From NCBI GenBank assembly GCA_903839875.1, contig CAIMDZ010000221.1, forward strand, positions 1 through 42,142: DNA of 42,142 nt. The letters run 5' to 3'. Made by a program: the position numbers and the translations under genes. Source of the stretch: an uncultured Bacteroidota bacterium. Its GTDB lineage: Bacteria > Bacteroidota > Bacteroidia > Chitinophagales > Chitinophagaceae. A model generated the notes under the pieces. The model did not search any database, was not told the origin of the DNA, and saw nothing but the letters and a program-made list of their open reading frames with translations. Position 1 is the first letter of the stretch. Each line of letters begins with the position of its first letter. Below, piece after piece: positions 1 to 42,142 of this stretch.

Positions 1-62
1 GGAAGTTGTTGCGGACTGCTGTATTGTTGTTTAGATGCACGGTTTTTGAGCGCTTTTGCCAT
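1..62 (-). CDS. N-terminal fragment of an unidentified CDS leaving the window
   Basis: Reading leftward from an ATG at 60-62, 20 codons stay open to the window edge; the translation begins MAKALKNRASKQQ. An AAAGGAAT-like purine stretch lies just upstream on the minus strand. The basic, Gln/Ser-rich start is of a kind seen at the beginning of some transposases, but 20 residues are too few to assign a family, and I saw no convincing terminal inverted repeat in the bases to the right. Confidence 0.3.
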   Translation of the reverse strand, partial: MAKALKNRASKQQYSSPQQL

Positions 63-465
63 ATTCCTTTGCACTTAGTTCACACTAATATCGTGAATTA
101 TCCCGTATTTACTGCATCTTAGAATATTTCAGCAGACCCTAATTATTCTACCCTTGCGGCTACCCACTCGCGCAGGACAGGCAACACGTTGCCAAGGTTC
201 CGATTTTTCATCTGTATGTATTTAAGTATATATAACTCAATTTCTATAGCACTTCCGCTTCCGGAACAAACCGGAAGTAAACCGGAAATTGTCTGAAATG
301 CAACTATTTGATAATCAAAGAAATGTTGCTGAACCTAAAATTATTTTTATACCAGAAATTTTTACAAAAACACTACAGTTATGAATTATAAATAAACTAA
401 TTTGATTGCCTCCGACAAGTGCTGCAAACAATTCATTATGGTCATATATCAGGCTAACAATATTT
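63..465. other. Non-coding stretch, no confident features
   Basis: AT-rich sequence with stops in all frames apart from short chance ORFs. It contains a short palindrome around 308-322 (TTTGAT/ATCAAA arms around one base) and a GC-richer patch at 150-200. No promoter, terminator or RNA gene can be supported. Confidence 0.5.
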
Positions 466-933
466 TTATTTATTCAATGACCGCCTTGTCGGCTCCGCGA
501 AAAAGAATTCCCTTTTATTATAATAAAATGCGTTCCTTGGCCCGTGCTCCATGTTGTCCTGAACTTCCGGATTGGGTGGTGTTTCAAAATAACCGGTCAT
601 CCTTCCATCATCAGCTGTTATATATATTCTGTATTGCAAATTTTCGTTGCCGGCGACATCCTTGTGCTTTTCGGTATCAGTCCTGATTATTTTCCATATA
701 CCATATTCATCATATTCAACTGAAACGGCCTGCCCCCTGCCATTGGGTCGCATAACCGAAAAGCTGTATCTAAACGAGTCGGCGATAAATGTGTATGACT
801 CGCGAATGGTATCCCAGAACTTCAGGCGTGCTTTGGTGTCGGGTACGGGAGTTTTGTAAACGCCGTCGTAATTGGGTTTCTGTGCGTAAACGATACAAGG
901 GACGAGAAGTAATGCGATAAATAAAGCTTTCAT
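466..933 (-). CDS. Hypothetical secreted protein
   Basis: Unrecognised 155-residue protein. I start it at the ATG at 931-933 because translation from there gives a clean signal peptide (MKALFIALLLVPCIVYAQ, cleavage after the Ala before Gln), whereas the longer frame adds 21 residues with no signal character. The mature part is polar, with aromatic-rich segments and no motif I know. It lies 67 nt downstream of the CocE-type hydrolase gene on the same strand and is probably cotranscribed with it. Secretion is inferred from the signal peptide; function is unknown. Confidence 0.6.
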   Translation of the reverse strand: MKALFIALLLVPCIVYAQKPNYDGVYKTPVPDTKARLKFWDTIRESYTFIADSFRYSFSVMRPNGRGQAVSVEYDEYGIWKIIRTDTEKHKDVAGNENLQYRIYITADDGRMTGYFETPPNPEVQDNMEHGPRNAFYYNKREFFFAEPTRRSLNK

Positions 934-1000
934 AATATTGAAAATCAATCGGTTCACACAGTACATTTTTAAATCTTCAAATTTCCACATTTTCAAATTA

Positions 1001-2893
1001 TTACCTCACAACCGGCAAAATAATCCTGCTGGGATGATCATGACTACTATAGATTTTTATATCACACGGTACAAAATCGGTTTCTGAGCAATGATAAATA
1101 TCTACAAACTGTTGTGGGTTCCTGTCCACCAAAGGGAACCAGGTGCTCTGTATCTGCACCATCACCCGGTGGCCTTTTTTGAATACGTGGGCTACATCGG
1201 GCAGTTTGTATTTTACCTCAGTGATCTTAAATGTTTCAAAGGCTTCCGGCTTTTCAAAGCCGTTGCGGTAGCGGCCACGCATCACCTCGCCGCGCACCAG
1301 CATCTCGTAGCCACCCATAGGGTAGGTCTTTCCGTTTCCGGCGCCGTCCTTTTCCCTGTAGCCAAAGGTGTCGGGGAAAACGTCAATCAATTTTACCACG
1401 AAATCAGCGTCGGTGGTGGAAATGGAGGCGTACAGATCTGCTACAACCGGCCCGGCAAGTGTGAGGTCGCTTTTCAGCACATCCGTTTTGAACACGAGCA
1501 CATCAGGGCGGCGGCCTATCTGGCGCTGGTCATCGTCCATATATTCATTGGTGCGGCCCATGTGAATACCATCGGTATAGGGCACAGGCTTCATGGGGTC
1601 GCTGGTGTATTTGGTAAACTTTACATCTTCACTCATTTCCGGTGCGCTCCAGTTAAGCCGGCCATTACCGTGCAGGTACATACTTTGGTTTTCCTTATTT
1701 GCAGGTGGCCATTGATTATAAGTGCGCCATACGTTGGCGCCGCTAAAGAATATAGTAGCCGCGCTCACATACCGGGCATTTTTTCTGCCGTACAGATAGC
1801 GGTCAAAAAAAGGTTTTTCTATAGCCTTTTGGAAATACTCCGAATTTTTAGCCCCAAACCGCACATTACCCAGGTACTCGCCGGAGCCTCTTGCCCAGCC
1901 ACCATGACTCCATGGGCCCATCACCAGTTTGTTGTTATTCGGGGCTTTTTCTTCTATTGCCTTATACAGGTTCCAGGCTCCGAAGCAGTCTTCGGCATCG
2001 AAGAGGCCGCCAACCACAAGGGTAGGTACACTGGCAGGTATATGCTGCACAAAGCTGCGGGTATTGCGCACTTTCCACCATTGGTCGTAGTTGGGATGGT
2101 CGTACAGGTCTTTCCAGAATTTGATGGAATCACCCAGCAAAGCTGCCAGGTTTTTAAGCGGACCTGTTTCTAAATAAAACTTGTAGTTATCTTTTGTATA
2201 GTATTGAAAACCACCTCCCCACGTATTTGTCAATCCATGCCTTGGCCTTCCGAAACCGCTATAAAAATTAAAGGCGTCCATTTCCATAAATGCCCCGTTG
2301 TGGTGAAAATCATCGCCTATAAACCACTCGGTTACCGGTGCCTGCGGGCTCACCGCCTTCAGGGCGGGGTGGTGGGAGAGTGCAGCCATCGTGGCATAAA
2401 ACCCGGGGTAGGAGATACCATATACACCAACCCGGCCATTATTATCCGGTACATTTTTCACCAGCCAGTCTATGGCGTCATAGGTATCGCTGGCTTCGTC
2501 TGTTTCAGTCCCTTTCTTATCCGGGTTGTAGGGGCGCACATCCATAAATTCGCCCTCGCTCATAAACCTTCCCCGCACATCCTGGTTCACGAGGATGTAG
2601 TTATCCTTCGCATAATTCATTTTAGGCGTATTCCACATCTTACTGAACTCTGTGCCGTATGGCGAACAGGAATACGGGGTTCGGCTAATGAGGATCGGGT
2701 GTTTTATCTTATCGTGAGCGTCAGTCGGACGGGGCGCATATATGGTGGTAAACAGCTTTGCGCCGTCACGCATTTGTATATATACTTCCTGCTTCGTATA
2801 ATGGGTTACGAGCCAGGCTGAATCAGATACCGGGTCTTGAGCGAATAATGAAAGGGGCGCAATTAGTAGTGCAATCAACAATATTTTCCTCAT
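1001..2893 (-). CDS. Secreted CocE/NonD-family hydrolase (X-Pro dipeptidyl-peptidase / alpha-amino-acid ester hydrolase type)
   Basis: A 630-residue serine hydrolase with a signal peptide (residues 1-19, ending LFAQ). The alpha/beta-hydrolase core carries the family motif GISYPG with nucleophile Ser161. The acid is most likely Asp299 in GGLFDAED and the histidine His330 in GPWSHGG. The C-terminal third fits the jelly-roll domain of this family (X-Pro dipeptidyl-peptidase C-terminal type). Members hydrolyse acyl esters or peptides, often beta-lactam or alpha-amino-acid derivatives; the exact substrate cannot be read from sequence. The protein is probably periplasmic or exported. Its start overlaps the end of the upstream gene by 71 nt, which is unusual. 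Confidence 0.93.
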   Translation of the reverse strand: MRKILLIALLIAPLSLFAQDPVSDSAWLVTHYTKQEVYIQMRDGAKLFTTIYAPRPTDAHDKIKHPILISRTPYSCSPYGTEFSKMWNTPKMNYAKDNYILVNQDVRGRFMSEGEFMDVRPYNPDKKGTETDEASDTYDAIDWLVKNVPDNNGRVGVYGISYPGFYATMAALSHHPALKAVSPQAPVTEWFIGDDFHHNGAFMEMDAFNFYSGFGRPRHGLTNTWGGGFQYYTKDNYKFYLETGPLKNLAALLGDSIKFWKDLYDHPNYDQWWKVRNTRSFVQHIPASVPTLVVGGLFDAEDCFGAWNLYKAIEEKAPNNNKLVMGPWSHGGWARGSGEYLGNVRFGAKNSEYFQKAIEKPFFDRYLYGRKNARYVSAATIFFSGANVWRTYNQWPPANKENQSMYLHGNGRLNWSAPEMSEDVKFTKYTSDPMKPVPYTDGIHMGRTNEYMDDDQRQIGRRPDVLVFKTDVLKSDLTLAGPVVADLYASISTTDADFVVKLIDVFPDTFGYREKDGAGNGKTYPMGGYEMLVRGEVMRGRYRNGFEKPEAFETFKITEVKYKLPDVAHVFKKGHRVMVQIQSTWFPLVDRNPQQFVDIYHCSETDFVPCDIKIYSSHDHPSRIILPVVR

Positions 2894-3455
2894 TGTAGAA
2901 ACGGTTGAGGATATAAAAATAGGAAAGAAGCAGATAAAAGTTACTATTTCCTGCCTGACTTGTAATAAAGTCTGGCAACATTTTGTCTGCGGACTGCCTG
3001 TTGGTCAAAAATCCGGGCTCCTGAACCGGCATGACTGCCTGTACGCTTTGTGAATTTTTTGGTGCGGGAAATACGTACCATGTATAAACTTTGATCCCAT
3101 ATGGATCAATGCCGCCTTTTTCCATATATTTTTGTCTCACTCCTTCCTCTGCCTCACCGTATGAAGAGCTACCATTAATAGCCGTAAAAATAGTGTTGCC
3201 ATCTTCGTCATGGCCGGAAATAAAACCCCACCAGCCGGCATTATTGCTCATGAATTGGAGTGCGCAGTCAAGCCCCCCGTTTTCTTTACATTCCTTTATT
3301 GCAAGATCAGCGCATTCCTTCATGGTAAGAGGGACCGTATTGTCAATATTGTATCCTATGCCAAATTTTCCAGTATGCTCGTTTGTGTATACTACGCATT
3401 GCCCATAAGCTAATCCGGTAGAGCAAAAAAGTAGAATAAGAAAGAACTGTTTCAT
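2823..3455 (-). CDS. Small secreted cysteine-containing protein, DUF4189-like, with a run-on C-terminus
   Basis: A 210-residue protein with a signal peptide (residues 1-18, ending GLAYG) and a ~110-residue domain with conserved Cys pairs, a GWWGFISG motif and a VYTWY end. It is clearly paralogous to the next upstream gene (same spacing of CVVY/CVIY, GWWG and VYTWY). The pattern of small residues, Cys and alternating Gly resembles DUF4189-type periplasmic proteins; that family call is tentative. The paralog stops soon after VYTWY, but this frame runs on for ~60 low-complexity residues and into the first 71 nt of the CocE gene. The tail may be non-functional read-on after loss of the original stop. 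A Crp/Fnr-type promoter lies upstream (3508-3550). Confidence 0.65.
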   Translation of the reverse strand: MKQFFLILLFCSTGLAYGQCVVYTNEHTGKFGIGYNIDNTVPLTMKECADLAIKECKENGGLDCALQFMSNNAGWWGFISGHDEDGNTIFTAINGSSSYGEAEEGVRQKYMEKGGIDPYGIKVYTWYVFPAPKNSQSVQAVMPVQEPGFLTNRQSADKMLPDFITSQAGNSNFYLLLSYFYILNRFYNEENIVDCTTNCAPFIIRSRPGI

Positions 3456-3507
3456 AACATGAATGAATTTGTTATTATATAGTACTATACAGTTCTATAC
3501 AATTATA

Positions 3508-3550
3508 CAAAGCTTCTTTATTTATGAATTTTCTCCAATGATGTTAATCA
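3508..3550 (-). promoter_or_regulatory. Crp/Fnr-type operator plus -7 element for the 2823-3455 gene
   Basis: On the minus strand the perfect palindrome TGATTAACATCA (3539-3550) is followed after exactly 23 bp by AAGCTTTG (3508-3515), a one-mismatch TAnnTTTG element. This is the same geometry as the five units at 4147-4937. The predicted leader is ~46 nt. Two more palindromes of the same type, TGATGCTCATCA (3561-3572) and TAACGTTAATCA (3579-3590), lie just upstream without a -7 element at that spacing; they could be auxiliary sites. Confidence 0.6.
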
Positions 3551-3638
3551 ATGGGGTCGCTGATGCTCATCAGTGTTATAACGTTAATCAAATTTTAGGG
3601 ACTGTTGTGCAAAAATTATTTTTGCATATGATAGAACA

Positions 3639-4046
3639 CTAATATTTCACATTGGAATATGAGTACCAAGTATAAACCTGAATGCTGCCTGCATTCATGC
3701 CTCCATCGTTCCTGTATTTGGTCCGAACAGCATCTTCAGCTTCACTTTTTGATGAATAGCCATCGCCGCCCTGGAAGAAATTGCGGCCATCACTCTTCTG
3801 GCCGTTTATTATTCCCCACCAGCCTTTTTTGGCGCTTCTGTACAATTCTGTACAATTGGTGCCACCTTTCTCCCTGCACAATTTCTTTGCCACATCCTCA
3901 CACTCCCGATAGGTGGTTGGTGCATTATCGTTATTAAATCCTGCACCAAAGGCGCCAGTATTGTCATCGGCATAGATCACGCACTGGCCATTTGAATAAA
4001 AAGAGCCGGATAAAATAAGGACCAAAAAAATAATTACTTTTTTCAT
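3639..4046 (-). CDS. Small secreted cysteine-containing protein, DUF4189-like paralog
   Basis: A 135-residue protein. The start is set at the ATG at 4044-4046 because it gives a signal peptide (MKKVIIFLVLILSG, ending SNGQ); a longer frame adds 11 residues upstream. The mature domain matches the neighbouring gene residue for residue at CVIY, the ECEDVAKKLC segment, KGWWGIING and the VYTWY end, and stops shortly after. Tandem duplication is the simplest explanation. Function is unknown; an exported location is inferred. The upstream region also holds the operator-like palindrome at 4125-4136 and diverges into the small-RNA array. Confidence 0.65.
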   Translation of the reverse strand: MKKVIIFLVLILSGSFYSNGQCVIYADDNTGAFGAGFNNDNAPTTYRECEDVAKKLCREKGGTNCTELYRSAKKGWWGIINGQKSDGRNFFQGGDGYSSKSEAEDAVRTKYRNDGGMNAGSIQVYTWYSYSNVKY

Positions 4047-4124
4047 ATATAAACGGATATTTTCAACAAAATTATACAATAATTTATTTAGTTCTATACC
4101 ATTTAAATGGTATTTTTCGTTTTA

Positions 4125-4136
4125 TGACCAGAATCA
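4125..4136. promoter_or_regulatory. Crp/Fnr-type palindrome in the divergent region
   Basis: TGACCAGAATCA fits TGAY-N4-RTCA. It lies between the leftward gene at 3639-4046 and the first rightward small unit. No TAnnTTTG element sits 23 bp from it on either strand, so it is either an auxiliary upstream site for unit 1 (centre ~55 bp from its -7 element) or a site for the leftward gene with an atypical promoter. Confidence 0.4.
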
Positions 4137-4146
4137 TAAATCTGAA

Positions 4147-4189
4147 TAACGTTAGTCATAAACGGCGTAGAAATAGAACGATACCTTTG
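4147..4189 (+). promoter_or_regulatory. Activator-type promoter of small unit 1
   Basis: The operator TAACGTTAGTCA (4147-4158) is a one-mismatch TGAY-N4-RTCA site. After exactly 23 bp comes TACCTTTG (4182-4189). No TTTG (-33) element is present at the usual spacing, as expected for an activator-dependent promoter. Predicted transcription start is ~4196. Confidence 0.7.
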
Positions 4190-4195
4190 TGCTGT

Positions 4196-4284
4196 GGTTA
4201 AATAATAGTGAGTTTTTCATGGGTTAGTTTTTTTTGAATAGTTAAGTACGAAGGCCCTGCTCTATGCAGCGGCCTTCGTCGTTT
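4196..4284 (+). ncRNA. Candidate small RNA, array unit 1
   Basis: A predicted ~89 nt transcript. It holds GTGAGTTTTTCAT and a T-run followed by TTTTGAATAGT, both shared with unit 2. It ends in a strong hairpin (arms ACGAAGGCC and GGCCTTCGT at 4248-4256 and 4271-4279, with an inner CTGC/GCAG stem) followed by CGTTTT. Its hairpin sequence differs from the other four units although the upstream core is conserved. No credible ORF is present. Transcription is inferred from promoter and terminator. Confidence 0.65.
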
Positions 4285-4332
4285 TGGAGCAGGGTAGTAT
4301 TTATAAATCATGACCATAAATATGTATAAACC

Positions 4333-4375
4333 TGACTATTATCATAAAAAACGGATAGGTGTAAGCTTAAATTTG
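4333..4375 (+). promoter_or_regulatory. Activator-type promoter of small unit 2
   Basis: The operator TGACTATTATCA (4333-4344), then 23 bp, then TAAATTTG (4368-4375). The three bases after the operator palindrome (TAA) match units 1 and 3. Predicted start is ~4382. Confidence 0.7.
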
Positions 4376-4381
4376 AATTGT

Positions 4382-4462
4382 GGTTTAAATAGTGAGTTTT
4401 TCATAGGTTAGGTTTTGAATAGTAAAGTGAAAAAAAGGTGCAGTATCAACTGCGCCTTTTTT
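4382..4462 (+). ncRNA. Candidate small RNA, array unit 2
   Basis: A predicted ~81 nt transcript containing GTGAGTTTTTCATAGGTTAG and TTTTGAATAGTAAAGTG. It ends in a canonical intrinsic terminator: stem GGTGCAGT (4437-4444) and ACTGCGCC (4449-4456), tetraloop ATCA, flanked by A6 and T6 tracts. The stem sequence is shared in form with units 3, 4 and 5. No protein is encoded beyond four codons from any start. Confidence 0.72.
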
Positions 4463-4520
4463 AATAGTTCAAAAATTACACCGGAAAGATGAGAAAATTG
4501 TCTAAGATCATATTTTAAGC

Positions 4521-4563
4521 TGACAAAGGTCATAAAATATTGATGTGCAGGCAAATATCTTTG
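4521..4563 (+). promoter_or_regulatory. Activator-type promoter of small unit 3
   Basis: The perfect palindrome TGACAAAGGTCA (4521-4532), then 23 bp, then TATCTTTG (4556-4563). Predicted start is ~4570. Confidence 0.72.
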
Positions 4564-4569
4564 TACCAG

Positions 4570-4643
4570 TTGAGTAAGAATGATTTCATAGTGATAGCTT
4601 TTGAATGATAAATGTATGGCGCAGTATTGACTGCGCCTCTTTT
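4570..4643 (+). ncRNA. Candidate small RNA, array unit 3
   Basis: A predicted ~74 nt transcript with the diverged core TTTCATAGTGATAG and TTTTGAATGATAAATG. The terminator has stem GGCGCAGT (4618-4625) and ACTGCGCC (4630-4637), loop ATTG, then TCTTTT. The single ATG before the core is followed by a stop after two further codons, so coding is unlikely. Confidence 0.7.
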
Positions 4644-4699
4644 ATAAAGACATTGAAAAATAGGAAAAAATCCCGGTTGTTCTAAATCAGTGCGGTTAC

Positions 4700-4742
4700 T
4701 GATCTTAATCATTGATGACCGCATTTGATGTGTGTAGTTTTG
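4700..4742 (+). promoter_or_regulatory. Activator-type promoter of small unit 4
   Basis: The perfect palindrome TGATCTTAATCA (4700-4711), then 23 bp, then TAGTTTTG (4735-4742). Unit 4 alone also has a TTG at about the -33 position directly after the operator. Predicted start is ~4749. Confidence 0.7.
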
Positions 4743-4748
4743 AATGGT

Positions 4749-4816
4749 GATTTTTTTTTCATAAACAGGTTTTGAATAGTAAGTGTAGTACAGGTGCAGT
4801 TTCTACTGCACCTTTT
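4749..4816 (+). ncRNA. Candidate small RNA, array unit 4
   Basis: A predicted ~68 nt transcript, the shortest of the five, with T9-CATAAACAG followed by TTTTGAATAGTAAGTG. The terminator stem is perfect: AGGTGCAGT (4792-4800) and ACTGCACCT (4805-4813), loop TTCT, then TTTTACTTTTT. The compensated bases relative to units 2 and 3 (GGTGC/GCACC against GGCGC/GCGCC) show that pairing is kept while sequence changes. Confidence 0.72.
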
Positions 4817-4894
4817 ACTTTTTATCCCTGGCAGCAGGGTAGTTCCATGTTAATCCTTATCACCCCGGTTATTGCCTATAATCATCTTTATTCA

Positions 4895-4937
4895 TGACTA
4901 TCATCATAGGCATATGCTTTGCCGGATATTACTTTTG
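4895..4937 (+). promoter_or_regulatory. Activator-type promoter of small unit 5
   Basis: The operator TGACTATCATCA (4895-4906), then 23 bp, then TACTTTTG (4930-4937). Predicted start is ~4944. Confidence 0.68.
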
Positions 4938-4943
4938 TATTGT

Positions 4944-5026
4944 TATTATTGAGTGAAGAGAAGTACAGCTTGTTTTTAGAATGATTGAAAAAAATAGGGC
5001 GCAGTCGGACTGTGACCCTTTTTTTT
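4944..5026 (+). ncRNA. Candidate small RNA, array unit 5
   Basis: A predicted ~83 nt transcript and the most diverged member: the core reads TTTTTAGAATGATTGAAA. The terminator stem AGGGCGCAGT (4996-5005) pairs with ACTGTGACCCT (5009-5019), with one bulged A and a G-U pair, and is followed by a long T tract to 5026. Promoter geometry is identical to the other units. Confidence 0.65.
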
Positions 5027-5394
5027 ACCCCGGCACCTTGTAATCAATGGCCAGTTTGTTGTTAAATTCTCAAAATCTGTGTTTTAATAAAAAAGTTGTT
5101 TGACGCTTTTAGTTTTATTTTCCCCACTGTCTGCAATTTTTTTCCACGTAATGACTCCCGGAAGTCTTCGTAAAACTATTCTTTGTTGAGCTGTTCCTGC
5201 CGTTGCAGGTATACTTCACCGGCAACCCTGTCTGCCGACAGCAACCCTGTACACACATATTATTATATTGTCATTTTGCGGCTTATTTTCCATCGCGAAC
5301 TTGCCTACCGGCAGGCAGGTTGGGTAGCCCCGAAGGGGCACGACGGCATTATTACATCTAAAACTACTAACAGGTAGCCTCGCTGAGGTATTCC

Positions 5395-5414
5395 ATCCCG
5401 ATAGCTATCGGGAT
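5395..5414. repeat. 20-bp perfect palindrome
   Basis: CCCGATAGCTATCGGG flanked by AT on each side is a perfect inverted repeat with no spacer. Only one copy is seen in this window. It resembles iterated palindromes found between genes in many Bacteroidota; whether it is iterated in this genome cannot be judged here. Confidence 0.7.
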
Positions 5415-5574
5415 CCTACAAATACATGTGTGTATAGGATAGCTGCCGACAGGCAGGCTCGCGCAGGATGTTCTCTTGGCTATTGAGGCATGTCCCTATG
5501 AAGCAAAATTGCACACCTACTCAAAAAATATTCTTGCACACTTTGGTATTGATAATCAATGTTTTTTCGTTTTA

Positions 5575-5596
5575 AAATTGCGCAGGTGCGCAATTT
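5575..5596. repeat. 10-bp inverted repeat
   Basis: Arms AAATTGCGCA and TGCGCAATTT are separated by GG. No T tract follows, so a terminator role is not supported. Confidence 0.6.
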
Positions 5597-5654
5597 GTTG
5601 CGCAGTGTTTTGTACCTGTCCGTATTGTGCAGGGCAGACACATGGATCTGGCCC

Positions 5655-5930
5655 TACAAAAATAAAACAGCCACTTTAACCACCACAAATGGTGTGCCAG
5701 AAATTTGACAAGTTACTCACATTTTTTGCCCCAATGCTGACCTAACGAATTGAGGGATTCAGGGTTGTGTTGTACAGAAAATTGTGGATATCTTTTTGCG
5801 GGTGAAATTGCGGCAGGTTGTGGCGTGATATTAGGTATTGGTTGTTGGTGAGTTATATTGGGGATGTGGCGCTCAGCGGGATTTGTTGGTGTGGTGGAGG
5901 GTGATTGGTAAAGGACGCGTTTCGTTAATG
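5655..5930 (+). repeat. Dispersed ~270-bp repeat, copy 1
   Basis: Direct repeat of 6720-6985. The central ~105 bp (about 5723-5822), including TGCCCCAATGCTGACC and GAATTGAGGGATTCAGGG, is nearly identical in both copies; the flanks are diverged but alignable to TACAAAAA on the left and the GGTGTGG/GGTGGTGG region on the right. Short minus-strand ORFs in both copies arise from the repeat and look like chance frames. A third diverged copy lies inverted at 9841-9957. Confidence 0.75.
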
Positions 5931-5977
5931 GGCACTTCAAACGAAATTGCCTAGGTATAATTGTTCAGACAGTTTTG

Positions 5978-5985
5978 TATTTTTG
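5978..5985 (+). promoter_or_regulatory. -7 promoter element for the DUF6934 gene
   Basis: TATTTTTG matches TAnnTTTG. The predicted leader (~47 nt) starts with three tandem copies of the 9-mer AACAATAGC (about 5993-6019), a short tandem repeat that could vary in number by slippage. Confidence 0.5.
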
Positions 5986-6039
5986 ATTTCAAACAATAGC
6001 AACAATAGCAACAATAGCCATCATTTAGTCAACCGCTTT

Positions 6040-6468
6040 ATGAATTTTGATAAATATCCATTGACAATTGGAGACACTGCGATGGTTTATGAATTCTATA
6101 GTGAAGGTCCGAAAGGTATCGTTGCCAAGCTGGTAATTTACAGGGAAACGTACCTCAGGAATTTTTACAATCTTGGTTTTGGTGATAAAGATGGTGAAAC
6201 GGGAGCGATTGATGATTCGGTGATCACAAACAACGGCGATAGTCAAAAAGTGCTGGCGACGGTGGCATCAACGCTGTTGCACTTTACCGATAAAATTCCC
6301 CACTCAAAAGTGATTGCGGTTGGCAGAACAAAATCGAGAACGCGTTTGTACAGAATGGGTATTTATAACAACTTGGAAATGATACAAGAGCATTTTGAGG
6401 TATTTGGCAGGAAAGACAATCGCTGGCAACCTTTCGATAAAATATTGAATATGAAGCTTTTTTTGTGA
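6040..6468 (+). CDS. DUF6934-family protein
   Basis: A 142-residue protein beginning MNFDKYPL. The start at 6040 is preferred over the longer frame because the extra 31 residues translate the AACAATAGC repeat and the promoter. Family features are YEFYSEGPKG near the start, YNLGFGDKDGETGAIDDS, NNGDSQKVLATVAST, a RTRLYRMGI segment and a final WQPF. DUF6934 proteins are common in multiple copies in Bacteroidota and usually precede a very short lysine-rich gene, as here (6513-6668). Their activity is not established; a toxin-antitoxin-like pairing is my inference from gene organisation. Confidence 0.8.
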   Translation: MNFDKYPLTIGDTAMVYEFYSEGPKGIVAKLVIYRETYLRNFYNLGFGDKDGETGAIDDSVITNNGDSQKVLATVASTLLHFTDKIPHSKVIAVGRTKSRTRLYRMGIYNNLEMIQEHFEVFGRKDNRWQPFDKILNMKLFL

Positions 6469-6512
6469 AGAGAAAGAAGTAACTTTGCGGTAATCAGTAT
6501 AAGGAAATAAGG

Positions 6513-6668
6513 ATGAAAAAGACAAAGAAAACTGATGTGAAATCTGCCAAAATAAAGGTGGATAAAAAGCTGGATAAGTACCTGGAAATGGACTTATTCC
6601 GGGAAAAATTAGATAAGGCAAATGAAATACTAAGAACGTCAGTATTTCCACCAGGTATGCTTCGGTAG
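6513..6668 (+). CDS. Small lysine-rich partner of the DUF6934 protein
   Basis: A 51-residue ORF (MKKTKKTDVKSAKIKVDKKL, then a DKYLEMDLF segment, then REKLDKANEIL, ending PPGMLR) preceded by AAGGAAATAAGG. It starts 44 nt after the DUF6934 stop on the same strand. The basic N-terminus, the LDKY and LF-x-EKL-x-KAN-x-IL pattern and the position match small genes that I recall accompanying DUF6934 genes. The C-terminus is short and may be truncated near 6660, where the dispersed repeat follows. Function is unknown; a regulator or antitoxin is possible. Confidence 0.65.
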   Translation: MKKTKKTDVKSAKIKVDKKLDKYLEMDLFREKLDKANEILRTSVFPPGMLR

Positions 6669-6719
6669 CGGATGCCCTGTTTCACATCTTCTATTGGATT
6701 CTTGTTGTGCGTATCCGGT

Positions 6720-6985
6720 TACAAAAACAAAACTGCCACCCCTTAACCACCACAATTGCTGTGCCAGATATTTGACAGGGTACTCACGTTTTTTGCCCCA
6801 ATGCTGACCTAACGAATTGAGGGATTCAGGGTTGTGTTGTACAGAAAATTGTGGATATCTTTTTGCGGGTGAAATTGCGGCAGGTTGTGTCATGACATGG
6901 GCGTATTGGTTTTTGGTGAGTTTGATGGACAATGTCACATACGGCGGGATGTGTTTGGGTGGTGGTGGGTGTTTGGTGACAGTGT
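6720..6985 (+). repeat. Dispersed ~270-bp repeat, copy 2
   Basis: Direct repeat of 5655-5930; see that entry for the conserved core (here about 6788-6887). The two copies bracket the DUF6934 gene pair precisely. Minus-strand ORFs over this copy contain the same chance peptide as copy 1. Confidence 0.75.
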
Positions 6986-7025
6986 GGTGCCATTTCGTCA
7001 TTTATGGGTTGGCAACCGGGGCGAC

Positions 7026-7076
7026 GTAGTCTGGAAGACTACCCCGTGCTGTGGCATCCATCTAGGCAGCCTAGAT
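7026..7076. repeat. Two adjacent hairpins after the TIR pseudogene
   Basis: GTAGTC/GACTAC (7026-7031 and 7037-7042) and ATCTAGG/CCTAGAT (7060-7066 and 7070-7076, spacer CAG). The second overlaps the TAG stop of the leftward TIR frame. No T tract follows on either strand, so these are structured intergenic repeats rather than clear terminators. Confidence 0.45.
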
Positions 7077-7898
7077 TGCCAAGAGCAACCTTACTTTTGT
7101 TAGATATTCATCTCTTTTTTCTTCCCATCGCGTAAGATGGATTGGCGCGAGCTTAAACCTTTTTTCCAACAATCCCTTAAACGAATTCAATTGACTTTTG
7201 TCGTTTATTTTGAATCCGAGAGTATCAGGAAAAACCCCCTTTACATCTGAAAAATTAAATGGTGGAATTAATATAGGTATATGTTTGTTCGTCTTTACCC
7301 ACACAGCACCCATCTCGCAGAGACAAATTGGACTATCATAAAAATTTTGACTTAACATGAATAAAGCAAGTATTTCATTATTTAAAACACTTTTTAAGGT
7401 GTCAAAAATACCATCCCCTAGTGAAACGCCATAAGCTGGATGTGACTAAAAAAATATTTCACTATGCGGTATCCCAATGACTTCAATTAAATCAATCAAC
7501 GGTTTTATTTTCGCTTCATCTTTCGATGAGTGGCTTATAAAAATTTTTATCATATTTTGGTTGTTTTGATTTTTGTTTTTGACAATATTATGTGGCTCAT
7601 TGATTGGCACTAAGTCGAGAGCCTTCTCTGATATCGGTTTAGATCTAAATGCGTCATCCATATCTATCAATAAATCTTCAATGATTCCGTTCAGCGTAAT
7701 TTTGTTCGCATGTATAGTTGACGTTCCTGAATGATGAATAAAGGGGATTTGCTCTAATTGAGTTAAGTAAGATTTATTAAAATTATTATCCTGGATGATT
7801 GAATATAATCTTTGAAATAGCGCTCTCATTACTTCTCCGTCATTCGCATTTGTCAATCCCGTTTTTATTAGGTTAATCTTCTTTATTATTTTATCCAT
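7071..7898 (-). pseudogene. TIR-domain protein interrupted by an in-frame amber codon
   Basis: One reading frame of 275 codons with a single TAG at 7446-7448. Upstream of it are ~115 residues of unknown N-terminal domain and the start of a TIR domain (KIFISHSSKDEAKIKPLIDL, ending at EIFF). Downstream the same frame continues with SHPAYGVSLGDGIF and the conserved NFYDSPICLCEMGAVWV, which carries the Glu used by NAD-cleaving TIR domains. In comparable domains the interrupted position is usually Thr, Ser or Cys. Because both halves keep the frame, a single substitution is the simplest cause. Bacterial TIR proteins often act in antiphage defence by NAD+ depletion; the neighbouring ImmA/PIN pair fits an island. 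Recent inactivation or a sequencing error are both possible. Confidence 0.8.
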
Positions 7899-7965
7899 AA
7901 GTTCATCATATAAATCAGTTTACATTTGAAGTCTCAATTGCTCTTCATCTTTCATGAAAATTATT

Positions 7966-8547
7966 TCACATAAATTGTAATGTAATATCTTTGTACAGAG
8001 CGATAAGTTCGGGCAGAGTTATTGTTCTTACACCAACTTCTTTACAAATTGCCGGTATTTTCTTAAATAATTTATTGTCGTTACTTGTTTCTGTCTCTTC
8101 TGTTACCAAAATTATCTCATCCAGTGTGTTTTCACGGACAAGGTTCATGCAGAGTAGTATCAACTTCATGTCAGCATCTTCCAAGAATTTATTCTTCTGA
8201 TTTTCATATTCTACTTCAGTCAATTTTCTCTGTTTCAAAACAATTGAATTGACAAATTGATTATCGACTTGCCTTAAAAACTTAGCGGGAGCTGGGGCAA
8301 TAATGTTTTCTGTTTTGTAAGGAACTTTAGCAGATTTTAGAAAATTTTTATCTGCTAAATATGAAAGCTTATCCAAGACGAGTCCCTTGTAAGTGTAAGT
8401 ACATTGTTCCAAGACTTTGTCAATTACCACTAATTCACCAACTTCGATCTTCGCTTTGATAAAATCAAATAAAATCGAGTTATTATCGAATGGTAAGTAG
8501 TAACGAACCAAGGACAAAAGAGACGTGGTGTCTACTACTACTTTCAT
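7966..8547 (-). CDS. PIN-like protein, DUF4411 type
   Basis: A 193-residue protein. Asp6 in VVVDTTSLLSL is the N-terminal acidic residue of a PIN-like fold; Glu47 in VIDKVLEQC and the acids of DADMKLI and LVTEETETSNDNK are the other likely metal ligands. The C-terminal segment IPAICKEVGVRTITLPELI has the form seen in DUF4411 proteins. PIN-like domains are usually Mg-dependent ribonucleases. Its ATG overlaps the stop of the ImmA/IrrE gene by 4 nt (8544-8547), so the two are translationally coupled; this pairing is common and suggests a toxin-antitoxin or defence module. The precise family name is moderately certain. Confidence 0.75.
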   Translation of the reverse strand: MKVVVDTTSLLSLVRYYLPFDNNSILFDFIKAKIEVGELVVIDKVLEQCTYTYKGLVLDKLSYLADKNFLKSAKVPYKTENIIAPAPAKFLRQVDNQFVNSIVLKQRKLTEVEYENQKNKFLEDADMKLILLCMNLVRENTLDEIILVTEETETSNDNKLFKKIPAICKEVGVRTITLPELIALYKDITLQFM

Positions 8548-9701
8548 TGTAGGTATTTATCTAATTTTTCAGGTTTAATATTCAAAGTTCGACATACATC
8601 GTATTCATTTATTATTCCCTCATAAAATGCGGTCTGCAATGTTGAAATAAGTAATGGCGAATTTATTGGTTTTGGCGCAGAGCCAGATGCCTTTATCCCT
8701 TGTTCCTTTTCTAATTCTTTTAATTTCTTTTCATCGTCTATCTTTTTTCTATATTGTTCGTCTAAATCGCCCTTTATTTTTTTATAATTTTTTGCGGACA
8801 ATTTTTCAAGATAAAGCATTCGTGTAAACAGTGCAATCGTACTAAGATGAGTGCTTTGCGATATCTGAATTACATCTTCGAAATAGTAGTCGTTGGAACT
8901 ATCTGCAACACCAAAATTTCGTATGACTTTATCAAAATCACCAACTAGGAAATAAAAAGCAAAATCGTTACACCATCTTTCGATTGCGCTTAATTTTGAA
9001 TTTGCTAAATTCTGAACATCTAACTCTTCAACTTCTTCTTCGTTAATTAGGTAATGCCCCAGTTCATGAATAAGCGTAAATATCTCTCGCCTAAAAGAAA
9101 TCTGACGCCGTTTTAATACAATAACATTGGGGTTTAGAAAGAAGCCGTCAACATTGGCTATTTCTTTTTTGTTCCATGTTTCAACAAATTCAAAAACCAA
9201 TATATTATTCTCTGCAAACTTTCCAATTAATGCCTTTAAAAACTCTTTAAGATCAGAGTTGAAAGCCGGATACAGGGTTGCCCGAATTTCTTGTGCGATT
9301 TTTTTTGGGTCTTGGTTAATATTGTAAAATAGCAGTGTTCTTTCAATGTTTATTTCGGCAAGTTTTGCCATCGCCGACAAAGAAATTTTAAACTCTTCAA
9401 ATTGATTAACAATTTTCTTCGCTCCAATGTTTAATTCGACACCGAAGTTTGATTTTCTGAAAAAAATACTGGCATCTTTCGATATTTCAGGCGACTTTGG
9501 ATCTAAATAAAAATGTAAACCTTTATTGAAGACTTTATCAATTCGTTTTAAGTAGCTTAGATTAATATCGTTTGAAAAGATTTCTTCCTTGTTTATCTTT
9601 TTTTTGAGTCCTTCACTGACAATAACAAGTAATTCTTCAACTGTCATTTTATAAAGTGACAGTAGGTATTTCAGTCTTTGTATGTTTTGCTCTACTTTCA
9701 A
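8544..9701 (-). CDS. ImmA/IrrE-family metallopeptidase
   Basis: A 385-residue protein with the zinc motif HELGH at residues 212-216 (FTLIHELGHYLINEEE) and the downstream ERWCNDFAFYFL segment, whose Glu241 is the likely third ligand. The ~110 N-terminal residues are mainly helical and may hold a degenerate helix-turn-helix; ~60 C-terminal residues after the peptidase are charged. ImmA/IrrE proteases cleave repressors in mobile elements and stress responses; as partner of a DUF4411 protein it probably controls or processes that protein. No clear TAnnTTTG promoter is visible upstream. First gene of a two-gene operon. Confidence 0.85.
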   Translation of the reverse strand: MKVEQNIQRLKYLLSLYKMTVEELLVIVSEGLKKKINKEEIFSNDINLSYLKRIDKVFNKGLHFYLDPKSPEISKDASIFFRKSNFGVELNIGAKKIVNQFEEFKISLSAMAKLAEINIERTLLFYNINQDPKKIAQEIRATLYPAFNSDLKEFLKALIGKFAENNILVFEFVETWNKKEIANVDGFFLNPNVIVLKRRQISFRREIFTLIHELGHYLINEEEVEELDVQNLANSKLSAIERWCNDFAFYFLVGDFDKVIRNFGVADSSNDYYFEDVIQISQSTHLSTIALFTRMLYLEKLSAKNYKKIKGDLDEQYRKKIDDEKKLKELEKEQGIKASGSAPKPINSPLLISTLQTAFYEGIINEYDVCRTLNIKPEKLDKYLQ

Positions 9702-9840
9702 CGTTTGGTTGTAAATTATTTGTGCAAGTTAAGAAAATATATTCCATGGATAAGGTAATCTGCTAATTGAAAATTTTGTCCTCTGCTTAGCATGCCAGGG
9801 GCCAGCATCCCATTTGCAAATAACAGAATGAATCTTTCCT

Positions 9841-9957
9841 GCCATAACTCCCTGCCACAATTTCACCCCAAAAAAGATACCCACAATTTTTCGCCCACCA
9901 CAATATGAAATCCCTCAATAATTTAATAACACTTTCCCGCCGAAAATATAGGTAACT
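9841..9957 (-). repeat. Dispersed repeat, diverged inverted copy 3
   Basis: Read on the minus strand, this segment follows the conserved core of copies 1 and 2 in the same order: GTTAC, then ATTGAGGGATT, then AAAATTGTGG, then TATCTTTTT, GGGTGAAATTG and GGCAGG. It lies just upstream of the ImmA gene, so the island 5655-9957 is bounded by copies in opposite orientations. Confidence 0.6.
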
Positions 9958-9994
9958 AACCAAAAATCCAACGTTCCGTATAGAAGGAAAAGTA

Positions 9995-10387
9995 TCAGAT
10001 TTCTATCGTTATTACATTCCGCTTCATGTCAATAGAAAACGTAGTGCCTTCAAAAAAATCAAGCCCCAGCAGACCTTCGTAGTCGGAAAAGATACCATGT
10101 GCCAGGAAGTCATAAACCTGTACCGGGAATCTGTTCTTCTCAATTCCGAGACAACAGAGGTTGTCAATCTCATATACTTCGGTTTCTACAATACCATTGG
10201 CTGTTTCTATCAATACTTTACCAATACACTCATTGAAGTCGTAGCCATAAAGATGAAGTGCATTTGTGTCGATGGTAGTATTGGTGGCGCCGGTATCTAA
10301 AACCATATTGAAACGGAACTTGTTGATTATTGTGAGCGACACAATTAACAATCCGGTTCCGGCATCCCGCACAAACGGAAAAGTCAT
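9995..10387 (-). CDS. Retropepsin-like aspartyl protease
   Basis: A 130-residue single-domain protein with the catalytic motif DTGA at residues 31-34 (MVLDTGATNTTID) and the flap/second-half motif EGLLGLDFFEG, the hallmarks of gag-polyprotein-type or clan AA aspartyl peptidases that act as homodimers. There is no signal peptide. The start overlaps the end of the upstream gene by 4 nt (10384-10387), so the two are coupled. Substrate unknown. Confidence 0.85.
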   Translation of the reverse strand: MTFPFVRDAGTGLLIVSLTIINKFRFNMVLDTGATNTTIDTNALHLYGYDFNECIGKVLIETANGIVETEVYEIDNLCCLGIEKNRFPVQVYDFLAHGIFSDYEGLLGLDFFEGTTFSIDMKRNVITIEI

Positions 10388-10641
10388 TGCTTCACCTGGT
10401 TAAAGATACCGGTAATCTTTCTGATTGATTTAAAAACGCCGGTGTATATCATGCTGATCTTGTCGTAGCCGGCAGTTTTGTCCCGGCCAAGGTAGCAGAC
10501 TTCTTTCTTATCCCTGCTGTGGTACAACGGTATACCTGAAAGCACAACCAGATTAGCTTCATCCCATACCGGGTTGCCCAGTAATATCCACTCATCCGGA
10601 TACAACTTTTTAATTTCATCAATATTAAGAGTACGTTCCAT
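10384..10641 (-). CDS. Small conserved partner of the aspartyl protease
   Basis: An 85-residue protein beginning MERTLNIDEIKKLYPDEW. The ATG at 10639-10641 is chosen over an in-frame TTG nine nt upstream. The YP-x-EW-x-LL-GNPVWDE start and a later GIPLYHSRDKKEV segment resemble small hypothetical proteins I recall being encoded next to retroviral-type aspartyl proteases. Function unknown; because of the coupling it may be a substrate or cofactor. The promoter is at 10662-10669. Confidence 0.7.
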   Translation of the reverse strand: MERTLNIDEIKKLYPDEWILLGNPVWDEANLVVLSGIPLYHSRDKKEVCYLGRDKTAGYDKISMIYTGVFKSIRKITGIFNQVKQ

Positions 10642-10661
10642 ACACTTCAATTAAACTTATG

Positions 10662-10669
10662 CAAAGATA
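10662..10669 (-). promoter_or_regulatory. -7 promoter element for the protease operon
   Basis: TATCTTTG on the minus strand, predicting a leader of only ~14 nt. No TTTG at the -33 position is evident. Confidence 0.55.
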
Positions 10670-11022
10670 CGATTTTTGTGCGATATGGATATGGTAATCC
10701 TGTTGTTCGCACGTACGCCTCACATTGACGGCAGTGCCCGGATGCCGGGCGGGTCCTCCTCCAACGCACAAAGCTTTGCTGAGAGAGACCCACCGGGGAC
10801 ATTAATGTCATCATCCACACCACATTCAACCCACTTCGGGGTTGGTCCATTTTTTTTATTTACCGTGGGTTGCGCCCACGGCTACCTGCCTACCGGCAGG
10901 CAGGTTCACATTTAAGTCCTTCGGACTATGCCTAATAGAAATCCCGAACGATAAACGGTGCCACCGCCGTGGGGGCTTAATAGATGCAATAAGCTGGGAC
11001 AAAAAAAATCCCTCGCACATTT
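10670..11022. other. Intergenic region with GC-rich hairpin repeats
   Basis: No gene. It contains CCGTGGGTTGCGCCCACGG (10863-10881), a second copy of the CCTACCGGCAGGCAGG repeat, AGTCCTTCGGACT, CAACCC/GGGTTG and GCCCGGATGCCGGGC. These are short palindromic repeats of the kind scattered between Bacteroidota genes. Confidence 0.55.
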
Positions 11023-11053
11023 TTTGAATATTAAAAAAAGTGTTTTTACTTTG
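11023..11053 (+). promoter_or_regulatory. Promoter of recQ
   Basis: TTTG (11023-11026), a 19-bp spacer, then TTACTTTG (11046-11053), a near-consensus Bacteroidota promoter with one mismatch in the -7 element. The predicted leader is ~75 nt. Confidence 0.6.
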
Positions 11054-11134
11054 CATCCGGACATATGACTAACAGATTAATTAACCACCCTCCTTCGCTT
11101 TATCGAGCTTTGGCGGGTAAAAAAAGACTTACAG

Positions 11135-13306
11135 ATGAGCACTTACACGACAGAAAAACTCCACCAGGCGTTAAAGCATTTCTTTGGGTACGACCAGTTC
11201 CGCCTTTCCCAGTTGGCAATTATTGAAAATGTACTGAACGGCGGCGATACGCTGGCCATTATGCCTACGGGCGGGGGCAAATCAATTTGCTACCAGTTGC
11301 CGGCTATGCTGCTGCCGGGTGTCACTATTGTTATATCGCCGCTGATAGCGCTTATGAAGGACCAGGTAGATGCACTGGTTGCCAATGGTATTCATGGGGC
11401 ATTCCTGAATTCGTCGCAGAGCCAGGATGAGCAGTCGCGCATTATAAAGCAGGCTGAGGCGGGGGTAATAAAACTACTGTATATAGCACCGGAGCGGATA
11501 CCTGCCAACAGCGAGGCGTTCTTTAATTTTCTGAAGAAGCTGAACCCGTCGCTGTTTGCGATTGATGAGGCGCATTGCATATCGGCATGGGGGCACGATT
11601 TCAGGCCCGATTATCTGAAGCTGGCTGTGTTGAAGGAGCAGTTCCCCAATGTGCCGCTGGTGGCGCTGACGGCGAGTGCGGACGGGGTGACGCAACGGGA
11701 TATAGTGGACCGGCTGAAGCTGCACAATGGCAAGACTTTTATCTCCAGCTTCAACCGGCCGAACATTCACTACTATGTGCAGCCCAAGAAAAATGCATTC
11801 GGGCACATACTGGAATACCTGAAAAAACATAAGGACGACAGTGGCATTATTTATGCGCTGTCGCGGGCATCTACCGAGGATATAGCGGGTCGGCTGCATG
11901 AGGCGGGCATAAAGGCGGCGCACTATCATGCGGGGCTGGACAGCGCGGAGCGTAGCAGGGTGCAGGATGCTTTTCTGCGCGATGAGTACAAGGTGATAGT
12001 GGCTACCATAGCCTTCGGGATGGGGATAGATAAATCGAATGTGCGGTTTGTGATACATCATGATGTTTCTAAAAACGTTGAGGGGTATTACCAGGAGACA
12101 GGCAGGGCCGGGCGTGACGGGTTGCGGAGTGATGCCATACTGTTTTACTCGTATGGCGATATAATGAAGCTGAAGAAATTTGCAGAGATAGAGGGAAATC
12201 CGCAGCAGACGGCTATATCTATGAAGAAGCTGGAGCGGATGCAGGAGTATTGCGAGGACGAGGGATGCAGGCGGCAGTTTCTGATGGAGTATTTCGGCGA
12301 GTCGTTTCCGGCCTATTGCGGCAGTTGCGATTATTGTCTGAGTTCGCTTGAAGAGAAGGATGCGACTGAGGATGCGCAGAAGTTCCTGAGTGCAGTGAGC
12401 AGGACAGGGGAGCGGTATGGGGCAACATACATAATAGACTTTCTGCGTGGATCGGCAAGTGAGAAGATACAGCCGCAGCATAAAGAACTAAAGACCTACG
12501 GCATAGGCAAAAGCCTGAAGAAAGAAGAGTGGCAGTGGATGGTGCAGCAGTTGCTCAGGAATAAATTTATAGACAAGACCGACGACCAATATGCCACGCT
12601 GAAACTGAATGAAAAAAGCTGGAAGATACTGAAGGGAGAGAGCCAGATAAAGCTGGTGCTGAAGAAGGAGAAGGCACAGATAATAGACGAAGAAGAACTG
12701 GCCTACGACAAGGGCCTGATGCAGGAACTAAAGAGCCTGCGCCTGGATATGGCCGACCGCGAAAATGTGCCCGCATACGCAATAGTAGCCGATAACTCGC
12801 TGGTGGAGCTGGCTACCTATCTGCCCCACAGCTTTGATGAGCTGAAACAGATAGCAGGCTTCGGGGATTATAAGGTGGGCAGGTATGGCGCGGGTTTCCT
12901 GGATGTGGTGAAGCGGTATGCGAAGGAGCATAAGCTTGAAGGGAAGATGCACTTTAAGAAGGCGAAACCAAAGAGTAAGCCGAAGGAAGCGGCAAGTAGT
13001 ATTAGTCCGAGTATGCGGGGGACGTTCCAGTTGTTTAATGAGGGGTTGAGTATTCCGGAGATCGTGCAGCAGCGCAACCTGGCACTATCGACCATAGAGG
13101 CGCACCTTGCAGCGTTTGTGGGTACGGGGGAACTGGATATATACCGTGTAGTGCCGAAGAATAAACTGGATGAAATAGTGGGCGCTATCAAAACATCGGG
13201 GCAGGCGTACGCGGCGAAGCCGATAAAGGATATGTTGGGGGATGATTATAGTTATGGGGAGATAAAGATGGGGCTGGAGTATTATAGGAGGGTGTTTGGT
13301 GGGTAG
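11135..13306 (+). CDS. recQ: ATP-dependent DNA helicase RecQ
   Basis: A 723-residue 3'-5' DNA helicase of recombination and repair. Walker A MPTGGGKS is at residues 43-50 and the DEAH box at 144-147, followed by the RecQ-typical CISAWGHDFRPDY. The helicase C-terminal domain has GRAGRDG. The RQC zinc site is formed by the Cys residues in CEDEGCRRQF and CGSCDYC. An HRDC domain (around YLPHSFDELKQIAGFGDYKVGRYG) follows, then a C-terminal helix-turn-helix (LALSTIEAHLAAFV), as in full-length RecQ of Bacteroidota and Firmicutes. It is monocistronic with its own promoter. Confidence 0.97.
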   Translation: MSTYTTEKLHQALKHFFGYDQFRLSQLAIIENVLNGGDTLAIMPTGGGKSICYQLPAMLLPGVTIVISPLIALMKDQVDALVANGIHGAFLNSSQSQDEQSRIIKQAEAGVIKLLYIAPERIPANSEAFFNFLKKLNPSLFAIDEAHCISAWGHDFRPDYLKLAVLKEQFPNVPLVALTASADGVTQRDIVDRLKLHNGKTFISSFNRPNIHYYVQPKKNAFGHILEYLKKHKDDSGIIYALSRASTEDIAGRLHEAGIKAAHYHAGLDSAERSRVQDAFLRDEYKVIVATIAFGMGIDKSNVRFVIHHDVSKNVEGYYQETGRAGRDGLRSDAILFYSYGDIMKLKKFAEIEGNPQQTAISMKKLERMQEYCEDEGCRRQFLMEYFGESFPAYCGSCDYCLSSLEEKDATEDAQKFLSAVSRTGERYGATYIIDFLRGSASEKIQPQHKELKTYGIGKSLKKEEWQWMVQQLLRNKFIDKTDDQYATLKLNEKSWKILKGESQIKLVLKKEKAQIIDEEELAYDKGLMQELKSLRLDMADRENVPAYAIVADNSLVELATYLPHSFDELKQIAGFGDYKVGRYGAGFLDVVKRYAKEHKLEGKMHFKKAKPKSKPKEAASSISPSMRGTFQLFNEGLSIPEIVQQRNLALSTIEAHLAAFVGTGELDIYRVVPKNKLDEIVGAIKTSGQAYAAKPIKDMLGDDYSYGEIKMGLEYYRRVFGG

Positions 13307-13352
13307 TTGATAGGTTGAATGGTTGATTGGTTGCAGTAAGTAACTTTAATAA

Positions 13353-13378
13353 TAGAGCTGGAATTCATTCCGGCTCTA
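13353..13378. terminator. Hairpin between convergent recQ and the membrane-protein gene
   Basis: Arms TAGAGC-T-GGAA and TTCC-G-GCTCTA around TTCA form a 10-bp stem with one mismatch. It has no T tract on either side, so it may be a weak bidirectional terminator or an mRNA 3' stabiliser. Confidence 0.45.
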
Positions 13379-13410
13379 CTACACGTTGGGAAATGATCCG
13401 GAAAATGCTG

Positions 13411-14580
13411 TTACAGCGCTGCCAGGCTTTTTTCGTTTTGTAACAGGATCATCTGTATCTGTATCAGGTCATTGAGGGCGTTTGGGACTTTGTACTGGGT
13501 TTTGTTGTCGAGGAGGTCTATGATGTTTGAGGTGACGGGTACGGGCAGCGCAAGACCGGCGGGTTGCTTCATGGCAGTGTTGTATTGTACTGACATGTTC
13601 TGGAGTTCCTTTAGTTTGGTCAGCGCTTCAGGTGTTCTGTAAAAATAGTCCATGGCGGAATGGTCGCCGATGACCAGGTGCCTGCTTTCAAAGTCTTCGC
13701 CGATGGCATCGTTCCCGGTTTCGCATTTCACGAGGAACGATTTCAATTCCTCGCACCGGTTGTACATTTCTTTGCTGAGTGCGTCGGGTTTGGCAGGGTT
13801 GGTTTTAGCATATTGTTGCGCCGACTTTTGTTCGTTTTTCAGTATCTGTTCGTTGCGCAGATAATTTTTGGTGAGCCGGGTGTCTATCATGTTTGTGGCC
13901 CTTGGTGTCATTAGCATTGTGAAAAACAGGCCGCAGCCGATGAAAATAAATACAGAGGTGACAACCGTATTTACCTTTGTATCGGGTTTGCGGATGCCGG
14001 AAAAGAAATAAACGGGCAGAAACAGTACGAGCAGTATTAATGCAGCCAGTACTCCCATTACATTGGCTCCTGGCCAGTGCTGCACTTTGAACATAACAGC
14101 TAGCGCGATGGTGATTGCAAACAAAGAACCGATGCTCCACAGCGCTTTATCGGTGGGTGTGCGTTTCTCTCTTATTTTCAGCAGGAACACCATGGGCATA
14201 AACACCAACGCGGCGGTTGTTATTCCGGTTACTATGAGCACTGATGCGCCCGGTGCAAAAAGATATTTTAGAATGATGCCGGCAGTGAGCAAGGCAGTGC
14301 AAATGGCTCCGGTTACTAAGATGGTCCGTTTCATATTTGTATGGTTTTTAAAAGTTAAAACAATAAACAATTCTTCTTCTATTTCGTGCATCCCGTTTGG
14401 TGTTATTGCCCGGAAGGCTTTATTATATGCCGACTCAAAATCACCGCCGTGGTCCATCGCTTCTTCAATGAAGCTGCAATAATGGTCCAGCAGGTCGTTT
14501 TGCAGGCCTGTGGTGGTGACGCCATCACCGATGATGCGCTGGTGGATCATGTCCACCTGTTCGTCGCTAAGCTGTACCAA
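13411..14580 (-). CDS. Polytopic membrane protein of a PadR operon
   Basis: A 389-residue protein. The first ~80 residues are soluble and helical, with a DLLDHYCSFIEEAM segment typical of small N-terminal domains seen in PadR-linked membrane proteins of Bacteroidota. About five transmembrane segments follow (residues ~83-230), including KVQHWPGANVMG, a motif also found in GldL-like proteins. The C-terminal ~150 residues are soluble and rich in Lys, Asn and Gln. Its start overlaps the end of the PadR gene by 14 nt. PadR-membrane-protein pairs often answer envelope or drug stress; the exact role is unknown. Confidence 0.75.
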   Translation of the reverse strand: MVQLSDEQVDMIHQRIIGDGVTTTGLQNDLLDHYCSFIEEAMDHGGDFESAYNKAFRAITPNGMHEIEEELFIVLTFKNHTNMKRTILVTGAICTALLTAGIILKYLFAPGASVLIVTGITTAALVFMPMVFLLKIREKRTPTDKALWSIGSLFAITIALAVMFKVQHWPGANVMGVLAALILLVLFLPVYFFSGIRKPDTKVNTVVTSVFIFIGCGLFFTMLMTPRATNMIDTRLTKNYLRNEQILKNEQKSAQQYAKTNPAKPDALSKEMYNRCEELKSFLVKCETGNDAIGEDFESRHLVIGDHSAMDYFYRTPEALTKLKELQNMSVQYNTAMKQPAGLALPVPVTSNIIDLLDNKTQYKVPNALNDLIQIQMILLQNEKSLAAL

Positions 14581-14917
14581 ATGCTACCTGGGGTTTAGCT
14601 GTGATCAGATTGTGTATGGTGTCGAGAAACTGCAGCAGCTCATCTACCGAAACCCTGGCGGCAGTTTTGCCCGGCTTTGTAAGCGTGTAGTACTTACGTA
14701 CCCGCTTGCCTATAAAAACTTCCTCTACAGTTACCAGCCCATCGGCTTCGAGCTTGTGCAGGGCAGGGTAGAGGGAGCCTTCCTTTACGAGGATTTTGTC
14801 TCCCGACATTTCCTTTACCAGTTGGGTGATCTCGTAGCCATACATGCGGCCTTTGTCTCCGAGCAGGCGAAGGATGATGGTGCCTAATGTTCCTTTTAAA
14901 AGTTCTGTCTGATTCAT
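14567..14917 (-). CDS. PadR-family transcriptional regulator
   Basis: A 116-residue winged-helix regulator starting MNQTELLKGTLGTIILRLL. The start at 14917 is preferred to one 15 nt upstream because the purine stretch GAGAAA sits at the right distance. Family features are GRMYGYEITQLVKE, the recognition helix and turn GSLYPALHKLEADGLV and the wing with RVRKYYTLT. It heads an operon with the overlapping membrane-protein gene and probably represses it through the operator at 14941-14963. Confidence 0.93.
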   Translation of the reverse strand: MNQTELLKGTLGTIILRLLGDKGRMYGYEITQLVKEMSGDKILVKEGSLYPALHKLEADGLVTVEEVFIGKRVRKYYTLTKPGKTAARVSVDELLQFLDTIHNLITAKPQVAFGTA

Positions 14918-14940
14918 AGTTTCTCGTTGCATCAGTTAGC

Positions 14941-14980
14941 AATACATCGCAAATCTATGTATTAACGTTGAAAGTTCAAA
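14941..14980 (-). promoter_or_regulatory. PadR operon promoter with overlapping inverted-repeat operator
   Basis: On the minus strand, TTTG (14977-14980), 19 bp, then TAGATTTG (14950-14957). A perfect inverted repeat, AATACAT-N9-ATGTATT (14941-14963), lies over the -7 element. ATGT/ACAT arms are the known core of PadR operators, so autoregulation is likely. The predicted leader is ~26 nt. Confidence 0.75.
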
Positions 14981-15000
14981 ATTTATTGCATAAATAAATA

Positions 15001-15028
15001 AATCTGCCCGACATTAGCCGGGCAGATT
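15001..15028 (-). terminator. Terminator downstream of the aldehyde dehydrogenase gene
   Basis: Arms AATCTGCCCG and CGGGCAGATT form a 10-bp perfect stem with an 8-nt loop. On the minus strand the stem is followed by TTATTTATTTATG, consistent with intrinsic termination ~95 nt after the stop codon. Confidence 0.7.
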
Positions 15029-15123
15029 GTAAATTTCTAAAATAATATGCTTTATTGAAACACGTACTTTCAGATAAAGAACTAATGTAAATCTCTTGGT
15101 CCGCCGCGGCGGATTGAGGGGCT

Positions 15124-16656
15124 TTACACCGAAAACTTTATACCCTGAGCCAGCGGCAACGAGTCGCTCCAGTTGATGGTGTTGGTCTGGCGGCGCATGT
15201 ATGCTTTCCAGCAATCGGAACCACTTTCGCGGCCGCCACCGGTTTCTTTGTCACCGCCGAAGGCGCCACCTATTTCTGCACCACTGGTGCCTATGTTCAC
15301 ATTGGCTATGCCGCAGTCGCTGCCAATGTGAGACAGGTATTGTTCTGCTTCGCGCATATTCAGTGTCATGATAGATGACGAAAGACCCTGCGGTACACCA
15401 TTCTGCATGGCTATGGATTCATCCAGCGTCTTATATTTCATGATGTACAGGATGGGTGCAAAGGTTTCGTGCTGAACAATTGACCATTCGTTTTTTACTT
15501 CAAACACGCATGGCTTCACATAGCAACCGCTTTCATAACCCTTACCGGTTAACACGCCCCCGGCTACTATTTCCTTGCCACCCGCTTTCTTAATGTCCTT
15601 TATGGCATGAGCATATACCGATACCGCTTCCTGGTCTATAAGCGGCCCCACATGATTTTTTTCATCCAGCGGATTACCTATTGACAATTGTTTATATGCT
15701 GCTACCAGTTTCTTTTTAAATGCATCATATACCTTTTCGTGGATAATGAGGCGTCGGGTGGTAGTGCACCTTTGGCCTGCTGTACCCACTGCTCCAAAGA
15801 TCGCTGCACGCAGTGCAATATTCAGGTCGGCATACTCTGATATGATGATGGCATTATTGCCGCCAAGTTCCAGCAGCGAACGCCCCAGCCTTGCAGCAAC
15901 GGCGGCTCCTACAATTTTACCCATGTTGGTAGATCCGGTAGCTGATACAAGCGCCACACGATGGTCATTGCTCATCCACTCGCCAATATCTCGGGTGCCG
16001 GATATCAGTCCGCATACACCTTCAGGCACATTATTGGCTTTAAATACCTCTGAGATAATGTTCTGGCAGGCTATGGCGGAAATCGGTGTTTTTTTCGAAG
16101 GCTTCCATACACAGGTATTACCACAGATAAAAGCGATCATGCTGTTCCAGCTCCACACGGCTACCGGGAAGTTGAACGAACTGATGATACCCACAACTCC
16201 CATCGGATGCCATTGCTCATACATCCTGTGGCGCGGACGCTCACTGTGCATGGTGAGGCCGTATAGCTGGCGGCTCATTCCCACGGCAAGGTCGCATATA
16301 TCAATCATTTCCTGCACTTCGCCGTAACCCTCCTGCAGGCTCTTGCCCATTTCGTAAGAAACCAGCATACCCAATGGTTCTTTATACTTTCTGAGGGCTT
16401 CGCCTATCTGGCGCACTACTTCACCGCGTTTCGGGGCGGGCCACATACGCCATTCATTAAACGCAACCTGTGCCTGGGCAATAACTATATCATAGGTTGC
16501 ATGTGTAACTGCAGTAACCGATGCTATCTTCTTCCCGTCAACTGGTGAGAAAGAATCTATCTTTTCCCCGCCCGCCTTCAGCCACTTTGTGCCCGTTGAT
16601 GCTCCTTCATTTATCTTATCTATACCTAACTTGCTAAATACTTTATCCATTTTCAT
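15124..16656 (-). CDS. Aldehyde dehydrogenase of the ALDH7 / alpha-aminoadipate-semialdehyde type
   Basis: A 510-residue NAD(P)-dependent dehydrogenase. The catalytic Cys297 lies in GQRCTTTRR, the general base Glu263 in LLELGGNN, the oxyanion Asn in SSFNFPVAVW and the nucleotide-binding Gly in GSTNMGKIVG. GQRCTTTRR and ELGGNNA are typical of ALDH7 enzymes, which oxidise alpha-aminoadipate semialdehyde (piperideine-6-carboxylate) in lysine breakdown. It is a single-gene unit with a terminator at 15001-15028 and a Crp/Fnr-like promoter at 16684-16726. Two adjacent ATGs (16656 and 16650) are possible starts. Confidence 0.93.
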   Translation of the reverse strand: MKMDKVFSKLGIDKINEGASTGTKWLKAGGEKIDSFSPVDGKKIASVTAVTHATYDIVIAQAQVAFNEWRMWPAPKRGEVVRQIGEALRKYKEPLGMLVSYEMGKSLQEGYGEVQEMIDICDLAVGMSRQLYGLTMHSERPRHRMYEQWHPMGVVGIISSFNFPVAVWSWNSMIAFICGNTCVWKPSKKTPISAIACQNIISEVFKANNVPEGVCGLISGTRDIGEWMSNDHRVALVSATGSTNMGKIVGAAVAARLGRSLLELGGNNAIIISEYADLNIALRAAIFGAVGTAGQRCTTTRRLIIHEKVYDAFKKKLVAAYKQLSIGNPLDEKNHVGPLIDQEAVSVYAHAIKDIKKAGGKEIVAGGVLTGKGYESGCYVKPCVFEVKNEWSIVQHETFAPILYIMKYKTLDESIAMQNGVPQGLSSSIMTLNMREAEQYLSHIGSDCGIANVNIGTSGAEIGGAFGGDKETGGGRESGSDCWKAYMRRQTNTINWSDSLPLAQGIKFSV

Positions 16657-16683
16657 AAATCATGTATGTTTGGAAACCGGGTG

Positions 16684-16726
16684 CGAAATTAAACTAATAA
16701 CCCAACTTTTTGTTTAACGACTATCA
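16684..16726 (-). promoter_or_regulatory. Possible Crp/Fnr-type promoter of the aldehyde dehydrogenase gene
   Basis: On the minus strand TGATAGTCGTTA (16715-16726, one mismatch to TGAY-N4-RTCA) is followed after 23 bp by TAATTTCG (16684-16691, one mismatch to TAnnTTTG). The spacing equals that of the small-RNA promoters. The predicted leader is ~21 nt. With one mismatch in each element, chance agreement cannot be excluded. Confidence 0.45.
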
Positions 16727-16795
16727 TGAATACAGAATGTTGGCATTATTTATGATTGGTATAGCACAAATTATTAAATGATTGGTGTCGGAAAA

Positions 16796-16825
16796 TTGGC
16801 TGAAGCTGTTAAACCTATATTTTTG
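16796..16825 (+). promoter_or_regulatory. Promoter of the D-Ala-D-Ala dipeptidase gene
   Basis: TTG (16796-16798), 19 bp, then TATTTTTG (16818-16825). The predicted start falls at or within a few bases of the ATG at 16832, implying a nearly leaderless mRNA if that ATG is used. Confidence 0.6.
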
Positions 16826-16831
16826 CAATCA

Positions 16832-17527
16832 ATGTTACGATCCATCCTTTGTTTATTTTATATTATTGTCTTTGTTGTATATAGTCCGGCTCAATCCTGC
16901 AAGACCAATGCCCCGTGCATCAGCAGTAAGGATTCGATGCGTGGGGCAATAATAAGAAACCCAGGAAAGAAGTTAGCCGCATTACAGCGGGTTGTGCCCG
17001 GCCTGGTGATAGAAATGAGGTATGGTACTACGAATAATTTCACCAAAACTGTTTTGTACCGGCATCCGGTGGCCTGTCTGAGGATCGCGCCGGCAAATGC
17101 CTTACGGCTGGTGCAGGAAGAACTGAATAAGAAAGGGTATGGGCTGAAAGTATATGATGCTTTCCGGCCATTCAGTGTTACCTGCAGGATATGGGGGATG
17201 ACCAGGGCTAAAAAATATGTAGCCAACCCGATTAAGGGAAGCCACCATAACCGTGGAGCGGCGGTAGACGTAACCATCATTGACCTGAAAACAGGCAAAG
17301 AACTGGATATGGGTACTGCGTATGATGATTTCAGTGACAGTGCACACCATAATTTCCTGAATTTACCCGAGCTGGTGCTTGCCAACCGCAGGCTTCTAAA
17401 GGCCACGATGAAGAAGTATGGTTTTGGTATGGTGCCGGACGAGTGGTGGCATTACCAGTGGTTCAGGAAAATGGATTATGAAGTTATTGACCTCGATTTT
17501 GACGATCTGAAGGAGTTTATAGAATAG
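16832..17527 (+). CDS. D-alanyl-D-alanine dipeptidase (peptidase M15D, VanX/DdpX type)
   Basis: A 231-residue zinc dipeptidase. The zinc site is the HxxxxxxD form in GSHHNRGAAVDVT together with EWWH near the C-terminus; the conserved YDAFRPFSVT precedes it. It starts with a hydrophobic export signal (MLRSILCLFYIIVFVVYSPA) followed by SC, so it may be periplasmic or a lipoprotein. An ATG 54 nt upstream is in frame, but it lies before the -7 element at 16818, so I use 16832. VanX-type enzymes hydrolyse D-Ala-D-Ala; in bacteria without a van cluster they more likely recycle cell-wall dipeptide. No vanH/vanA genes are nearby. Confidence 0.9.
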   Translation: MLRSILCLFYIIVFVVYSPAQSCKTNAPCISSKDSMRGAIIRNPGKKLAALQRVVPGLVIEMRYGTTNNFTKTVLYRHPVACLRIAPANALRLVQEELNKKGYGLKVYDAFRPFSVTCRIWGMTRAKKYVANPIKGSHHNRGAAVDVTIIDLKTGKELDMGTAYDDFSDSAHHNFLNLPELVLANRRLLKATMKKYGFGMVPDEWWHYQWFRKMDYEVIDLDFDDLKEFIE

Positions 17528-17694
17528 CCGCAGGGCCTCCCTAAAACGACTGCACCGCAAAGAGGCTGCCAAGAGCGCTCGCTAAGGCAATGTGTTGTAA
17601 ATGTCCGGATTAATATTACTAGGATAAAGTGGGTGAATTGACCATAATTATATGGCCTGTAACTATATTGCAGTGAAAAAATGCCCAAAAAAAC

Positions 17695-17702
17695 TAAATT
17701 TG
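17695..17702 (+). promoter_or_regulatory. -7 element for the first TMTC-like gene
   Basis: TAAATTTG, 15 nt before the ATG at 17718, predicting a ~9-nt leader. No TTTG sits at the normal -33 spacing. Confidence 0.5.
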
Positions 17703-17717
17703 ACCTTATAAAGTTCA

Positions 17718-19616
17718 ATGGCGAAAAAGGTAAATAAAAATAGGGTGACTCCTGTGGCTGCGCCTGTGCAAAAACAGGAAGTCACAGTTAATGTAGTTAA
17801 GGAGGTTCCACGTATGAACATACCTGCCTGGTTGCATGACTTCAGGGTGCAGGCTATTGTTATTATAGTATTGGCATTTGTATGCTATTCCAATACGTTT
17901 AAACATGAATATGCCCTTGACGATACGGTGGTCATCGTTAGGAACGATTTTGTGCACCAGGGGTTTGCTGGCATTAAAGACATACTTACAAAGGATGCCT
18001 ACTACTGTTATTACAAGCAATTGAACACCAGCAACCAGCTTTCAGGGGGGCGCTACAGGCCGCTGTCAATAGTTACGTTTGCAATAGAGCAGCAGCTTTT
18101 CGGTGAAGTACCAAAAGGGAAAGTGGATAGTATTATCGCTTATGGATTGTCGTATGACATGCAGGCGTCTTTTGAAAAGAAGTTTCTGCAGGAAATGCAT
18201 ATAAGGCATGTACTTAATGTGGTATGGTATGCACTGGCTGTGGTGGCTTTGCTCTATTTCCTCAGGTATGTAGTATTCAGGAATAACTATATTATGGCAT
18301 TCCTGGCTGCTATTATTTTTACACTACATCCGCTCCATACTGAAGTGGTTGCCAATGTAAAGAGCAGGGATGAGATCATTTCCGTTCTGTTCATCTGCCT
18401 TACCTTTATTTTTGCTTTCAAATACCTGGAACATAAGAAAAATATAGGGTGGCTGGTGGTGGCATTGCTCAGCTACGCGCTTGCCTTCCTTTCAAAAGAA
18501 TATGCGATAACGCTGGTTTTATTATTGCCGGTATCATTCTATATATTCAATAAATACACAATCAGGGAAAGCATGGTAGCTGCGCTTCCATACATGGCTG
18601 TAGTTGCAGTTTACTTATTGATCAGGTGGCAAATACTGGGTCCGCGAAGCGAACTTTCTGATTTGGATATACAAATAAATCCGTATGCTTTTGCATCTAC
18701 AAGCGAAAAGCTGGCTACTGAGATCGCAACCTCTTTGAATTATCTGAAGCTCCTCCTCATCCCATATCCGTTGTCCTCCGACTATTCGTATCCTCAAATA
18801 CCCTACAAAGATTTCAGTAACGCGCTGGTATGGTTGTCAATGGTTGTTCATGCAGGATTGGTTGGAGCTCTGGTTTACTTTTTCCTGAGAAGGAGTGTTT
18901 TGTGTTTTGCCATTGCATTTTATTTGTTCAATTTACTTATGGTCAATAATTTCCTGTTTGATATCGGGGCTACCATGGGAGAGCGCCTGATTTTTCATTC
19001 ATCTATAGGCTATTCCATAGCCGCAGCATGGGTCCTGTATGAGTTGATGTCGCGGTTTAATAACGGGGCCGTAGGCAAATGGACGTTGGCGGTCCTGATA
19101 ATAAAAATATCACTCGTTTACGGGGTATTGACCTACCACCGGAATAAGGACTGGAAAAATGATGAAACCCTGTTTTTTCATGATGTGAAGGTAGTACCCA
19201 ATAGCTTTCTTGTTAATGCCAACGTTGGGTGCATGCTCATCAATAAGGCAGATTTTGAAAAGGATGCAAAAGTGAGAACGGAAGATTTGAAAAGGGGAGT
19301 TGAATTATTTACTAAAGTAATCAGCCTGCAGGACAATTATGTACTGGCTTACATGAACCGAAGTGTGGCTTATTTTAAATTAGGTAATGCGGACAGCATG
19401 GTAGCTGATCTTAACAGAGTGTACAGGCTTTACCGCATTCATCCTCAGTTGCCGGAGATGTATTATCATGCCGCAACGATTTATTTATCAAATAAACAAT
19501 ATGATAAAGCAATAATAGTCCTTAACCAATCGCTGGAGCTAAATCCAGAGGATAAAAATGTGCAAAATACCCTTGCGCAGGCTACAAAAGCAATGCAAAC
19601 TATAAAAGAACCTTAG
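17718..19616 (+). CDS. TMTC-like polytopic membrane protein with TPR tail (candidate GT-C O-mannosyltransferase), copy 1
   Basis: A 632-residue protein. A short basic cytoplasmic N-terminus (1-44) precedes ~10-12 transmembrane segments (45-460). Key motifs match the TMTC group of GT-C glycosyltransferases: YALDDT with the acidic pair at 68-69 in the first extracytoplasmic loop, GGRYRPLS at ~110-117, and HPLHTEVVANVKSRDE from 204. The C-terminal ~140 residues are TPR-like (VLAYMNRSVAYFKLG, YHAATIYLSNKQYDKA). TMTC proteins transfer mannose from a lipid donor to Ser/Thr; O-glycosylation of exported proteins is known in Bacteroidota. The enzymatic role is inferred. A paralog follows directly. Confidence 0.8.
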   Translation: MAKKVNKNRVTPVAAPVQKQEVTVNVVKEVPRMNIPAWLHDFRVQAIVIIVLAFVCYSNTFKHEYALDDTVVIVRNDFVHQGFAGIKDILTKDAYYCYYKQLNTSNQLSGGRYRPLSIVTFAIEQQLFGEVPKGKVDSIIAYGLSYDMQASFEKKFLQEMHIRHVLNVVWYALAVVALLYFLRYVVFRNNYIMAFLAAIIFTLHPLHTEVVANVKSRDEIISVLFICLTFIFAFKYLEHKKNIGWLVVALLSYALAFLSKEYAITLVLLLPVSFYIFNKYTIRESMVAALPYMAVVAVYLLIRWQILGPRSELSDLDIQINPYAFASTSEKLATEIATSLNYLKLLLIPYPLSSDYSYPQIPYKDFSNALVWLSMVVHAGLVGALVYFFLRRSVLCFAIAFYLFNLLMVNNFLFDIGATMGERLIFHSSIGYSIAAAWVLYELMSRFNNGAVGKWTLAVLIIKISLVYGVLTYHRNKDWKNDETLFFHDVKVVPNSFLVNANVGCMLINKADFEKDAKVRTEDLKRGVELFTKVISLQDNYVLAYMNRSVAYFKLGNADSMVADLNRVYRLYRIHPQLPEMYYHAATIYLSNKQYDKAIIVLNQSLELNPEDKNVQNTLAQATKAMQTIKEP

Positions 19617-19623
19617 CGGGCAG

Positions 19624-19654
19624 TTGACAATAAAAAGATAATCTACTACATTTG
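19624..19654 (+). promoter_or_regulatory. Promoter of the second TMTC-like gene
   Basis: TTG (19624-19626), 20 bp, then TACATTTG (19647-19654). It lies in the 55-nt gap after the first paralog and predicts an ~11-nt leader, so the second gene can be expressed independently. Confidence 0.6.
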
Positions 19655-19671
19655 GCTATCACTTGTAAATA

Positions 19672-21567
19672 ATGGCAAAAAAAATAAATAAGAACAATCA
19701 GATTGGCGCAAGGCCGGTACAGCCGGTAAAACCCAAAAAAGCTCCGGTAGCGGCGCCTGCACCCTTTGTGCCGGACCCCAAAATTCCTGCATGGTTGTAT
19801 AGTTTCAAGGTGCAGGCTGTTATTGTAGGCTTCCTTGCGTTTGCATTGTACGCAAATACTTTCCAGCATGAATACGCGCTTGATGATACCATTGTGATCG
19901 CCAAGAATGCGTATGTGTATGAAGGATTTACCCGCCTGGACAGTATATTCACAACTGATACTTATGGAGGTTACTATAAGTTATTCAATTCGAGCAACCA
20001 ACTGGCAGGGGGCCGTTACAGGCCATTGTCCATAGCCACCTTTGCTATTGAGCAGCAGTTCCTGGGCGCTATTCCGGAGAAAAAAGTAGATAGTGTTGTA
20101 GCTCATGCCGGGGAATTCGGGCCGCAGGAAGACAAGCTGAATCACGACATGCATGTCCGACATGTGTTCAATGTGCTGTGGTACACGCTTTCAGTGATCG
20201 TGTTACTTTACTTTCTGCGGTACGTAGTGTTAAAGAACAATCCGCTCATTGCATTTATGGCAGCCATACTATTTGCCATTCATCCTATTCATACCGAGGT
20301 AGTGGCGAATGTAAAAAGCAGGGATGAAATATTGTCTATCTTATTTATTTGCACCACATTTATCTGCGCCTTCAAATATTACGACCTGAAAGAAAAAAAG
20401 TGGCTGATAGCAGGCCTGATAAGTTTTTTCCTCGCATTGCTTTCAAAAGAGTATGGTATAAGCCTGCTTGTATTGCTGCCACTGGCTTTATATCTGTGCC
20501 GGCCATCCCTTATTGAGGACTGCATAAAGTTAGTATTGCCCTACCTGGCGGTATTTGCCATTTACTTTGTGATCAGGAAGCTTATTGTTGCGCCTATGAG
20601 CCCCGACGCGGTTGAGGATATTCTTAACAACCCCTATGCCCTCGCTGCAGGCCACGAAGAAAAAGCTACACAGATATCTACTACCTTAAATTACCTGAAG
20701 CTGCTGATCTTCCCGCATCCCTTATCGGCTGATTATTCCTACAATAGTATACCCTACAAAGATTTTTCTGACCTTCAGGTATGGTTGTCGCTGGTGGTGC
20801 ATATCGGCCTCATTTATCTGTTCTTTTACTACCTGAAACGTAAGAGCGTAATGGCATTTGCCATCGCCTTCTACCTGTTGAATTTGCTGCTCATCTGCAA
20901 CATATTCTTTAACATCGGCGGCACTATGGGCGAACGTCTTATTTATCATTCGTCAGTAGGGTTTGCTTTGGCAGTAGCCTTCTTTTTGAATATGGCTATG
21001 GAAAAGATAAAACCTGCCGCCACCGGTAAAATGGTTGTAGCGGGCTGCATGGTTTTGATCATCGGTTTGTGCAGTTATAAAACCATAGACAGGAATAAGT
21101 ACTGGAAAAATGACCAGACTTTGTTTTTTGAAGACATTAAAGTGCAACCCAACAGTGTATTGGTGAATGCGGATGTAGCCTCTTCCTATGTAAACAATGC
21201 TGAACTGGACAAAGACGATAAGCAGAAGGAAATTGACATCAGAAAGGGTATATGGTATTTCAGTAAAGCGATAGAGATCAATCCGAAGTTTGTATCCGGC
21301 TACCTCAACAGGGGGATGGCTTATTTCAAGTTAAGGCAGCCGGACAGCGCTTATTATAACCTGGACCAGGTGAGACAGCTATACCCAAGGTACCCGAAGC
21401 TGGGCGAAATGTTTTACAACGTAGGGGTCAATTTTTATGTTGACAAGAAATATTCTCAGGCAATATTAGCCTGGAAGACCTGCCTGACTATGGATATTAC
21501 CCCGCAGATACGCGGCCAGGCGCAGAATGCACTGACTGTATTGGCTAACCAGGGGATTGTGAGGTGA
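19672..21567 (+). CDS. TMTC-like polytopic membrane protein with TPR tail, copy 2
   Basis: A 631-residue paralog of the preceding protein, colinear along its length and sharing the same motifs: YALDDT (DD at 71-72), GGRYRPLSIATF, HPIHTEVVANVKSRDE, LSKEYGIS, GGTMGERLIYHSS and a C-terminal TPR region (SGYLNRGMAYFKLRQPDSA). The N-terminal cytoplasmic tail is longer and rich in Lys, Pro and Ala. The two copies probably arose by tandem duplication and may differ in acceptor choice, since the TPR parts are the most diverged. Its own promoter lies at 19624-19654; it ends at a TGA. Confidence 0.8.
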   Translation: MAKKINKNNQIGARPVQPVKPKKAPVAAPAPFVPDPKIPAWLYSFKVQAVIVGFLAFALYANTFQHEYALDDTIVIAKNAYVYEGFTRLDSIFTTDTYGGYYKLFNSSNQLAGGRYRPLSIATFAIEQQFLGAIPEKKVDSVVAHAGEFGPQEDKLNHDMHVRHVFNVLWYTLSVIVLLYFLRYVVLKNNPLIAFMAAILFAIHPIHTEVVANVKSRDEILSILFICTTFICAFKYYDLKEKKWLIAGLISFFLALLSKEYGISLLVLLPLALYLCRPSLIEDCIKLVLPYLAVFAIYFVIRKLIVAPMSPDAVEDILNNPYALAAGHEEKATQISTTLNYLKLLIFPHPLSADYSYNSIPYKDFSDLQVWLSLVVHIGLIYLFFYYLKRKSVMAFAIAFYLLNLLLICNIFFNIGGTMGERLIYHSSVGFALAVAFFLNMAMEKIKPAATGKMVVAGCMVLIIGLCSYKTIDRNKYWKNDQTLFFEDIKVQPNSVLVNADVASSYVNNAELDKDDKQKEIDIRKGIWYFSKAIEINPKFVSGYLNRGMAYFKLRQPDSAYYNLDQVRQLYPRYPKLGEMFYNVGVNFYVDKKYSQAILAWKTCLTMDITPQIRGQAQNALTVLANQGIVR

Positions 21568-22071
21568 TGGGCACTGCAGTTGGCAGATCCCAGTTGGCAA
21601 GTTGGCAGTTGCTCATGTCGTCTGGCCCATGTACGTAGGGCGACCGCAAGGGTACGCCCCTACATGACTGTTGTTATCGGACCTGCGCGAGTGGGGCGGA
21701 CACATGGGTACCGCCCCTATATTTCCGAAATAATTGCAACCGCTCCCGGAATCCCTGACTGATTTTTTTGAACCTGCAAAGGTAAACAAGATATTTTAAA
21801 TTACAAAATATAACTTACATAATAGTACAGTTTTGAGGCTATAATAAAAAGTTTTTTTGGTGGTAAGTGGTTGATTTATATTTGATTAAGTATTATGAAG
21901 TGAGGTGGGAGACCTACTCTCATCTTTTATACAACATTGATAAGAACTACAACTTCCTTTTCATTCGTGACACACCAGGACTAAGCGATACTCAGACCAG
22001 CGGGGGAAAGGTGTGGGACACCTTTGGGTGACCGCCGTCGCTGGAAGCTAAGGCGGTTGAAAGCTGATGGT
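21568..22071. other. Intergenic region with GC-rich repeats
   Basis: No coding region is supported. It holds imperfect repeats of the form GTAGGGCGACC...GGGTACGCCCCTAC (about 21636-21664) and GGGGCGGACACATGGGTACCGCCCC (21692-21717), a class of short intergenic repeats known from several phyla, then an AT-rich stretch, then the hairpin listed at 21997-22044. Confidence 0.55.
21997..22044 (+). other. Two-layer hairpin, possible structured RNA
   Basis: An outer stem CCAGCG/CGCTGG (21997-22002 and 22039-22044) encloses an inner perfect 8-bp stem AAAGGTGT/ACACCTTT (22007-22014 and 22018-22025, loop GGG). There is no T tract. It lies 28 nt beyond the stop of the leftward small gene at 22072 and could act in its 3' end or be another repeat. 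Confidence 0.35.
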
Positions 22072-22320
22072 TTATTTAATGATGTGGGTGTAGATTTCTA
22101 TGATGGCCATGCCGGCTAAGGGTGTGATGTCTGGCACGCCGTGGCTGGTGAGCCATTGGCGGAACGGGCTGGTGTCGGTGGCGTTGTGGCGGGTGATGAG
22201 TTTTGTGGAGGTGGCAACTACGACGAAATCAATTCCGCAGAGGAACTCGATGAGTTCGTTTGCCGGGTGGGGGAAGCCTGGGAATGTGTTGTTGTTTTGG
22301 TGAATTGTTTTTGTATTCAT
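22072..22320 (-). CDS. Small hypothetical protein
   Basis: An 82-residue ORF (start MNTKTIHQNNNTFPGF) with a coherent core, ELIEFLCGIDFVVVATSTKL followed by ITRHNATDTSPFRQWLTSHG. The codon third positions are strongly C-rich, unlike most neighbours, so it may be acquired or not real. It is divergent from the XRE regulator gene, sharing the 113-nt region between them, which hints at control by that regulator. Function unknown. Confidence 0.45.
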   Translation of the reverse strand: MNTKTIHQNNNTFPGFPHPANELIEFLCGIDFVVVATSTKLITRHNATDTSPFRQWLTSHGVPDITPLAGMAIIEIYTHIIK

Positions 22321-22382
22321 GATTGTTGGTTTTTGTTTGGCGAAATAACTTTATTCTTTTGTAAGCCGGAAGATTTTCCCGA

Positions 22383-22404
22383 CATGGTTTATGAAATAAC
22401 CATG
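22383..22404. promoter_or_regulatory. Inverted repeat upstream of the XRE regulator
   Basis: Arms CATGGTT and AACCATG with an 8-bp spacer, centred ~40 bp before the XRE gene in a divergent promoter region. A candidate autoregulatory operator. Confidence 0.45.
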
Positions 22405-22433
22405 CATTTTTATGACTTCTTAAACACCGAACG

Positions 22434-22874
22434 ATGCCACCGAAAACAGCAGCAATACCACAACCGCACATGGGTAGAAATATAGAACGGATACGCACTA
22501 TTAAGGGCATTAAGCAAGATGTGCTGGCAAAACAGCTTGGCATAGACCAGAGCGCACTATCGCGAATTGAAAGCAGCGCGGAGGTGGATGAAGACCGGCT
22601 TCAGCAGATAGCAGATGCACTGAAAATGAGTGTGGAGTCTATCAGGAATTTTAGTGAGGAGAGGGTGGTGAATTATATTCAGAATAATTATGACAATTCT
22701 AAAGGAGGTCCGCTAGGCGAGAGTGCGGGAGATCATTCATCGAATGGCAATCGAGCAGAGAATCAAAATAATCATTTCAACGCTACGGAAAAATTGTTTG
22801 AGGTTATGGAAAAGCAAATGGCTGAATTGGTGAAGCGGATTGAATTTTTGGAGGAGATGTTGAAGAAGAAGTAA
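22434..22874 (+). CDS. XRE-family transcriptional regulator with coiled-coil tail
   Basis: A 146-residue protein. A helix-turn-helix of the Cro/CI type spans ~13-67 (GRNIERIRTIKGIKQDVLAK, then LGIDQSALSRIES). An Asn/Gly-rich linker follows and then a charged helical tail (LFEVMEKQMAELVKRIEFLE) that looks like a dimerising coiled coil. An ATG at codon 13 (22470) is an alternative start. Many Bacteroidota carry such small regulators as orphans. It may regulate itself and the divergent small gene through the inverted repeat at 22383-22404. Confidence 0.85.
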   Translation: MPPKTAAIPQPHMGRNIERIRTIKGIKQDVLAKQLGIDQSALSRIESSAEVDEDRLQQIADALKMSVESIRNFSEERVVNYIQNNYDNSKGGPLGESAGDHSSNGNRAENQNNHFNATEKLFEVMEKQMAELVKRIEFLEEMLKKK

Positions 22875-23267
22875 ATACATTTATACAATAGTGGGGTAGA
22901 ATATCAGTAGCCCCGGAGTGGTCGGGATCTACGAAAGACTGTGGAATTGGCAAGGCATGAGTAGGCTCAAACATGTTGCCCCGATAATATTGCTGGGCAC
23001 TGTTTCGGAAGGACGCTTCGGTATTCCAAGACGAAGCGGACTTCGACCAGTGGGGAGCATTTCAGGAGATTTCTCCGTTTCACTGCGAAATGACGGCTTT
23101 GATTGGGCTTGCTCAGTAGCATCCTACACGTACAAGAGTGCGACGCAACGGACGCCTAATAGCAGTAAAAAAGCCCGGACCCAAAAATTAAAAAAAATCT
23201 TTTTAGCGCATACTATCCAACATTCCCTGCAATGGCGTTGGGGGTTTTTATTAGTTTTGCTGTCCGG
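22875..23267. other. Intergenic region before fmt
   Basis: No convincing gene; the 117-codon open frame here has no protein-like features. The middle contains GAGATTTCTCCG and CTGCGAAATGACGG (about 23066-23095), which I recognise in form as a widespread Bacteroidota intergenic repeat. No clear promoter for fmt could be placed. Confidence 0.5.
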
Positions 23268-24203
23268 ATGAAGACTTTTGAGGAATTGCGTATTGTATTT
23301 TTTGGAACCCCCGACTTTGCGGTCGCCTCGTTACATGCGCTTGTTGAGGCTGGTGCAAATGTTGTGGCGGTTGTTACCGCGCCTGATAAACCCGCGGGCA
23401 GGGGCAAGCAGTTACAGGCATCGGCAGTTAAGCAGTATGCACTGGATAAAGGGCTGCCTTTGCTGCAGCCCGAAAAGATGAAGTCGCCCGATTTTCTGGA
23501 AACGCTTAAAAATCTGAATGCAGACCTGCAGGTAGTTGTTGCATTCAGGATGATGCCGGAAGTGGTATGGAATATGCCGCCCATGGGAACCATCAATGTG
23601 CACGGTTCCCTGCTGCCGCAATACCGGGGGGCTGCGCCTATAAACCGGGCTATCATCAACGGGGAAACAGAAACCGGAGTTACCACTTTTAAACTGAAGC
23701 ATGAGATTGATACAGGCGATATTTTATTGCAGGATAAAGTAACAATTCTTCCATCTGATAACGCCGGTACCCTGCATGATAAGCTGATGCAGGCAGGCGC
23801 TGAATTGCTTGTAACAACGGTTAAAGGCCTTGCTGAAGGAACAATAAAAGAGACGCCGCAGGTTAATGTTCCTGCTCATTTGATAAAGCATGCTCCCAAA
23901 ATATTTAAAGAAGAATTGCTGATAAACTGGAACAAGCCTATTGCCGAAATAAACAATTTTATCAGGGGGATGGCGCCTTATCCCGCTGCATATACTTTGC
24001 TGAATGGCAAAACAGTTAAAGTTTATAATGCACACTATGAGCATACAGAGCAATCCAATGCACCCGGAACAATTGAGACAGACCACTTAACTTACCTGCG
24101 TTTTGCGGGAGCAGACGGCTGGCTATACCTGGATGAACTGCAACTGGAGGGGAAAAAACGTATGATGGTGGTGGAGTTCCTGAGAGGGTTTAGGGGGATT
24201 TGA
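23268..24203 (+). CDS. fmt: Methionyl-tRNA formyltransferase
   Basis: A 311-residue enzyme that formylates initiator Met-tRNA with 10-formyl-tetrahydrofolate. The catalytic set Asn110, His112 and Asp148 lies in INVHGSLLPQYRGAAPIN and KHEIDTGDIL; the N-terminal VFFGTPDFA is typical, and a C-terminal tRNA-binding domain follows. I start at the ATG at 23268 (MKTFEELRIVFFGTPDF); a frame 12 codons longer exists but adds non-family residues. The gene ends in TGA. Confidence 0.96.
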   Translation: MKTFEELRIVFFGTPDFAVASLHALVEAGANVVAVVTAPDKPAGRGKQLQASAVKQYALDKGLPLLQPEKMKSPDFLETLKNLNADLQVVVAFRMMPEVVWNMPPMGTINVHGSLLPQYRGAAPINRAIINGETETGVTTFKLKHEIDTGDILLQDKVTILPSDNAGTLHDKLMQAGAELLVTTVKGLAEGTIKETPQVNVPAHLIKHAPKIFKEELLINWNKPIAEINNFIRGMAPYPAAYTLLNGKTVKVYNAHYEHTEQSNAPGTIETDHLTYLRFAGADGWLYLDELQLEGKKRMMVVEFLRGFRGI

Positions 24204-24296
24204 TAAAAAAGGTAGCTACTCATTTGCACAAAAATCCCGACCCTAAGGGAGGTGTTAATTGATAGCTTATTGTATTTAAGACTACTTTTTCCTCAG

Positions 24297-25034
24297 TTAT
24301 TGGATCAATTCAAGAAACTTTGCGAGTCCTTTCTTTTTATCCTCGTCCAATAGGAACCTGATATTTTGGGTGTAGTAGGTATGCAGGTCGTAATATGGGA
24401 AAGAATTCTCTGCTATTATCTCGCCGAGATGGTTTAGTCCTTCGGCATTGGCTGCATTGAAGCGGGTGGTAAAATCAACGGGTATATCTTTATTAGCTAC
24501 CCATGCTGCGAAGATAAAACCAAGGCCGGTATGGGCTTTCCATGCTGCTGAAAGGTCATAAATATACCCGAAATTATGGAGTTGTTTTAATGCACGGTCG
24601 CCAATGATCACACCCGCATTCGTGCCATTTATATAGTCTATGTAGTTTTCACCGGCAGGCAGGTAATTAACTTTAATATTCCAGTATTGCTCCAGTAACA
24701 ATTGTGCAAGTCTTACTGATGTGCGTGACTGGTAGTCGAGGTACACCTGTTTTATTTCATTGACCGGAACATGGCTGAACAATGCTACAGATACCACATT
24801 CCCGTCGCTGGCAATGCCGTAATCACTCACTATTTGAGCATTCTTTATGGATGGGATAGCAGCAACAGGTACTAATGCCAGGTCTATAATATTTTCCTGT
24901 AGTTTTTTAGCAAGTTGGGAAGGGTAGTCAACTATTAGTTCAATTTCGTTTGCCAGGTCACTTCTTTCAATGCCATAGAGCAGCGGTTTTGTATTTAAAT
25001 AACTAACCGCCCCGATCTTTATTTTAGGATTCAA
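24297..25034 (-). CDS. mqnA: Chorismate dehydratase MqnA, futalosine menaquinone pathway
   Basis: A 245-residue enzyme that dehydrates chorismate to 3-enolpyruvyl-benzoate, the first step of the futalosine route to menaquinone. The N-terminal KIKIGAVSYLNTKPL, the VDYPSQLAKKL segment and the YINGTNAGVIIGDRAL stretch are characteristic of this periplasmic-binding-like fold. No ATG is available in frame. A TTG at 25053-25055 overlaps the -7 element TACCTTTG (25053-25060), so I prefer the in-frame TTG at 25032-25034, which gives MNPKIKIGAVSYLNTKP. Confidence 0.9.
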   Translation of the reverse strand: MNPKIKIGAVSYLNTKPLLYGIERSDLANEIELIVDYPSQLAKKLQENIIDLALVPVAAIPSIKNAQIVSDYGIASDGNVVSVALFSHVPVNEIKQVYLDYQSRTSVRLAQLLLEQYWNIKVNYLPAGENYIDYINGTNAGVIIGDRALKQLHNFGYIYDLSAAWKAHTGLGFIFAAWVANKDIPVDFTTRFNAANAEGLNHLGEIIAENSFPYYDLHTYYTQNIRFLLDEDKKKGLAKFLELIQ

Positions 25035-25052
25035 CCGTAATTTTTTAGTGGG

Positions 25053-25060
25053 CAAAGGTA
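25053..25060 (-). promoter_or_regulatory. -7 element of mqnA
   Basis: TACCTTTG on the minus strand. With a start ~7 nt downstream, the leader before the TTG at 25034 would be ~12 nt. No -33 element is obvious. Confidence 0.5.
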
Positions 25061-25238
25061 AGTGATAAGTGAATAATGATTTAAATGTTATTTCGGGAAA
25101 TACAAAAAATCAGAAAGGAATACCATGCGCAGGAGCGAAATTGTTGTGTATTTTTAAATTGCGTTAAATCATTATTTAAAAGGTAATTTTAATTAATTAG
25201 GGCATTTTGCTACATTGCTTAATATTCCAGGATAATTT

Positions 25239-27875
25239 ATGGTTTTGCGCAGGCTGGTAATTGTAATTTTTTTGTCTTTTCTAAAGCTATCGTTGTTCGC
25301 ACAGGCAACTGATACACTCCCGCATGTTGATTCTCCGCTGATTACAAAAGAAGTTAAGGATTCTATTGCAGTTTCACGTGCCGGCAATTTTTACGATTCT
25401 GTAAAGCCGGTGCCAAAGCATAAAGGTTATATAATAAACGGAAAGGTGGAAGACGCGAATACAGGCGAAGGTATTCCGTTTGCAAACGTATACTTTCCTG
25501 GTACACAAGTGGGAACGGCCGCAGACCTTAATGGTAATTTTGTAATCAAAATTGATAAGTTGCCGGGTGATACACTGCATATTGGTGCAATTGGCTACGC
25601 GCCTGAGAATAAAATTCTTAGGACCGTTCAGCATGATTACAACTATATCATAGAACTAGAGCGTTCCAATACAGCTCTGTCAGATGTAGTGTTTCATGCC
25701 GGTGAAGACCCTGCCGTTGTGTTGGTAAGGCATATTATAGAGCATAAACCCGGCAACAATCCCGATAAAACAGAAAACTACAATTACGAAGCCTATAACA
25801 GGCTGGAGGCTGATCTGCAAAGGCTTACAAAATCGCAATTTGGGAAAATACCTATACTGAAGAATTACACCTTCATTTACGATAACCTGGACACAGTCTC
25901 TGAAACAAAACCTTACCTGCCGCTCTATCTGACGGAGACATTATCTGATTATTATTTCAGGAAGAGCCCTAAAAAGCAACGGGAGTTTATAAAGGCCAGT
26001 ATGGTGAAGGGTGTGAATAATGAGAATGTTGTTAAATACCTAGGAACCCTGCATCAAAGTGTGAATATCTACAGGAATTTTATTCCTGTTTTTGATAAAA
26101 AATTTGTGAGCCCGATCAGCAACGAAGGTTTGTTTTATTATAAGTATAAGATCAAGGATACACAAAGGGTATATGGCTACAATGTGATTCTTGTGCAGTT
26201 CAGGCCGAAGCGTGCGGAAGAAAATTGCTTCATTGGTGATTTTTGGGTGGTTGACTCCATTTATGCCATTCAAAGAATGAGCATGGATATTTCCAAACTG
26301 GCGAATATCAACTGGGTTGACAAGATCAGCATCTACCAGGAATTCGCACCTGTTGATAGTTTTTGGTTCCCGGTCAAGGATAAGTTTATAGCCAATTTTA
26401 CGATTTATAATTCACATAAACTTCCGGGTTTTGTGGGTAGAAAAACAACTACCTATCATCATGTGCATATAAATGATACGAATGTGGAAAAGGTGCTGGA
26501 AGATCCAAGATGGAAGGAACAGGTAACTACTCCTGACTCAGCAAAAAAAATGACCGATGACTGGTGGCTGGAGAACAGGCCTGATACACTTACAAAGAAC
26601 GAAAAAGCGATCAATAAAATGGTGGATACGATCAACAAAATGCCGATCACCACTTTTTATAAAAATCTCATCACCTTTTTAGCAAGTGGGGTTAAGGATT
26701 TCGGGCCTATACAGCTGGGGCCGTATTATTACTTATACAGTTCCAATGCCGTAGAAGGCAGCCGGTTCAGGATATCACTGGGAACGCCGAAAAAGCTGAA
26801 AGATATGCATTATACCGGCTATGTTGCCTATGGCTTAAAAGACCAGCAATACAAATATGGTTTTACGGGGTTGTGGATAATGGAAAGGAAACCGCGGGCT
26901 TATTTGTATGGTTATTATATTCACGATGTGATGCATAGTACGAACTATTATGACCAGTTGGGAAGTGATAATATTTTCAGTACCATGTTCCGCAAAAGTG
27001 GTATACCATGGAAACTGGCATTTGCAGACCAGCAAAGCCTGGAATTTTATAAGGAGTATTTTAATGGGTTCAGTCACAAATTGGTACTGAAGCGGCAGGA
27101 TTTTATGCCCATACAAACGATACTGCCAAATTTCCAACCTCTTCCGTATTCCAATATATTTCATGACTATAATGATAAGCCATCCAATGATGTGATAAAT
27201 AGTGAGGTAAGCGTGAATTTCCGTTTCGCTTATAAGGAAGATTACCTGGAAGGACAATACCTGCGTGTGAACCTGGGCAGTAAATATCCTGTTCTTAACC
27301 TGGAATTAACCGCAGGATTTAAAGGGGTATTGAACGGAGGATATAATTACCAAAGAGCCCGTTTTTCAGTTACTGAAAGCATAAATGTGCCGCCATTCGG
27401 GCACTTGTATTACAACCTTTTTGCGGGAAAATATTTTGAGACGCTCCCTTACCCGTTGCTGGAAATACATCCCGGAAATGAGTTTAATTATTACAACCAG
27501 TATGCATTCGAAATGATGAATACCTATGAATTTATCAGCGACCAATATGCCGGTTTTAATATTGAGCATAATATCGGCGGTGGTATTTTTAACAGGATAC
27601 CATTGCTGAAGCGGCTGAAATTCCGCCAGTTCTGGACGGCCAAGGGACTATTAGGTTCATTAAGCGAAGCCAATCAGAAACTGAATATTCAACCCAATGG
27701 TTATCCATTCCGGATGCTGAAAGGGGATCCATATCTTGAGGTTGGTACAGGCGTTTCCAATATTTTCCAGGTGTTCCGCCTGGATTTCGTTTGGCGAGTT
27801 TCACCTACCTTATTGCCCGGTGAACCAAAATGGAAATATTTTGGGATATTCGGTAGTGTAAAATTCGAGTTTTAG
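25239..27875 (+). CDS. DUF5686 outer-membrane protein with carboxypeptidase-regulatory-like domain
   Basis: An 878-residue exported protein with a signal peptide (residues 1-22, ending SLFAQ). A carboxypeptidase-regulatory-like beta-sandwich spans ~65-150 (GKVEDANTGEGIPFANVYFP, later GTAADLNGNF), followed by a long DUF5686 region. The C-terminal ~350 residues alternate hydrophobic and aromatic residues and end in Phe (KFEF), as in outer-membrane beta-barrels. The role is not established; the family is widespread in Bacteroidota. It is divergent from mqnA across ~200 bp. Confidence 0.88.
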   Translation: MVLRRLVIVIFLSFLKLSLFAQATDTLPHVDSPLITKEVKDSIAVSRAGNFYDSVKPVPKHKGYIINGKVEDANTGEGIPFANVYFPGTQVGTAADLNGNFVIKIDKLPGDTLHIGAIGYAPENKILRTVQHDYNYIIELERSNTALSDVVFHAGEDPAVVLVRHIIEHKPGNNPDKTENYNYEAYNRLEADLQRLTKSQFGKIPILKNYTFIYDNLDTVSETKPYLPLYLTETLSDYYFRKSPKKQREFIKASMVKGVNNENVVKYLGTLHQSVNIYRNFIPVFDKKFVSPISNEGLFYYKYKIKDTQRVYGYNVILVQFRPKRAEENCFIGDFWVVDSIYAIQRMSMDISKLANINWVDKISIYQEFAPVDSFWFPVKDKFIANFTIYNSHKLPGFVGRKTTTYHHVHINDTNVEKVLEDPRWKEQVTTPDSAKKMTDDWWLENRPDTLTKNEKAINKMVDTINKMPITTFYKNLITFLASGVKDFGPIQLGPYYYLYSSNAVEGSRFRISLGTPKKLKDMHYTGYVAYGLKDQQYKYGFTGLWIMERKPRAYLYGYYIHDVMHSTNYYDQLGSDNIFSTMFRKSGIPWKLAFADQQSLEFYKEYFNGFSHKLVLKRQDFMPIQTILPNFQPLPYSNIFHDYNDKPSNDVINSEVSVNFRFAYKEDYLEGQYLRVNLGSKYPVLNLELTAGFKGVLNGGYNYQRARFSVTESINVPPFGHLYYNLFAGKYFETLPYPLLEIHPGNEFNYYNQYAFEMMNTYEFISDQYAGFNIEHNIGGGIFNRIPLLKRLKFRQFWTAKGLLGSLSEANQKLNIQPNGYPFRMLKGDPYLEVGTGVSNIFQVFRLDFVWRVSPTLLPGEPKWKYFGIFGSVKFEF

Positions 27876-27943
27876 GGCAAACATTAAGCTGCTAAGCATA
27901 AAAAGACCTGGTTGACTGGTTTTTAAAATACGCTCCTTTTTCC

Positions 27944-27951
27944 TATATTTG
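27944..27951 (+). promoter_or_regulatory. -7 element of the YD-repeat gene
   Basis: TATATTTG, 19 nt before the ATG at 27971, predicting a ~13-nt leader. Confidence 0.5.
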
Positions 27952-27970
27952 TTTACTAACATTCCGAGGT

Positions 27971-28792
27971 ATGAAAGTATTTATGCTCCTCACAGGCTTA
28001 TTTCTATTCACCCATCCCGGTGTCAGAAATGACCTGACCAGGCAAAATTTAAAAGGTAGGGTGAAAAGCCTTACTCATTGCCAGTTTCCCGTTTTTTATG
28101 GTAAAATTGATACGAACTGGAGTACCATCTACGTTTTTAAGTACGATGAGCTGGGCAACCAGGTGGAAGATGCCGACTATACGGGCGGTAGTTTGCTTAC
28201 CGGTTTTGGCAGGCTGAACCACAGGCGGGTTTATAAGTACGATGCAAATGGCAACCAGACTGAAGTGTTTGAGTTCAAAGCAGATGGAAGCCTGCAGCAG
28301 AAAGTAGTGTATGAATATGATGCTGATGGAAAAAGAACTGCAAGGAAAAATTACAATCCTGATGGTAAATTATGGCGCAGGTCAGTGTTTAAATATAACG
28401 ACCGCGGACAGCAGGTGGAATGCAATAAATATAACGAGGACAGTGTGTTGCTGGAGCAGTTTACCTATAAATATGATACTAAAGGAAACCAGGTAGGTGA
28501 ACTGCTGTATGTTGCGCGAATCAGCGATACTGCCGGGTATTCAACGAAACCTTTCCAGTCTGATACAGTCGGGAATAGCAGAGTGGTAAGGCTGGATTAT
28601 GTTAAAGCTTATACTTTCGACGACAGCGGCAAAAAAATTCAGGAAGTGAACAATACTTACGGGTCTACATTTCCTTTTACCACTACCTATCAATATGCAG
28701 GCTATGATGCCGAAGGTAACTGGCTGAGGGAATTATTTATAGAAAATAATAAGCCTACCAATGTTATTGACAGGGTAATAGAATATTATTAA
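27971..28792 (+). CDS. Exported YD-repeat (RHS-like) protein
   Basis: A 273-residue protein with a short hydrophobic N-terminus (MKVFMLLTGLFLFTHPGV), probably an export signal. At least five degenerate repeats of the form YKYDxxGNQxExxxYxxDGxL (for example VYKYDANGNQTEVFEF, VFKYNDRGQQVECNKY, TYKYDTKGNQVGELLY) are YD/RHS-type repeats that form beta-strand shells. It carries no toxin domain and is far too short for an RHS toxin; many Bacteroidota encode such small repeat proteins of unknown role. Probably monocistronic. Confidence 0.8.
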   Translation: MKVFMLLTGLFLFTHPGVRNDLTRQNLKGRVKSLTHCQFPVFYGKIDTNWSTIYVFKYDELGNQVEDADYTGGSLLTGFGRLNHRRVYKYDANGNQTEVFEFKADGSLQQKVVYEYDADGKRTARKNYNPDGKLWRRSVFKYNDRGQQVECNKYNEDSVLLEQFTYKYDTKGNQVGELLYVARISDTAGYSTKPFQSDTVGNSRVVRLDYVKAYTFDDSGKKIQEVNNTYGSTFPFTTTYQYAGYDAEGNWLRELFIENNKPTNVIDRVIEYY

Positions 28793-28866
28793 TATAAGCA
28801 TTATCTGGCAAGAAAAGAAAGAGGCACCTTATTATATATTGATAACGGCGCAATCAGCGCTGCTGC

Positions 28867-29235
28867 TTACCACTTCTTGAATATCACAAATACCGCCAGC
28901 ACAATCAGGCAGAATCCGACTATGTGGTTCCATTCGAATTTTTGTTTGAAGAAGATCATGGAGAATAACATGAAGATGATCAGGGTGATAGCTTCCTGGA
29001 CGGTCTTAAGCTGAACGAGGCTGAACGGCCCGCCGTTTTCTTCAAATCCTACACGGTTTGCAGGTACCTGGAATAAATACTCGAAAAATGCCATTCCCCA
29101 ACTTATAAGTATAACTGAAAACAGGCCAAGGTTGCGGCCCCATTCCATTTCTTTGAATTTAAGATGCCCATACCAGGCGAAGGTCATAAAGGTGTTGGAG
29201 ATAATGAGGAAGAATATTGTGATGAATGCTTTCAT
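28867..29235 (-). CDS. DMT-family (DUF486) small membrane protein
   Basis: A 122-residue protein with four predicted transmembrane helices: start MKAFITIFFLIISNTFMTFA, and end GFCLIVLAVFVIFKKW. The AWYGHLK segment, SWGMAFFEYLFQVPANR and LKTVQEAITL are characteristic of DUF486, a relative of drug/metabolite transporters. The ATG at 29235 is chosen because it follows the -7 element TATGTTTG (29255-29262); a longer frame would start inside the promoter. Substrate unknown. Confidence 0.9.
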   Translation of the reverse strand: MKAFITIFFLIISNTFMTFAWYGHLKFKEMEWGRNLGLFSVILISWGMAFFEYLFQVPANRVGFEENGGPFSLVQLKTVQEAITLIIFMLFSMIFFKQKFEWNHIVGFCLIVLAVFVIFKKW

Positions 29236-29254
29236 TTTCTGTCTTTTGGAAATG

Positions 29255-29262
29255 CAAACATA
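29255..29262 (-). promoter_or_regulatory. -7 element of the DMT gene
   Basis: TATGTTTG on the minus strand, predicting a ~13-nt leader. A TTTG 17 bp upstream could serve as the -33 element. Confidence 0.55.
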
Positions 29263-29299
29263 AAGAGTAAGATTGTTCACAAATAAATTATTATTAGAA

Positions 29300-29342
29300 T
29301 GATCAAGATCATTTAAATTAATTTCTTTGGATTTTATCTTCG
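29300..29342 (+). promoter_or_regulatory. Crp/Fnr-type promoter pointing right, target unassigned
   Basis: The perfect palindrome TGATCAAGATCA (29300-29311), then exactly 23 bp, then TATCTTCG (29335-29342, one mismatch to TAnnTTTG). This is the geometry of the small-RNA promoters. Transcription would run into ~360 nt without a substantial ORF before the T9SS gene at 29711; no rightward terminator is obvious, so it could be a long leader or another RNA. Confidence 0.5.
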
Positions 29343-29451
29343 TTGCAAAAAATGGAATATAAAAGGAGTAATTTTATTTAGAATAAGATATATTAAGAAG
29401 AATAGTAAAAGCGTGCTTTATATATTATAAATAATATGTAAAAAAGTGTAC

Positions 29452-29476
29452 AAAAAAATACCGTTAAATGACGGTA
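29452..29476 (-). terminator. Leftward intrinsic terminator without an assigned gene
   Basis: On the minus strand TACCGT and ACGGTA (loop CATTTA, 29459-29476) are followed by T7 (29452-29458). No leftward gene or clear leftward promoter is seen between this and 29711, so it suggests an antisense or small leftward transcript. Confidence 0.45.
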
Positions 29477-29497
29477 GTAAAGTTCAGCTATTTAGCG

Positions 29498-29528
29498 GTA
29501 TATTTAATTTGTTTTAAATATACCTTTG
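29498..29528 (+). promoter_or_regulatory. Promoter with overlapping inverted repeat upstream of the T9SS-protein operon
   Basis: TACCTTTG (29521-29528) is a consensus -7 element. A perfect 10-bp inverted repeat, GTATATTTAA-N6-TTAAATATAC (29498-29523), occupies the spacer and touches the -7 element, an arrangement typical of a repressor operator. The predicted leader to 29711 is ~175 nt. Confidence 0.55.
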
Positions 29529-29569
29529 TTCAATTTTCTGATTACTTCACTTTTTAAATTGAATTAATT

Positions 29570-29632
29570 ATGAATGCAGTAATTTTTCTAAATTCATTTA
29601 TCATGTTAACTGCTGTCTCATTTAACAATTAG
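29570..29632 (+). CDS. Possible 20-residue leader peptide
   Basis: A short ORF in the long leader of the T9SS gene encodes a hydrophobic 20-residue peptide beginning MNAVIFLNSFIML and ending in TAG. It is the first ATG after the predicted start. The composition could be chance in AT-rich DNA; conservation would decide. Confidence 0.2.
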   Translation: MNAVIFLNSFIMLTAVSFNN

Positions 29633-29710
29633 CAGATCTGAGATATAACGTAATTTTTGATATTTTTTTAATGGTAGTTTATTCATTGTTCACTTTTAAA
29701 TAGTTTTCGT

Positions 29711-30226
29711 ATGAAAAGATCAATTATTGTTATTTTATTGGTCATGGCCGGGGCAATAAACATTCGCGCCCAGGGTATTGGACCAAGTGCATTAAATGCA
29801 ACAGGAGGTACTGCATTAATAGGCGGCAGCGAATTTGATTGGTCTGTTGGAGAAATGACCATGGTAAGCACATTTACAACCCCCAATGTTATTATTACAC
29901 AGGGTGTGTTGCAACCATCAGATGCCATGGTTAGTGTGCCTGACACCAAGTCGTTATCGAAACTGCTAAAGGTATTTCCTAACCCGGCTACCGATATAGT
30001 TAACCTCCAATATACTTCTTCTAACGATGGGACTCTGTCGTACAGATTATTAGATATGGCAGGCAAAGAAATCAGTAGTCAGAGAATTGTTGTTGCCAGC
30101 GGACATGCAAATGGCCAGGTTGATGTGAAACCACTTGCTGTAGCAACTTATATGCTGGAAGTTACCATTGTTCCTGAAAACGGAGCACCCGAAACAATGT
30201 CTTATAAAATTCAAAAATTAAAGTAA
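29711..30226 (+). CDS. Small secreted protein with T9SS type A sorting domain
   Basis: A 171-residue protein with a signal peptide (1-20, ending IRAQ) and a ~60-residue mature segment (SALNATGGTALIGGSEFDWS, then VGEMTMVSTF). A C-terminal sorting domain starts at VFPNPATDIVNL and continues through YRLLDMAGKEISSQ to the end. Such domains direct export through the type IX system and surface attachment. The passenger is too short for an enzyme. It is followed 27 nt later by the tail-fibre-like gene, so the two are likely cotranscribed. Confidence 0.88.
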   Translation: MKRSIIVILLVMAGAINIRAQGIGPSALNATGGTALIGGSEFDWSVGEMTMVSTFTTPNVIITQGVLQPSDAMVSVPDTKSLSKLLKVFPNPATDIVNLQYTSSNDGTLSYRLLDMAGKEISSQRIVVASGHANGQVDVKPLAVATYMLEVTIVPENGAPETMSYKIQKLK

Positions 30227-30252
30227 CCCAATAATAAAATTAAAACACTTTT

Positions 30253-32988
30253 ATGAAAAGACCGTTATTGTTTATTATTATGTTCCTCATGGCAGGAATG
30301 ACAGCCATAGCACAGGCGCCACAGGCATTAAACTACCAGGGGGTAGCAAGGAACGCTTCAGGCTCTCCAATTGCAGGAGCTACTATCAGCTTACGTTTAA
30401 CTGTCCATGACGGATCCGCATCCGGCACACAAGTTTACCAGGAATCTCAGGCGCCTCTTACCAATGCATTTGGATTGTATAATGTAACTATTGGTATTGG
30501 CGGCACAGCAGTTACCGGTAACTTCAGCACCATTAACTGGGGCTCGGGCAGTAAATATCTACAGGTAGAGATTGACCCGGCCGGAGGTACAAGTTATACT
30601 TCTGCCGGCGCCAGTCAATTGCTCAGCGTGCCTTATGCTATTTATTCAAATAATGCCGGAAGTGCAAATACGCTTACTGGCACAGTTACTATGGGCGGAG
30701 ATGTGACAGGTACCAATGCCGCAGCCAGCGTAGTAAAATTGCAGGGCAACAATGTCAGCGCTACTGCTCCGACTTCAGGGCAGGTGCTCACCTGGAACTC
30801 CGGTACAAGCACATGGACTCCTGCAACCGATGGTGGTGGTACAGTTACCACAATTAACACCACTCCCGGCCAATTAACTGGCGGCCCAATCACTACTACA
30901 GGTACACTGGGACTGGCTACTGCCGGTTCTGCCGGAACTTACGGATCAGGTACGCAAGTGCCCGTAATAACTACTGATGCTTATGGCAGGGTAACCAGTG
31001 TAACAAACACCACTATTACTGCCGGTGGGACCGGAACAGTGACGAACATTAATACCGCCGCTCCTTTATCAGGCGGACCAATTACTTCCTCGGGTACAAT
31101 CTCGATGACAACATCCGGAGTTTCTGCCGGGACGTATGGTACCGCAACACAGGTGCCTTCTATTTCTGTTGATGCGTGGGGAAGGGTGACAGGCGCTTCA
31201 AACACTATCATAACAGGTACGCCCCCTGGTGGCCCAGCTGGAGGTGACCTTGCCGGTACGTATCCGAACCCAACACTTAGTACAACCAGCGTTACACCAG
31301 GATCTTATGGCTCAGCTGCCCAGGTTGGCACATTTACGGTTGATGCTCAAGGGAGACTGACAAGTGCAGGAAATACAACTATTACGGGAACGACACCCGG
31401 AGGCGCTGCCGGGGGTGATCTTACCGGAACTTACCCTAACCCTGCGCTTAACGCAACTGCCGTGACGCCTGGGGCTTATGGCTCTGCAACACAGGTTGGC
31501 ACTTTTACGGTTGATGCAAAAGGAAGATTAACGCTGGCTGGAAATACAACGATTTCGGGAACAACCCCGGGCGGCGTTGCCGGTGGCGACCTTACCGGAA
31601 CTTATCCGAGCCCTTCGCTTGCCACATCTGGTGTTACAGCAGGCTCTTATGGTTCTGCAACCCAGGTAGGTACGTTTACAGTGGATGCAAAAGGCAGATT
31701 AACACTGGCAGGTAATACAACGATATCAGGTACTACTCCGGGTGGTGCAGCCGGTGGAGACCTCACCGGAACATATCCCAATCCTACATTGGCAACATCA
31801 GGTGTGGCAGCAGGGTCTTATGGCAATGCTACACAAGTGCCGGCAATCACGGTTGATGCAAAGGGTAGAGTAACATCCGCAACTAACACCGGGATTACCG
31901 GATTGATTAGTGGTGGAACGGCTAATTACCTTCCGGTATTTACGAGCGCTACTGCAATTGGCAACTCTATTATGTATCAGAATCCAGCAGCAGCTAACCG
32001 TATCGGTATCAATTATGGTACTACCAACCATGGTTTGGTAGCTATGAAAGCTACATCAGATACTATAGCGTTATATATCAACCAAAATGCTACACCGTCG
32101 GCTGTTACAACCGGTACTGGTTCTTCCGGGGGTGGGTATGGAATAATTCGCCAGGAATATACCGGGCCTAACGATAATGTAAGGGTTGGTATTTTGGCCA
32201 CTACTATCAAGTCTGTAGCTGATATTAATGGTATGGGTATGGAGGGCGCTGGTAATGCTACAGGGGTTAGGGCCCTTGGAGAGTGCAGCACTGCAGGACA
32301 AACAATTTATGGGCTTGATGGACAATCTTTTGCATCAGGGGCAGGGACCTACTCAGTTGGTGTAAGCGGAGATGCTGAAAATTACATTGGCGCACCTACA
32401 AATGCATATGGAGTATATGGATATGCTGTAGGTGGTACTACTAACTATGCGGTTTATGCTGATGGAGCTATGCGTGTTCAGGGAGCGCTCAGTAAATTAA
32501 GTGGTACATTCGAAATAGACCATCCGCTTGATCCGGCAAATAAATACCTTTATCATAGTTTTGTAGAAAGCCCGGATATGATGAACATTTATAACGGCAA
32601 CATCACTACTGATGCCACAGGTACCGCGGTTGTAACTATGCCTGATTATTTTGATGCGCTGAACAAAGATTTCCGTTATCAGCTCACAATAATCGGATCA
32701 TTTGCGCAGGCAATGATCTCTAAGGAAATGGTTGGGAATACTTTTGAGATTAAAACAAATCAGCCGAATACAAAAGTAAGCTGGCAGGTAACCGGCGTAC
32801 GGCATGATGCTTGGGCCAATGCCCACCGTATAGTTCCGGAAGTTGATAAACCAGATTATGAAAAAGGCAAATATCTTACACCTGAATTATTCGGGCAATC
32901 AAAGGATTTGAAAATAGGCACGCCAAAACATAATAGTGCTAAAGACGACCCGGCTACAATTTCTCATGGTGACAGGGGACAGAACTAG
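30253..32988 (+). CDS. Large tail-fibre-like repetitive surface protein
   Basis: A 911-residue exported protein (signal peptide 1-20, ending AIAQ). The N-terminal domain ([20 protein letters not shown] to about residue 135) is shared with the paralog at 33099. The middle contains degenerate Gly/Thr-rich repeats and four near-identical 57-residue repeats (322-549) of the [19 protein letters not shown] type, as found in phage tail fibres and Bacteroidota surface fibres. The last ~160 residues ([20 protein letters not shown] onward) form a conserved C-terminal domain also present in the paralog, probably an anchoring or self-assembly module. No T9SS sorting domain is visible, which is unusual for a surface protein here. 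Confidence 0.8.
31216..31899 (+). repeat. Four tandem 171-bp coding repeats
   Basis: Each unit encodes 57 residues from GT-x-PGG through GGDL-x-GTYP-x-P, [19 protein letters not shown] and AGNTTI. Units 2 and 3 are nearly identical in their second half. They are in phase with the reading frame, so recombination can change copy number without a frameshift. Confidence 0.85.
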
Positions 32989-33014
32989 AATATGAATTAA
33001 CCACAGAGTTTTTT

Positions 33015-33047
33015 AACAGGCTGTCGGTTCAAGACAGCCTGTTTTTT
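33015..33047 (+). terminator. Intrinsic terminator after the tail-fibre-like gene
   Basis: An 11-bp perfect stem, AACAGGCTGTC/GACAGCCTGTT, with a 7-nt loop, followed by TTTT. It lies 27 nt after the stop codon. Confidence 0.85.
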
Positions 33048-33098
33048 AAAAGATGTAAAATAAGTCGTTAATTATTTACTTAAATGAAATCCAAACGT

Positions 33099-34562
33099 AT
33101 GAAAAGACAATTACTGTATCTTACAATGTTCCTTCTGGGAGGTATGACCGCTTTTGCACAGGCGCCATCGCTGATGAATTACCAGGGTGTGGCAAGGTCT
33201 GCCGCAGGCTCACCGCTTGCCAGCCAGCCTATAGGTATGCGCCTGACTATTCATGATGCAACGGCATCAGGGCCGGTAGTATTCCAGGAAACTCAAACTA
33301 CAACTACCAACGCTTTCGGTCTTTACAATGTCGCGATAGGTGGTGGCACGCCTGGGACAGGTACGATTGCCGGCGTGAATTGGGGTAGCGGCAATAAGTA
33401 CCTTGAAGTAGAACTGGATCCTACCGGCAGCAGCAGCTACTCCAGCGTTGGCAGCAACCAGTTGTTGAGTGTGCCATATGCGATCTATGCCGGCTCGGCA
33501 AGTTCAGGTGGCATTTCAGGGACTACCAATTACATCCCGGTGTTCACCTCTTCTTCAACCCTCGGCAATTCGAATCTTTATCAGAATGGCCCAAGGGTCG
33601 GCATTAATTATGGCACTACAACTCATGGTATAGTAGCTGTAAGGACAACGCCGGGAGATTCGATTGCGCTATACCTTAATTCAGCTACAGGGCACCCCAC
33701 AATTTATGGTATCGAGCGTGTAGAGTACACAGGTTTATCTGACTCCAATCGTGTGGGTATTTTGTCTACGATGATCCGGTCTACTTCAGATAAGAATGGT
33801 ACTGGTATTGAGGGGGCAGGTTGCGGTATCGGCGTACAAGGATTGGCCGAAAACAACACGCTTCCTGCCACGGGGTCGGAAGTCGAGGGCGTTGAGGGTG
33901 ATTCGTACGGCAGTGGGGCTTATTCTATAGGTGTCGCCGGCTTTGGGTATAATTATACATCTGCCCCGTCCAATTGTTACGGCGTCTATGGTACAGCAAC
34001 AGGTGGAACGGTTAACTATGCAGGTTATTTCCAGGGTAATGTAAAGATCATCGGGTCTATAGCAAAAACCTCGGGAACGTTCGAAATAGACCATCCGCTT
34101 GATCCGGCAAATAAATACCTCTATCACAGTTTTGTGGAGAGCCCTGATATGATGAACATCTACAACGGTAACGTTACCACCGATGCTACCGGTACTGCAA
34201 CTGTTACATTGCCTGATTATTTTGAAGCGCTGAACAAGGACTTTCGTTATCAGCTTACAATATTAGGTACAACATTTGCCCAGGCCCTCGTTTCAAAAGA
34301 GATCAGCGGCAATCAATTCGAAATCAAAACCAACCAGCCAAATATTAAGGTTAGCTGGATGGTAACCGGAGTAAGGCAGGACGCATGGGCAAATGCTCAT
34401 AGGGTAGTGCCCGAAGTAGATAAAGAGCCTATGAATAAAGGCAAATATCTGACTCCGATTGAACAGGGCCAGCCAGCCGAAATGGGTATAGGAGCTGATT
34501 TTAAAGGACACAGCAAGCGAGACGACCCGGCTATAATGTCGAAAGGGTCGAATCAGAAGTAA
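33099..34562 (+). CDS. Surface protein paralogous to the tail-fibre-like protein, without the repeat region
   Basis: A 487-residue protein. The start MKRQLLYLTMFLLGGMTAFA is chosen by analogy with the paralog (MKRPLLF); an ATG 15 nt upstream is in frame. The N-terminal domain (APSLMNYQGVARSAAGSPLA) and the C-terminal domain ([20 protein letters not shown] onward) align with the neighbour, but the Thr/Gly repeat section is absent. A ~40-bp stretch of the C-terminal domain is identical at the DNA level in both genes (32510 and 34081 regions), pointing to recent duplication or gene conversion. A terminator follows at 34577. Confidence 0.8.
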   Translation: MKRQLLYLTMFLLGGMTAFAQAPSLMNYQGVARSAAGSPLASQPIGMRLTIHDATASGPVVFQETQTTTTNAFGLYNVAIGGGTPGTGTIAGVNWGSGNKYLEVELDPTGSSSYSSVGSNQLLSVPYAIYAGSASSGGISGTTNYIPVFTSSSTLGNSNLYQNGPRVGINYGTTTHGIVAVRTTPGDSIALYLNSATGHPTIYGIERVEYTGLSDSNRVGILSTMIRSTSDKNGTGIEGAGCGIGVQGLAENNTLPATGSEVEGVEGDSYGSGAYSIGVAGFGYNYTSAPSNCYGVYGTATGGTVNYAGYFQGNVKIIGSIAKTSGTFEIDHPLDPANKYLYHSFVESPDMMNIYNGNVTTDATGTATVTLPDYFEALNKDFRYQLTILGTTFAQALVSKEISGNQFEIKTNQPNIKVSWMVTGVRQDAWANAHRVVPEVDKEPMNKGKYLTPIEQGQPAEMGIGADFKGHSKRDDPAIMSKGSNQK

Positions 34563-34576
34563 GAAGAGTTTTTGTT

Positions 34577-34611
34577 AAAAGGGCTGCACTTTTTATGGCA
34601 GGCCTTTTTTT
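34577..34611 (+). terminator. Intrinsic terminator after the second surface-protein gene
   Basis: AAAAGG-G-CTGC and GCAG-G-CCTTTT form an imperfect stem around a 10-nt loop, followed by a T tract to 34611. Confidence 0.75.
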
Positions 34612-34726
34612 ATGCCTGTCTGTCACTGGTAGTAATTTTTATTTATGTATCCGCACAATTCGGACGTTTGTTTTTATAATTATTTCATTTTCAGATCACT
34701 GTATTAAATTACCTTAATTCTTTTTT

Positions 34727-34734
34727 TACTTTTG
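34727..34734 (+). promoter_or_regulatory. -7 element of the GT2 gene
   Basis: TACTTTTG, predicting a ~31-nt leader to the ATG at 34772. No Crp/Fnr palindrome lies 23 bp upstream. Confidence 0.5.
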
Positions 34735-34771
34735 AAGGTGCACATTATCAGACCCGTTAAATTCTACAATT

Positions 34772-35695
34772 ATGCATAACCATGGCCTTTCGATAGTTGT
34801 GTGCACGTATAACCGTAAGAAGTTTATCCTGAATTGCCTTCGCGCCCTGGACAGGCAAACGCTTAATAAAGAAAAGTTCGAGATCATAGTTGTTGATAAT
34901 AACAGTACCGATGATTCGTCGTTTATCATAAATGATTTTATTAAGCTGCATCCTCAGTTGCATTGCCGTTATGTTTTTGTTGCGCGCAAAGGCCTCGCAT
35001 TTGCGCGCAACCAGGGCATAGCCCATACAAAGTATGGCCTGGTAACTTACATAGATGATGATACCGAAACAACCCCTGAATTCGCTGAAACCATCTTAAA
35101 TTTTATGCAGTTGCATCCCGAAGTTGCAGGGGTGGGGGGTAGGGTTTTGCCACTTTTTTCTGAATCTGATGAGCCTGCCTGGATAAGCAAATACCTTGCG
35201 GGTTTTTTAGGCATTGTAGATTATGGGTTACGCGCCAGGTTATATAAACGGAATATGAAGTACCCGGCAGGTTGCAATATGACCTACCGTAAAGAGTTGA
35301 TTATACAGGTTGGCGGATTTAATAACAAACTCACTTTCCGTAGCGACGATAAGCAGATTTACTATTCTATCAGAAAATTAAACCATGCGGTTTACTACTT
35401 ACCCGAGGCAGTGCTCTATCATAATATTGATGCCGCCAGGCTGCAATTCGCCAGTTTTAAAAAAGTATTCATTGAAACAGGCAGGGGAGAATACCTAAGG
35501 GTCAGCTCCGGTCAGGGAAGTGCTGCTATCGTTTTGAAACTGTCTGAATACCTTTGCAAATTCGGCGCATCATTGGCTATATGGCTGCTGTTCTGCCTGA
35601 AAGGCAAAGAGTTTAGCGGGCGGTATGTAGCATACTCCCAATGGTACACGCTAAAAGGTTTTTTTACAAAAAATGTACACGCGGGCAAACAGTAA
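34772..35695 (+). CDS. Family 2 glycosyltransferase
   Basis: A 307-residue GT-A enzyme. The nucleotide-sugar site is shown by SIVVCTYNRKKFI, the first Asp42 in IIVVDNNSTDD and the metal-binding DDD at 95-97 in TYIDDDTETT. GCNMTYRKELI and FRSDDKQIYYSIRKLNH are the usual acceptor-side motifs. A single hydrophobic segment near the C-terminus (LAIWLLFCLKGKEF) may touch the membrane. It probably adds sugar to surface polysaccharide or lipid-linked glycan; the YfhO-type protein 111 nt downstream may work in the same pathway. Confidence 0.9.
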   Translation: MHNHGLSIVVCTYNRKKFILNCLRALDRQTLNKEKFEIIVVDNNSTDDSSFIINDFIKLHPQLHCRYVFVARKGLAFARNQGIAHTKYGLVTYIDDDTETTPEFAETILNFMQLHPEVAGVGGRVLPLFSESDEPAWISKYLAGFLGIVDYGLRARLYKRNMKYPAGCNMTYRKELIIQVGGFNNKLTFRSDDKQIYYSIRKLNHAVYYLPEAVLYHNIDAARLQFASFKKVFIETGRGEYLRVSSGQGSAAIVLKLSEYLCKFGASLAIWLLFCLKGKEFSGRYVAYSQWYTLKGFFTKNVHAGKQ

Positions 35696-35806
35696 CGATA
35701 TTTGCTGCAACCGGCGGGTTTCCTGTACCGCTAACTTGATTACTTTTAAAACCAGTTACCGGTTCGCCGGTTCGCAATATTTGTTAAGAAGGTAAAAATT
35801 GCCGAT

Positions 35807-38242
35807 ATGCACATTGATTTAAAAAAATACAGAACTGATTTTCTGATCATTGTTGGATTTGCATTATTGTCGCTGGCTTATTGTTATCCCCGGCTGCAAG
35901 GCAAAGTGCTTCGTCAAAGTGATATCGTTAACTGGCAGTGTATGTCGCGCGAGGCAACCGCATACCACGATTCTACAGGGAACGATGTGCTTTGGTCCAA
36001 TAGTATGTTTGGGGGTATGCCTACTTACACCTATTTTGATGGCGTCGCCGGCACTAATTATCCATTTTATATACAGTCGGTACTAAGCCAGTTAGGAAAG
36101 CCTGCTTATTTCTTTTTCACGGCAATGGTTTGCTTTTTCATGTTGATAAGTGTGCTCGGTATTAATAAGTGGATGGGCGTGGCAGGAGCAATAGCGTATG
36201 CTCTATCTTCTTACAACTCTATTATCATAGCACAAGGCCATGAGACTAAAATGATGGCTATTGCTTATTTGCCGGCTGCCATTGCAGGGGCATACCTGAT
36301 TTTCCGGCAAAAATGGTGGGCGGGTGCAGCCCTGTTTTCTTTGACCATTTCTCTGGTCTTTAGTACAAAGCATTACCAGATTGTTTACTACCTGCTCATA
36401 ATGCTGTTTTGTTTTATTATTGGCATGTTAATTATTGCCATTAAAGAGCGAAAGCTGAAAGTGTTTTTTATTTCTACCCTGATCGCAATAGGCTCGGCTG
36501 CGTTGGGCATAGGTCCCAATCTGCCCCTGATGATGTCCACTGCTGAGTATTCGAAAGAAACAATGCGAGGCGGCGGCAGTGAGTTGTCCGGTCATGATGC
36601 AAAAAACGGCGGCGGACTTGACAAAGATTATGCATTCAACTGGAGTAACGGTATTGGTGAGACTTTTTGCCTTATGGTACCCTACCTATATGGTGGCGGG
36701 TCAGATGGATCACCTTCAAAAGCGCCGAAAACAAATGAGGCTACCCATGGCAGCGAGAAAACACTGCCGATTTACTGGGGCAAACAGCCGTGGATTTCCG
36801 GGCCTGTCTTCTTTGGGGCAGTAGTTTGTTTCCTATACCTTCTGGGAATGCTGGCTATAAGATCACCCCAGAAATGGTGGATGCTGGCGGCATGCGTTAT
36901 CGGCATAGTATTGTCATGGGGTAAAAATTTTCAGACCATCAACTTCTACTTGTTCGACCATATACCTATGCTGAATAAATTCAGGACTGTCACTATGGCC
37001 CTGGTAATTCCCCAGTTCCTGTTTCCCCTGGTAGGTGTGTGGTCTATACACGAAATAGCTATACAAAAAGATAAAAGGGAAAGGTTGCTGAATGCGCTGA
37101 TGTGGGCGGCTTACATTTCAATTGGCGCGTGTCTAGCGGTTGGCGCCTTAGGAAGGCTGTTTTTTGATTTTTCCGGCCCGGCCGATGATGCTATAAACAT
37201 CACGATTTTACCATTACTGAAAGAAGACAGGGCTGCTCTGGCGCTTTCCAGCAGTTTAAAGAGCGGAGTACTTATTTTCATTGCAGCCATATTAGTTTGG
37301 GCTTTTATCAAAGAAAAAATTAAGTTGCCCCTGCTGGCAAGCGCTGTTGGCTTGCTGATTGTTTGCGATTTGCTTCCCGTTGCCAGTGAATATCTGAACG
37401 CAAATAATTATGTTGACGCTTCCGATTACGAAGCCATATTCTCACCCGGCGAACTGGATAAAGTGATTTTCAAGGACCGCGATCCTTATTTCAGGGTGCT
37501 TGTTCAAACAGAAAAAACATACCATAGCGCTGTTCAGACCTATTTTCATAAATGTATAGGCGGGTACCACCCGGCAAAATTGCAGATATACCAGGATCTG
37601 ATAGACAGCCAGTTGGGCGACAACTATAATGTCCAGATTATAAATATGCTGAACGCAAAGTATATAATTTCACAAACTTCTGATCTGAAGTTCAAACTGA
37701 CTTTAAATATAAACGCATGCGGAAATGCATGGTTTGCTGATGAAATAAAATGGGTAGGTAGTGCCGATGAAGAAATGCATAGCCTGAATGCAATTCGCGT
37801 TCATGATTCCTTTGCAACCCCAAATGCATTTGACCCGCGGAAGACTGCGATAATCCGCATGTTATATAAGAACGAAGCAGGAAATTCCTCAATTGGCCAC
37901 GACAGCCTGGCCTTTATTAAGCTGGATAAATATGGGCTTGATGATATTTCTTTTATTTCATCGAACTCAAAGGACGGATTGGGTGTATTCTCTGACATTT
38001 TTTATAACAAAGGCTGGAAAGCATACATAGATGGAAAGGAAACACCAATTCTGAAAGCAGATTATGTGCTGAGGGCTGTTAAAATTCCGGCAGGCAATCA
38101 TCATATAGAATTTCTTTTCAAGCCAGCCAGCTATTATTCAGTAAGATGGATTGCAATGTCCACATCAATTCTGCTCGTTTGTTTATGCTGTATTGCTTTT
38201 TTATTAAGCATCAGATCAAAAACCGTTGTTACCGAAAAGTAG
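35807..38242 (+). CDS. YfhO-family polytopic membrane protein (GT-C-like)
   Basis: An 811-residue protein with ~12-13 transmembrane segments. The N-terminal segment FLIIVGFALLSLAYCYPRLQ is followed by a large periplasmic loop with SNSMFGGMPTYTYF, typical of YfhO. The hydrophobic core runs to ~510; a ~250-residue soluble part containing VFSDIFYNKGWKAYIDGKE follows, then a final membrane anchor. YfhO proteins are implicated in glycosylation of cell-wall polymers or lipoteichoic acid in Firmicutes; in Bacteroidota the substrate is unknown. Confidence 0.88.
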   Translation: MHIDLKKYRTDFLIIVGFALLSLAYCYPRLQGKVLRQSDIVNWQCMSREATAYHDSTGNDVLWSNSMFGGMPTYTYFDGVAGTNYPFYIQSVLSQLGKPAYFFFTAMVCFFMLISVLGINKWMGVAGAIAYALSSYNSIIIAQGHETKMMAIAYLPAAIAGAYLIFRQKWWAGAALFSLTISLVFSTKHYQIVYYLLIMLFCFIIGMLIIAIKERKLKVFFISTLIAIGSAALGIGPNLPLMMSTAEYSKETMRGGGSELSGHDAKNGGGLDKDYAFNWSNGIGETFCLMVPYLYGGGSDGSPSKAPKTNEATHGSEKTLPIYWGKQPWISGPVFFGAVVCFLYLLGMLAIRSPQKWWMLAACVIGIVLSWGKNFQTINFYLFDHIPMLNKFRTVTMALVIPQFLFPLVGVWSIHEIAIQKDKRERLLNALMWAAYISIGACLAVGALGRLFFDFSGPADDAINITILPLLKEDRAALALSSSLKSGVLIFIAAILVWAFIKEKIKLPLLASAVGLLIVCDLLPVASEYLNANNYVDASDYEAIFSPGELDKVIFKDRDPYFRVLVQTEKTYHSAVQTYFHKCIGGYHPAKLQIYQDLIDSQLGDNYNVQIINMLNAKYIISQTSDLKFKLTLNINACGNAWFADEIKWVGSADEEMHSLNAIRVHDSFATPNAFDPRKTAIIRMLYKNEAGNSSIGHDSLAFIKLDKYGLDDISFISSNSKDGLGVFSDIFYNKGWKAYIDGKETPILKADYVLRAVKIPAGNHHIEFLFKPASYYSVRWIAMSTSILLVCLCCIAFLLSIRSKTVVTEK

Positions 38243-38243
38243 T

Positions 38244-38429
38244 TTATTTCGCAACCTTCATTTTTTCAGCAATTATTGCATGAAGGCATAGCGGACAGTA
38301 GCATTCAGCATTCATGTCAACAGGCATGACCGCCGGAAGATTGCTGCACCAGCATTCTATTGGGGTGCAGGTGAAAGATGCGCCGCATTCCGGGCAAATT
38401 TTTATAGAACTGTTATCAGGGATTGACAT
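38244..38429 (-). CDS. Cysteine-rich CWC-family small protein
   Basis: A 61-residue protein with eight cysteines (positions 12, 15, 21, 26, 28, 43, 45 and 48) in the pattern CPECG...FTC...CWC...CYCPLCL, characteristic of the CWC family. The metal is probably zinc. The function is unknown. It converges with the YfhO-type gene, with a single base between the two stop codons. Confidence 0.88.
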   Translation of the reverse strand: MSIPDNSSIKICPECGASFTCTPIECWCSNLPAVMPVDMNAECYCPLCLHAIIAEKMKVAK

Positions 38430-38720
38430 GACTTTGTAAATTTAACAAAGTGTCTTCATTTTTCATTTTCTCCACTAACACAAAACGAAATATACCTTGT
38501 TGTTCGCCCGGTGGGTCATCTGTTGAATGCAGGACTTGAAGAGAACGGCACTTACTACATTGAGGTTTATAACGCAGCGGGTGAAATGGTGGTGAGCGAA
38601 GAGTTTTACGGTCTTTCCTGGAGTAAAGACCTCAGCGCACAGCCAAACGGTATGTACATACTGAGAGTGATCAACAAGGATCATAAATTTGAAGTACTCA
38701 GGTTTATTATCCAGCATTGA
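38427..38720 (+). pseudogene. Orphan T9SS C-terminal sorting domain (gene remnant)
   Basis: The open frame has no ATG before the domain. The segment VRPVGHLLNAGLEENGTYYI, then VYNAAGEMVVSEEF, then LSAQPNGMYILRVINKD, matches a type A sorting domain whose first motif would normally read YPNPVGDLL. Everything N-terminal to this is missing: upstream lies only the divergent CWC gene. A GTG at 38511 could start translation, but the product would lack signal peptide and passenger. It is most likely the 3' end of a deleted or rearranged surface-protein gene. Confidence 0.75.
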
Positions 38721-38754
38721 TGTGCAAAGCAAAGCAATAATAACCGTAGTTATT

Positions 38755-39783
38755 TCATGGCATACTATTCAATAAAGCGGTACAATATATATCTAAAGAA
38801 AAGGAGGCTGCAGATTCCAGGGCGCCGGCAGAAAGTAACTTATAAGCTTGCTGGTCCATCTCATTGATACTGGCTATAAAATGTTCATAATGTTCAAGGG
38901 TTTCACAAATAAATCCATTTATACCGTGCCTGATATAATTGACATTTTCACCTACAGTGCTTCCTAAAACCGGAACTCCGCAGGAAAGGTACTGTTTTGT
39001 TTTAAAAGCCGACTTCGACCTGTTTATTTCAGTATCAAGCAAGGGGGCAATACCAATATCAAATTCACAGATCCTGGAGTAAATTGATAACTCATTAAGC
39101 CAGTCAATATCATCCGGCATTTCAATAGTGATGTTTTCATGCCCATTAAAATAAGTTGTTACTTCTTTTTTGTGTACTGAATTAGTAACACCGAGCAGAA
39201 TAAGTTTAACCGGGAAGGAGATATTCAGAAGTGCAGGGAAAAACAATTTAAGCAGACTATCGCGATGGGCATTGTAGTAGCCTATCCAGCCAATTGTAAG
39301 CCTTTCATTTTTAATTCCTTTACGGCAGTTGTGGTTTATTACAGGGGATGGAGCCAGGTACACATTAGTATTAAACTGCAATGTGAATTCCAATAGAGTT
39401 TTGCTGCCAACGAAACATTTTTCACAATTTTTCATAAAGTGGTAAATGTTACCTGGCTTAAATTTGAGGTAATCTGCATCATCAATATCATACGCAGTCC
39501 TTTCAGGTCGCATCCATAAAAGGATTTTAAGTGCTGAACCATAGATCCACCCGGTACGTATTTTTTCAAAAACAATTATGGATTTGCTCCTTCTGAAAAA
39601 AAGGATTGAAAAATAATTCCGAATGAAATGTGCAATATTTTCAAAAGAGTATCCGGGATAAATAATTGTGTAGGTAATGCCATATTTCTTTTCCAGTTCG
39701 CGGAGTGCATATAGCCCTCTGTAACGCACACTTGGTTCACTGATGTTATAATAGGCAAACCAGTAAATGTGTCTTATATTCAT
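38755..39783 (-). CDS. Glycosyltransferase, GT4-like (GT-B fold)
   Basis: A 342-residue protein. The N-terminal half starts IRHIYWFAYYNISEPSVRYR with an early Arg-x-Arg-Gly, common in GT4 relatives of Bacteroidota, and contains TAYDIDDADYL. The C-terminal half has the donor-binding pattern RLTIGWIGYYNAHRD, then FDIGIAPL, then SKSAFKTKQYLSCGVPVLGS. No signal peptide is evident. It probably adds a sugar to a surface glycan; the acceptor is unknown. Confidence 0.82.
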   Translation of the reverse strand: MNIRHIYWFAYYNISEPSVRYRGLYALRELEKKYGITYTIIYPGYSFENIAHFIRNYFSILFFRRSKSIIVFEKIRTGWIYGSALKILLWMRPERTAYDIDDADYLKFKPGNIYHFMKNCEKCFVGSKTLLEFTLQFNTNVYLAPSPVINHNCRKGIKNERLTIGWIGYYNAHRDSLLKLFFPALLNISFPVKLILLGVTNSVHKKEVTTYFNGHENITIEMPDDIDWLNELSIYSRICEFDIGIAPLLDTEINRSKSAFKTKQYLSCGVPVLGSTVGENVNYIRHGINGFICETLEHYEHFIASINEMDQQAYKLLSAGALESAASFSLDIYCTALLNSMP

Positions 39784-39928
39784 ATCGGGTTGTGATAGTC
39801 AGGTATCATGTATAAACACGAAAATAGGGAAATTTAGAAATTATGAAGTATAAAAAAGAAAAACAGGACCAAATCACAGTGGGTAGTTTTATTTTACTAA
39901 TTTGGCTGAAATTGGGAAACAATATTTA

Positions 39929-40432
39929 ATGAAAATCAAAGCAAAAATTACTTCATCAGACTATATTGGGTTAATGTTTCTGCTTACATACAGGAAGCCT
40001 GCCGCCATTGTAATAACTACAGGCGGACTTGTAAGTGTGGGATTTCTGGTGGCCTGGTATCTGGGTAAACATACCGAAGGCGATAAACCTCAGCTATTCC
40101 TGATTGCATTTGCAGTTGCAACTCTTATTGTTTTGCCATTTTTTGTTTATCGCATGGCCAGGAAGGCCTACGATGCAAGCGCTCTTTTACAAGAGACCAT
40201 AGAGTATGAATTTAGCGATAAATTTGTTGCCCTTACCGGGCAGTCGTTTGCTGTAGAAAAGGACTGGGAGATGTTACCTAAAGTGGAAGAAATTGGAAAA
40301 TGGTTCTTCATTTATGAAAGCGATAAAATGGCAAACCTCATACCATTCAAATGTATGACTGATGAAGAACTTAAGCAGCTAAGAGCGTTCTTTCACAGCT
40401 TGCAGGGAGTAGATGTTAAGGGTGTGAAGTGA
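39929..40432 (+). CDS. YcxB-like membrane protein
   Basis: A 167-residue protein beginning MKIKAKITSSDYIGLMFLLT. The start at 39929 is used because the longer frame begins at a TTG. Two transmembrane helices (about 22-43 and 57-77) are followed by a soluble domain with TIEYEFSDKFVAL, WEMLPKVEEIGKWFFIYES and NLIPFKCMTDEEL, which matches YcxB-like proteins. Function unknown. Confidence 0.75.
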   Translation: MKIKAKITSSDYIGLMFLLTYRKPAAIVITTGGLVSVGFLVAWYLGKHTEGDKPQLFLIAFAVATLIVLPFFVYRMARKAYDASALLQETIEYEFSDKFVALTGQSFAVEKDWEMLPKVEEIGKWFFIYESDKMANLIPFKCMTDEELKQLRAFFHSLQGVDVKGVK

Positions 40433-40506
40433 TTTGATAACCTGTATTTATACGGCATTATCAGTGATGAGGCTGGCGAATTGGACGTTACTGGTTTAAT
40501 TATATT

Positions 40507-41145
40507 TTAAATATAGGGTGAGAATATGTCCTTCCATTTTAAATATCATTTATGATTTAAATGTAATCCATCACCACAATCATACCTGGGATTTAACCCG
40601 TTATTCAAATAAAAACCATCAAAGAGATTAATATGAGTTATGTTTTTCATGATACAAAGAGCAAGGATTTGCTCATTTAAAATCTTTATGAGAGGTAATA
40701 CGAGCACTCCATTTTGAGAGAAAAATTGCAGATGTTCCTCCGTAGGTAAAATATTTTGTACATAGATTTTTGTTTCCGGGCTATCTTTCTCTATTCCTGA
40801 AATTATTAAGTTAATATTCTTAAATGTTATTTCAACTGAAATACCCTGCAACAGATCGTTTACCCCTATTTCAATAAAGATTTTTTTTGGCTTCCCAAAT
40901 GTGATTTCGCCTAAACGATCTAATACCTGGTCTGTTCTGTCACCTGATACACCCCGATTTCTAATGTTTTTGTTCTTATAATAACGGGGCACTTCAAAAA
41001 ATTGAGTTTGGCTATCACCTAAAAGGACAATTGAATTATTATCTACCGGCAATAAGGAAAGGTTATTTTTTTTAAATAGATAATGGAATATTTTTCGTTC
41101 AATTCGTTGCCTTAGTATAAAAAAAAATCTGATTGATTTTTTCAT
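40507..41145 (-). pseudogene. SGNH/GDSL hydrolase with an opal codon in the last conserved block
   Basis: Blocks of an SGNH esterase are present: VLLGDSQTQ (nucleophile Ser), NRGVSGDRTDQVL (Gly), IFIEIGVNDLLQG (Asn) and DCGDGLHLNHK (Asp/His). A TGA follows directly at 40546-40548, but the same frame continues YLKWKDIFSPYI to a TAA at 40507-40509. Family members read HLN-x-x-GY here, so TGA stands where Gly (GGA) is expected; one G-to-T change explains it. The truncated 199-residue product still has the catalytic Asp/His and may be active. TGA is the normal stop of other genes in the window, so recoding is unlikely. It begins 2 nt after the upstream acyltransferase remnant. Confidence 0.8.
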
Positions 41146-41147
41146 GT

Positions 41148-42017
41148 CTAATATTTGTTCTTTTTGCTACTAACCCATTTGTGCCTCATCCCTTCAATAG
41201 GTCTGTCAATATATAAAAAGGCTAAATAGGACGAAGCTGCTGTCAAAATTAATACGCCCGTAGCATAAGTTAGTTTTGTAAAATTACTGTAATCAGCAGG
41301 ATGGCTCCAAACGATTGCGTAATAGGGCTGGATCCATACCCAGTGCGACAGATAAATAATATAGGATAACTCACCTAATATCTTATCCCTGCTATTTGTA
41401 GGTACATAAACCGAATTGATTAGTATAGGAATAACGCTGATTATTAAAATAAGTGTGACTGAAAAATAATAAAAGGATTTTTCCTCCATGAAATGTTTAT
41501 GTAATTGTGGAACTAAATACTGACTACCTAATAAAAGCAAGAACAGGATTGCAGACAATTTTTCAATCTTAGGAGTGAATTTAATTTTATATTTATAAAC
41601 CAATGCTCCAAATAAAAACAAATATATATATGGAGATGCATTAAATTCAACCTGGTCTTTGAAATAAAGATAGGCACCTAGTGATGTTAGCAAAAAGGTT
41701 AAAATAATTGCCAGCGAGTTTTTCATTTTACTGATGATATAGGCAAATAAAGGGAAAATCAGATAGAACTGAATCTCTACCTCTAAAGACCAGGCGGGGC
41801 CAAGAATGCGATACTTGGGAATGGTATTTCCTAAAATGAAGATATTGGAAATAATAGCTGATAATTTTGGAAGAAAATCTAAATTAGCAATGGATGAGAA
41901 AATTACCGGTATGAAAAGCCATGTTGAAATTAGCCCCAGAATAGTGAATAGATAATACATGGGAAATAATCTCCAAATTCGACTGGTGTAAAAAACAATT
42001 AACCCAAAAGTCGCAAG
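41148..42017 (-). pseudogene. Acyltransferase-3 (OafA type) lacking its N-terminus
   Basis: The frame contains the acyltransferase-3 signature FYTSRIWRLFPMYYLF, then GPAWSLEVEIQFYLIFPLF, and the late YIIYLSHWVWIQPYY. Eight or nine transmembrane segments are present. The motif starts upstream of the first ATG (41960), and the frame is open only to a TAG at 42018-42020, so the usual ~70 N-terminal residues with the catalytic His are absent. Beyond that the sequence is a long palindrome unrelated to the family. The gene looks truncated by recombination. Such enzymes O-acylate surface polysaccharide; the SGNH gene follows 2 nt later. Confidence 0.78.
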
Positions 42018-42142
42018 CTAAAATATAATAAGCCATCAAAGCGTTGATAATTAACGTTTTGCTGGCTATTATACTACACCCAAAAGGTGTATTTTGTTGC
42101 AACATCTCACCTTCACAACATGGACAAAGTTACACATTCCGA
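42018..42142. other. Window edge: imperfect palindrome and hairpin beside the truncated acyltransferase
   Basis: TATAATA-A-GCCA and TGGC-TATTATA arms enclose CAAAGCGTTGATAA and its near-complement TTAACGTTTTG (42024-42073). Next to it, TACACC-CAAAA-GGTGTA followed by TTTT (42075-42095) looks like a rightward terminator. The remaining bases show no gene. Confidence 0.5.

Follow-up and report, generated by a model that had tools for sequence, protein, structure and literature searches.

Low-oxygen small RNAs are best known from Hfq-bearing Proteobacteria. In Escherichia coli, the small RNA FnrS is induced without oxygen through a class II Fnr site centred at -41.5, and its equivalent in Neisseria gonorrhoeae is likewise described as Fnr-induced without oxygen, with a Rho-independent terminator shown (PMC3032703). 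Neisseria also contains sibling small RNAs that regulate metabolism, namely NgncR_162/163 and the siblings of N. meningitidis (PMC13104608, PMC5362039), and the low-oxygen cascade described for rhizobia is FixL-FixJ-FixK (PMC7888657). Within the Bacteroidota, FopS and GibS of Bacteroides thetaiotaomicron (RF04319) are paralogous small RNAs that are bound by RbpB and act near start codons (PMC11697453); the terms Fnr, Crp and tandem do not occur in the main text of that report. A transcriptome of Flavobacterium psychrophilum reports small RNAs and the induction of cbb3 under oxygen limitation (PMC9723704), and its main text does not use the terms Crp or Fnr. The author of a preliminary description of the locus studied here knew of no described Bacteroidota system of this kind. 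Siblings of a different type (FopS) are already known from the phylum (PMC11697453); no small RNA driven by low oxygen or by a Crp/Fnr-type regulator in Bacteroidota is found among the matches listed from the open-licence full-text literature.

The locus lies in a window of 42,142 nucleotides, the whole stretch of DNA analysed, from an uncultured Bacteroidota bacterium of the Chitinophagaceae (assembly GCA_903839875.1, contig CAIMDZ010000221.1, positions 1 to 42,142). Exact reading of the window reveals five tandem units on the + strand, each with a Crp/Fnr-type operator, a 23-bp gap and a TAnnTTTG -7 element. The operators are at 4147..4158 (TAACGTTAGTCA, one mismatch), 4333..4344 (TGACTATTATCA, no mismatches), 4521..4532 (TGACAAAGGTCA), 4700..4711 (TGATCTTAATCA) and 4895..4906 (TGACTATCATCA), and the -7 elements at 4182..4189 (TACCTTTG), 4368..4375 (TAAATTTG), 4556..4563 (TATCTTTG), 4735..4742 (TAGTTTTG) and 4930..4937 (TACTTTTG). 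The gap is 23 bp in all five units, and both sets of elements start exactly where the preliminary description had placed them. The arrangement occurs five times on the + strand of the window and never on the - strand, and in 1000 dinucleotide shuffles of 4000-5100, with up to one operator mismatch allowed, it was found 0.001 times on average and once at most.

A second palindrome sits 22 bp upstream of each operator, also on the + strand, at 4125..4136 (TGACCAGAATCA), 4311..4322 (TGACCATAAATA), 4499..4510 (TGTCTAAGATCA), 4678..4689 (TGTTCTAAATCA) and 4873..4884 (TGCCTATAATCA), with 0, 2, 1, 1 and 1 mismatches in units 1 to 5, respectively. These distal palindromes are absent from the preliminary description and were found in the follow-up analysis. 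The 23-bp gap is consistent with a class II Crp/Fnr-type operator centred at -41.5 in all five units, and each unit appears to have its own putative promoter (operator plus -7 element), as do all seven RNAs identified in relatives. Like FnrS and its N. gonorrhoeae equivalent, named AniS, the array would consist of small RNA genes behind a class II Crp/Fnr-type site. In contrast to those systems, which are described as one gene each, the array has five tandem siblings, operators paired at a distance of 22 bp and a -7 element of the Bacteroidota type, and while FnrS is under Fnr control, the array is probably under a two-component regulator of the receiver-Crp type. It shares with FopS and GibS, as they are described, the presence of paralogous small RNAs in Bacteroidota, and with the Neisseria siblings the presence of related sibling small RNAs, although the latter, likened here by description, belong to another phylum.

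The five units look like real genes, and each would be transcribed separately into a small RNA of about 75-92 nt. With both ends estimated, and the starts placed by the -41.5 rule, the predicted RNAs span 4194..4285, 4380..4464, 4568..4644, 4747..4822 and 4942..5024 (+ strand), the fifth being the most diverged. Each RNA is predicted to end in a terminator hairpin, after a 5' part that is U-rich and for the most part unpaired. The claim of such a hairpin in every unit stands for units 2-5, where it is located at 4437-4458 (small RNA 2, fold z -4.5), 4618-4637, 4792-4813 and about 4997-5018, but unit 1 folds into a different stem (4249-4278), which is terminator-like and has a weak U tract. Compensating changes had also been reported for the hairpins of units 2-5, and this is borne out in 11 sequences (units 2-5 and seven RNAs from relatives, unit 1 being excluded from the count): the stem is paired in 92.9% of 99 cells, five of nine pairs differ on both sides, and a T run follows the covarying stem in most of the sequences. 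The U-rich core said to be common to all units remains similar in units 1, 2 and 4, whereas units 3 and 5 have drifted. No part of the window matches an Rfam family at the gathering score. When 3600-5700 is searched with E up to 1, there are four sub-threshold matches (STnc40 twice, FopS and STnc320 once each), FnrS not being among them; unit 2 reaches 24.2 bits with the FopS model (RF04319), for which the cut-off is 56 (E 0.79), and the other units are not matched by it.

A covariance model built from the RNA part only was searched in 35 genomes of the genus. The RNA is present in seven of these, including the window's own genome (G000), the model recovering at E<1e-5 the five units and seven RNAs in six other genomes. 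Small RNA 1 matches with an E of 9.3e-11, the model having been built from it, and five of the seven RNAs from relatives were not used in model building. Each of the latter seven is preceded by two palindromes, both perfect, at the 22-bp distance and by a -7 element at 23 or 24 bp, those with the 24-bp gap (in G011 and G045) having tandem palindromes as well. Among 30 loci fetched, the promoter was found upstream of all seven strong matches (the window's unit 2 and six others) as compared to none of 23 weak matches. The arrangement of operator, RNA and hairpin recurs in related genomes and, together with the genome-wide recurrence of the promoter described below, supports the original proposal that the small RNAs form a family of siblings governed by a single Crp/Fnr-type activator. 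A BLAST search of the array against 40 genomes returned mostly noise, with the matches in G020 and G011 real on inspection. A G001 match (E 1.7e-4) was rejected, as it has neither an exact operator with a -7 element nor the core, as was an apparent core match in G004 (L102), which is antisense to an apparent gene start; a model match in G003 (E 1.4e-3) lacks the promoter and was set aside.

Exact promoter sites number 45 across G000, as compared to 0 for reversed-pattern controls, and 482 versus 4 over the 35 genus genomes (controls counted by eye), 34 of which contain at least one. Among 39 TGAC-type sites in G000 with gaps of 9-38 bp, 22 have a gap of 23 bp and 10 a gap of 24 bp. In G000, 11 sites have a 24-bp gap; most of them consist of one operator in front of an ORF, and they were treated as another class. 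The starts of several of these ORFs suggest metabolic genes, for example enolase and fumarase. A second palindrome (up to one mismatch) occurs exactly at -22 in 17 of the 45 sites, whereas any other offset between 12 and 45 has one in 0-2 of the sites. The rule for choosing regulon ORFs was mechanical (the longest ORF with a start no more than 400 bases away), and some gene assignments may be wrong for this reason. Genes behind tandem sites encode HSP20, BON, universal stress, multihaem cytochrome and cbb3 oxidase proteins; a ccoN fragment in G000 is preceded by a tandem site with one mismatch, and one relative has tandem sites before both ccoN and ccoG. Of 40 genes behind other sites, 14 lack a Pfam family, and some have functions unrelated to oxygen. 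Because the paired sites also precede genes for oxygen scarcity, these regulatory RNAs are probably produced under low oxygen. The signature of two TGAY-N4-RTCA palindromes 22 bp apart, 23 bp and TAnnTTTG may reveal part of the low-oxygen regulon in many Bacteroidota.

The account we prefer, and regard as reasonably probable, is that of five sibling small RNAs acting by base pairing and controlled by an activator of paired palindromes, likely through a FixL-like relay responding to low oxygen. The activator would bind the two palindromes 22 bp apart, centred near -41.5 and -63.5 and so two turns of the helix from each other, and when bound just upstream of the Bacteroidota -7 element would switch each RNA on. 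It is most likely the response regulator encoded at C11:13649-14716, in which Response_reg, cNMP_binding and HTH_Crp_2 domains are found in one protein. In G000, one tandem site stands before BON, PAS histidine kinase and receiver-Crp genes, which may form an operon, with an HSP20 gene divergent. The best solved relative of the kinase PAS domain is the FixL haem domain 1d06 (E 4.5e-10), with the FixL histidine aligned. This histidine is the haem ligand in FixL, and a histidine occupies the position in 10 of 10 aligned kinases (by eye). FixL also has a functional distal arginine, and the aligned arginine is present in G000 but kept in only four of the 10 kinases. Falling oxygen would lead the haem-PAS kinase to phosphorylate the neighbouring receiver-Crp regulator, and the same tandem sites would put the cbb3 oxidase, HSP20, BON and universal stress genes and the BON-kinase-regulator run into one regulon.

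The proposed system resembles the rhizobial cascade, as described, in having a FixL haem-PAS relative, a Crp-type regulator, a cbb3 oxidase and ccoG/fixG targets. Unlike that cascade, in which FixJ and FixK are separate receiver and Crp-type regulators, G000 has the two fused in one protein, and it has paired operators 22 bp apart and small RNAs among the targets. Whether a one-step low-oxygen relay of FixL-like haem kinase and fused receiver-Crp regulator controls the cbb3 oxidase, stress proteins and an expandable sibling small-RNA family through paired palindromes is, in our judgement, an even call. If true, no earlier low-oxygen small-RNA system would be on record for Bacteroidota, as far as the literature searched shows, and this one would be built from other parts: the genome gave no Hfq match, and a single RRM (RbpB-like) protein was found, which is for this reason proposed as a possible helper in pairing.

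It is conceivable, though rather unlikely, that the same small RNAs answer to an Fnr-type iron-sulphur protein or another Crp relative, with anoxia, redox or nitrosative stress as the signal. The genome encodes ten cNMP-domain proteins, of which L108 and L109 are Fnr-like and carry N-terminal cysteines, so the fusion protein is a candidate regulator only. The best NCBIfam match of L108 and L109 is the Fnr model, although their 83 and 46 bits are far below its cut-off of 228, and TGAY-N4-RTCA, which is also the Fnr-type half-site pattern, would suit Fnr as well. A perfect tandem site at C24:596-629 is located upstream of the L108 gene, with no -7 element (up to one mismatch) behind it. Across 149 genomes of the order, 57 have both the fusion regulator and exact tandem sites, 26 the regulator only, 25 the sites only and 41 neither, a moderate co-occurrence (Fisher p 2.5e-4, kinship ignored); the 25 with sites, among 66 genomes without a receiver-Crp protein at E<=1e-40, favour a different activator. 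Against this stand the tandem site that the BON-kinase-receiver-Crp run has at its own promoter in G000 and, among the matches listed, the 10 of 17 genomes with the fusion protein in which a tandem site lies no more than 8 kb away (by eye). We infer that the activator is more likely the receiver-Crp fusion with its FixL-like kinase than a plain Fnr.

If the siblings act by base pairing, as we prefer, some would do so at AUGAAAAA start regions. In a duplex-energy test with 12 shuffles, in which 311 start regions were taken from the window and from 20 stretches of 20 kb each, RNAs 1-4 favour start regions over mid-gene sequence relative to shuffles, and RNA 5 shows the reverse. In an 8-mer test over 307 regions, complementarity to start regions exceeds all 60 shuffles for RNAs 1, 2 and 4, although RNA 1 scores high elsewhere in the gene too; RNAs 3 and 5 show no such excess, and neither do the RNAs of G020, G043 and G011 when compared with G000 genes. 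The longest matches are mainly of the ATGAAAAA type, which is generic and names no target. The evidence for the shared core as a target-pairing region is divided, being favourable for three units but not for the other two or the three RNAs from relatives. The failures of RNAs 3 and 5, the latter in both tests, would suit promoter-terminator cassettes with no pairing role that titrate an RNA-binding protein or use ten palindromes as a decoy for the activator. With five double operators packed into 0.9 kb, the array would be a strong sponge, and an RRM protein is encoded in the genome. We nevertheless consider this doubtful, and less likely than the Fnr-type activator: G020, G046, G045, G043 and G011 each have a single RNA copy that keeps the core TTGAATA beside one operator pair, for which a sponge would have no need, and operator, -7 element, core and terminator stay linked in 12 members. 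A decayed repeat, mobile element or coding array merely resembling genes is very improbable, for although the units are repeats, the promoters are conserved at related loci, the stem covaries, the RNA-only model recovers loci with promoters, and the longest ORFs over 4190-5030 reach 41 codons (+ strand) and 64 codons (- strand), with none recurring between units on either strand (judged by eye).

The loci carry one, two or five copies, with at least one shorter relative elsewhere, and provide a natural case of small-RNA copy-number change. Their spread is narrow, with the RNA found at one of 80 S15 loci, apparently on G049's own contig. The S15 X-Pro dipeptidyl-peptidase gene of the window (1001..2893, - strand) has homologues adjoining the RNA in G049, G045, G043 and G011. 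The divergent neighbour of the array (3639..4046, - strand) encodes a small secreted-looking protein with no family match, the G049 homologue of which has a sub-threshold match to DUF4189, and its homologues adjoin the RNA in G049, G043 and G020.

The preliminary description had read positions 4147-5026 as five tandem sibling small-RNA genes, each with a Crp/Fnr-type operator (TGAY-N4-RTCA) 23 bp before a -7 element (TAnnTTTG), and re-reading the window confirmed the placement of all five operators, -7 elements and gaps. The arrangement occurs five times on the + strand of the whole window and never on the - strand, and its mean count in 1000 dinucleotide shuffles of 4000-5100 was 0.001. The longest open reading frames (ORFs) over 4190-5030 have 41 (+) and 64 (-) codons, and none common to successive units was seen by eye. 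Seven terminator-like sites were found over 3500-5900 on both strands, compared to a shuffle mean of 1.8. The compensating changes reported for the hairpins of units 2-5 also held up: across these units and seven relatives the terminator stem covaries, with 92.9% of 99 cells paired (28-55% in slid controls) and both sides altered in 5 of 9 pairs. Unit 1 was omitted from this count because its stem differs. Fold prediction gave weak structure in the 5' parts of the RNAs.

To follow the RNA beyond the window, as had been proposed, a covariance model was built from the RNA part of seven sequences, the five units plus two relatives found by BLAST, with promoter bases excluded. Searched against the 35 genomes of the genus set, it gave matches at E<1e-5 to the five units and to seven RNAs from six other genomes: a tandem pair in G049 and single copies in G020, G011, G046, G045 and G043. 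The match ranked next had an E of 1.4e-3. Five of the seven (both G049 copies, G046, G045 and G043) were independent of model building. Directly before each of the seven lie two perfect palindromes 22 bp apart, and the gap to the -7 element is 23 or 24 bp. When 30 loci fetched from model matches were compared, an operator (≤1 mismatch) with an exact -7 element was present in 7/7 strong matches (unit 2 and six relatives) and in 0/23 weak ones. Homologues of the S15 peptidase flanking the array (window 1001-2893, -) lie near the RNA in G049, G045, G043 and G011, and homologues of the small secreted-looking protein (window 3639-4046, -) in G049, G043 and G020. Because these genes lie near the RNAs, and because the G046 and G020 RNA loci have flanking genes in common, we infer that the RNAs represent one locus carrying one, two or five copies. 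Of 518 S15 loci in other records, the best 80 were searched with the model, and one matched at E<1e-5 (L151, apparently G049's own contig); the family therefore appears narrow within the loci covered. Five further loci of these 80 gave weak matches (E 0.012-0.63). Two related small secreted-looking proteins (window 2823-3455 and 3639-4046, -) adjoin the array, and each of them matches the homologues from G049 and G020.

The exact promoter pattern occurs 45 times in G000, the genome of the window, compared to 0 for the pattern read backwards, and 482 times across 34 of the 35 genus genomes, where controls gave 4 (counted by eye). With the gap left free at 9-38 bp, TGAC half-site operators in G000 lie 23 bp from the -7 element in 22/39 cases, 24 bp in 10/39, 10 bp in 3/39 and singly at other gaps in 4/39. 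As the preliminary description had argued, the spacing fits class II activation: a centre at -41.5 puts the predicted start 4 bases past the -7 element, making a class II geometry plausible. The sites with a 10-bp gap (C10:2291, C102:94744 and C150:20702) possibly reflect repression or chance.

A second operator had been missed. In base counts over the 45 exact sites, positions -11 and -10 stood out as additionally conserved. A scan of 12 to 45 bp upstream placed a second TGAY-N4-RTCA palindrome (≤1 mismatch) exactly 22 bp upstream in 17/45 sites, or 21/45 with ≤2 mismatches; every other offset gave 0-2 of 45 at ≤1 mismatch. In window units 1-5, these distal palindromes start at 4125, 4311, 4499, 4678 and 4873 (+), with 0, 2, 1, 1 and 1 mismatches. 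Palindrome centres two helical turns apart would place both dimers on the same DNA face. Four successive palindromes in 22-bp steps were seen in G000 at C39:25778-25855; the -7 element is imperfect, and the ORF that follows is lipoprotein-like. The 24-bp-gap sites form a separate class (n=11, loci L231-L241) with a TGAC half-site in 10/11, a mostly absent second palindrome and ORFs behind that in several cases read like genes of central metabolism.

Behind the 45 exact sites lie four window units, one short RNA and 40 others, whose first ORFs were chosen mechanically and searched against Pfam. Matches included HSP20, two BON and three universal stress proteins, as well as pyruvate:ferredoxin oxidoreductase, NADH dehydrogenase chain 3, a multihaem cytochrome, a baeRF-family protein, MlaE and Nramp; some ORFs, such as 3-dehydroquinate synthase, have no evident oxygen link, and 14/40 had no Pfam family at E 0.001. 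Tandem sites with ≤1 mismatch number 17, among them those of HSP20, BON, the multihaem cytochrome, baeRF, MlaE, an NHL-repeat protein, an outer-membrane protein, the short RNA and units 3-5. The distal palindrome carries two mismatches at unit 2 and at two of the three universal stress genes. At another G000 locus (L269, 19463), a one-mismatch tandem site and its exact -7 element precede a short ORF and a fragment of 98 residues that matches the cbb3 oxidase gene ccoN. The short RNA-like gene, a sixth and shorter relative of the units (L067 1054-1152, -; C46:1110-1152 plus downstream sequence), has a perfect tandem operator and a -7 element, and is the sole case among the 45 sites with no ORF of ≥40 codons behind it. 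The site is followed by ~56 bases with TTTTCATAG, by TGTTTTCATAGACGAAAATTTTGG and a strong terminator-like stem (fold z -3.9), and then by a T-rich stretch. The stem apex, GTTTCTAC, is common to unit 4 and several relatives; the covariance model reported no match here.

Ten G000 proteins contain a cNMP domain, two of them being receiver-cNMP-HTH_Crp fusions. One, on C11, lies downstream of a BON gene and a histidine kinase, with a tandem-operator promoter ahead and HSP20 divergent, and the three genes may be co-transcribed. Among solved structures, the kinase PAS domain best matches the haem domain of FixL (1d06, E 4.5e-10), whose histidine, the haem ligand, aligns to a histidine in the kinase. 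Across the order, exact tandem sites occur in 82/149 genomes, the fusion protein (E≤1e-40) in 83/149 and both in 57/149 (p 2.5e-4, kinship ignored). Among the matches listed, which cover 24 genomes, 17 genomes also have the fusion protein, with a tandem site ≤8 kb from it in at least 10 of the 17 (by eye). In ten fetched loci selected for such proximity, a kinase resembling that of G000 is close by in 9/10; the histidine is retained in 10/10 aligned kinase rows (G000 included) and the distal arginine in 4/10. Tandem sites precede ccoN and ccoG in L242 (identities confirmed by family search) and, by eye, ccoN-like ORFs in four more loci, a ccoG-like ORF in L243, and Rrf2-like and cytochrome c-like ORFs in L248 and L250. 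In the latter two, a single tandem operator (~2405-2416 and ~7003-7014, respectively) has an exact -7 element at 23 bp on each side and divergent ORFs. The rhizobial FixL-FixJ-FixK cascade has a similar gene set, but here one fused protein replaces FixJ and FixK. A plain Fnr-like protein is a possible activator, as G000 encodes two and a perfect tandem site lies upstream of one of their genes. The fusion protein with its FixL-like kinase is the likely regulator.

The proposal that the core is a target-pairing region drew mixed support from a test of exact 8-mer complementarity to gene start regions. For units 1, 2 and 4, matches numbered 74, 76 and 118, above all 60 shuffles (means 43, 45 and 37). 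The ratio of start-region to other matches was well above shuffles for units 2 (0.77 vs 0.31) and 4 (0.69 vs 0.32), and only slightly so for unit 1 (0.40 vs 0.34). Neither units 3 and 5 nor the RNAs of three relatives, run against G000, gave more start-region matches than shuffles. TTTTTCAT is the antisense of ATGAAAAA. In G004, where the best model match has an E of 0.79, an apparent gene start (L102, ~2736) is nearly antisense to the unit 2 core, which therefore resembles start-region antisense. A 10-base pairing is possible between unit 4 and the start of the small secreted-looking protein at 3639-4046 (-). Base pairing with start regions is our leading guess for how the RNAs would act. G000 gave no match to Hfq; its one RRM protein best matches an NCBIfam RNA-binding regulator model (82 bits vs a 100-bit cut-off).

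According to excerpts of PMC11697453, Bacteroides thetaiotaomicron RbpB binds the FopS siblings, and FopS represses by binding near start codons. The array is organised like such families of sibling small RNAs, but unit 2 scores below the cut-off of the FopS Rfam model. The class II site of Escherichia coli FnrS is centred at -41.5 (PMC3032703, excerpt); the likeness lies in a small RNA with a class II Crp/Fnr-type promoter, and an Rfam search of the window showed no FnrS homology. Elsewhere in the window (7966-9701, -), a DUF4411 protein and a neighbour carrying an IrrE-like peptidase domain look like a toxin-antitoxin-type pair.
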